The position numbers and the translations under genes were made by a program. From assembly GCA_937969495.1 (NCBI GenBank), contig CALBVY010000097.1, positions 1 through 34,002 of the forward strand: a stretch of DNA of 34,002 nt. The letters are read 5' to 3'. This DNA comes from an uncultured Verrucomicrobiales bacterium (lineage in GTDB: Bacteria > Verrucomicrobiota > Verrucomicrobiia > Verrucomicrobiales > Akkermansiaceae). The notes under the pieces were generated by a model. The model was given only the letters and a program-made list of their open reading frames with translations. It did no database searches and was not told the origin of the DNA. Below, one piece after another: positions 1-34,002 of this stretch; within the stretch, counting starts at the first letter, position 1, and the number at the start of each line of letters is the position of its first letter.

Positions 1-573
1 GCCTTCAAGCTCCAAGGCTCCTACCGGAACATGGCACGCATCGCAGAAAAGGTCATCCCCCTCATGACTCACGAGGAAATTAGAGAACTCATCATCGACC
101 ACTACGAAAACGAGTCCCAGACACTAACAACCGGCGCCGAAGCCAACCTTCTCAAGTTCAAGGAAATGGAAAACATCCTCACCGAGGAAGAAGCTGCCCG
201 CTGGGCGCAGATCAAGAAGGACTTCAACAAAAACAAACTCCTCGGCGGAGCCTCCGAAAACGACCCCATCACCCGCGTCGTCGCCCAGCTCACCCAGTTC
301 AACGACGGCCTCGAATCCATCAAAGAAGGCATCCAATCTGCCGGCCAAAACTACTCCAAGCCCCAAAGCCTAGCTGAGAACACCATATCCCAGTTAGAAA
401 AAATCATCACCGGCCTGAGAGCTGTCCCTGTAGAAGTAGACATCAACCTCATCGCGGATCAAGACGATGGCATCGAAGACATGGAGAAAACGAGCAAGAA
501 GAAGACCTCTAAAAGGAAAACGGCTAAGAAACCACCCATCAGCATCAAACCTGATGTGAGACAGGGGGATTAA
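1..573 (+). CDS. DNA repair ATPase, C-terminal fragment (5' end outside window)
   Basis: The reading frame is open from base 1, where it begins AFKLQGSYRNM, so the ATG at 31 is an internal Met and the true start lies left of the window. The segment containing FKLQGSYRNM, AEKV and QTLTTGAEANLLK resembles the C-terminal part of the large bacterial 'DNA repair ATPase' family (AAA-type ATPase, DUF3686-like). The identification is from memory of the family and was not searched. The ATPase domain itself is not visible here. The last ~35 residues form a Lys-rich tail (KKKTSKRKTAKK) that may contact nucleic acid. The gene ends with TAA at 571-573, 72 bp before the phosphoesterase-STAND gene on the same strand. 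The 5' part must be seen before a function is assigned. Confidence 0.65.
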   Translation, partial: AFKLQGSYRNMARIAEKVIPLMTHEEIRELIIDHYENESQTLTTGAEANLLKFKEMENILTEEEAARWAQIKKDFNKNKLLGGASENDPITRVVAQLTQFNDGLESIKEGIQSAGQNYSKPQSLAENTISQLEKIITGLRAVPVEVDINLIADQDDGIEDMEKTSKKKTSKRKTAKKPPISIKPDVRQGD

Positions 574-645
574 TATCCAGACAAGCGATTTCTATACCTT
601 GTTTCTTTACATCAAAATTACAGGTGCAACCATCACATATATAAT

Positions 646-3600
646 ATGAAAACTGTTATTATTCACCTAAGTGATATCCACCTAAAATCCAAGCATGACT
701 TAGCTCTTACATATATCCCAAAAATAGGGAATATCCTTAATGACATATCCATGGAAGCCATAGGTCACATGATTATCGCTATATCAGGAGACATTGCCTT
801 CTCAGGTAAGAAAGAAGAATACCAATTGGCTAATACAGCATTATTGGAGCTTAAGAATGCCATTCTAGCAAGCCACGATATTAAACTGGATTTTTTGTGT
901 GCTCCAGGAAACCATGATTGTGATTTCTCAAAGGATGACGCTGTCAGAGAATTGATTGTGAGCTCAATCCCTTCTGAACAAAGGAAAATTTCCGATGCCA
1001 AGTTAATTGAGCAATGCGTTAAGGTTCAGGAGGCCTTTTTCGATTTCCAACAAAGCTCAATATTCACACAACCAACGAAAGATGGCTGTAAAGTATACCA
1101 AGAGTATAAACTCGATTCGTCTCACGGGGAGTTGTATTTCCGATGCTACAATACAGCTTGGGTATCACAGTTAAAAGAGCAACCTGGAAAAATGAGCTAC
1201 CCAAGGCTCTACATGGATGATACGGCTTCCGAACCTCGTGCAGGCCTCACTGTTAGTATGCTTCACCACCCAACTAACTGGCTTACTCCAAATCGGAGAC
1301 GAAATTTTGATCACCATCTAGATAGCACCTCCGATTTAATATTATTAGGTCACGAGCACTTACCCGAAGAATATATAAAGAGTGATTTTGACGGTAATAA
1401 AGTCGGCTACATCTACGGGGGAGCTTTCCAAGAAGGTTCAAAGGATTGCCCTGGTCACTTTAACGTTATTACGATTGATGAAGAAAGCCAACAGTACCAA
1501 ATCAATTCCTATACTCGACGGAAGGACCTATTTGAAAAAAGGGATACAGACGCAAAATGGGAACCTCTTCTTAGAAATACAAAATACACCAAACACGGGC
1601 TACACTTAACAGAGTCCTATGTTGACTGGGTTACTGACCCAGAGGTAGATTTTGCGCATTACTCTGGAAAAAGACTCCTATTGGACGACTTATTCATAAT
1701 GCCTGATTTTAAATCGGCTGAAACCAAAGATTCCTCAGGCGAAACATCTAACAAGAGGAATATTCCTGCTGGAAAGTTTGATGAATTCATAACTAAAAAC
1801 AACCGAATCATCTTGTATGGAAGAGAACGTTGCGGAAAGACAACCTTAGCTAAACGCTTGTTCTGGACTTTTTTCAAAGACGATAAAATACCAGTATATC
1901 TTGATGGATCGACCCTCTCTAAAGGATCTATTAGCGGACTCGATAAATTACTACGAAAGCAATTTTGCGCCATTTTTACTAATCCTGATTTGCCACTCTT
2001 CGATCAAGCTCCAGCCAGCCGTAGAGCGTTGATTTTGGATAACCTACATCTATCAAAGCTAAACGCTCGGGGACGACTTCTCTTGATATCCAAACTCCAA
2101 GAAAAATTCTCCACTATGATCATTTTTGGTGATCCCTTAATGATGGTAGAGGAGGTCGCCTCAGGGGTTGTGATCGAAAAATCTTTACCTGATTTTGCTA
2201 AACTACATATCCGGGAGCTCGGGCGTTTTGGCAGAAGAAAACTTATTCGGCGCTGGTTCTCAATCGGCTCAAACTATTCCGCCCCCCCTTCGGAAGTCGA
2301 CAAGCAGGTTGTGCGGGCCGAAAAAACTATTAACACACTACTAGGCAATAGCTTTTTGCCGTCAAATCCGATATTTGTGCTAGGTTTTTTACAAACGTTA
2401 GATGCTACCATGAAGAAGGATCAAGTTGGAATATGCGGGTACCACTACGAGGTATTTATTACGAACTCGTTGCGTCGCTCCGCAAACAAAGCCAACCTTG
2501 ATGTGAAATACCGATTTCTTAGCGAGCTAGCATACCACCTTCACAGAAAAAACCGTACTGATCTAGAACCTTGGGAATTTCAGAAGCTATTCTCATCCTA
2601 TTGCAAAAAATACAAACGCCACCCCGATAGAGACACCGTTCTACAGGAGTTGCTAGAATCAAGGTTATTAGAGTTTTTTGACGGGACCTATAGATTCAGA
2701 TATTCATACGCTTATAACTTCTTTGTTGCTCGTTATTTCAATGAGCACCTTGAGGATCAAAATATTCGTGATGAAGTTAAGGACATGTGCCAATCTTTTC
2801 ACATCGAAAAGAATGCGGATATTTGGCTATTTCTAGTTCACCTTTCGAAAAGCCCATTCTTGCTAGAGTGCATTAGCAGAGAAGCCAACAAGCTCTTTTC
2901 CGATGCAAAACCAGCAGCCCTTGAAGGCGATGTAGAATTCCTACGAACTTTAACAACCGAAAAACTAGACCTCAAACTTCCCGATATTCGCACAGAGGAG
3001 GATATTGAAAATCACTACGAAGGGCTAGACCAAACCGATGTCATCCTCCCTGAGGACACCGCATCAGACCTGGAACCCGAGGATCGCCAAATATTGGGAA
3101 AGGTTGATGCTATGGTTCGAATGATTATGGTTCTTGGTCAAATACTTAAAAATTTCCCAGGATCACTAACAGGCGACGAAAAAACCCGGCTAGTTCAAGA
3201 CACTTTCAATCTAAGCCTCCGAGGACTATCCACGTTCTTAGGCTGGTTCCAAGAAGGCAAATCAGAATTTGTAGATTACGTATTACGCAGGATTACCTCA
3301 AAGAATAAAGAAATAGAGATTAACGATAAACTGAGAGATCAAGTTACAAAATCTCTATTTTGGCTAATGGAGATGAATATTTTGGGTTTAATACGAGTCA
3401 CCTCCTCGGGGGTCGGTGCCGAGGGGGAAGAAGAGACTTTTCATGAAGTTACTGAAGAAATCGGCTCAAATGCAGCCCAACTTATTAATGTATCTATCAG
3501 CTTAGACACATTGAAAGTCCCACAACGTGAAGTATTTCGATTAAATGAAAAATTCTCTAACGACATCCTATGTTCGAATTTATTAAAATCATTAATAGCT

Positions 3601-3723
3601 CAACATTTCTACTTATACCCTGAAGACCAAGGCATCCGTGATAAAGTCTGCTCAAAACTAGGAATCGGAACATTTGAGCGGGGGCGGGGGCTCCCCTCAA
3701 ACCCTCAGGACCGCAGAGACTAA
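646..3723 (+). CDS. Calcineurin-like phosphoesterase fused to STAND/NACHT-type NTPase, putative defence protein
   Basis: 1025-residue, two-part protein. Residues 1-~280 are a metallophosphoesterase with the full metal-binding motif set: DIH (D10, H12), GD (48-49), GNHD (88-91), HH (207-208) and GHEH (235-238). Residues ~380-700 are a P-loop NTPase: Walker A GRERCGKT (392-399), a Walker B strand ALILD (461-465), a SNP motif near 573-575 like the GxP region of STAND ATPases, and YRFRYSYAYNFFVARYF near 685-700, which resembles the end of the NACHT winged-helix region. The last ~320 residues look helical and show no recognised repeat. STAND proteins with an N-terminal effector and a C-terminal sensor are an established anti-phage and cell-suicide architecture. 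Here the phosphoesterase would be the effector. That role is inference. The gene stands alone with no adjacent effector, and its codon use is more AT-rich than the partial gene before it. Confidence 0.8.
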   Translation: MKTVIIHLSDIHLKSKHDLALTYIPKIGNILNDISMEAIGHMIIAISGDIAFSGKKEEYQLANTALLELKNAILASHDIKLDFLCAPGNHDCDFSKDDAVRELIVSSIPSEQRKISDAKLIEQCVKVQEAFFDFQQSSIFTQPTKDGCKVYQEYKLDSSHGELYFRCYNTAWVSQLKEQPGKMSYPRLYMDDTASEPRAGLTVSMLHHPTNWLTPNRRRNFDHHLDSTSDLILLGHEHLPEEYIKSDFDGNKVGYIYGGAFQEGSKDCPGHFNVITIDEESQQYQINSYTRRKDLFEKRDTDAKWEPLLRNTKYTKHGLHLTESYVDWVTDPEVDFAHYSGKRLLLDDLFIMPDFKSAETKDSSGETSNKRNIPAGKFDEFITKNNRIILYGRERCGKTTLAKRLFWTFFKDDKIPVYLDGSTLSKGSISGLDKLLRKQFCAIFTNPDLPLFDQAPASRRALILDNLHLSKLNARGRLLLISKLQEKFSTMIIFGDPLMMVEEVASGVVIEKSLPDFAKLHIRELGRFGRRKLIRRWFSIGSNYSAPPSEVDKQVVRAEKTINTLLGNSFLPSNPIFVLGFLQTLDATMKKDQVGICGYHYEVFITNSLRRSANKANLDVKYRFLSELAYHLHRKNRTDLEPWEFQKLFSSYCKKYKRHPDRDTVLQELLESRLLEFFDGTYRFRYSYAYNFFVARYFNEHLEDQNIRDEVKDMCQSFHIEKNADIWLFLVHLSKSPFLLECISREANKLFSDAKPAALEGDVEFLRTLTTEKLDLKLPDIRTEEDIENHYEGLDQTDVILPEDTASDLEPEDRQILGKVDAMVRMIMVLGQILKNFPGSLTGDEKTRLVQDTFNLSLRGLSTFLGWFQEGKSEFVDYVLRRITSKNKEIEINDKLRDQVTKSLFWLMEMNILGLIRVTSSGVGAEGEEETFHEVTEEIGSNAAQLINVSISLDTLKVPQREVFRLNEKFSNDILCSNLLKSLIAQHFYLYPEDQGIRDKVCSKLGIGTFERGRGLPSNPQDRRD

Positions 3724-3844
3724 TAAACATCATAGTGATGTTCCATCCATATCTTTCTATTCAAGCAGATGTTGAAAATGCATAGTCCTGCTAGGTTTTC
3801 TCATGCTATATAGTCAAAAAACATATCCGTTATGTCGATTGATC

Positions 3845-4116
3845 AAAAAGGGGTCACAAAAAGGGGTCAGGCAAGAAATGTATCATTCACTCTTTACCCT
3901 CCCCCATTTCCTCCGGTAGAACCACCGTTCATTCCGAGCGGAATGTTGAGTTTTAAGGTGCTAATGTTGAATTAGAGTAAAGGGGGCGGAGCAGATGCTG
4001 AAAACGAAATTGAAAAACATAAAGCAGGCCCAAAGAATGTGGCGGAAAATGGAGAAGATGCACCATTTCTATGCCTGACCCCTTTTTCCCCTTTTTTTCT
4101 TTTTTGACCCCTTTTT
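3845..4116. repeat. 272-bp MITE/REP-like element with nested inverted repeats
   Basis: AAAAAGGGGTCAGGCA at 3858-3873 is matched by its exact reverse complement, TGCCTGACCCCTTTTT, at 4072-4087. Just outside, AAAAAGGGGTCA at 3845-3856 is matched by TGACCCCTTTTT at 4105-4116. The same motif is therefore present twice in direct orientation at each end, and the two ends mirror each other. The centre also contains a compact palindrome, CATTCCGAGCGGAATG (3930-3945). Paired repeats of this kind are typical of small non-autonomous elements moved by REP-associated or other transposases. No transposase is present in the window. Confidence 0.6.
3995..4078 (+). CDS. Possible 27-residue basic peptide inside the inverted-repeat element
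   Basis: An ATG at 3995 is preceded by a purine-rich AGGGGGCGGAG at good spacing. It opens a short frame rich in Lys, Arg and Met (MLKTKLKNIKQAQ at the start, HHFYA at the end). The TGA stop lies inside the right inner repeat (TGCCTGACCCC). No family is recognised. The good ribosome-binding site is the only positive sign, and it may be chance. It could equally be a scrap of a decayed gene within the element. Confidence 0.15.
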   Translation: MLKTKLKNIKQAQRMWRKMEKMHHFYA

Positions 4117-4333
4117 CAACACAAACCGACGAAATCATTCTCCACCCACTCATCTGTGTTGTCGCAGACACTCTGCCTAGCTCTGCACATACCCTGGCGA
4201 CCTGACAATACGGGAGCACAAATCAAAAAATCGCCTCGGTTATCAGCCAATTTACTTTCACTTCTGGGTGACGTTTACCCCACAATATGCATTGAGCAAT
4301 CTGGGTTAAAAGTCATTTGGATAAGCTAGCCTG

Positions 4334-5080
4334 CTAGATATTGATGATTAAGGAATCATAAGCTGCATAGACACTATCTGGCAGTGTGTGAGCATGGAGC
4401 CAAGCAGAGCCAGAGCAACTGAGGTGAGTAAGGTAGACTTGATTAGCCTTGAGCTCTTTTGCAATGTCGATCGCACCCGTGATGGTATTATGAGACTTGT
4501 TAGGATTGTCTGGATGTTGGTTTGCGTCAATGATGATCGTATCCGGTTGCCAAGATTCGAGAAAAGATCGAGTCTCTTCAAATAATCCACAGCAATCACA
4601 TAGATACGCTAATTTACGTTCCTGAGACTCTATGGCATAGCCAAATGTTAAATTTCCATGTGGGAGAGGTATAGGCGTTAGATTAAATTCGCCTATCTGA
4701 AATGGTCTAAACTCTTCTAGAAAAATAAAGTCTAATAATAACTCTTGATAGAGATCGCCATATCCTGTGGGGTCAGGTGGAGCATAGACTTTTATCTTTT
4801 CCCCTCTCCCCCAACTCAAGGGAAGCAGACCATAAATATGATCGGGATGAAAATGTGATATGACAATCTCTTGTAATTTTAAGTTGCTCTCTAGGAGCTG
4901 AGGGAGATCAAAACGACCTGCATCCAAGACAAACCCACTCCCTTCAGGATTTTGAACAAAATGACAGAGGCCATTTCTCTTAAGACTTGTATCATGTCTC
5001 GCTTGCTCACAGATGGCGCATTGGCACCCATAGGTAGGGATTCCGCGTGCATTACCAGTCCCTAAAAATGTAACCTCCAT
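4334..5080 (-). CDS. phnP: PhnP, phosphoribosyl cyclic phosphate phosphodiesterase
   Basis: PhnP opens the five-membered ring of 5-phosphoribosyl 1,2-cyclic phosphate, the product of C-P lyase, to give ribose 1,5-bisphosphate. The 248-residue protein has the metallo-beta-lactamase fold: an N-terminal FLGTGNARGIP strand, YGCQCAIC supplying the structural zinc cysteines seen in PhnP, the metal motif SHFHPDH near residues 95-100, a later PHG, and LTHLS near the C-terminus. Length and motif order are normal for PhnP. It is the last gene of the phn operon and starts 6 bp after the phnM stop. No convincing terminator is seen behind it. Confidence 0.9.
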   Translation of the reverse strand: MEVTFLGTGNARGIPTYGCQCAICEQARHDTSLKRNGLCHFVQNPEGSGFVLDAGRFDLPQLLESNLKLQEIVISHFHPDHIYGLLPLSWGRGEKIKVYAPPDPTGYGDLYQELLLDFIFLEEFRPFQIGEFNLTPIPLPHGNLTFGYAIESQERKLAYLCDCCGLFEETRSFLESWQPDTIIIDANQHPDNPNKSHNTITGAIDIAKELKANQVYLTHLSCSGSAWLHAHTLPDSVYAAYDSLIINI

Positions 5081-5086
5081 GATGCG

Positions 5087-6223
5087 TTAGATTCTTCGTA
5101 AAACTTGTTCTCCATCAACCCATACGCGGGTCACCACGGGTTGATTACCTTTATACTTCACTGTGATCAAATCGGCGACATAGCCCTCTGCGATTTTTCC
5201 GAATTTTTGATCTAACTGAATCCCTGCTGGATTGGCAGTTACAAGTTGGATAGCCTGTGGTAATGGCATTTTGAGCACCTCATGCACTTTAAAGGCTGCG
5301 GGTAAGAGCGCATTGGGCAAGTAATCGGACGCAAGGACATTGATAACACCTGCCTGAATGGCAGATAGAGCGCTCATGCCATTCCCTTGACTACGTCCTC
5401 GTAATACATTGGGTGCTCCTGCCATAGTCATCATACCTAAGCTTCTAGCATGTTGCGCAGCCATTTCATTGATGGGAAACTCGCTGGCAACTACTCCTAG
5501 AGCATGCATCTGGTCTACCTTCTCAAGGCTATCATCATCGTGGCTAGCAAGTGGAATGTTGAGTCGCTGACTTTCCTTGGTTAACAAAGATATAGCTTCT
5601 TCAGCTTGATGCCGTGTCTTTGCCTTTTCATCAATACGTCTTTCCGCTTCTTCTTTATCGAGCTGATAGTTTTTGATAAGAAAATCTCGATAGTCTTCCC
5701 TTTTTACAAATTGCCCCTGTCCTTCTCCGTGATCCATGAAGGAAAGCAGATCAATTTTTTTCTCCTGAATCAACCTTTGTAGATAGGGGAGACCGCCAAC
5801 TTGAGTAACCTCAAAACGGGCGTGCACGCGGTTCTTCACCGAGAGGTCTGCACGTGACTTGTAGAGACAGTCAATGATGTCACTAGAGAGGCTAGGATCT
5901 CTCACTCCGAGTTCTTTTCCTGCGAATGAAAGGCAATGGTAAATGGTGGTAATTCCGGCTACTAAATTACGTGTATCAATTTGTCGGATTGCCACGTCCA
6001 TCGGCATAATTACTCCAGCTCGTGGCTCGATTTCTTTTTCGATCGCGTCACAATGAAGGTCAACGAGACCGGGTAATAAATAATCACCTTTTAGATCTAG
6101 CTCTTTTCCTTGAGAGCTTCCGCCAATTGCATTGATTCTTCCATCAGAGATAGTGATGTTAGTATCCTCTAGAACAGTCTCTGGGGTGACTACTTTTGCA
6201 TTGATGAGTGTATAGGTAGGCAT
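5087..6223 (-). CDS. phnM: PhnM, ribose 1-methylphosphonate 5-triphosphate diphosphatase
   Basis: This amidohydrolase-superfamily enzyme removes pyrophosphate from alpha-D-ribose 1-alkylphosphonate 5-triphosphate, producing the substrate of the PhnJ lyase reaction. The 378 residues are the usual length. GDYLLPGLVDLHCD near 46-59 carries the HxD-type metal motif in the PhnM form. SHDDD near 227-231 and ASDYLPN near 300 supply further metal-site residues. The gene lies between phnL (16 bp gap) and phnP (6 bp gap) in one transcription unit. Identity is clear from the motifs and the operon context. Confidence 0.92.
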   Translation of the reverse strand: MPTYTLINAKVVTPETVLEDTNITISDGRINAIGGSSQGKELDLKGDYLLPGLVDLHCDAIEKEIEPRAGVIMPMDVAIRQIDTRNLVAGITTIYHCLSFAGKELGVRDPSLSSDIIDCLYKSRADLSVKNRVHARFEVTQVGGLPYLQRLIQEKKIDLLSFMDHGEGQGQFVKREDYRDFLIKNYQLDKEEAERRIDEKAKTRHQAEEAISLLTKESQRLNIPLASHDDDSLEKVDQMHALGVVASEFPINEMAAQHARSLGMMTMAGAPNVLRGRSQGNGMSALSAIQAGVINVLASDYLPNALLPAAFKVHEVLKMPLPQAIQLVTANPAGIQLDQKFGKIAEGYVADLITVKYKGNQPVVTRVWVDGEQVLRRI

Positions 6224-6239
6224 GATATTGAAATAAAAA

Positions 6240-6929
6240 TTAACTCACGGTGATCACCTTATCGGAAAAATTTTCGATCATATCGATATCGTGAAAGATA
6301 GATAACACCGCCATTTTTTGCGTCTTGATGACTTCCATAATGTGCTCCATTACTTTTACTGAAGTTGCTTGATCGAGACTGGCCGTAGGTTCATCTAATA
6401 AAAGGAGCCGAGGTTGCAGAATCATGCCACGAGCTAAATTAACGCGTTGGCGTTCACCTCCAGAAAATGTAGATGGCGACAGGTTCCACAAGCTTTCGCG
6501 AAGCATGAAAAGCTTTAACTGATCCGCAGCAGCGTCTAAAGCCTCTTCTTTTTTCCACCCTTGTTTCAGGAGAGGTTGAGCAACGACTTCGAGTGAGGAT
6601 TTACGCGGGAGCGAATGCAGAAATTGGGTTACAAACCCGATGTCTCCCGACTTTCGCAGAGCTAACATTCCTGCATCTGGTAGCTGTATGAGGTCTACTT
6701 GATCTTGATCTCGCTGCGTAAACAAAATTTTCCCAGTATCCGATAAACAAGTACGGTAAATGCAATTTAAGATCGAGGATTTACCGACCCCAGAAGGGCC
6801 TGAAAGCACCACACTCTCACCAGCACATACTTCAAAACTGAGATTCTTAAAGGTTGAAACAAGGCGTTCCTGCTCATGCACGAAATACGTTTTCGTGAGA
6901 TTCTGGACACTTAGTATGGGCATAGACAT
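6240..6929 (-). CDS. phnL: PhnL, C-P lyase ABC-type ATPase
   Basis: Second ABC-type ATPase of the C-P lyase operon, required for attaching the phosphonate to ribose triphosphate together with PhnG, PhnH and PhnI. Motifs: Walker A GPSGVGKSS, signature FSGGERQRVNLARG, Walker B LLLLDEPTASLD. The N-terminal MSMPILSVQNLTKTY matches family starts, so the ATG at 6929 is chosen. An upstream in-frame ATG at 6986 would add 19 residues encoded inside phnK. The alternative ATG at 6923 is equally possible. The gene starts 7 bp after the phnK stop. Confidence 0.92.
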   Translation of the reverse strand: MSMPILSVQNLTKTYFVHEQERLVSTFKNLSFEVCAGESVVLSGPSGVGKSSILNCIYRTCLSDTGKILFTQRDQDQVDLIQLPDAGMLALRKSGDIGFVTQFLHSLPRKSSLEVVAQPLLKQGWKKEEALDAAADQLKLFMLRESLWNLSPSTFSGGERQRVNLARGMILQPRLLLLDEPTASLDQATSVKVMEHIMEVIKTQKMAVLSIFHDIDMIENFSDKVITVS

Positions 6930-6936
6930 CGTAAAA

Positions 6937-7773
6937 TTAAAGTTCTGAGGAAATAAGGCGTTGCGTATACTTATGCTGTGGGTCATGTAAGACTTGATCG
7001 GTAAGACCGCCTTCTACCACCTGCCCATTTTTCATCACTATCGTGCGATCAGCTAACAGACGCACAACACCTAGATCATGGGTGACCACAATCATAGCAA
7101 CATCAAGATCATAGCGTAATTGCAAGATGAGATCGAGAATACGTGCTTGCACTGATAGATCTAACCCCGTGGTAACTTCATCGAGAAAGAGCAATGAAGG
7201 CTTCGTTACCAGAGCTTTTGCAATTTGCACTCGTTGTTGCATCCCACCAGAAAAATCAGCGGGCATATCATCCATCCGAGCAAGAGGAATTTCTACTTTT
7301 TCTAAATATGATTGCACAGAAGAGCGGATCTTTGCGTAATTACGGGAGCCACCCATCAACAAACGCTCTGCGATATTACCGCCCACGGTGAAATCAAAGT
7401 TTAGACCGATGTGGGGATTTTGATAGACCATCCCTAAGCGATTATTTCTCAGCCATCTTTGCTGAGCTGCATGTTGCGCAAATAAATCAATACGTTCTCC
7501 TTGTTGATCCGTAAACCAAGCTTTTCCAGAAGTAACACTCTGATCAAAATAGAGCGATTTGACCAAGGTTGATTTACCACTACCTGACTCACCAACAATG
7601 CCTAAGCATTCATTGGCATGGAGATCAAAGGAAACCCCACCTAGCGCAACGATCGAGCCACAGCTTGGACAAATATTAGATGCATGCTCAGGGCCAGTAG
7701 ACTGCAGACAATCAGGACACTCTGAGCCATACACCTTCTTGACATTGTTTACTTCCAGCACCTTATTGGCCAT
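6937..7773 (-). CDS. phnK: PhnK, C-P lyase ABC-type ATPase with N-terminal zinc-ribbon-like insertion
   Basis: ATPase subunit that docks on the PhnGHIJ core complex. Walker A GESGSGKS, signature FSGGMQQRVQIAKAL, and an N-terminus in the usual family form (VLEVNNVKKVYG). Between the first beta strand and the LGGVSFDLHANE segment sits an insertion with C19-x2-C22-x12-C35-x2-C38, a likely zinc knuckle pair. E. coli PhnK lacks it, which explains the 278 residues instead of about 250. The start overlaps the 3' end of phnJ by 11 bp, so translational coupling is likely. How common the insertion is in other PhnK proteins cannot be judged here. Confidence 0.93.
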   Translation of the reverse strand: MANKVLEVNNVKKVYGSECPDCLQSTGPEHASNICPSCGSIVALGGVSFDLHANECLGIVGESGSGKSTLVKSLYFDQSVTSGKAWFTDQQGERIDLFAQHAAQQRWLRNNRLGMVYQNPHIGLNFDFTVGGNIAERLLMGGSRNYAKIRSSVQSYLEKVEIPLARMDDMPADFSGGMQQRVQIAKALVTKPSLLFLDEVTTGLDLSVQARILDLILQLRYDLDVAMIVVTHDLGVVRLLADRTIVMKNGQVVEGGLTDQVLHDPQHKYTQRLISSEL

Positions 7774-8638
7774 TCTTTTGATTGGTTAAATTTTGCAGAC
7801 AGAAATCAGTGTCCGAGCACTTATACTGCACCACTCCATCATCTGTGTAATGCTCATCAAAATACACTCCTTTTGCCCCACAAACAGAGCATGAAGCTTG
7901 CTCGCCATCTTGATCGAGAAAGCTTTCAACGCGAAAGGCGTGATCCTCAAATGCCAAAGGCTTTGCATCCGTATACGGAGGAACTGCGTAGATCTTCTTC
8001 TCACGACCAGCTCCAAACAAATGAATAACAGGAGACTGATGTAGTCTAGCAGTGTCATAGCGTGGAATCGGAGAGGGATCTATCACATAGCCGCCATGGA
8101 TCTCTGTGGGATAGCGGTGCGAAATGGTAATTTCACCATACCTGACAATATCCTCATAGAGTTTAACCCATAGTTTAGCATAGTCAGCCTCACTATGCAT
8201 AACGCGACGTTTGGACTCACTAGCTTCTACAACTACAAGAGAATCAGGATAAGGTACTTGAAAAACGAGAATCTGCCCTTCGCTCATAGGAGCTTCTGGT
8301 ATGCGGTGTCTCGTTTGCACGATACTCGCTTCAGTGGCTTTGTTCGTTACATGCACTCCCGAGCACACTTGTTGGACGAAGCCTTTAATATTTTCCGCAT
8401 TGACTGATTCATCACTTCCTTGGTCGATTACTTTTAAAGTATCTGTTGGACCAATCATGGATAAGGTGAGCTGCAGCCCACCTGTACCGAACCCACGCCC
8501 CATCGGCATTTCCCTAGAGCTGTAGGGAACTTGATATCCAGGAATACAAATGGCTTTCAAGGTAGCTCGCCGTACCTCTCTCTTTGCATATTCATCGATA
8601 AACCCGAAATGATCTTGTTGTGTTAGAGAGTGCCTCAT
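7763..8638 (-). CDS. phnJ: PhnJ, radical SAM carbon-phosphorus lyase
   Basis: PhnJ performs the C-P bond cleavage, releasing alkane (methane from methylphosphonate) and leaving 5-phosphoribosyl 1,2-cyclic phosphate. The 291-residue protein carries the atypical C-terminal cluster-binding cysteines, C250, C253, C274 and C280. Their spacing (3, 21, 6) is close to that of E. coli PhnJ (3, 22, 6). GTGGLQL near residue 31 contains the glycine region that forms the glycyl radical. Other conserved blocks are KAICIPGYQVP, QTRHRIPE and FGAGREKKIYAVPP. All catalytic elements appear intact. The start overlaps the phnI stop by 4 bp (ATGA) and the 3' end overlaps phnK. Confidence 0.96.
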   Translation of the reverse strand: MRHSLTQQDHFGFIDEYAKREVRRATLKAICIPGYQVPYSSREMPMGRGFGTGGLQLTLSMIGPTDTLKVIDQGSDESVNAENIKGFVQQVCSGVHVTNKATEASIVQTRHRIPEAPMSEGQILVFQVPYPDSLVVVEASESKRRVMHSEADYAKLWVKLYEDIVRYGEITISHRYPTEIHGGYVIDPSPIPRYDTARLHQSPVIHLFGAGREKKIYAVPPYTDAKPLAFEDHAFRVESFLDQDGEQASCSVCGAKGVYFDEHYTDDGVVQYKCSDTDFCLQNLTNQKNGQ

Positions 8639-9732
8639 GACTTTTCTTGCTGTTTCTGTGTCTCACGTGCCCGGTCAAGATCGGATTCGAAGGTGACATA
8701 ATGGGGCATTTTATAGTGGATCGCAAAACCCATGGAATCGATGCTATCGATATGGTTAAGTAAAAACTCAGGATCTTCAGATGGGTGAGTCACACCGTGC
8801 CTTCTTCCGTTATCCAGAGAGCGGTCTAAGATCGCCATGCAGATAGCTTTTGTTTCATTATGGCCAAAACATGCTCCATAACCAGTGCTCAGATACACTT
8901 GCCCTGAATCTGGATCTATCTGATGACTCGCCACAACTTCGCACTCCGTAATAAGAACTTCACCAATTTCTATATCCTCACCGGTTACTGGGTGCTTCGC
9001 GATTACAGGGAGATAGCCTACACGTAGTTCTGCAATGGTTGGGTGCACATCTCCATAACCACGCATATTCGAATACGCGAGAGCGAGCAGCCCGCCTGTA
9101 TCGGCTCTCGCCATCAAGGCTAACTGAGCATTGCGCGGTAATGGATGCACTAGCGGTTCACGTGTAATGTCAAATACCTCATTATCTCTAATCTGAAAAG
9201 GCGGCAATAAACCCTCATCTCTGAGAAAATCCATTACTTTGGGATATGAATCAGGTATGGCAGCGGAGCTGTCTGGCTGCTTAACCCAACTACTAACAAC
9301 ATCATCAAATTCCTGCTTCGTCTCGTCATGGAGTGCAAAATTGAATAGGCGCTGTATGTAATCCGTAGTGGGACCTAACATTTGCCCACCAGGAATATCC
9401 TTAAATGCAGATGAAATACGCCTAATCAATCGCATGGAAGAGGTTTCTAATACCTTGGTAGTTCCTAATCTCGGGCGTGTAGATCTGTAAGCTCTGAGGT
9501 AGTATGCCGCTTCCAAGCTGTCTCCCCTGCTTTGTTTAATAGCTAGACTTACTAAATCTTCATCATACAAGCCACCTTCAGAAAGCACCACACTGTGCAA
9601 TGCGCCCAATTGACTTTTAATCGTTTTAGTCTGCAAGGGAAGATTCTCTTCATCAGAGCAACGCAAGATTTCTAACATTCTAGCTGCCTGTTTGATGGCT
9701 TCTTTACCACCTTTGATTGGAACGTAGGACAT
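8635..9732 (-). CDS. phnI: PhnI, C-P lyase core subunit (nucleosidase)
   Basis: PhnI, with PhnG, PhnH and PhnL, replaces the adenine of ATP by a phosphonate. The 365 residues match the family length. The N-terminal MSYVPIKGGKEAI block and internal blocks such as ARADTGGLLALAYS, RVGYLPV and LSTGYGACFGHNETKAI are typical PhnI sequence. The gene begins directly after the phnH stop (TAAATG, no gap) and ends in a 4-bp overlap with phnJ, as expected for a stoichiometric complex. Confidence 0.95.
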   Translation of the reverse strand: MSYVPIKGGKEAIKQAARMLEILRCSDEENLPLQTKTIKSQLGALHSVVLSEGGLYDEDLVSLAIKQSRGDSLEAAYYLRAYRSTRPRLGTTKVLETSSMRLIRRISSAFKDIPGGQMLGPTTDYIQRLFNFALHDETKQEFDDVVSSWVKQPDSSAAIPDSYPKVMDFLRDEGLLPPFQIRDNEVFDITREPLVHPLPRNAQLALMARADTGGLLALAYSNMRGYGDVHPTIAELRVGYLPVIAKHPVTGEDIEIGEVLITECEVVASHQIDPDSGQVYLSTGYGACFGHNETKAICMAILDRSLDNGRRHGVTHPSEDPEFLLNHIDSIDSMGFAIHYKMPHYVTFESDLDRARETQKQQEKS

Positions 9733-10281
9733 TTAGTTGGCTTGGTTTAATTTTACATAACGAGGCAGAGCGATGATCTGTCGTGGCCAGACAAATACTA
9801 CATCAACGCCCATCGGAAGCTCTGTGACCCAAGACTCTCTTTGCTCAATCCAGCTTTGGGTTTCTACTGGATAAAAGACAACCTGCTCTCCCTTGATCCC
9901 TGGTCCCTGGCAATGGTACTCGATCGAGTTTAACGTAGTTTCAGAGAAGCAAATAAAGACCGTAGCACCCATGTGTGGATCAACTAAAGAGCCTCGCTTA
10001 GGAAGCCATTTTTTCTGAGTCGGATTTTCACCTTTTAGTAAGAGAAAAGAAGCAGAAGTTTCAGGACCGATCTTAGCTCCGAGAAGGCGTAGCTCATGCT
10101 CACTCAATACATCATCTTCTACAAATACATCTGAATGCCTATCTATCAGGCTTGAAAATAGGGCTAATAAACTAATATCAGGCGTAAGCTCATGGAATTT
10201 GCTCGGAAAACTCAGTGCATTTAGCAAAATCCTGTAGGCAGATTGCCCCAATAGTTCTTCTGTGTTAATATTTTCTAACAT
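9733..10281 (-). CDS. phnH: PhnH, C-P lyase core subunit
   Basis: Small core subunit of the PhnGHIJ complex. 182 residues, close to the usual ~190. Recognised from its place between phnG and phnI and from sequence such as YRILLNALSFPSKF near the N-terminus and GTVFICFS-like and GPGI segments (here GATVFICFSETTL and CQGPGIKGEQ), followed by the conserved GVDVVFV near the end. It starts 16 bp after the phnG stop and abuts phnI. PhnH has no known separate enzymatic motif; it acts within the complex. Confidence 0.9.
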   Translation of the reverse strand: MLENINTEELLGQSAYRILLNALSFPSKFHELTPDISLLALFSSLIDRHSDVFVEDDVLSEHELRLLGAKIGPETSASFLLLKGENPTQKKWLPKRGSLVDPHMGATVFICFSETTLNSIEYHCQGPGIKGEQVVFYPVETQSWIEQRESWVTELPMGVDVVFVWPRQIIALPRYVKLNQAN

Positions 10282-10297
10282 TAATATCTACTTGTTA

Positions 10298-10738
10298 TTA
10301 TCCTTCCAGTAGTGAGAAATCTACTTTCGTTGCAGCGAGCATATTTTTTCTCTCTTTGGTCTTTTTCTGCATTCGTTCCATACCTTTTTCTGCAAGCTCA
10401 AGGACTTGCTCTCTAAAGGCGGTTTGAGATATCGCTAAGGCATCACAAATGGCAATATTGGTAGCAAATTTAATATTATCGCACATCACCACAGCACCTC
10501 CCTCGAAGGACTCTTCTTCTTTTTTAATTTTGACGCATACCACTGCCTGAGCCACAGAAATCTCTCCTAGGAAAAATGGCTCATGGTTTACCCCATCCTT
10601 TATTTTAAGATGATAAAGCCCACCTTCGGCTGGCTCCAGAGCACTAACCTCGATCAGAGGTTGAATACGAGAGACATATTCCTCTACCTCCTCAGGGTCT
10701 AGTTTGATTAGATTTTCGACTATCTGAACTCGGTTCAT
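10298..10738 (-). CDS. phnG: PhnG, C-P lyase core subunit
   Basis: First of the four core genes, phnGHIJ. The 146-residue length is typical. The FFLGEISVAQAVVCV segment, followed by GGAVVMCDNIKFATNIAICDAL, matches the PhnG pattern in which the protein contacts substrate and other subunits. A Lys- and Met-rich stretch (ERMQKKTKERKNM) precedes the C-terminus. It starts 6 bp after the phnE stop, so transport and core genes share one transcript. Confidence 0.9.
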   Translation of the reverse strand: MNRVQIVENLIKLDPEEVEEYVSRIQPLIEVSALEPAEGGLYHLKIKDGVNHEPFFLGEISVAQAVVCVKIKKEEESFEGGAVVMCDNIKFATNIAICDALAISQTAFREQVLELAEKGMERMQKKTKERKNMLAATKVDFSLLEG

Positions 10739-10744
10739 ACTCTG

Positions 10745-11785
10745 TTATTTATTATTTTCTTTAATCAAAGACTGACGAATCTTAGCCGATAAAATATCTA
10801 GGGAGAAAACCGTAACAAAAAGAGCAATCAAAATGGTGCACACGTGACCGTAGTCAAACATATCAAACCTGCCTTTCAGCTCCATACCTATCCCTCCAGC
10901 GCCGACTATTCCTACAACAATCGCCATTCTAACATTTCTATCAACGATATATAAGGTATAAGCAACGTATTGAGGAAAGACCTGAGGAAAGACGCCATAA
11001 AGCAGTGTTTTAATTTTCCCTGCATTTACCGCTAACATCACATCCTGAGGACCTCGATCGGCATTTTCGATATCTTCAGCATAAAATTTCCCAAAGAATC
11101 CTGCACAGTGAAAACCAAGAGCGAGTATTCCTGCAACGGGGCCGAACCCAAAGGCCAGCACTAAGAACAAGGCACTAATAAGCTCTGGAACCGCTCGTAG
11201 TAAACTTACAAACGCCCTCGCTGCGTGATAGATCGGTTTATTAGGAGCATAGTTAGCTGATGAACAATAAGCTAATGGAATACTAACGATAATGGCAATA
11301 ATCGTGCCCCATAATGCAATTTCCAAAGAATCATACATCTTTTTGATGACATGAACTAAATAACCAAATCTTTTTACTAAGACTTCTTTTTCTTCTCTTA
11401 CTTCTTCTAGCTCTAGAGTATCAGTATTATATTCTTTATAGATTTGAACCTCTTTTTCTACATGAGAAAAAAGGGGTAGATTATCAGGGTCAAAGTCATC
11501 AATTCGCGATAGCTCTTGACGCTCAGAAATCACCGGAGGGAACATCTTTTCCGCTAATTTCTGAGTGCCTCTTCCGATTTCCGAGGTCTCTTTTAAGCCT
11601 ACAAGATCTTGCGCCCACTCGAATGTGCTAGAGATCATTCTCGGCACCTCTGTGTTTTTACCCGTATGAATCAGGATGACAAATAGCACGATGAGGATGC
11701 CTACCGTCTTGGCATTATATGGCTGGTGAAGTTTCCATTGAGATGGATTTATAGGCTGCTCCTGTTCACCTTTTTGCTTACTCAT
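10745..11785 (-). CDS. phnE: PhnE, phosphonate ABC transporter permease with long extracytoplasmic segment
   Basis: Inner-membrane permease for phosphonate import with PhnC and PhnD. One membrane helix lies at residues ~27-43 (VGILIVLFVILIHTG). It is followed by a hydrophilic, Glu-rich stretch to about residue 145. The binding-protein-dependent transport domain then runs to the end, with helices starting at SLEIALWGTIIAIIV and an EAA-like loop around PQDVMLAVNAGKIKTLL. VGIVGAGGIGMELKG near the C-terminus is highly typical of PhnE. At 346 residues it is longer than the usual 260-290 because of the segment between helices 1 and 2. It lies 24 bp after phnC. Confidence 0.9.
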   Translation of the reverse strand: MSKQKGEQEQPINPSQWKLHQPYNAKTVGILIVLFVILIHTGKNTEVPRMISSTFEWAQDLVGLKETSEIGRGTQKLAEKMFPPVISERQELSRIDDFDPDNLPLFSHVEKEVQIYKEYNTDTLELEEVREEKEVLVKRFGYLVHVIKKMYDSLEIALWGTIIAIIVSIPLAYCSSANYAPNKPIYHAARAFVSLLRAVPELISALFLVLAFGFGPVAGILALGFHCAGFFGKFYAEDIENADRGPQDVMLAVNAGKIKTLLYGVFPQVFPQYVAYTLYIVDRNVRMAIVVGIVGAGGIGMELKGRFDMFDYGHVCTILIALFVTVFSLDILSAKIRQSLIKENNK

Positions 11786-11809
11786 ATACGTCGTAAATAA
11801 AGGTTATTA

Positions 11810-12535
11810 TTAGGCATAGATTTTCTCTAAATCTTGCTGGGTTAGTAACTCAGGTGTACCATCAAATACAATTTTCCCCTTGTTAACTCCGATAATTCGC
11901 TCCCCAAACTCCTTGGCTAAATCCACCTGATGCAAGCTACAAAGCACCGTTGTATTATTCCTCTGTGCCGCATTTCTTAGAATACTTAGTACATTACGAC
12001 TAATGTTAGGGTCTAAACTCGCCACTGGTTCATCAGCTAACACAATAGAGGGATCGAGGATAAAGGCTCTCGCAATTCCTACACGCTGCTGTTGTCCTCC
12101 AGAAAGTTCGACCACACGCCGATACAGATGCTTTTCCTCCAATCCTACGGAAGCAATTAGATCACATGCTTTACGCCGTAAAGGCTGAGGAAAGACTCCG
12201 AATAAGGCCCGTAAAAGTGAAACTTTAGACAGGGCACCTGCTAACACATTTTTCTCTACACTCATCCGAGTGACGAGATTGAAGTTTTGGTGGATGGTAG
12301 AAATGATGGATCGGATTTCTTTTAACGCCTTCGGCAAGAGTGTTTTCCCATTAATAGTTATACTCCCTTTACTAGGAGTGACCATGCCATTGAGTAGCTT
12401 CAAGAGTGTCGACTTACCGGCCCCAGAGGGACCGAGTAAGACGCAGAATTCACCCTCTTGGATTTCTAATGAAATATCGTCAATAGCGAAGGTGCCATCA
12501 GGATATTGCTTAGTCAGAGTCTGTAATTGAATCAT
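11810..12535 (-). CDS. phnC: PhnC, phosphonate ABC transporter ATP-binding protein
   Basis: Cytoplasmic ATPase that powers phosphonate import. The 241 residues contain Walker A GPSGAGKST, a Q-loop region with HQNFNLV, signature LSGGQQQRVGIARAF and Walker B VLADEPVASLD followed by the H-loop SLHQVDLA. The HQNFNLV and DEPVASLD wording is that of PhnC, not of a generic importer ATPase. The gene lies between phnD (37 bp gap) and phnE (24 bp gap). Confidence 0.93.
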   Translation of the reverse strand: MIQLQTLTKQYPDGTFAIDDISLEIQEGEFCVLLGPSGAGKSTLLKLLNGMVTPSKGSITINGKTLLPKALKEIRSIISTIHQNFNLVTRMSVEKNVLAGALSKVSLLRALFGVFPQPLRRKACDLIASVGLEEKHLYRRVVELSGGQQQRVGIARAFILDPSIVLADEPVASLDPNISRNVLSILRNAAQRNNTTVLCSLHQVDLAKEFGERIIGVNKGKIVFDGTPELLTQQDLEKIYA

Positions 12536-12572
12536 AAGACAAGATTTCTAAGAGGGTGAATCAGCAGATGTG

Positions 12573-13496
12573 TTATTCAGCCGCCTTCTTCAGCATTTCT
12601 CTTTTCAAACTCGTTGTCACTTTTGATAGTTTATTTACTGCATCAGCCATCAGCTTATGGCTGATTTCTGTATTGTATTTTTCATACACCTTACCTCCAT
12701 AACCACGGATTTGCTCTGGCTTAACCGCAGGGTTTGTGTGTAATCCTGCAAACGCTTTGCGTAGCTTAACCTTTAAGTCTTCTCCAAGCTCTGGATGCAT
12801 TGCGAGTGGCGGATTCGGAATCGGCTCACTTTTAATAAGCGGATGAAACTTTTCTGGATCAATTGCATTAGCTTTCACTGCTTTCCCAAAAGATGGGAAA
12901 GAACATGCACAGGCATCAACTTTACCATTAGAAAGCGCCGCTATACTGTTAGAATGACTGCCAGTAATATAAACCTTATTTAAGTCTTTTACTGGATCAA
13001 CGCCTTCAGCTAGTAACATTGCAACAGGGTAATTAAAACTAGAAGTTGAGCTAGGATCACCAAACGCCACTTTTTTTCCCTTTAAATCCTTAATCGATTT
13101 AATTCCAGAATCTTTGGCCACGAAGATACCTGAATAATAAACAGCATCGCCTTTTTTCTCTGCAACTGCGAGAAGTTCAGCTCCTCCCTTTTCATGCGCC
13201 TGCATATAGGAAACTGCTCCAAACCAAGCTACTTCTGCTTGTTTATTAGCCATAGCCTCTACTGCAGCTCCATAACTCTGCGCAACTTTGATATCAAAGT
13301 GTATACCAGTGTCATTAGTAACGGCTTTAAAAAGAGGCTTAAAATCTGCAATGGTTCCTTCTTCTGTTCCCCCATCTGCTGGGATCAGTATTACTCGCAG
13401 TGGTTGTTGTTTTGATCCATCTGTGACTGCATTAGCCGATCCAGTGACTGACATCAATGTCAGAGCTCCGATTAGTAGTTTGAATATTTTTTTCAT
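12573..13496 (-). CDS. phnD: PhnD, periplasmic phosphonate-binding protein
   Basis: Solute-binding protein for phosphonates or phosphate-like ligands, and first clear gene of the phn operon. It has a Sec signal peptide (MKKIFKLLIGALTL, then SANA before the cleavage point, about residue 23) and no lipobox Cys. Residues after ~30 have the PhnD family blocks: EVAWFGAVSY, a SGIFVAKDSG strand, KGKKVAFGDPSSTSSFNYP (the ligand-contacting Ser/Thr block) and GKVDACACS. 307 residues is normal. The upstream 193 bp holds a possible leader peptide gene and dyads. Confidence 0.93.
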   Translation of the reverse strand: MKKIFKLLIGALTLMSVTGSANAVTDGSKQQPLRVILIPADGGTEEGTIADFKPLFKAVTNDTGIHFDIKVAQSYGAAVEAMANKQAEVAWFGAVSYMQAHEKGGAELLAVAEKKGDAVYYSGIFVAKDSGIKSIKDLKGKKVAFGDPSSTSSFNYPVAMLLAEGVDPVKDLNKVYITGSHSNSIAALSNGKVDACACSFPSFGKAVKANAIDPEKFHPLIKSEPIPNPPLAMHPELGEDLKVKLRKAFAGLHTNPAVKPEQIRGYGGKVYEKYNTEISHKLMADAVNKLSKVTTSLKREMLKKAAE

Positions 13497-13564
13497 AGCA
13501 ACTTGTTATTATTAAGTCGCCAATTTAGTAGCCCAATAAGTAATAGCCGTGAAAATATTTAATG

Positions 13565-13633
13565 TTACAAAAACGCCGCATGCGCATTTATTACCATGAT
13601 CAGTAAATAGCCAATCAAGAAGGATTTTTTCAT
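13565..13633 (-). CDS. Possible 22-residue signal-like peptide upstream of phnD
   Basis: On the minus strand an ATG at 13633-13631 is preceded by GGAAAAAGGAT, one of the better Shine-Dalgarno sequences in the window. It opens a frame starting MKKSFLIGYLLIMVI and ending NAHAAFL, with TAA at 13565-13567. The two lysines, hydrophobic core and AHA give the look of a complete Sec signal peptide or a tiny membrane protein. It sits 68 bp upstream of phnD in the same direction. It may be a leader peptide, a small membrane protein, or the remnant of a lost secreted-protein gene. No homologue is recognised. Confidence 0.35.
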   Translation of the reverse strand: MKKSFLIGYLLIMVINAHAAFL

Positions 13634-13670
13634 ATCCTTTTTCCGCTATCATATAACGACTGTTATTTTT

Positions 13671-13705
13671 ATATGTTAGATAAAAATAGTTAACATATAT
13701 CTAAC
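13671..13705. promoter_or_regulatory. Overlapping dyads upstream of the phn operon, possible operator
   Basis: ATATGTTA (13671-13678) is the inverted repeat of TAACATAT (13691-13698). GTTAGAT (13675-13681) is the inverted repeat of ATCTAAC (13699-13705). The two dyads interlock and overlap the stop codon of the cupin gene (13690-13692). They lie about 180 bp upstream of phnD and 38 bp upstream of the small peptide frame. They do not fit the E. coli Pho box or the 11-bp TTAACA repeat of Bacillus PhoP, since the GTTA copies are 13-14 bp apart. A regulator binding here is inference. Confidence 0.3.
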
Positions 13706-14079
13706 TTTACATGTACAGCATAAAGCACTGCATCTCCGATGACTTCAGCTGTGTGCCCGTGGATGGATTCATCAAAGAAAGTGCCTTGCTCCAAATAATC
13801 ACGAGCAATGAATTGATCTCCTATTGTAAAGTCACGGTATTCTCCATCACGTACAGTTAGTCTCAGTATACCCTGCCGGATGATAATCAGGGTGGGATCA
13901 CCAGCTACGTGCCATGGACTAAAGTAACCAGGCTGGCTTGTCCGATGGCGGAAATTCAATGCTTGCTGGCGCTCAGAAATCCACATGCCATTGAGCTCTT
14001 CTAGGGTGCAGAGCTGTTCACTAAAAAAAGACCGCCCGTTTGAACAGTTTTCCACCGTAGTGATACACAGCTTTTCCAT
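13690..14079 (-). CDS. Cupin-fold protein of unknown function
   Basis: 129 residues with a single cupin-like beta barrel. PWHVAGDPTLIIIRQGILRLTVRDG is a typical first cupin block, and FTIGDQFIARD a typical second one. Only part of the classical metal-binding set is evident (His in PWH), and the second block lacks the usual His, so a catalytic role is uncertain. It lies 8 bp after the pseudouridine synthase gene on the same strand and probably shares its transcript. It could be linked to the phn operon that follows after 193 bp, but nothing in the sequence shows this. Confidence 0.6.
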   Translation of the reverse strand: MEKLCITTVENCSNGRSFFSEQLCTLEELNGMWISERQQALNFRHRTSQPGYFSPWHVAGDPTLIIIRQGILRLTVRDGEYRDFTIGDQFIARDYLEQGTFFDESIHGHTAEVIGDAVLYAVHVKLDIC

Positions 14080-14087
14080 CGCTCCGA

Positions 14088-15002
14088 TTATCTGCGCCCG
14101 CGCGGTTTTCTCTTGGCAGGCTTACGGCCGGTTTTCTTAGGAGCGCGCTTGGTATTTTGAAAGCTTGTCTTACCCTTTACTGGTGTCCGCCGCTGAAGTC
14201 CGGCTGCTTTACGTTGGCTGGATTTTCTAGCTGTTATATGCTTCTCGACACCACCTAACTCATCACTATCTGACTTGGGGCGCGATTGTTTTGGGTTCTT
14301 CTGAAGGTCCGCTATTTCATCCGCTTCAAGGTTCCGCCACTGCCCAATTTCTAAGCCACCCCCCATGAGTGTGCCAATGCGGATACGAACAAGCTTGGTG
14401 ACCCTAATATGTACGGCCTCAAACATAATACGGATTTGGCGTTTCAGCCCTGTATCCAGCACAATACGTAAACGGCGTGGAGAAATACGTTTAATCGACT
14501 TCGCCGCGGCTCTGCCCTCTGGAGTATGCACACCCTTCAGTAGCTTATCGATGATCTCATTATCAAAGGCCTGATTCACCGTAACGAGATATTCCTTTTC
14601 CACCTTCTGACTAGGGTGAGTAAGCTTTAATGCTAAATCACCATCATTAGTCAGGACTAACAGGCCTTCAGAATCCTTGTCTAGCCTGCCAACATTTTTA
14701 AGATGATGCAGATGAGGTGGTAGGGCTGCGTAGATCGTCTCCCGCCCTAGTTCATCACTTGAGCTACTGACAAGTCCACGCGGTTTATTAAATAGAATCA
14801 CCTCCGTGGCCTTGGGGCTGACTACCTTACGGCCCACGCGCACGCTATCATCTGGCTCCACGCGAGCGCCTGGAGTAGTGACGCGTGAGTTATTAATATA
14901 GACGTCACCCTCTTGGATAAGGACATCACATGCCCGGCGCGAACCTACACCACAGGAGGCAAGGTATTTATTGAGGCGAGTGCCAGTGGATTTCTCGGAC
15001 AT
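14088..15002 (-). CDS. RsuA/RluB-family rRNA pseudouridine synthase
   Basis: Converts a specific rRNA uridine to pseudouridine. Residues ~8-55 form an S4 RNA-binding domain (RLNKYLASCGVGSRRACDVLI). The catalytic block GRLDKDSEGLLVLTNDGDLA near 103-122 contains the essential Asp, followed by EKEYLVTV and GLKRQIRIMF. The block wording lies between RluB and RluF, so no gene symbol is given. The last ~75 residues are a Lys/Arg-rich low-complexity tail, as in many RluB-like proteins, presumably for RNA contact. The ATG at 15002 lies 25 bp past a terminator, so the gene probably has its own weak promoter or depends on read-through. Confidence 0.88.
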   Translation of the reverse strand: MSEKSTGTRLNKYLASCGVGSRRACDVLIQEGDVYINNSRVTTPGARVEPDDSVRVGRKVVSPKATEVILFNKPRGLVSSSSDELGRETIYAALPPHLHHLKNVGRLDKDSEGLLVLTNDGDLALKLTHPSQKVEKEYLVTVNQAFDNEIIDKLLKGVHTPEGRAAAKSIKRISPRRLRIVLDTGLKRQIRIMFEAVHIRVTKLVRIRIGTLMGGGLEIGQWRNLEADEIADLQKNPKQSRPKSDSDELGGVEKHITARKSSQRKAAGLQRRTPVKGKTSFQNTKRAPKKTGRKPAKRKPRGRR

Positions 15003-15026
15003 GCTATTAATGATGAAATAAAGATG

Positions 15027-15062
15027 AAAAAACCCGCCCGGATGGAGTCCAAGGGCGGGTTT
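15027..15062 (-). terminator. Rho-independent terminator of the rplM-rpsI operon
   Basis: A perfect 10-bp stem, AAACCCGCCC (15030-15039) with GGGCGGGTTT (15053-15062), encloses a 13-base loop. On the minus strand it is followed by six T residues (15027-15032). It stands 30 bp after the stop of the small basic protein and before the pseudouridine synthase gene. Confidence 0.88.
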
Positions 15063-15091
15063 GAAATTGAATATAGATCAACCAGTAAAGA

Positions 15092-15247
15092 CTACGCCTC
15101 AGGCTTTGTCTTAGGCAGGCCGATTGGGCTCTTGCCTTTTTTCCACTGGCCGCGCTCCTTGAGCAGCTTAATACGCTCGAAACGCTTAAGAACTGAGCGT
15201 TTACCGCCGGCTCCACCGGATATCTTGAGAGATGCGTGTTTGGACAT
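15092..15247 (-). CDS. Small basic protein of the Chlamydia/Verrucomicrobia rRNA-associated family
   Basis: 51 codons. It begins MSKHASLK, continues KRSVLKRFERIKLLKERG, and ends GLPKTKPEA. The VLKRFER...L..RGQWK...GLPKTKPE pattern is that of the small basic protein family described for Chlamydiae and Verrucomicrobia (TIGR04137, from memory), which is thought to be ribosome-linked. The frame is too short for most ORF filters. It lies 36 bp behind rpsI on the same strand and directly before a strong terminator, so it is the last gene of the rplM-rpsI operon. It is the best taxonomic marker in the window. Confidence 0.88.
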   Translation of the reverse strand: MSKHASLKISGGAGGKRSVLKRFERIKLLKERGQWKKGKSPIGLPKTKPEA

Positions 15248-15283
15248 AATTCGTTAGAGTATGTGGTTAAATGATAGCTAAGA

Positions 15284-15679
15284 TTAACGCTTAGAGAACT
15301 GGAACTTCTTACGAGCACCTGGCTGACCGTATTTCTTACGCTCTTTCTGACGAGGATCACGGCGCATGAGGCCGGCTTCTTTCAGGGCAGGACGAAGTTC
15401 TTCATCGTGCTCACAAAGGGCACGGGCGATACCAAGGCGGATAGCACCTACTTGGCCGGACATACCGCCACCTTTAGCAACGACGGTGACGTCAAATTTG
15501 TTCAGGAGGTTGGCCTTTTGGAAAGGCTCAAGCACGGAGTTCTGAAGTGTTAGTGTGGGAACATAGTCCTCAAAAGGGCTATTGTTGATGGTGATCTCGC
15601 CGGTTCCGGCGGTAACCCAGACGCGTGCGACGGATGTCTTGCGGCGGCCTGTGGCACAGTATGTTGTAGCTTCGCTCAT
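15284..15679 (-). CDS. rpsI: 30S ribosomal protein S9 (uS9)
   Basis: 131 residues, standard length. ATGRRKTSVARVWVTAGTGEITINN at the N-terminus, GGGMSGQVGAIRLGIARAL in the middle and the C-terminal DPRQKERKKYGQPGARKKFQFSKR tail, which reaches towards the P-site tRNA, are diagnostic. It follows rplM by 35 bp, the near-universal L13-S9 gene pair. Confidence 0.98.
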   Translation of the reverse strand: MSEATTYCATGRRKTSVARVWVTAGTGEITINNSPFEDYVPTLTLQNSVLEPFQKANLLNKFDVTVVAKGGGMSGQVGAIRLGIARALCEHDEELRPALKEAGLMRRDPRQKERKKYGQPGARKKFQFSKR

Positions 15680-15714
15680 TAGAATAGTGAGTTAAAAATT
15701 TTAGAATATTAGGA

Positions 15715-16146
15715 TTAGGCGATTTCGTATGTCTCAGGCTGTTGTGCCTCGTGACCGTGCTCTGCGCCGACAACGACCTTGAGTTTTTTATAAATGGCAT
15801 CACCCAGCTTGTTGTGAGGAACCATACCGCGGACAGCACGCTCAAGCAGAAGCTCAGGGCGACGCTCACGGACTTTACGAGGAGTTTCAATCTTCTGATT
15901 ACCTACATACCCTGTGTAGTGAGTGTAGATTTTCTCTGATTCCTTGTTACCACTGAGGACAACTTTTTCAGCGTTGGTGATGATGACGTGGTCACCTGTA
16001 TCAACGTGAGGGGTGAAGATAGGCTTGTGCTTACCACGGAGGAGGTTAGCTGCCTCTACGGCGACTTGACCGAGGATTTTATTCTCGGCATCGATGACGT
16101 ACCACTTGCGCTCGACGTCCTGTGCTTTAGCTGAAAAAGTTTTCAT
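15715..16146 (-). CDS. rplM: 50S ribosomal protein L13 (uL13)
   Basis: 143 residues. [27 protein letters not shown] near residues 15-40, [18 protein letters not shown] and [16 protein letters not shown] are diagnostic for L13. First gene of the rplM-rpsI-small basic protein operon, with a probable promoter about 100 bp upstream. Several ribosomal operons are autoregulated through the leader. A weak hairpin (CAGTC and GACTG, about 10-base loop) lies in this leader, but no known L13 leader motif was identified. Confidence 0.98.
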
Positions 16147-16247
16147 TGCTCTTGGTTTTTATAATATTTATTGACCTGTTACAGTCGGCTTCCCAGGACT
16201 GACTTACCAGTATGATAAACCTGCCCACCTCATATCGAGGGGCGCGC

Positions 16248-16276
16248 AAACTAGAAGTGAGCTCAGGGCATGTCAA
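16248..16276 (-). promoter_or_regulatory. Probable promoter of rplM-rpsI
   Basis: On the minus strand, a perfect -35 TTGACA (16271-16276) is followed after 17 bp by TAGTTT (16248-16253) as a weak -10. The implied transcript would begin near 16240 and have a leader of roughly 95 bases before rplM. The spacing and -35 are ideal; the -10 keeps two of the strong positions only. Confidence 0.4.
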
Positions 16277-16376
16277 TGCAAATCTAGGAGAGTTTTTTAA
16301 AAAATAATCTATTTTGCCAATGCTAAGATTCCACCACGGGCAGGCTTGGAAATTGACATAACGGCGTCCGAGACAC

Positions 16377-17252
16377 ATGCTGAGGGGCGTGCAGCCACCT
16401 GATAAGTCGGAGAACCAAGAGTTCAAAAAAGATTCAGAACACCCTTCCTTTAAACAAAGACTCTGGGAGATTATTTTCGAGGCGGAAACACCCTCCGGCA
16501 AGTTCTTCGATGTCGCTTTACTCTGGGCCATCATTATTAGTGTAGCGGCAGTGATGCTGGAGAGTATCCAGCCTATTCATGAGCTTTACCATACCCAGCT
16601 CCTCATCGTAGAGTGGATATGCACGATCATTTTCAGCCTTGAGTATGTGCTTCGAGTCTGGCTGGTGCGGCGGCCGAAAAAGTATATTTTCAGCTTCTAC
16701 GGTATTGTGGACCTGGTTTCCTGTCTACCTAGTTACCTCGCTTTGATATTTACTGGTGGCAGCCACTTCATTGTCATCCGTATTATCCGCCTCTTGCGGA
16801 TGTTCCGCGTGTTAAAGATGCTTGGCCATGTGCGCGGGGCTCACACCATTCTTAGTGGTTTAGCCGCCTCACGGGCCAAGATCACGGTATTTTTCTTTGC
16901 TGTTCTCATCTTTGCCATGCTAGCTGGCACGTTGATTTATGTTGTGGAATCGGGTCAAGAGGGTACCAAGTTTACCAGTATACCTATTAGCATCTATTAC
17001 GCGATTGTTTCCATCACTACGGTTGGCTACGGCGATCTCTCGGTGGAGACACCACTAGGGCAGCTCATTACCTCGCTCATGGTGCTGGCTGGTTATGCCA
17101 TCATTGCTGTGCCCACAGGTATTGTTGCCAGTGATATGGTGCGTGAGGCTCTTCAAGATGAAACCACCCATGCTTGTCCCAGCTGCGGCACTCACGGTCA
17201 TTTGGAGGATGCAGTCTACTGCCGAAAGTGTGGAGAAAAGCTGAATGAATGA
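16377..17252 (+). CDS. Voltage-gated potassium channel with C-terminal zinc ribbon
   Basis: 291 residues with six predicted membrane segments starting near residue 46. The S4 helix RIIRLLRMFRVLKML has arginines every third residue. The pore carries TTVGYGD at 214-220, the K+ selectivity filter. The cytoplasmic C-terminus ends in CPSC...CRKC (about 266-286), a zinc-ribbon-like tail in place of the usual cytoplasmic domain. The first ~30 residues are hydrophilic. No clear ribosome-binding site precedes the ATG at 16377. It is divergent from rplM across 230 bp. The prmA gene follows after 42 bp. Confidence 0.88.
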   Translation: MLRGVQPPDKSENQEFKKDSEHPSFKQRLWEIIFEAETPSGKFFDVALLWAIIISVAAVMLESIQPIHELYHTQLLIVEWICTIIFSLEYVLRVWLVRRPKKYIFSFYGIVDLVSCLPSYLALIFTGGSHFIVIRIIRLLRMFRVLKMLGHVRGAHTILSGLAASRAKITVFFFAVLIFAMLAGTLIYVVESGQEGTKFTSIPISIYYAIVSITTVGYGDLSVETPLGQLITSLMVLAGYAIIAVPTGIVASDMVREALQDETTHACPSCGTHGHLEDAVYCRKCGEKLNE

Positions 17253-17294
17253 TTTTTTTCTCTACTCTAGCAGTATTTCTGCTTGAGTGTGGCC

Positions 17295-18143
17295 ATGTGG
17301 GTCTGGTCAAAACTTTCTGGAGCCAAGTGGATGGACGCTTGGGAAGACCGCTTTTATGGTAATCCCAACGCCGTCATCTCTAAGCTCAAATCACAGAAAA
17401 CCGTCCGTGTAGAGGTCTATACGGAAACCCAAGAGGAGGCTGAAGGGATTCAAACGCAGTTTGGCGGCAGTATCCGTAAATTAGTTCACCAGAACTGGGC
17501 TGCCATTACAGAGCCTCAGCGCCCTCCACTCCGCATTCGCAGCTCTCTGATTATTTCTGGATCACGCGATGCAAATGCGCGACACAAACTCCAAGAGGAG
17601 TTCCCTAGTAGACATATCATCCAGATTCCTGCGGATATGGCTTTTGGCACCGGAGATCACGCCACCACATCCACGTGTATGCGTTTCCTCGTAGACATCG
17701 CCAAAGAGAGAACAAAAAATGGACAGCCATGGAGTATGCTCGACCTAGGCTGCGGCAGTGGAGTTATCGCCATTGCCGCCAGCATGCTGGGTGCGGAGAG
17801 TTGTCACGCAATGGACTTCGATCCCCAAGCGGTCAAAGTCGCCCAGCGTAATACCACCCGCAATGAGGTAAGTAACATCACCGTCACGGAGACCGATGTC
17901 CTCAAATGGAAACCAGAGCGGCAGTGGCCAGTGGTGGTAGCCAATATGTTTTCCACCATTCTCCAGCAAGCATTCCCCACCATCGTTCAGGCTATGGAAA
18001 AAGATGCCGATCTGGTAATCTCCGGAATTCTTTACGAACAATGGGAGGAAACCTGTGCCGTAGCGGAAAAATGCGGCCTAACATTTCAGCAAATCACTCG
18101 CAAAGGAAAGTGGACCACCGCACGAGGCCGCTTCAAATCCTGA
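17295..18143 (+). CDS. prmA: Ribosomal protein L11 methyltransferase
   Basis: S-adenosylmethionine-dependent enzyme that methylates L11. From the ATG at 17295, FGTGDHATTSTC (117-128) is the PrmA family block, DLGCGSGVIAIAA (from 150) is the SAM-binding motif I, and VVANMF corresponds to the usual VVANI block that orients the amino group. About 282 residues, close to normal. Two in-frame upstream codons, TTG 17283 and GTG 17289, could also serve; the ATG is preferred because MWVWSKL resembles other N-termini. It ends with TGA. Confidence 0.85.
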   Translation: MWVWSKLSGAKWMDAWEDRFYGNPNAVISKLKSQKTVRVEVYTETQEEAEGIQTQFGGSIRKLVHQNWAAITEPQRPPLRIRSSLIISGSRDANARHKLQEEFPSRHIIQIPADMAFGTGDHATTSTCMRFLVDIAKERTKNGQPWSMLDLGCGSGVIAIAASMLGAESCHAMDFDPQAVKVAQRNTTRNEVSNITVTETDVLKWKPERQWPVVVANMFSTILQQAFPTIVQAMEKDADLVISGILYEQWEETCAVAEKCGLTFQQITRKGKWTTARGRFKS

Positions 18144-18282
18144 AAAATCTCCCCTCTGTGCGGCAATAAACTTGCATCAACGCAATCATGGAGTAACAAA
18201 CCTTCACCGCTCTGGAGGAGGGTAATCATGGAAATCGCCATTGACCCGCTCCGGGACAACTGCAACCAACCAATTTTACTCC

Positions 18283-19449
18283 ATGGACTCCATTTCATCA
18301 CGCGTTGATAAGGTCGCCCCTTCGCTCACACTCTCTGTTACCAACCAAGCCAAAGCTATGAAAGCACGTGGCGAAGAAGTTTACGGATTGGCTGGTGGTG
18401 AGCCTGATCAGGACACTCCTGATTTTATTAAAAATGCCGCTATCGAAGCGCTCAACGAAGGCCACACTAAGTATACTCCTGCTGCTGGTATTCCTGAACT
18501 TCGCGAAGCAATCGCAGAAAAACTCAAAACGGAAAATGGCATTGAATATGACCCACGCCAAGTAGTGGTCAACAGCGGCGCTAAGCAATCTTGCTTTAAT
18601 GCCATTCTCGCCGTAGTCGAAGAAGGTGACGAAGTCATCATCCCCTCCCCTTACTGGGTCAGCTACCCTGAAATGGTCCGCCTTGCTGGAGGTGAGCCAG
18701 TTTTAGTAGAAACCACAGCTGAAAATGATTGGAAAATCACACCTGAGCAGTTCGAGGAAAACATGACGGGCCTCACCAAAATGATTATCCTCAACACTCC
18801 GGGGAACCCTACAGGCTCTGTTTACTCTGCGGAGGAACTCAAAGCCCTCGGTGATGTAGCACTCTATGAGGACATTATCATCCTCTCTGATGAAATCTAC
18901 GAGCACCTCGTTTATGGTGAGACCAAGCACACCAGCATCGCCTCCCTCAGCAAGGATCTCTATAACCTCACCATTACCGTCAATGGTTTCTCCAAGGCAT
19001 ATTCCATGACCGGATGGCGTGTTGGCTACGCGGCTGCTCCTACCGAGCTCGCTCAGGCTATGTCCAAAATCCAAGGTCACACCACTTCCAATGCTACCAC
19101 TTTTGCACAGTATGGAGCTCTCGCCGCACTCGGCGGAGGCGCTGATTTCATTAAAGACCTCAATGCTGAATACGATGTTCGCCGGCAATTCGTCCACAGC
19201 AGACTAAGCACCATCCCTAACATTAAGGTAACAGAACCACAGGGCGCTTTCTACTGCCTCATCGATACCACAGGCCTCGGACTTACTTCCGTTAACCTCT
19301 GTGATAAACTGTTAAACCGCTACCGCGTGGCTGCTGTGCCAGGCATCGCCTTTGGCAATGACAACAGTATCCGTATCAGCTACTGCACCACCTTGGATGT
19401 TCTCAATGAAGGTTTAAGCCGCTTTGAGGAATTCTGCAAAGCGCACTAA
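18283..19449 (+). CDS. Class I pyridoxal-phosphate aminotransferase, aspartate aminotransferase type
   Basis: Probably converts aspartate and 2-oxoglutarate to oxaloacetate and glutamate. From the ATG at 18283 it is 388 residues. GEPDQDTPDFI near the N-terminus, SGAKQSCFNAI, NTPGNPTGSVYS (substrate carboxylate and PLP contacts), SDEIYEHLVY, and GFSKAYSMTGWRVGY with the PLP lysine K238 are typical of the type I-gamma (AspB-like) enzymes. A TTG at 18241 in frame would add 14 unlikely residues. The gene ends before a strong terminator. Prephenate or other substrates cannot be excluded from sequence alone. Confidence 0.88.
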   Translation: MDSISSRVDKVAPSLTLSVTNQAKAMKARGEEVYGLAGGEPDQDTPDFIKNAAIEALNEGHTKYTPAAGIPELREAIAEKLKTENGIEYDPRQVVVNSGAKQSCFNAILAVVEEGDEVIIPSPYWVSYPEMVRLAGGEPVLVETTAENDWKITPEQFEENMTGLTKMIILNTPGNPTGSVYSAEELKALGDVALYEDIIILSDEIYEHLVYGETKHTSIASLSKDLYNLTITVNGFSKAYSMTGWRVGYAAAPTELAQAMSKIQGHTTSNATTFAQYGALAALGGGADFIKDLNAEYDVRRQFVHSRLSTIPNIKVTEPQGAFYCLIDTTGLGLTSVNLCDKLLNRYRVAAVPGIAFGNDNSIRISYCTTLDVLNEGLSRFEEFCKAH

Positions 19450-19476
19450 TCACGCTATCCAAGAACCCTCTTTCTA

Positions 19477-19511
19477 CACGGCGCATTGATTAAAATGCGC
19501 CGTGTTTTTTT
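19477..19511 (+). terminator. Rho-independent terminator after the aminotransferase gene
   Basis: A 10-bp stem, CACGGCGCAT (19477-19486) and ATGCGCCGTG (19495-19504), has an 8-base loop and seven T residues after it. It is oriented for the plus strand. It lies between convergent genes and has no T-tract on the other strand. Confidence 0.9.
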
Positions 19512-19537
19512 ATTGCTCTAACTACTGCCGATGGAGG

Positions 19538-20302
19538 CTATGAATAAGAAACATGATCTAAAATCAAGCCTGCTGCAGGAGCACAATAAGGCGCCCGACC
19601 ATTGGGTAATTCACTAGACTGATTTAATAGCCCAGTAAGATCATCTAACCTCAAACGCCCCTGGGCGGCATAAACGGCAGACCCTGTTAGCATGCGTGCC
19701 ATTTTATAAAGAAATCCATTCCCTGTGTAGGTGATCCGATAACCCTCCGCCGTTGTCACGAGATCACAACGGCTCAATCTCCGTGTGTATGATGTTTCCT
19801 CCGTCTCATTACCACGTTTAGCAGAGAAGGCACGGAAGCAGTGCTCACCTTCAAGAATTTCCAAAGCTTGCTTGAGGGTAGCTGGATCTAACTGTCGGGG
19901 TAAATGCCAAGCCAGCCCAGCTTGTAGCGGTGGCAGAACGGGGGCAAGGCAGAGGTCATAGGTATAGGTTTTTGCCACTGCGGAAAAACGGGCATGGAAA
20001 TCTTCATCTACTTGCTCGCAGTCCATGGCGCGAATGGTGGCTGGCAGCTTGGTATTCACGGCTGGCACCCAGTTATAGGGATTCATATTAAACCCCTCCG
20101 GCGTATCAAAATGCGCTATTTGCCCCAATGCATGCACACCAGTATCCGTCCGCCCAGAGCCCTGAATACGGATCTCCTGCTTAGCAACTTCAGAGAGTGC
20201 TTGCTGTATCAAGTCCTGAACCGTGTTTCCGCTAGGCTGGGTAGCCCAGCCCTCGTAAGGTCTCCCGTCATACGCGATGGTGAGTTTAAGTCGCACGCAC
20301 AT
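19538..20302 (-). CDS. truA: tRNA pseudouridine synthase A
   Basis: Forms pseudouridine at positions 38-40 of tRNA anticodon stems. 254 residues. LTIAYDGRPYEGWATQPSGNTVQ at the N-terminus, GSGRTDTGVHALGQ with the catalytic Asp near residue 53, RIRGNGFLY-like YTGNGFLYKMARMLTG near the C-terminus, and APAAGLILDHVSY at the end are diagnostic. It is convergent with the aminotransferase gene. The start could also be the GTG two codons downstream. Confidence 0.95.
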   Translation of the reverse strand: MCVRLKLTIAYDGRPYEGWATQPSGNTVQDLIQQALSEVAKQEIRIQGSGRTDTGVHALGQIAHFDTPEGFNMNPYNWVPAVNTKLPATIRAMDCEQVDEDFHARFSAVAKTYTYDLCLAPVLPPLQAGLAWHLPRQLDPATLKQALEILEGEHCFRAFSAKRGNETEETSYTRRLSRCDLVTTAEGYRITYTGNGFLYKMARMLTGSAVYAAQGRLRLDDLTGLLNQSSELPNGRAPYCAPAAGLILDHVSYS

Positions 20303-20423
20303 CTAATATGCCGTGTGGGAAAAAATTGCACGCAATAGTGTCTGAATTTTAATCCCGATTATGTCTAAATGTATATTCTGGGCCGAAACCATCATACACC
20401 TTCACAGAGCCTCATGCTTAAGA

Positions 20424-20885
20424 TCACAGCTGAGGAGCTGGCACCCGGCGCAGCATACGTATTCCATTTTCAGAATCGCCACCTGTTAGCGTCTCAAAAT
20501 CTAGCCAAACCGCCTGCCGAGGAAGCAATTCTGCAAATTTATCTGGCCACTCGACTACCATGACACCTGCTTCATCAAGATACTCATCCCAGCCGATACG
20601 GAGAACCTCCTGCACGCTATCCATCCGGTAAAAATCAAAGTGAAAAAGTGGTAATCTGCCACCACCATACTCATGCGCTAATGAAAAAGTAGGGCTAGTT
20701 ACTTGGGCATCACAGCCAAGACCTGCCGCCAGCCCTTTGGTAAAATGTGTCTTCCCCGCACCCAGTCCACCACGGAGCGCCAGCACATCACCAGCCACTA
20801 GCTGCTGGGCAAAACTCTCACCAAGCTCAATCATACCCTTGGGGCTATTCACCCGCTGCTGCCACTGCTTTTCTAACACACTCAT
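20424..20885 (-). CDS. tsaE: tRNA threonylcarbamoyladenosine biosynthesis ATPase TsaE
   Basis: ATPase partner of TsaB-TsaD in making t6A37 of ANN-decoding tRNAs. 153 residues, the normal size. Walker A GGLGAGKTHFTKGLA near 39-52, TSPTFSLAHEY, FHFDFYR and VVVEWPDKF are all TsaE signatures. It ends with TGA. The TetR-family gene is 5 bp upstream and the two are probably cotranscribed. 121 bp separate it from truA. Confidence 0.94.
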   Translation of the reverse strand: MSVLEKQWQQRVNSPKGMIELGESFAQQLVAGDVLALRGGLGAGKTHFTKGLAAGLGCDAQVTSPTFSLAHEYGGGRLPLFHFDFYRMDSVQEVLRIGWDEYLDEAGVMVVEWPDKFAELLPRQAVWLDFETLTGGDSENGIRMLRRVPAPQL

Positions 20886-20890
20886 ATTTC

Positions 20891-21526
20891 TTACACAGAC
20901 TGACCGCCAAAGCCATGCACGGTGAAATCAATAAGATCTTTAAGCATCGTCTCACGATCAATCTCTACCACCTGATCATTAGTTCCAGAGCTCAGCTGCA
21001 TAGCTTTTTGCCCAAGACCGTGGTATTGAATAACAGCTCCAGATGCAAAAACAATCCGTTTTACAACCTGTGGCGCGCTCATATGAGGGAAGTGCTTCAG
21101 CAGTGCCAAGGCAAATGCACGAAAAACATCGGTATAAAGATTTTTACTCGTGGCAGGAATATCATAATCTGATTCGATCAGATAGCGTGCAACTAATCTA
21201 AGCATCAACCCAGAGCTAACACCGCATTCCTCTGGCATTACTGTTGGGCGTATCAGCGCATGCATAATACGTTCGAGAGGGATTTTCTCTAACGATCCAT
21301 GTTTCTGTAATTCCTCTTCTAGGAGCCGGATACGGTATTCATTAATGGGATTCATACAGAGCTTTACCGTCTCCTGAATCAACCCTTCTTTACCGCCAAA
21401 ATGATAACTGACACTGGCTAGATTAACGCCCGCTGCATTGGTCACATCGCGTACGGAAACAGCCTCAAATCCTTTTTCTGCAAAAAGAGCCCAGGCTGCT
21501 TTTAAAAGCTGTTTTCTTGTATCCAT
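20891..21526 (-). CDS. TetR-family transcriptional regulator
   Basis: 211 residues. The N-terminal 50 residues are a classic TetR helix-turn-helix: LLKAAWALFAEKGFEAVSVRDV, then AAGVNLASVSYHFGGKEGLI. The C-terminal ligand-binding half is of the general type with no recognised ligand. It is divergent from the DNA methyltransferase gene across 104 bp and 5 bp upstream of tsaE. TetR regulators often act on divergent neighbours, but no clear palindromic operator is visible in the shared gap. Confidence 0.85.
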   Translation of the reverse strand: MDTRKQLLKAAWALFAEKGFEAVSVRDVTNAAGVNLASVSYHFGGKEGLIQETVKLCMNPINEYRIRLLEEELQKHGSLEKIPLERIMHALIRPTVMPEECGVSSGLMLRLVARYLIESDYDIPATSKNLYTDVFRAFALALLKHFPHMSAPQVVKRIVFASGAVIQYHGLGQKAMQLSSGTNDQVVEIDRETMLKDLIDFTVHGFGGQSV

Positions 21527-21630
21527 TTTTCAATATCTTTAATAACAGCATTATATCAGGTCAAGATTAAACGGCTGTATAACTTAACTCCACACTTCCC
21601 ATCTCATCACCATTATGCGAAGTCTACGCC

Positions 21631-22470
21631 ATGCCTACAGCTATTCACCTCATTCATGGCGATTGTCTTGAGAAAATGAAAAACATGCCCGCTGGAGAAA
21701 CTAATCTCGTGGTTACTTCACCTCCCTATAATCTGGGAATTAACTACAATACCTATCAAGACACCAGTGACCGATCCGCCTTTATCACCTGGTGTTTAGA
21801 ATGGGCAACAGAGGTAAAACGTGTGATGTCAGAGGATGCGTCTTTTTTCCTCAACGTAGGCGCAGCCCCTAGTAACCCGCTGTTACCCCACCAACTTTTA
21901 CTCGCACTAACAGACACAGGAAAAACTCCACTATTCACACTCCAGAACACCTTCCACTGGGTTAAATCCATCTCGGTCCAAACACGCACAGGAGAAACTG
22001 TTAGCGCCGGCCATTTCAAACCTATTAATAGCAAGCGCTACGTCAATGACTGCCATGAGTATGTCTTCCATCTCACCAAATCTGGCACAGTACCTCTAGA
22101 TCGACGTGGCGCAGGAGTCCCCTATGTTTATAAATCAAACATCGCACGCTGGGGGCATACGGAGGGGAAAGATAAGAGATGCCGGGGTAATACTTGGTTT
22201 ATTCCTTACGATACCATTATGAGTAGAAGTAAAGACAGGCCACACCCAGCGACATTCCCAGTAGGCCTCGTCGAGCAGTGTATCCGTATCCATGGTCAGG
22301 GTGAAGCCACTAATTTGTTAGACCCTTTCAATGGTATCGGCACTTCCGCAGTAGCAGCATACCGCTCTGGTATAAGCTCTTACACTGGATTTGATATTGA
22401 TGAAGATTACCTCGCAGTCACCCATGAGCGTCTACGTGCGGAGGAAGAGGAGGAAACTGAACTTTTCTAA
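21631..22470 (+). CDS. Orphan DNA methyltransferase (beta-class, N4-cytosine or N6-adenine)
   Basis: 279 residues. The catalytic motif TSPPYN (29-34) comes first and the SAM-binding motif DPFNGIGTSAVAA (from 231) last, the order of beta-class amino-methyltransferases. The SPPY form is more frequent in N4-cytosine enzymes, but N6-adenine enzymes also use it, so the target base is open. The region between the motifs (~residues 110-200) holds the target recognition part. No restriction endonuclease gene is adjacent, so it appears solitary. It could have an epigenetic role or be a remnant of a restriction system. Confidence 0.85.
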   Translation: MPTAIHLIHGDCLEKMKNMPAGETNLVVTSPPYNLGINYNTYQDTSDRSAFITWCLEWATEVKRVMSEDASFFLNVGAAPSNPLLPHQLLLALTDTGKTPLFTLQNTFHWVKSISVQTRTGETVSAGHFKPINSKRYVNDCHEYVFHLTKSGTVPLDRRGAGVPYVYKSNIARWGHTEGKDKRCRGNTWFIPYDTIMSRSKDRPHPATFPVGLVEQCIRIHGQGEATNLLDPFNGIGTSAVAAYRSGISSYTGFDIDEDYLAVTHERLRAEEEEETELF

Positions 22471-22526
22471 CTAAAAATACTATCAACACCCCATTAGCCA
22501 GCCCCCCAAAGCTCGCACTGGCACCT

Positions 22527-23528
22527 ATGCAAGATGTCACAGACTTGCCCTTTATGCGTGTGATGCAGCGCTACGGCGGACCAGATATCTACGTTACGGA
22601 ATACTTCCGCGTGCATGCGGCGTATCAGCTTGAGAAGCATATCCTACGCAGCATCACGGATAGCCACACAGGCAGACCCGTTTATGCTCAGATGATTGGC
22701 CAAGATATCACTGCTCTCGTTCGCTGTGCTCAAGAATTACTAACCTATCCAGTAGCGGGAATTGATATCAATCTTGGCTGCCCTGCACCCGTGGTCTGCC
22801 GTAAGGATGCAGGAGGAGGACTACTACGGAAAACTGATCATCTAAACAGGATTCTCGGCGCTCTACGCGCCACCATCCCAGGGAAATTCACCGTAAAAAC
22901 CCGTGTGGGCTACCATTCACATGAGGAATTCAATCATTTGTTAAAGATTTTTAAAAGTCACGGTATTGATACCCTTACTATTCATGGAAGAACCGTCATG
23001 GAACGTTACCGCACTCCCATCCATACCAGCTGTATTCGCACGGCTGTGGAGCAGATGAACTGCCCGGTGATCGCCAATGGTAACATCGTGGATGCGGAGA
23101 CAGGTATCGGTCTCGCTCAGCGAACTGGAGCTGCCGGGCTGATGATCGGCAGAGGTGCTATCCGTAATCCATGGCTCTTTTCTCAGCTTCGAGACGCTTT
23201 CTTAGGGCATACGCCCAAGATCATCAAACGATCTGATTTGTTTGAATACATCATGGATCTCTACCAAGAGCTCGCTAGCTACCAGCAGCACTCTGGGCAG
23301 GGGAAATTTGATGCGCGCAAGCACGTACAACGGATGAAAAAATACATGGTCTACATCGCCCAAGGGCTCGATTCAGAATTTGAATACCTCATAAGGCGCA
23401 GCACCACAGAGGAGGAATTCCAGACTATCTGTCAGGATTTCCTTAATTCCCCTGACAGCCTTCCCCCCCGCCCCCCTGAGGACTCCAAGCTGTTCTGTGG
23501 ATTCGCTGCATTGCGCAGTGACGCCTGA
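22527..23528 (+). CDS. tRNA-dihydrouridine synthase, true start probably upstream at a non-standard codon
   Basis: FMN enzyme that reduces uridine in tRNA. DINLGCPAP, the catalytic Cys in VVCRKDAGGGLL (C91), KTRVGY, THGRT-like IHGRT, IANGNI and GLMIGRGAIRNPWLF (FMN phosphate contacts) are clear. The first ATG (22527) lies inside the conserved first strand: codons just upstream in frame read KLALAP before MQDVTDLPF. Between the in-frame TGA at 22458 and 22527 there is no ATG, GTG or TTG. An ATC at 22482 or CTG at 22518 would restore the strand. The 3' end carries a Pro-rich stretch before the TGA stop. Confidence 0.88.
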   Translation: MQDVTDLPFMRVMQRYGGPDIYVTEYFRVHAAYQLEKHILRSITDSHTGRPVYAQMIGQDITALVRCAQELLTYPVAGIDINLGCPAPVVCRKDAGGGLLRKTDHLNRILGALRATIPGKFTVKTRVGYHSHEEFNHLLKIFKSHGIDTLTIHGRTVMERYRTPIHTSCIRTAVEQMNCPVIANGNIVDAETGIGLAQRTGAAGLMIGRGAIRNPWLFSQLRDAFLGHTPKIIKRSDLFEYIMDLYQELASYQQHSGQGKFDARKHVQRMKKYMVYIAQGLDSEFEYLIRRSTTEEEFQTICQDFLNSPDSLPPRPPEDSKLFCGFAALRSDA

Positions 23529-23546
23529 CGTGCTACTTAGTTACCC

Positions 23547-24341
23547 GTGTCTGATCTATCACCTACCACAGCCAAAGACGAACCACTTATCCAAGTGCGT
23601 GGGCTACACTGCTATTTTGGTGAAAAACATGTATTAAGAGGTGCTGATCTGGATGTTTACCGTGGTGAAACACTATGTATGCTAGGGACTTCTGGTGGTG
23701 GTAAAAGTGTGATGGTCAAACACATGCTCGGCCTCATGCAGCCCGATGAAGGCAGTGTAAAAATCGATGGCGTAAATATCTCCACCATGGACGAACGGGC
23801 GCTGAGCCCCATACGAAAAAAAGTAGGTATGATGTTTCAGAATGGCGCCCTGTTCGACTCCATGAACGTGGCACAGAATATCGCTTTCCCTTTACGCGAA
23901 GACGGCATCAAAGATCTAACAAAAATTAATGAGCGCATCGCTGAAGTCCTAGAAATCGTCCGCCTCCCCGGACAAGAAAAAACCATGCCCTCTGATCTCT
24001 CCGGAGGGATGCGCAAGCGGGTGGCACTGGCTCGTGCGATCGTTGATCGCCCCGCGTGCGTCTGTTATGATGAGCCACATGCTGGACTAGACCCGATTAC
24101 CGCAGACTCCATCGACCGCCTCATTAAGCGGCTTCAGAATGAATACAATATGACCAATATCGTGATTACTCACGAGCTACGGAGTGTTTTCCGTATCGCC
24201 GATCGTATTGTATTTATGAAAGAAGGTGTTGTTTACTGGGTCGGCACACCTCCAGAGATGAAGGCCAGCACTGATCCTGTGCTGGTGCAATTTCTCTCTG
24301 GAATTGCGCATGATGGAGAAAAATGGGCCAGCGATCTGTAA
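23547..24341 (+). CDS. mlaF: MlaF-like ABC ATPase of a phospholipid transport system
   Basis: 264 residues, GTG start at 23547. ATPase that, in the Mla system, drives movement of phospholipids between outer and inner membranes. Walker A GTSGGGKSVMVKH, MMFQNGALFDSMNVAQNIAFPL (the MlaF-type Q-loop block), signature LSGGMRKRVALARAI and VCYDEPHAGLDP are characteristic. The mlaD-like gene follows after 68 bp. The permease gene mlaE, which usually lies between or beside them, is absent from this window. Confidence 0.87.
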   Translation: MSDLSPTTAKDEPLIQVRGLHCYFGEKHVLRGADLDVYRGETLCMLGTSGGGKSVMVKHMLGLMQPDEGSVKIDGVNISTMDERALSPIRKKVGMMFQNGALFDSMNVAQNIAFPLREDGIKDLTKINERIAEVLEIVRLPGQEKTMPSDLSGGMRKRVALARAIVDRPACVCYDEPHAGLDPITADSIDRLIKRLQNEYNMTNIVITHELRSVFRIADRIVFMKEGVVYWVGTPPEMKASTDPVLVQFLSGIAHDGEKWASDL

Positions 24342-24409
24342 TTTTCAGTAACTAGGATGAGCGAAGATTGTCTCTTGCATCTAAGCCCAAACCAAGGGAA
24401 ACTATCATC

Positions 24410-25441
24410 ATGCCCGCACGGGAAAAACGACGCGAGACAACAGCCGGGCTTTTTGTCCTCATCGGTTTGTTGCTCTTAGGTGTACTGGTCATCCAATTTG
24501 GCCGCTTTGGAGATCGCTTCACAGATCACTACCCACTGTATATTGAGTTCCCGAATACTGACGGCATCATCAAAGGCAGTGAGATTAGACTTCGTGGCGC
24601 TAAAGTAGGACGCGTAGCCACTCAGCCAGAACTCACTCTCGGGAGTGCATCCAGCTCCGTAAAAATGGAAATGCGTATCCGAGACAATGTAAAAATCCCC
24701 CGTGACTCCGTATTTCAAATCAGCTCCTCAGGATTCATTGGTGACAAATTTATTGATATCCAACCACCTGAAATAGAAAGTGGTGAATATTTTGAATCTG
24801 GTGAAACGATCATGGGCGCAGGTGCCGGTGGCTTTGATGCCATCAAGACAGATGCTCAAAACATCGCCAAGGACGCCAGTCTCCTCCTCAAGGATGCTAA
24901 GAAAACATTTGTAAAAATCGATGAAGCTCTGGATGAAATCACAAGAGTCGGTGAGAACCTTAATGTCACCATGCAGAAGGTAAACGCAGGATTCCTCTCA
25001 GATAAAAACATCGAAAATCTCAGCAAAGCCATCAGCAACTTTGAAACGGCATCACAAGACATCGCATCCGCATCCAAAGATCTAAAACCAACTATTGCCG
25101 AGGCCCAAAAAACCATGGCAAGCCTCACCGGAGCTGCAGACTCAGCAGATGCCCTCTTTACGAATGCCCAGAAAGAAATTAAACATATCGAGCCCGCCCT
25201 ACGTGATCTCCCCAAAGCAGTAAAGAGTATCGCCAGAGCTGCCGATAAGGCAGAAGATACAATGGCTGCCTTACAAAACAAAAATGGCCTTGTAGGAACC
25301 ATGGCATACGATCGTGAAACAGGGAATAACGCTAAAGAGTTCGTCCGTAATCTCAAACGCTACGGTATTCTCCGCTACCGTGATGACGCCACCAAAGACG
25401 AGCGTGATCCACGTAATAAGTTCCGCGGTAGCCGCAGGTAA
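24410..25441 (+). CDS. mlaD: MlaD-like MCE-domain lipid-binding protein
   Basis: From the ATG at 24410, preceded by AAGGGA at good spacing, 343 residues. One membrane anchor spans residues ~12-32 (TAGLFVLIGLLLLGVLVI). The MCE domain follows (~37-120), with FPNTDGIIKGSEIRLRGAKVGRV and SSGFIGDKFIDIQPP. The remainder is a long helical, Ala- and Lys-rich region that may form the coiled barrel seen in longer MCE proteins. An upstream TTG at 24368 is less likely. It works with the preceding ATPase and an unlinked permease. Confidence 0.87.
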   Translation: MPAREKRRETTAGLFVLIGLLLLGVLVIQFGRFGDRFTDHYPLYIEFPNTDGIIKGSEIRLRGAKVGRVATQPELTLGSASSSVKMEMRIRDNVKIPRDSVFQISSSGFIGDKFIDIQPPEIESGEYFESGETIMGAGAGGFDAIKTDAQNIAKDASLLLKDAKKTFVKIDEALDEITRVGENLNVTMQKVNAGFLSDKNIENLSKAISNFETASQDIASASKDLKPTIAEAQKTMASLTGAADSADALFTNAQKEIKHIEPALRDLPKAVKSIARAADKAEDTMAALQNKNGLVGTMAYDRETGNNAKEFVRNLKRYGILRYRDDATKDERDPRNKFRGSRR

Positions 25442-25468
25442 CCTAACTACTACTCTTTTTCCCTGCCC

Positions 25469-26290
25469 ATGAATACCAATGAGCCACGTATCTACCTGCT
25501 GCCAAACCTCATGACGGCTGGCAACCTCTGCTGTGGATTTTTTGCCGTGCTCACTATTTTCAAAGGAATGGAGTTAAATGACTTCGCAGCGGCCTACCCC
25601 TTTTATGAAAAAGCCATTCTCCTGATATTCGGATCATGCCTCTTTGATTTGTTAGATGGTAGACTCGCTCGTATGGGTGGTCAAGAGTCCCCATTTGGCC
25701 AAGAGTTTGACTCCATCGCAGACGTGGTTTCATTTGGGATGGCTCCAGCGCTCTTGGTCTCAAAAGCTGTTTTATTTAATCTTCCCAGTAAGATTGGCTG
25801 GGCCATTGCCTTCATTTACCTCCTCTGCGGAGCCATGCGGCTAGCGCGCTTCAACTGCCTCGCCAACATGCCAAAACAACCAGGTGATAGTAATGACTTC
25901 CGTGGTATCCCCATCCCCATGGCAGCTGGCTTTATCGCATCGATCACCTTTTTACTGATCGATTTTAGTAAAAACGAACCAGGAAATGATCTTGGATTCT
26001 GGAACTACGTACTGGGCGCTACCATGCTTGGACTCTCTGCACTGATGATTAGTAATTTAAAATACCCCAGTTTTAAAAAGATAGATCTCCAGACCAAGGG
26101 GACTTTTCTCAGTATCATCGCAGGAGCCATCATCATCGTGTTACTACTGAATGAAAATACCCGCTGGTACACCCCGACCATTATCTTTTCTCTTTATCTC
26201 CTCTACGGCCTGATTCGCCCCCTACTCTCTAAAAACTGGCGACAAAACATAGAGCACCTCATCGACTCTGATGAAAAAACAGACCTATAG
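25469..26290 (+). CDS. pssA: CDP-diacylglycerol-serine O-phosphatidyltransferase
   Basis: Integral membrane enzyme making phosphatidylserine from CDP-diacylglycerol and serine. The CDP-alcohol phosphatidyltransferase motif is complete: DG-x2-AR-x8-G-x3-D-x3-D within LLDGRLARMGGQ...FGQEFDSIAD. LPNLMTAGNLCCGF at the N-terminus is typical of the PssA type. About 273 residues with several hydrophobic helices. It follows mlaD by 27 bp, in keeping with a membrane-lipid gene group. Confidence 0.92.
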   Translation: MNTNEPRIYLLPNLMTAGNLCCGFFAVLTIFKGMELNDFAAAYPFYEKAILLIFGSCLFDLLDGRLARMGGQESPFGQEFDSIADVVSFGMAPALLVSKAVLFNLPSKIGWAIAFIYLLCGAMRLARFNCLANMPKQPGDSNDFRGIPIPMAAGFIASITFLLIDFSKNEPGNDLGFWNYVLGATMLGLSALMISNLKYPSFKKIDLQTKGTFLSIIAGAIIIVLLLNENTRWYTPTIIFSLYLLYGLIRPLLSKNWRQNIEHLIDSDEKTDL

Positions 26291-26400
26291 ACAAATTCGT
26301 TTACTTTATTTGCCAGCTTAGCCTATCACATTGACTTCCTATATGTTACAAATAAGTTAAGCCATCATCTTAGCCATTATTGGCTCAACCAGCCTGCCCC

Positions 26401-27033
26401 ATGTCTGCCTCATTCCGGACTCGTCCATCCATTCTCCACATCTGCTTATCGTTACTGATACTCATCACCTTATGCGAGTCCACTCAGGCACGCACGGTCA
26501 GTAGAGTGATTATTGATGCTGGCCACGGAGGTAAAGATAAAGGTGCGCTCCGAGGTAGAGTGTATGAAAAAACATTAGCCCTCTCCGTCGCCAAACGTGT
26601 AGAGGCCCTACTAAAAGCCAAAGGGATTCCAGTGACCATGACTCGCCGGAGTGATAAGTTTATTTCACTAACAGACCGAGCCGCCATTGCCAACCGCTAT
26701 AAAAATGCCGTTTTCGTCAGCATCCACTTTAACGCCCACACCAGTTCACGCTACCACGGTATAGAAAGCTACTACTACGGTAAGGAAGGAAGTAAGCTAG
26801 CTGCCCACATTCATTTACGGCTCCTAAGCCGCCTAAAAGCCAAAGACCGGAGATCTCGCCAACGTAAAGGTCTAGCCGTCCTAAGACTTACACGCTGCCC
26901 AGCAGTGCTCATCGAATGTGGCTACATCAGCAACTACACAGAACGAAAACGCTGCATCACCTCCGCCTACCAGTATAACTGCGCGCGCGCCATTGCTGAT
27001 GGTATCATGGCGTATAAAAACTTCCGTAAGTAA
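26401..27033 (+). CDS. N-acetylmuramoyl-L-alanine amidase (Amidase_3), exported
   Basis: Cleaves the bond between MurNAc and the stem peptide. From the ATG at 26401, the first ~30 residues form a Sec signal peptide (ILHICLSLLILITL core). The zinc-site pieces follow in order: DAGHGGKDKGA, a YEKTLALSVA Glu, SIHFNAH and LIECGYISN. This is the AmiA/B/C catalytic fold without an AMIN domain, so septal targeting is unclear. The upstream TTG at 26380 would only lengthen the signal peptide. About 210 residues. Confidence 0.9.
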   Translation: MSASFRTRPSILHICLSLLILITLCESTQARTVSRVIIDAGHGGKDKGALRGRVYEKTLALSVAKRVEALLKAKGIPVTMTRRSDKFISLTDRAAIANRYKNAVFVSIHFNAHTSSRYHGIESYYYGKEGSKLAAHIHLRLLSRLKAKDRRSRQRKGLAVLRLTRCPAVLIECGYISNYTERKRCITSAYQYNCARAIADGIMAYKNFRK

Positions 27034-27213
27034 ACCCCGACCTAACAAATAGCAAGAGCAGCTATCCTCACATGGTTGACTTCGGAAGCATTTCCACATC
27101 TGGTAGCGCTTCATTTCCTCCATGGCACATGGCGAAACTGAGCTTCAGAGCTGGGTTCATAAAAAAGACGAATTTCCATGGCTTGTAGCCCGTTTTTTTT
27201 CTAGCATAGTGCC

Positions 27214-28056
27214 ATGGCAAAAATTGGCGAACGCGCACATCTAACAGTATCTAGAGAAAGTAGCCCAGGATACTTTTTAAACTCTGATGGCGAGTTGGGC
27301 GAGATACTCCTCCCGCGTAATGAAACTATCGGTGACATCAAGCTAGGCGAGGTAGTCGATGTTTTTATCTACTGTGATTCTGAAGACCGCCCCATCGCAA
27401 CGATGAAAAGCCCCCTCGCTATGCCCGGAGAGTTTGCCACACTACGCTGCGTTCAGGTCACCGAGATTGGCTCCTTTTTAGACTGGGGCCTCGCTAAAGA
27501 CCTTCTCTTACCATTTCGCGAGCAACAAAGCAGACCCGATGCGGGGAAATCTTACGCTGTGCATATCTATGTAGATCCCAAAAGCGGACGCATCGCTGCA
27601 TCAAGACGCATCGGCAGATTTCTTAAAAAAACTCGCCCTGACTACCAAATAGGCCAACAGGTAGATCTCAGGATTTACGCCAAAACAGATCTCGGATACA
27701 AAGCCATCATCAATGGAGAATACTCCGGTGTGCTCTTTGCCAATGAAGTGTTTCAAGATCTACAACCTGGTGAACAAACCACAGGCTACATCACCAACTT
27801 ACGCGATGACAATAAAGTAGACCTCTCTCTTTATCAGGCTGGAAAAACAGGTATTGATGCTTTGGAAACACGTATCCATGAAGAGCTCCATGCCAGAGGT
27901 GGCTACTGGGAACTTTGTGATTCCAGTCCAGCAGAAACCATTTACCAAGAACTTGGAGTCAGTAAAAAAACCTTCAAAAAAGCAACAGGTGCGCTATTTA
28001 GAAAACAACTTATTACCATCAACAAAGATGGAATTCGCAGTGTAAGCCAAACCTAA
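27214..28056 (+). CDS. CvfB-like S1-domain RNA-binding protein
   Basis: 280 residues. Three tandem S1-type modules (about 3-60, 65-135 and 140-205; e.g. CVQVTEIGSFLDWGLAKDLLLPF, QVDLRIYAKTDLGYKAIIN) and a C-terminal winged helix (from about 225, YQELGVSKKTFKKATGALFRKQLI) match the CvfB/YitL family. The family binds RNA and affects virulence gene expression in Staphylococcus; its role in other bacteria is not well known. msrA starts 68 bp downstream. Confidence 0.85.
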   Translation: MAKIGERAHLTVSRESSPGYFLNSDGELGEILLPRNETIGDIKLGEVVDVFIYCDSEDRPIATMKSPLAMPGEFATLRCVQVTEIGSFLDWGLAKDLLLPFREQQSRPDAGKSYAVHIYVDPKSGRIAASRRIGRFLKKTRPDYQIGQQVDLRIYAKTDLGYKAIINGEYSGVLFANEVFQDLQPGEQTTGYITNLRDDNKVDLSLYQAGKTGIDALETRIHEELHARGGYWELCDSSPAETIYQELGVSKKTFKKATGALFRKQLITINKDGIRSVSQT

Positions 28057-28124
28057 CAAATTTAATATTTACAAAAACCAAATGGAATAAATCCCCCTCC
28101 TAGTCTCTCTCATAGAATAAACTC

Positions 28125-28904
28125 ATGAGCCTGAAACCCATTATTTACACTGCTATTACTACTATTCTTATTATGTTTGGAATGAAATTAATCCGCGGCT
28201 CAGAAGAGCTTGTCACAGAAAATGGTCACGTCTCCGCCACCATATTACCTATGGACCAGACAACGGCACAGACAAAATATGACACAGCCACCTTTGGTAT
28301 GGGATGATTCTGGGGACCTGATTCCGAGTTCGGAAGTATCCCCGGCGTCCTGCGCACCCGTGCCGGCTACTGTGGTGGCAGTAAGGAGAAACCCACCTAT
28401 CGCAGTATGGGGGATCACACGGAAGCTGTATCTATTGACTTTGATCCCACCGTAATCAGCTATGAAACATTATTAAACTATTTCTGGAATGGTCATCGTT
28501 GCGAATTAAACCAATCAAACACTCAGTATATGAATGCCATTTTTTATCAAAATAATGCGCAAAAAGAAATCGCTGAAAAATCACTCAAGCAACAAGCAAA
28601 ACAGCTCGGTATAGCCATCGACGGTATAAAAACAAAGATCCTCCCTGTGCGAGAATTTACTTATGCAGAAGGCTACCATCAGAAATACCACCTCAGAAGT
28701 GGCAGTGATCTCCGGGAGTTTCTTCAAGAAATCTACCCAGATGCCAAATCAATGGCAGACTCCACTGTAGCCACAAGACTCAATGCTTATCTCGGCAGTG
28801 GCTCTAGTAAACATTGGCCATCTTTTCTCAAGGAATTATCCAGCTATGGACTCCCAGAAAAACTAGAGGCTCAAATTAGAAAAATAGCAGAACAAAAGCG
28901 ATAG
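28125..28904 (+). CDS. msrA: Selenocysteine-containing peptide-methionine (S)-S-oxide reductase MsrA, membrane-anchored
   Basis: Reads through an in-frame TGA (28305-28307) as one 259-residue protein. The TGA is residue 61, exactly where MsrA has its catalytic Cys: FGMG, TGA, FWGPD, in place of GCFW. Downstream sequence is intact MsrA: VLRTRAGYCGG, GDHTEAVSIDFDP, YFWNGHR, YHQKYHLR. Other Cys at 83 and 126 could resolve the selenenyl intermediate. A hydrophobic N-terminal segment (residues ~6-20) suggests a membrane anchor or uncleaved signal. The frame before and after the TGA is continuous, and TGA is used as a true stop by several neighbours. A hairpin of bacterial SECIS type follows. selA, selB, selC and selD are not in the window. 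Alternatives are a nonsense mutation or a sequencing error. Confidence 0.85.
28310..28345 (+). promoter_or_regulatory. Putative bacterial SECIS hairpin in msrA
   Basis: Starts two bases after the TGA. Lower stem CTGGGGA (28310-28316) pairs with TCCCCGG (28339-28345), seven pairs including one U-G. An internal loop (CCTGA against GTA) follows. Upper stem TTCCG (28322-28326) pairs with CGGAA (28331-28335), with apical loop AGTT (28327-28330). The loop has G within its first two positions and begins 19 bases after the TGA. As I recall the published bacterial SECIS rules, both fall in the allowed range. SelB binding is inferred. Confidence 0.7.
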
Positions 28905-28937
28905 ATAACGCACTAGCTACAGCGAGCATGACTCCTC

Positions 28938-29627
28938 ATGACCACCAATCTCACGCCCCCTCTCAATATCCTCTATCAGGATGAGTGGTTAGTTGCCGTT
29001 GACAAACCACCAGGCCACCTCGTCCACCCTGCCGATAACCCTCAAGAGGGTGACCAGGTAACCATGAAAATCCTCCGTGATCAGTTAGGTAAGCTAGTTT
29101 ATAACGTTCACCGTCTCGACCGCCCCACCACAGGCGTTTTACTCTTTGGCATTGATAACGTAGTCGCCAAACACCTACATCGTGCACTAGAACGGCATGA
29201 AATTAAAAAAACCTACCTTGCCATTTCCCAAGGAACTCCTGAGCAAGATCAATGGCAATGCCACGAGCCCATTCAAAAAGATCCAGATCAGCCCATCCGT
29301 GAAGCTCATACAAGCTTTCGTGTATTAAAAAAATCAACTATCCAAAAAACTCACCTAACACTCATTGAGGCCACTCCGCATACAGGAAGATTTCATCAAA
29401 TACGTCGCCATTTACTCCATGCTGGACTACCTATCACAGGCGACTATCGCTACTCCGGCATTGAAAAATCTAACCATCTAGGAGAAATTCTAGGCACTGG
29501 CTCACGGATGCTACTGCAAGCTCGTGCCATTGCGTTTGATCATCCCATCACTGGAGACCCCATCCATATTCAGGCTCCTCCAGACCCTCAATTCACCCGC
29601 TGCTTCCCCCATTATTTTAAATCATGA
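28938..29627 (+). CDS. truC: TruC-like tRNA pseudouridine synthase
   Basis: RluA-superfamily enzyme, probably for U65 of tRNA. 229 residues. NILYQDEWLVAVDKPPGHLVH and the catalytic HRLDRPTTGVLLFG are very close to TruC wording. TGRFHQIRRHLLHAGLPITGD is the second core block. No S4 domain is present, as in TruC. It overlaps the next gene by 4 bp (ATGA), so the two are translationally coupled. Confidence 0.85.
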   Translation: MTTNLTPPLNILYQDEWLVAVDKPPGHLVHPADNPQEGDQVTMKILRDQLGKLVYNVHRLDRPTTGVLLFGIDNVVAKHLHRALERHEIKKTYLAISQGTPEQDQWQCHEPIQKDPDQPIREAHTSFRVLKKSTIQKTHLTLIEATPHTGRFHQIRRHLLHAGLPITGDYRYSGIEKSNHLGEILGTGSRMLLQARAIAFDHPITGDPIHIQAPPDPQFTRCFPHYFKS

Positions 29628-30112
29628 AGCGTCAGCATGTACCCTCACCTAATCGTCTATACCATTGGTATCAAACAGGTAAAATCACTCGCCCACAATG
29701 GCTAGAAGGCATGAGGCAACACTTCCTCCTCGCCCTCCAGGAAATCAACGAAGACCGCTCAGACCCACAGCGCGCAATATTAGAAACCTGGCGATGCAAA
29801 AACGCTGCACGACGTTTAACCAAGGAGCATACCGAGTCCGAGCTGCGAGAGGTCTTTATGTCGTTGAGTGAACTGGATAATTTCCCACCTTCCACCTATC
29901 TCTGGAATGCCGATCAGTTAGATATTCCTCTCCACTGCTTTCTGCGTGAAAAAAGAGCGCCTGTACTGCGTTTCACTAAAATGGTTATTCGCCGGCTCAC
30001 CGCCGAACTAAGCATCGAATACGGAGGGGTAAAACCCAAAGAACGTATCCGTGAAACCATCTCACTACGCCGTGATTGGCGCGGAACGATGGTGGTGGAG
30101 TCACGTGACTAA
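29624..30112 (+). CDS. Hypothetical protein coupled to truC
   Basis: 162 residues, not recognised. It begins MKRQHVPSPNRLYHWYQTG and is rich in Arg, Glu and Trp, with no signal peptide or membrane segment, so it is probably soluble and cytoplasmic. A predicted helical middle part (residues ~20-85) is followed by a short region with paired Trp/Pro and a basic C-terminus (RETISLRRDWRG). The 4-bp overlap with truC implies linked expression; a role in RNA binding is possible but unproven. Confidence 0.7.
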   Translation: MKRQHVPSPNRLYHWYQTGKITRPQWLEGMRQHFLLALQEINEDRSDPQRAILETWRCKNAARRLTKEHTESELREVFMSLSELDNFPPSTYLWNADQLDIPLHCFLREKRAPVLRFTKMVIRRLTAELSIEYGGVKPKERIRETISLRRDWRGTMVVESRD

Positions 30113-30190
30113 GTGATAAAGTCCCTCTTAAAATAATTTGCGACTTTTTTGTATCCTGCCTGTTTCATTTCACAACCTTAACACACAAAT

Positions 30191-30892
30191 ATGAAACTAA
30201 CACTAACAAACACAACCGTCATCTTCGCTTTTCTTATAACAACTCTAACTTCCACAGCAGGACCAAGAGGAGCAATAAAAAAAGGTCTCAATCCTCACAA
30301 AGCAAACCCCGCCGAATTAGCTAGACGCGCGGCGACTAAAGAAGAGGAAATTCTCTACAAAATAGATAGTAAAGCGTGGCAAAAAGACCCCGAAGCACGC
30401 GACTATCGATCTGAAAATCTACGTGAATATACTACCCACACCTACAAAAGAATTGTTAAACTTCTTATACTAGGTGCTATTGAGGAGGCAGATGGAAATA
30501 GCTTCAAAACCCAACATAACAATATTGTAACCACTGCGAAAGCCGCTAATACCGATGGCCTAGACGCCACCGAGAGACAATCTATCCGCACCCAGCTCAA
30601 TACATTAAATACCGAGATCAACTCCGCTATAACAAAGGCTGAACAAGGCACTGATCGAACACCGCTAGTTAACCGTGCCCAGCACCGCTTCGAGGAGCGT
30701 ATTAAATTTGGTATCAAATCTGGTAGACTCAGCACACTTGAAGCATCTAGCCTACGTAGAAAAGTGATTAAATTAGAAAAACTCGAAGAACGCCTCAAAG
30801 CAGGAAAAGACCTTTCCTCTACTGAACGCGAACGCCTTATGGAGGAAGTTTTAGAGCTTCACAGAGATTTAACAAAAGCGCTCCGCAGCTAG
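30191..30892 (+). CDS. Secreted helical protein of unknown function
   Basis: 233 residues. A Sec signal peptide is clear: [19 protein letters not shown], then STAG near residue 24. The mature part is charged and almost wholly helical, with Lys/Glu heptad-like stretches, especially residues ~150-233 ([19 protein letters not shown]). It has no Cys after the signal. No family is recognised. It is followed by a strong terminator and is 78 bp after the hypothetical gene, so it may be its own transcript. Confidence 0.75.
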
Positions 30893-30916
30893 CCTCAATC
30901 TCATATTTCTCTCTTC

Positions 30917-30946
30917 AAAGTCACTGGGAACACCCAGTGACTTTTT
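30917..30946 (+). terminator. Rho-independent terminator after the secreted helical protein gene
   Basis: A perfect 12-bp stem, AAAGTCACTGGG (30917-30928) and CCCAGTGACTTT (30933-30944), has a four-base loop AACA and runs into TTTTTG. It is oriented for the plus strand. Confidence 0.9.
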
Positions 30947-31005
30947 GTTTTCTATGCATGAACTTACTTGCCGTTACAAACTATACTGAGATACTGACCT
31001 CTGCA

Positions 31006-32037
31006 ATGAGTTGGAAATTACACAACGCCATGTGGCCAGGTTTAGTAGGGAAGGAGGAAAATTCCACCGAGCCTCCTATCACCTTAGAAACCATGCTCGA
31101 TCTCACCCAAAACTCGCAGAACTCTGTGGGTGGATACGATGGTGTTGATATGTTTTTGTTTTTCCCCCATCTTGATATTGATGCCCAAGAGGATGATATT
31201 CGGAAATTAGCCGATCATATCGCTGAGCGGGGGCTCAATGTTGGTACAGTAGTGGCTCCCATCTGGAAGGAAACTGGCGGTGGAAGTGCCATGGGCAGCT
31301 CGAAAGATCGGGAAAATTTTATCCTCTCCGTAAGAAAGGCCTGCCGCTATGCAGGCATTCTCCGCGATCATGGAGTACGCACTTACGGCAGCATCCGGAT
31401 TGATTCCGCAACCAGCGTGGATGAATGGATCAAGAACCCAGCTGAAGGCACCCGCCTGATCGCGCAAACATTTCAAGAGTGTGGACGTATTGCAGCCGAT
31501 CATGATGAAATACTCGTAGCAGAAGGTGAAATCTGCTGGGGCGGTATGCACTCATGGCAAGATATGTTGAATTTATTAGAAGAAACAGACATGCCAGCTA
31601 ACGTTGGCTTCCAGGCGGATCTTGCACATACCTATCTCTATATGCTCGGTTACAATGCCCCTGAACATCGTTTACTCCACACAGGCTACACCGAAGAAGA
31701 ATTCTGGGACGCCTATAAACACATGACAGATCAACTCCGCCCATGGACTTATGATTTTCATGTTGCACAAAATGATGGCACCGTCCATGGCTCTGGCGAC
31801 CACGATAAAACAGGCCGTCACTGCGCCGCTGATGACTCCAATGGCAAACTCGACATCACCCGGTGCGCCAGTTATTGGCTACTGAATAAACATGGGAAAC
31901 CACGCAAAGAAATTCAGCACATCTGCTGGGATGGCTGTATGCTACCTAACAGTAAACTTCTACAGCCATCCACTTGGGATACCATTCTCAGCACCATGCA
32001 AGCAATCCGCACTCAATATCAACAAACTCATCATTAA
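31006..32037 (+). CDS. Xylose-isomerase-like TIM-barrel protein (sugar isomerase/epimerase family)
   Basis: From the ATG at 31006 ([17 protein letters not shown]), 343 residues. Upstream in-frame GTG and ATG codons lie inside or just after the terminator and are unlikely. The AP-endonuclease-2/xylose-isomerase fold is indicated by alternating strands such as [38 protein letters not shown] and DFHVAQNDG, with metal-type Glu, Asp and His residues. [16 protein letters not shown] near 285 is unusual for simple epimerases, so a large, poorly characterised subfamily seems likely. The substrate is unknown. It lies 6 bp before the next isomerase-like gene. Confidence 0.75.
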
Positions 32038-32043
32038 TCATTT

Positions 32044-32892
32044 ATGAAAATAGGAATGAACATGCACCTCTGGTCTACTCATGTTACCGAGGAACACTTC
32101 ACTGATATCGAACAGCTCAAAGCAATCGGCTACGATGGAATTGAGATCTTTCTCGCAAACTCAGATCGCGCCAACTATGAAAAAGTAGGCAGCTTCTTGC
32201 AATCAATTGATCTAGAAGTCAACGGATGTCTAGGCCTGAGCGCTGAACAGAACATCATCTCTAAAGACGCCACCCTGCGCCAAGCAGGTCTTAACAAAAT
32301 TAAGGAAGCAATCGATAATATGCACGCTGCTGGAGGGAAAAATATCTGCGGACCCTTCCACTCTGCCTTTGGAACTTTCTCCCATGACTGCCCTCATGAA
32401 GAGGAATACAAGCGTAGCGCAGAAGTTCTGCACGCCGCCGCTGAACATGCCGCACAAGCTGGAATCACCCTAACACCGGAGGCGTTAAACCGATTCGAAT
32501 GCTATCTCGTTAATACCATGGCGCAGTTGAAAAAACTTGTTGATATGGTGGATCATCCGAACTTACGCGGCATGTTCGATCCTCACCACGCCAATATTGA
32601 GGAAAAATCATTTGCCGAGGCGATTGAGACCATTGCGCCTGTGATGACCCACGTCCACATCAGTGAAAATGACCGCGGCACACCAGGCAGCGGCAATGTG
32701 GCATGGGATGAAGTCTTTAGCAGTATCGCCAAAACTGGCTATGACGGCTGGTATTACATCGAAGCATTCTCGCGTGATGACCTTGAGTTTGCCAATGCCA
32801 TCAACGTCTGGCGTGAGTTCAATCCGCGCATGGATATCTGCCGTGACGGGTACACCTTTACTAAGGCGATGATTGAAAAACACAAAATTTAA
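32044..32892 (+). CDS. Sugar phosphate isomerase/epimerase, ketose 3-epimerase-like
   Basis: 282 residues. TIM-barrel blocks: MKIGMNMHLWSTHVTEE, GYDGIEIFLAN, LTPEALNRFECYLVN, GMFDPHHANIEE, THVHISENDRGTPGSG and YYIEAFS. The Glu (ALNRFE), Asp-His (FDPHH), His (VHISE) and Glu (YIEAF) give the metal and catalytic set of D-tagatose/D-psicose 3-epimerase-type proteins. The specific sugar cannot be told. It follows the previous gene by 6 bp and is followed after 4 bp by a third related gene. Confidence 0.82.
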   Translation: MKIGMNMHLWSTHVTEEHFTDIEQLKAIGYDGIEIFLANSDRANYEKVGSFLQSIDLEVNGCLGLSAEQNIISKDATLRQAGLNKIKEAIDNMHAAGGKNICGPFHSAFGTFSHDCPHEEEYKRSAEVLHAAAEHAAQAGITLTPEALNRFECYLVNTMAQLKKLVDMVDHPNLRGMFDPHHANIEEKSFAEAIETIAPVMTHVHISENDRGTPGSGNVAWDEVFSSIAKTGYDGWYYIEAFSRDDLEFANAINVWREFNPRMDICRDGYTFTKAMIEKHKI

Positions 32893-32896
32893 CATT

Positions 32897-33706
32897 ATGG
32901 AATTTGGAAACGAATGCTACACTTGGTTTATGAAAGATTCAGGATCTTTCTGGGAAAATCAGCTTGCCCACATGATAGAAATTACCGCGCAAGCAGGCAT
33001 GACCGGTATCGAGCCTATTTTCTCATGGATGGGCGATCTAGCAGATCCAGATAAACTCGAAGCATGCTTAGACAAACATGGTATCGAGCTCGCCGCTATT
33101 GCCTTCGTTCAAGAATGGAATCACCCTGAAGAAACCTCAAAGGAAAAAGATGCTGCCGAGCGTGCCATTAAACTTCTCTCACGCTTCCCTGATGCCGTTT
33201 TTTGCACAGTCCAGATGCCCACTGGTCGTCATGACCTCACACAGCGTCACGCCAACCTCGTCAACAATATCAATGCCGTCTCCCGGCGCGCTGCGGATGC
33301 TGGCCTGACCTGTAGCTTCCACCCTAACTCACCGGAAACATCGATTAACCGCACAGAGGAAGATTACTGCTCCATCATCGAGCGGTTAGACTCCACCGTA
33401 ACTGGCTGGACACCTGATGTAGGGCACATCATCAACGGTGGGATGGATCCACTTAATAAGATGAAGGATTACCAAGAGCTCATTAACCACGTCCACTATA
33501 AGGACTGGGATGGAAATCCAGAGTTTACTCTCATGGGCGAAGGAAAGGTTGATCTCATCGGTATTACCAAGTGGCTCAACAATCAGGAATATGAAGGCTG
33601 GATCATCTGTGAGGATGAAGCACCTCAAGCAGTGGATGATCCTGATGGAGTCACACTCCACGATGGTAAGTGGATTGAGAAAACTCTCCTCCCACTTATT
33701 GGCTAA
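32897..33706 (+). CDS. Sugar phosphate isomerase/epimerase, IolE-like
   Basis: From the ATG at 32897 (MEFGNECYTWFMKD), 269 residues; an upstream TTG at 32873 overlaps the previous gene and is less likely. TIM-barrel blocks GMTGIEPIF, CSFHPNSPETS, TPDVGHIINGG, NHVHYKDWDG, MGEGKVDL and WIICEDEAPQA give the metal set His, Asp, His, Glu. The HYKD...MGEGKVD pattern is common in inosose dehydratase-like (IolE) proteins. Third gene of a tight operon, which suggests linked steps of one sugar or polyol pathway. No transporter or regulator is in view. Confidence 0.82.
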   Translation: MEFGNECYTWFMKDSGSFWENQLAHMIEITAQAGMTGIEPIFSWMGDLADPDKLEACLDKHGIELAAIAFVQEWNHPEETSKEKDAAERAIKLLSRFPDAVFCTVQMPTGRHDLTQRHANLVNNINAVSRRAADAGLTCSFHPNSPETSINRTEEDYCSIIERLDSTVTGWTPDVGHIINGGMDPLNKMKDYQELINHVHYKDWDGNPEFTLMGEGKVDLIGITKWLNNQEYEGWIICEDEAPQAVDDPDGVTLHDGKWIEKTLLPLIG

Positions 33707-33767
33707 CAAATTTTATTTTTTGTGTGATTGCTGTTCGTAGGTACCATCCACCAGAGCCCATGTTCTA

Positions 33768-34002
33768 CTAGATCGTATTCTCCCGCGTTTCTCCCGCGAA
33801 GTTCGTCTGCCAGTAGTTCCCTGTCTCGACATGCAGACAGGTCAACCAGCCACCACGCCCCACATCAGTATCAATACACACAGCATGCCCTAGATTCAGC
33901 GGCACGTGCTCCTTCTGTGCGGTGTGACCACAGATCATAATCTTCCCTGACATATGCGGCTCTGGAGTGCCAAATTTCTTGTGGATCAGGGTAAAAGGAA
34001 GC
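33768..34002 (-). CDS. Serine/threonine protein phosphatase, C-terminal fragment (5' end outside window)
   Basis: The minus-strand frame stays open to the right edge of the window, reading LPFTLIHKKFGTPEPHMSGKI, so the ATG at 33953 is internal. GHTAQK near its start supplies the last metal-binding His of PP1/calcineurin-type phosphatases, and CIDTDVGRGGWLTCLHVETG is the typical closing block. It is convergent with the isomerase operon and ends with TAG-type stop at 33768. The catalytic N-terminal half is not visible. Confidence 0.8.
   Translation of the reverse strand, partial: LPFTLIHKKFGTPEPHMSGKIMICGHTAQKEHVPLNLGHAVCIDTDVGRGGWLTCLHVETGNYWQTNFAGETRENTI

Follow-up and report, generated by a model that had tools for sequence, protein, structure and literature searches.

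An MsrA reading frame with a single internal TGA

The window, that is, the whole stretch of 34,002 nucleotides analysed here, comes from an uncultured Verrucomicrobiales bacterium and contains a gene for an MsrA protein whose frame includes one TGA codon (Table 1). The sequence-only reading had described a single MsrA frame that is broken solely by this codon, and both the translation and the Pfam match, which spans the TGA, confirm this. The frame closes with a TAG stop codon (28902-28904). The translated protein passed the NCBIfam msrA model TIGR00401 (113.7 bits versus a cut-off of 108.1) and carries the G(C/U)FWG catalytic motif in a PF01625 domain, with U in place of C.

Table 1. Features of the predicted Sec-MsrA gene, in positions of the window
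Feature	Position	Strand	Evidence
Complete Sec-MsrA gene	28125..28904	+	translation with TGA read as U gives 259 aa, Sec at residue 61; PF01625 match; 24 TGA orthologues
Hydrophobic N-terminal segment, residues 6-20, predicted signal or anchor (limits approximate)	28140..28184	+	Kyte-Doolittle mean of 2.06 over 15 residues
MsrA catalytic domain, residues 54-192	28284..28700	+	Pfam PMSR PF01625, E=1.7e-39, match crosses the TGA
UGA codon, predicted catalytic Sec61	28305..28307	+	site of the GCFWG Cys; sole in-frame TGA; FGMG-U-FWGPD
Predicted bacterial SECIS	28310..28345	+	fold of -17.3 kcal/mol; UGA-to-loop distance 19 nt
Cys83 (Sec+22), candidate resolving cysteine	28371..28373	+	in GYCGG, at the end of a strand; in roughly half of the verrucomicrobial Sec forms, 0/78 Cys homologues
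Cys126 (Sec+65), candidate resolving cysteine	28500..28502	+	in HRC; most verrucomicrobial Sec forms, 0/78 Cys homologues
C-terminal helical domain, CoMsrA-like, residues about 193-259	28701..28901	+	phmmer alignment to 4u66/4lwj over residues 50-256; Foldseek

Standard gene calling had been expected to split the gene into two false open reading frames. The mechanical listing of open reading frames indeed contained the downstream one (28407-28904), while the upstream one (28125-28307) was absent, as it falls under the lower limit of 80 aa used for that listing. Elsewhere TGA acts as a normal stop, as had been stated: it terminates three of the 15 window genes checked and several of the orthologous MsrA genes. 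The genome also encodes a second MsrA without a TGA (G000:C87:16872-17375, plus strand; 37% identical), so that an ordinary MsrA accompanies the Sec form. The neighbouring genes, a cvfB-like gene and a pseudouridine synthase gene, are common only to the closest relative, so the gene context yields no functional clue. The nearest named relatives belong to Verrucomicrobiia and Rubritalea, in line with the phylum that had been assigned from the letters of the window.

A predicted SECIS hairpin follows the UGA codon

The published bSECIS model has a loop of 3-9 nt with a G in the first two loop positions, an upper stem of 4-16 bp, a distance of 16-37 nt from the UGA and a minimum free energy of at most -7.5 kcal/mol (PMC13188914). 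The element downstream of codon 61 agrees with this model in distance and energy (Table 1), as well as in its 5-bp apical stem UUCCG/CGGAA (28322-28326/28331-28335) and its AGUU loop (28327-28330); below these lies a G-rich/C-rich lower stem. Taken alone, the 24-nt apical hairpin of the window is weak (-5.2 kcal/mol, p=0.07), and it becomes significant only as part of the longer element.

We compared hairpin stability with that of synonymous shuffles that preserve the protein. The mean z-score of the 24-nt hairpin was -2.6 in Sec genes versus -0.2 in Cys homologues (Mann-Whitney p=2e-13, relatedness ignored). Hairpin stability, as computed from these sequences, is thus conserved in Sec genes and not in Cys homologues. 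The signal resides in the apical hairpin, and the 45-nt region as a whole was under weak constraint in most orthologues. Two forms of the hairpin occur among the 26 aligned orthologue rows, one with an AGUU loop closed by G-C (16 rows) and one with a five-nt loop closed by C-G (10 rows), such that both sides of the loop-closing pair have changed. Columns 40 and 48 of the alignment show complete coupling (p=2e-7, relatedness ignored), which links the first base of a Glu/Gln codon with the third base of a Gly codon that follows two codons later. In 25 of the 26 rows GAG or CAG serves as the loop codon, the remaining row has CGG, and GAA or CAA does not occur. The two pairing registers lie one base apart and correlate with the choice of Glu or Gln at residue 68 (28308-28355 and orthologues). 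RNAalifold missed the hairpin in a gap-free orthologue alignment, owing to this difference in register between the two sequence types. An Rfam scan of the whole stretch returned no SECIS family match, only snoRNA-like matches at chance level.

TGA is conserved among verrucomicrobial relatives

Relatives were searched in 143 genomes from the same genus, family and order. A close homologue was present in 25 of these, the host genome included, and all carry TGA at the Sec61 codon, as do all 26 aligned orthologue rows, which greatly exceeds what chance would give. In the 24 TGA-carrying relatives of the same order, the coding region contains no other stop or frameshift. Additional TGA cases are a verrucomicrobial locus (L021), a Rubritalea locus (L022, whose protein is identical to that of L111) and a Desulfosarcina locus (L024). 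In contrast, a Cys codon (TGC or TGT) occupies the site in 78 other homologues; 76 of them are close and come from Bacillota, haloarchaea and Atribacterota. The in-frame TGA, found in 27 rows in total, hence stands exactly where these 78 homologues have their catalytic Cys, and the frames are intact, as expected from the sequence-only reading if the gene is functional. Downstream of the TGA, dN was 0.03-0.23 versus a dS of 0.18-4, and purifying selection, estimated from these alignments, continues past the codon.

In an unrooted tree, from which the order of Sec and Cys origin is not readable, a single branch divides Sec forms from Cys forms (support 95/82), and all 26 verrucomicrobial rows fall into a single group (support 100/99). 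In a phylum-level sample, matches with an E-value of 1e-40 or better occurred in only two of 388 genomes, both from the same family. One genome (G104) encodes a divergent Sec-MsrA, L125, with 45% identity, a GLS-U-FWHP motif, a short N-terminus and a hairpin of the same kind. Two distant MsrA matches with an in-frame TGA (G104:C39:54210-54818 and G081:C21:29811-30383) are possibly Sec forms, or matches that run past a stop.

The host genome encodes the selenocysteine machinery

The host assembly (2.47 Mb, 96% complete, 98 contigs) was searched for sel genes and a tRNA-Sec gene, as had been suggested. SelA (500.8 bits), SelB (308.4 bits) and SelD (376.9 bits) are all present, each above its curated cut-off, together with a tRNA-Sec gene with anticodon TCA (UCA in the RNA). 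SelA and/or SelB were found in 25 of the 25 genomes with Sec-MsrA (24 each) versus 67 of the 143 overall (hypergeometric p=3e-10, kinship ignored).

SelD of the host genome is itself a predicted selenoprotein (G000:C22:25238-26164, minus strand), with an in-frame TGA in SCAG-U-ASK, which we take to be the Sec/Cys site of SelD. Furthermore, a SelW-like protein (G000:C45:32278-32460, plus strand) has a TGA in CEQ-U and reads MNIEIEYCEQ-U-NYRPE; a second gene of the Rdx family lacks a TGA. With TGA in the MsrA, SelD and SelW-like genes, the genome has at least three predicted selenoprotein genes, and the Sec trait therefore looks to be in use.

UGA 61 is most probably read as selenocysteine

A TGA that interrupts the frame could mark a pseudogene, an MsrA killed by a nonsense mutation. 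The same codon in 24 relatives without further damage, the purifying selection that persists downstream and the complete Sec machinery all speak against this, and the TGA held in common with relatives and the undamaged frame behind it led us to reject this highly improbable reading. The assembly consists of many contigs, and a one-base sequencing or assembly error in place of TGC or TGT might be suspected; with TGA at this codon in about 25 genomes that were assembled separately, such an error is untenable, and we give it practically no weight. UGA is translated as Trp or Gly in some bacteria, and a reassigned code, like non-specific read-through, would place a residue other than selenocysteine at this position. 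This is very unlikely as well: TGA terminates genes of the window and orthologous genes alike, the close homologues that lack TGA here all have Cys, and the genome has both tRNA-Sec(UCA) and SelB.

Taken together, the sequence, the machinery and the comparative data lead us to infer that the UGA of codon 61 is decoded as selenocysteine. The claim that this is a true selenoprotein was supported on all testable points, namely machinery, TGA in 24 relatives, SECIS, selection and likeness to CoMsrA. We conclude that the gene encodes, with a probability of roughly 0.96, a functional selenoprotein MsrA for which Sec and methionine-S-sulfoxide reductase activity are predicted. SelB and tRNA-Sec(UCA) would decode the UGA, guided by the adjacent downstream SECIS hairpin. 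The selenolate would then attack methionine-S-sulfoxide and methionine would be released, as is established chemistry for the family, at an active site that is probably shaped by the C-terminal helical domain, as in CoMsrA.

Location and recycling of the predicted selenoenzyme

The protein had also been described as membrane-anchored. Its hydrophobic N-terminal segment has a similar counterpart (mean of at least 1.57) in 19 of the 26 orthologue rows and none in seven, and among the 78 Cys homologues three showed high N-terminal hydrophobicity (at least 1.9). The predicted model places a helix at residues 7-17, with low pLDDT. A membrane anchor or an export signal is plausible from these features, and this part of the description stands as a prediction. 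If exported, the enzyme would most likely sit on the external side of the cytoplasmic membrane, where it could repair oxidised envelope proteins.

Of the 27 verrucomicrobial Sec rows, 26 have a cysteine at Sec+22, at Sec+65 or at both, versus none of the 78 Cys homologues; the divergent L125 and the Desulfosarcina Sec form have neither. All three rows that lack the +65 cysteine have the one at +22, a reciprocity that is not significant by itself. Cys126 lies in a loop ahead of a conserved QY (Gln134, Tyr135). In CoMsrA the loop with the equivalent Gln89 and Tyr90 moves in catalysis (PMC4479559), which would make Cys126 a reasonable resolving residue. Judged from the sequences, Cys83 and Cys126 may be resolving cysteines: either or both could resolve the oxidised selenium to a selenenylsulfide, and a thioredoxin-like reductant might open this bond.

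We tentatively propose, at a little under an even chance, that the verrucomicrobial Sec-MsrA is an extracytoplasmic, membrane-tethered selenoenzyme and that its resolving cysteines (Sec+65, Sec+22) are an evolutionary acquisition of its own, which would distinguish it both from CoMsrA of the 1-Cys type and from classical enzymes, whose cysteines lie in the tail. A true Sec-MsrA could, however, be functionally of the 1-Cys type, with Cys83 and Cys126 non-resolving and glutaredoxin recycling the enzyme directly. Beyond its Sec position CoMsrA contains no Cys, and glutaredoxin recycles it in this way through a transient dimer (PMC4333827, PMC4479559); the host genome has a glutaredoxin-family match above cut-off, and L125 and the Desulfosarcina form do without both cysteines. 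The near-universal presence of the +22 and/or +65 cysteine in verrucomicrobial Sec rows and its absence from Cys homologues argue against this 1-Cys reading, and an enzyme that is exported, if it is, would be out of reach of a cytosolic glutaredoxin. We regard this 1-Cys alternative as a real possibility, albeit one somewhat below even odds.

Comparison with known MsrA proteins

Both the sequence search and the fold comparison ranked CoMsrA of Clostridium (Alkaliphilus) oremlandii first. As the closest solved protein is thus a Sec-MsrA, the family is already established, and the present gene is a new, clade-wide verrucomicrobial branch of it. MsrA is also a predicted selenoprotein family, with nine sequences in the table, in the GOS ocean metagenome selenoproteome (PMC2398784); in the parts of that source consulted a verrucomicrobial origin is not named, and the present protein is set beside it by description only. 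Among the papers found, none described a Sec-MsrA in Verrucomicrobiota, although one may have been reported elsewhere. Sec-MsrA is evidently more than a curiosity found in a few anaerobes and algae: in part of one verrucomicrobial order it is conserved, together with its recoding hairpin. Standard gene calling fragments the gene, and such genomes therefore seem to be without one repair enzyme. With about 25 natural variants, it becomes testable why some MsrA proteins use selenium and by what route, possibly an extracytoplasmic one, a selenium centre is regenerated.

With the classical 3-Cys MsrA of E. coli (1FF3) the protein has the fold of the catalytic domain in common. To judge from the titles of 2IEM and 7OT4, the resolving Cys198 and Cys206 of E. 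coli-type MsrA lie in a C-terminal tail, in whose place the present protein has the helical domain. Cys-type two-domain MsrA proteins of Planococcus/Sporosarcina, haloarchaea and Atribacterota show homology along most of their length, also in the C-terminal region, and share the motifs FGMG-C-FWGP(D/E)..FG and GDHTE. They differ in having TGC or TGT for TGA, in lacking the +22 and +65 cysteines and in an unconstrained hairpin region after the codon.

CoMsrA (PDB 4LWJ, 4LWK, 4LWL, 4LWM, 4U66) is about 40% identical and likewise combines a Sec at GUFWG with a catalytic and a C-terminal helical domain, the latter being required for its activity (PMC4333827). The predicted model of our protein (mean pLDDT 85.6) has the corresponding C-terminal helices from 188 to 258 and gave a Foldseek TM-score of 0.91 by CoMsrA length over 207 columns. 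The fold is CoMsrA-like but Cys83 and Cys126 are present, and we therefore group the protein with the two-domain Sec-MsrA proteins and not with the strict 1-Cys type, which has no Cys beyond the catalytic residue. In contrast, CoMsrA (209 residues) contains no Cys and is of the 1-Cys type (PMC4333827), and it lacks the N-terminal extension of roughly 45 residues that bears the hydrophobic segment here. The extra cysteines and the predicted location thus set the verrucomicrobial protein apart from CoMsrA as a possible new variant.

What the first reader, a model, noticed from the sequence alone, without database searches (positions are those of the whole stretch)
28310..28345. Two-tiered hairpin right after the TGA with a GU apical loop
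Lower 7-bp stem, internal loop, upper 5-bp stem and AGUU loop 19 bases past the TGA. This matches the general form of bacterial SECIS elements, which sit inside the coding sequence just after the UGA and present a G/U loop to SelB. The hairpin is also part of the coding sequence, so compensatory third-position changes would be telling.
Basis: partly seen in the sequence, partly recalled or inferred. Interest (0 to 1): 0.7.

Follow-up and report, generated by a model that had tools for sequence, protein, structure and literature searches.

The report
Selenocysteine insertion hairpin in MsrA gene
Just after an in-frame UGA codon in a methionine sulfoxide reductase gene of a Verrucomicrobiota bacterium lies an RNA hairpin that almost certainly tells the ribosome to insert selenocysteine instead of stopping; this is a well-known kind of signal, here backed by unusually clear evolutionary evidence.

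Summary
The hairpin is real and the reading as a bacterial SECIS element is well supported. The TGA (28305-28307) sits at the catalytic Cys position of an MsrA (GUFWG motif; ORF 28125-28904, 259 aa). The genome carries SelA, SelB, a Sec-containing SelD and tRNA-Sec. All 36 complete family orthologues keep the TGA; a wider scan gives 66 distinct Sec genes from five phyla. Of 124 testable codon columns, only codons +6, +7 and +10 after the TGA show excess synonymous conservation, and these lie in the apical stem-loop. The hairpin co-varies: Glu-type genes (GAG) always carry UUC and GGA/C/U (34/34), Gln/Arg-type genes always carry GGG (32/32). The two types pair the stem in registers shifted by one base. 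Cys homologues lack the hairpin. The lower 7-bp stem is the minimum-energy fold of this sequence but is not conserved; only the upper stem and its AGUU loop are. No Rfam model matches. The closest characterised relative is the native selenoprotein MsrA of Clostridium oremlandii, including its C-terminal helical domain. New member of a known kind; the register-shift covariation is the one fresh detail. Sec insertion was not tested experimentally.

The parts
28125..28904 (+). msrA gene read with TGA as selenocysteine, 259 aa, Sec at residue 61; start codon ATG at 28125 is the best-fitting one, not proven
28305..28307 (+). in-frame TGA at the catalytic Cys position (ATFGMG-U-FWG)
   Evidence: TGA in all 36 complete family orthologues
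28322..28335 (+). apical stem-loop of the SECIS: UUCCG-AGUU-CGGAA; the conserved, functional core
28327..28330 (+). apical loop AGUU, presumed SelB contact (inferred)
28310..28345 (+). whole two-tiered hairpin as described; lower stem 28310-28316/28339-28345 folds here but is not conserved
28717..28901 (+). C-terminal region matching the helical domain of C. oremlandii MsrA (approximate limits)
   Evidence: query 50-256 aligned to chain 5-206; domain described in PMC4333827

Best explanation
The hairpin is the bacterial SECIS element of a selenocysteine-containing MsrA. During translation SelB, carrying Sec-tRNA(Sec) and GTP, binds the apical stem-loop (loop AGUU) and delivers Sec to the UGA 19 nt upstream of the loop, so the ribosome reads through and makes a 259-aa enzyme whose catalytic residue is Sec61 and which reduces methionine-S-sulfoxide. 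A hydrophobic N-terminus suggests export or membrane attachment. Shown here: the codon, the hairpin, its conservation and covariation, the Sec machinery and its co-occurrence. Inferred: SelB binding, Sec insertion, activity and location.
For: TGA at the catalytic Cys of MsrA. SelB, tRNA-Sec (TCA), SelA and SelD in the same genome, SelD itself with Sec motif CAGUASK. 36/36 complete family orthologues keep TGA. SelA in 70/260 family genomes but in 35/37 with this MsrA, P 1.8e-21. Only codons +6, +7, +10 show excess synonymous conservation (z 5.7, 3.7, 5.3). Apical hairpin synonymous z mean -2.17, negative in all 36. Glu-type 34/34 with UUC and GG[ACU], Gln/Arg-type 32/32 with GGG; 2 to 7 independent switches, all concordant. 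Sec genes fold at -6.55, Cys genes at -2.05 kcal/mol in the same 18 nt. Closest solved relative is a native selenoprotein MsrA (PMC4479559).
Against: Whole-segment stability is not above synonymous expectation across relatives (mean z +0.05), and the lower stem is not conserved. No Rfam match. Two genomes with the TGA gene lack a SelA hit, probably through assembly gaps. No experiment.
Confidence: 0.96

Rival explanations
1. The TGA is a true stop or a sequencing error: a broken msrA with a downstream remnant, and the hairpin is chance.
For: Standard gene calling stops there; a loose bSECIS filter passes 12% of TGAs; the genome has an intact Cys MsrA elsewhere.
Against: 36/36 complete orthologues in different species keep the TGA and about 199 conserved residues after it; Sec machinery and co-occurrence.
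Confidence: 0.01
2. TGA is recoded as Trp or another residue in this genome.
For: The frame is open past the TGA.
Against: TGA is an ordinary stop in neighbouring genes (8635-9732 on the - strand, 22527-23528, 28938-29627). The site aligns with catalytic Cys, and the Sec system is present.
Confidence: 0.01
3. Sec is inserted, but the conserved codons reflect peptide or codon-usage constraint and SelB recognises some other structure.
For: The segment encodes a conserved peptide DS[EQ]FGS next to the active site; whole-segment folding is not unusual in most relatives.
Against: Synonymous choices are fixed only at the stem positions, and Gly third base follows the Glu/Gln identity without exception, which peptide constraint does not explain; Cys homologues lack both.
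Confidence: 0.03

Closest known systems
Selenoprotein MsrA of Clostridium oremlandii OhILAs (PDB 4u66, 4lwj; PMC4479559, PMC4333827)
   Same: Catalytic Sec in a GUFWG-type site, no standard resolving-Cys arrangement in the conserved core, and the same C-terminal helical domain; alignment covers residues 50-256 (E 2e-47)
   Different: The window protein has about 45 extra N-terminal residues with a hydrophobic stretch and keeps Cys at 83 and 126, while CoMsrA has no Cys; its SECIS was not compared here
Bacterial SECIS elements, consensus bSECIS model (PMC13188914)
   Same: Immediately downstream of the UGA in the coding sequence, loop of 4 nt with G second, 19 nt from UGA, 5-bp upper stem, energy below -7.5 kcal/mol
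   Different: Two stem registers within one gene family, linked to a Glu/Gln change; no Rfam model matches it
Sec-MsrA genes of the Global Ocean Sampling survey (PMC2398784)
   Same: Nine Sec-MsrA sequences are reported there, in a selenoprotein set defined together with bacterial SECIS elements
   Different: Not compared directly; the hosts of those reads were not looked up here

Membership tests
Bacterial SECIS element | Stem-loop in the coding sequence just downstream of an in-frame UGA, apical loop 16-37 nt away | tested here: met
   Loop begins 19 nt after TGA
[quoted passage not shown]
   AGUU loop, 5-bp stem, -22.1 kcal/mol for the 51-nt segment; model from PMC13188914
Bacterial SECIS element | Pairing conserved among UGA homologues by compensatory change, absent in Cys homologues | tested here: met
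   Upper stem: yes, in two registers. Lower stem: not conserved
Bacterial SECIS element | Binds SelB and directs Sec insertion | not testable with these tools
   Needs binding or reporter assay
Sec-decoding trait | selA, selB, selD and tRNA-Sec in the genome | tested here: met
Selenoprotein MsrA | MsrA domain with UGA at the catalytic Cys, GUFWG motif | tested here: met
Selenoprotein MsrA | Sec found in the protein; MsrA activity | not testable with these tools
   Needs 75Se labelling, mass spectrometry, enzyme assay
Rfam RNA families, release 15 | Match to any curated covariance model | tested here: not met
   No match at gathering score; only chance-level matches at a relaxed threshold

The most novel reading that the evidence does not exclude
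In this MsrA family the SECIS has repeatedly switched between two stem registers. A change between Gln and Glu codons (C or G in the stem) is matched by synonymous changes in the Phe and Gly codons that slide the 3' strand by one base and change the loop between AGUUY and AGUU, while the AGUU seen by SelB stays the same. The RNA would thus dictate both codon choice and the Glu/Gln residue near an active site.
Probability: 0.6. Interest if true: 0.45.

Novelty: new member of a known kind. Interest (0 to 1): 0.33.

Why it matters
It adds a well-supported selenoprotein gene and SECIS in the family Akkermansiaceae and its neighbours, where standard gene callers truncate the protein (the plain ORF list gives only a 165-aa fragment starting at 28407). 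The linked Glu/Gln and synonymous changes are a natural mutational record of what SelB tolerates in the stem, and can be tested directly.

Tried and rejected
Rfam search at gathering and relaxed thresholds gave nothing useful. Whole-hairpin stability against synonymous nulls failed as a conserved signal (mean z +0.05 over 36 genes), which led to testing the tiers apart: the upper tier is conserved, the lower is not. A loose bSECIS scan was too permissive to be evidence alone (12% of TGAs; and only 43 of 66 Sec genes pass it). Stop codon, sequencing error, TGA=Trp and peptide-only constraint were considered and rejected as set out under the rivals. Structure prediction was not run because sequence similarity to a solved selenoprotein MsrA is already strong. 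First attempts at motif extraction and alignment failed on a wrong pattern or frame and were repeated.

Full report
Observation. Its energy is better than most shuffles (z -2.35) and most synonymous versions (z -2.16). Alone this is weak evidence, since 12% of all TGAs in the window pass a loose bSECIS filter.

Context. Reading the TGA as a residue joins an ORF of 259 aa, 28125-28904, that is an MsrA (Pfam PMSR 1.7e-39; TIGR00401 above cut-off), with the TGA at the catalytic cysteine, ATFGMG(U)FWG. The closest solved proteins are those of Clostridium oremlandii MsrA (E 2e-47), a native selenoprotein whose Sec form is about 20-fold more active than its Cys form (PMC4479559) and whose C-terminal helical domain is essential (PMC4333827). 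The alignment covers that domain too.

Machinery. The same genome has SelB, tRNA-Sec with anticodon TCA, SelA and SelD. SelD has its own in-frame TGA at CAG(U)ASK, so the genome encodes at least two likely selenoproteins. In 260 genomes of the family, SelA occurs in 70, and 35 of the 37 genomes with this MsrA subfamily have it (hypergeometric P 1.8e-21; related genomes are not independent, so the P value is only a guide). TGA also serves as an ordinary stop in neighbouring genes.

Relatives. All 36 complete orthologues in the family have TGA at this site; one further hit is cut by a contig end. A scan of public genomes added relatives from Verrucomicrobiales (including cultured Roseibacillus ishigakijimensis and R. 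persicicus) and from Chloroflexota, Nitrospirota, Planctomycetota and deltaproteobacterial (Desulfosarcinaceae, Desulfomonile) MAGs with TGA, and Planococcus, Sporosarcina, Salinicoccus, Domibacillus and others with TGC or TGT. After removing duplicates there are 66 Sec and 15 Cys genes.

RNA-level selection. In a codon alignment of 36 genes, 124 columns with a conserved amino acid were tested for excess codon identity; only codons +6, +7 and +10 after the TGA exceeded z 2 (5.7, 3.7, 5.3). They encode the two strands of the upper stem and the start of the loop. The apical 18 nt alone are more stable than the mean of their synonymous versions in every one of the 36 genes (mean z -2.17; individually most are not significant). 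The same 18 nt fold at -6.55 kcal/mol on average in Sec genes and -2.05 in Cys genes (P 2.6e-8), although the Cys genes form one side of the tree, so this is one evolutionary contrast.

Covariation. Residue +7 is Glu in 34 Sec genes and Gln or Arg in 32. Glu genes always have UUC for Phe +8 and GGA, GGC or GGU for Gly +9; Gln/Arg genes always have GGG. In the Glu type the stem pairs 28324-28333, 28325-28332 and 28326-28331 (window numbering); in the Gln type the same 5' bases pair one position further 3'. Each register fits its own group (89% and 94% of cells paired) and fits the other poorly (61% both ways). The tree, built without the hairpin codons, needs 7 switches between types; on well-supported branches alone there are 2 independent contrasts, and the Gly base follows in both.

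What is not supported. The lower stem is not conserved: pairs at 28312-28314 are kept in only 26-31 of 66 genes, and changing only the flanking synonymous codons gives a mean z of -0.08. It is stable in the window gene (z -2.05) and in a few relatives. No Rfam family matches.

Mechanism. SelB with Sec-tRNA(Sec) most likely binds the AGUU loop and upper stem and inserts Sec at the UGA. This step is inferred from established knowledge of bacterial Sec insertion (reviewed in PMC13188914), not shown here. The window protein keeps Cys83 and Cys126, which CoMsrA lacks; whether either resolves a selenenic acid on Sec61 is open.

Conclusion. This is a bacterial SECIS element in a selenoprotein msrA, with the functional core in the upper stem-loop. 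Both the element class and Sec-MsrA are known (PMC13188914, PMC2398784). In the papers searched I found no report of Sec-MsrA in Verrucomicrobiota, but the library is incomplete. Sec insertion itself remains to be shown by experiment.

Noticed in passing
L084 (same genome, contig C22): selD carries an in-frame TGA in the motif SCAG(U)ASK, so selenophosphate synthetase is itself a likely selenoprotein.
   Followed up: partly
L166 (same genome, contig C87): A second, Cys-containing MsrA with no internal stop (205.8 bits to PF01625).
   Followed up: no
window 4334-13496, - strand: A run of genes that reads by eye as a C-P lyase (phn) cluster; PhnJ at 7763-8638 confirmed by Pfam.
   Followed up: partly
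window 646-3723, + strand: 1025-aa protein with a calcineurin-like phosphoesterase and a STAND-type NTPase domain; matches PADLOC candidate defence family PDC-S60 (2e-92; Pfam).
   Followed up: partly
window 21631-22470, + strand: N6/N4 DNA methylase (PF01555; PADLOC MTase_II 6.8e-77); no restriction enzyme partner was looked for.
   Followed up: partly
G704 and G756 (family genomes): Carry the TGA-containing MsrA but no SelA hit. G704 has a tRNA-Sec; assembly gaps are the likely reason.
   Followed up: no
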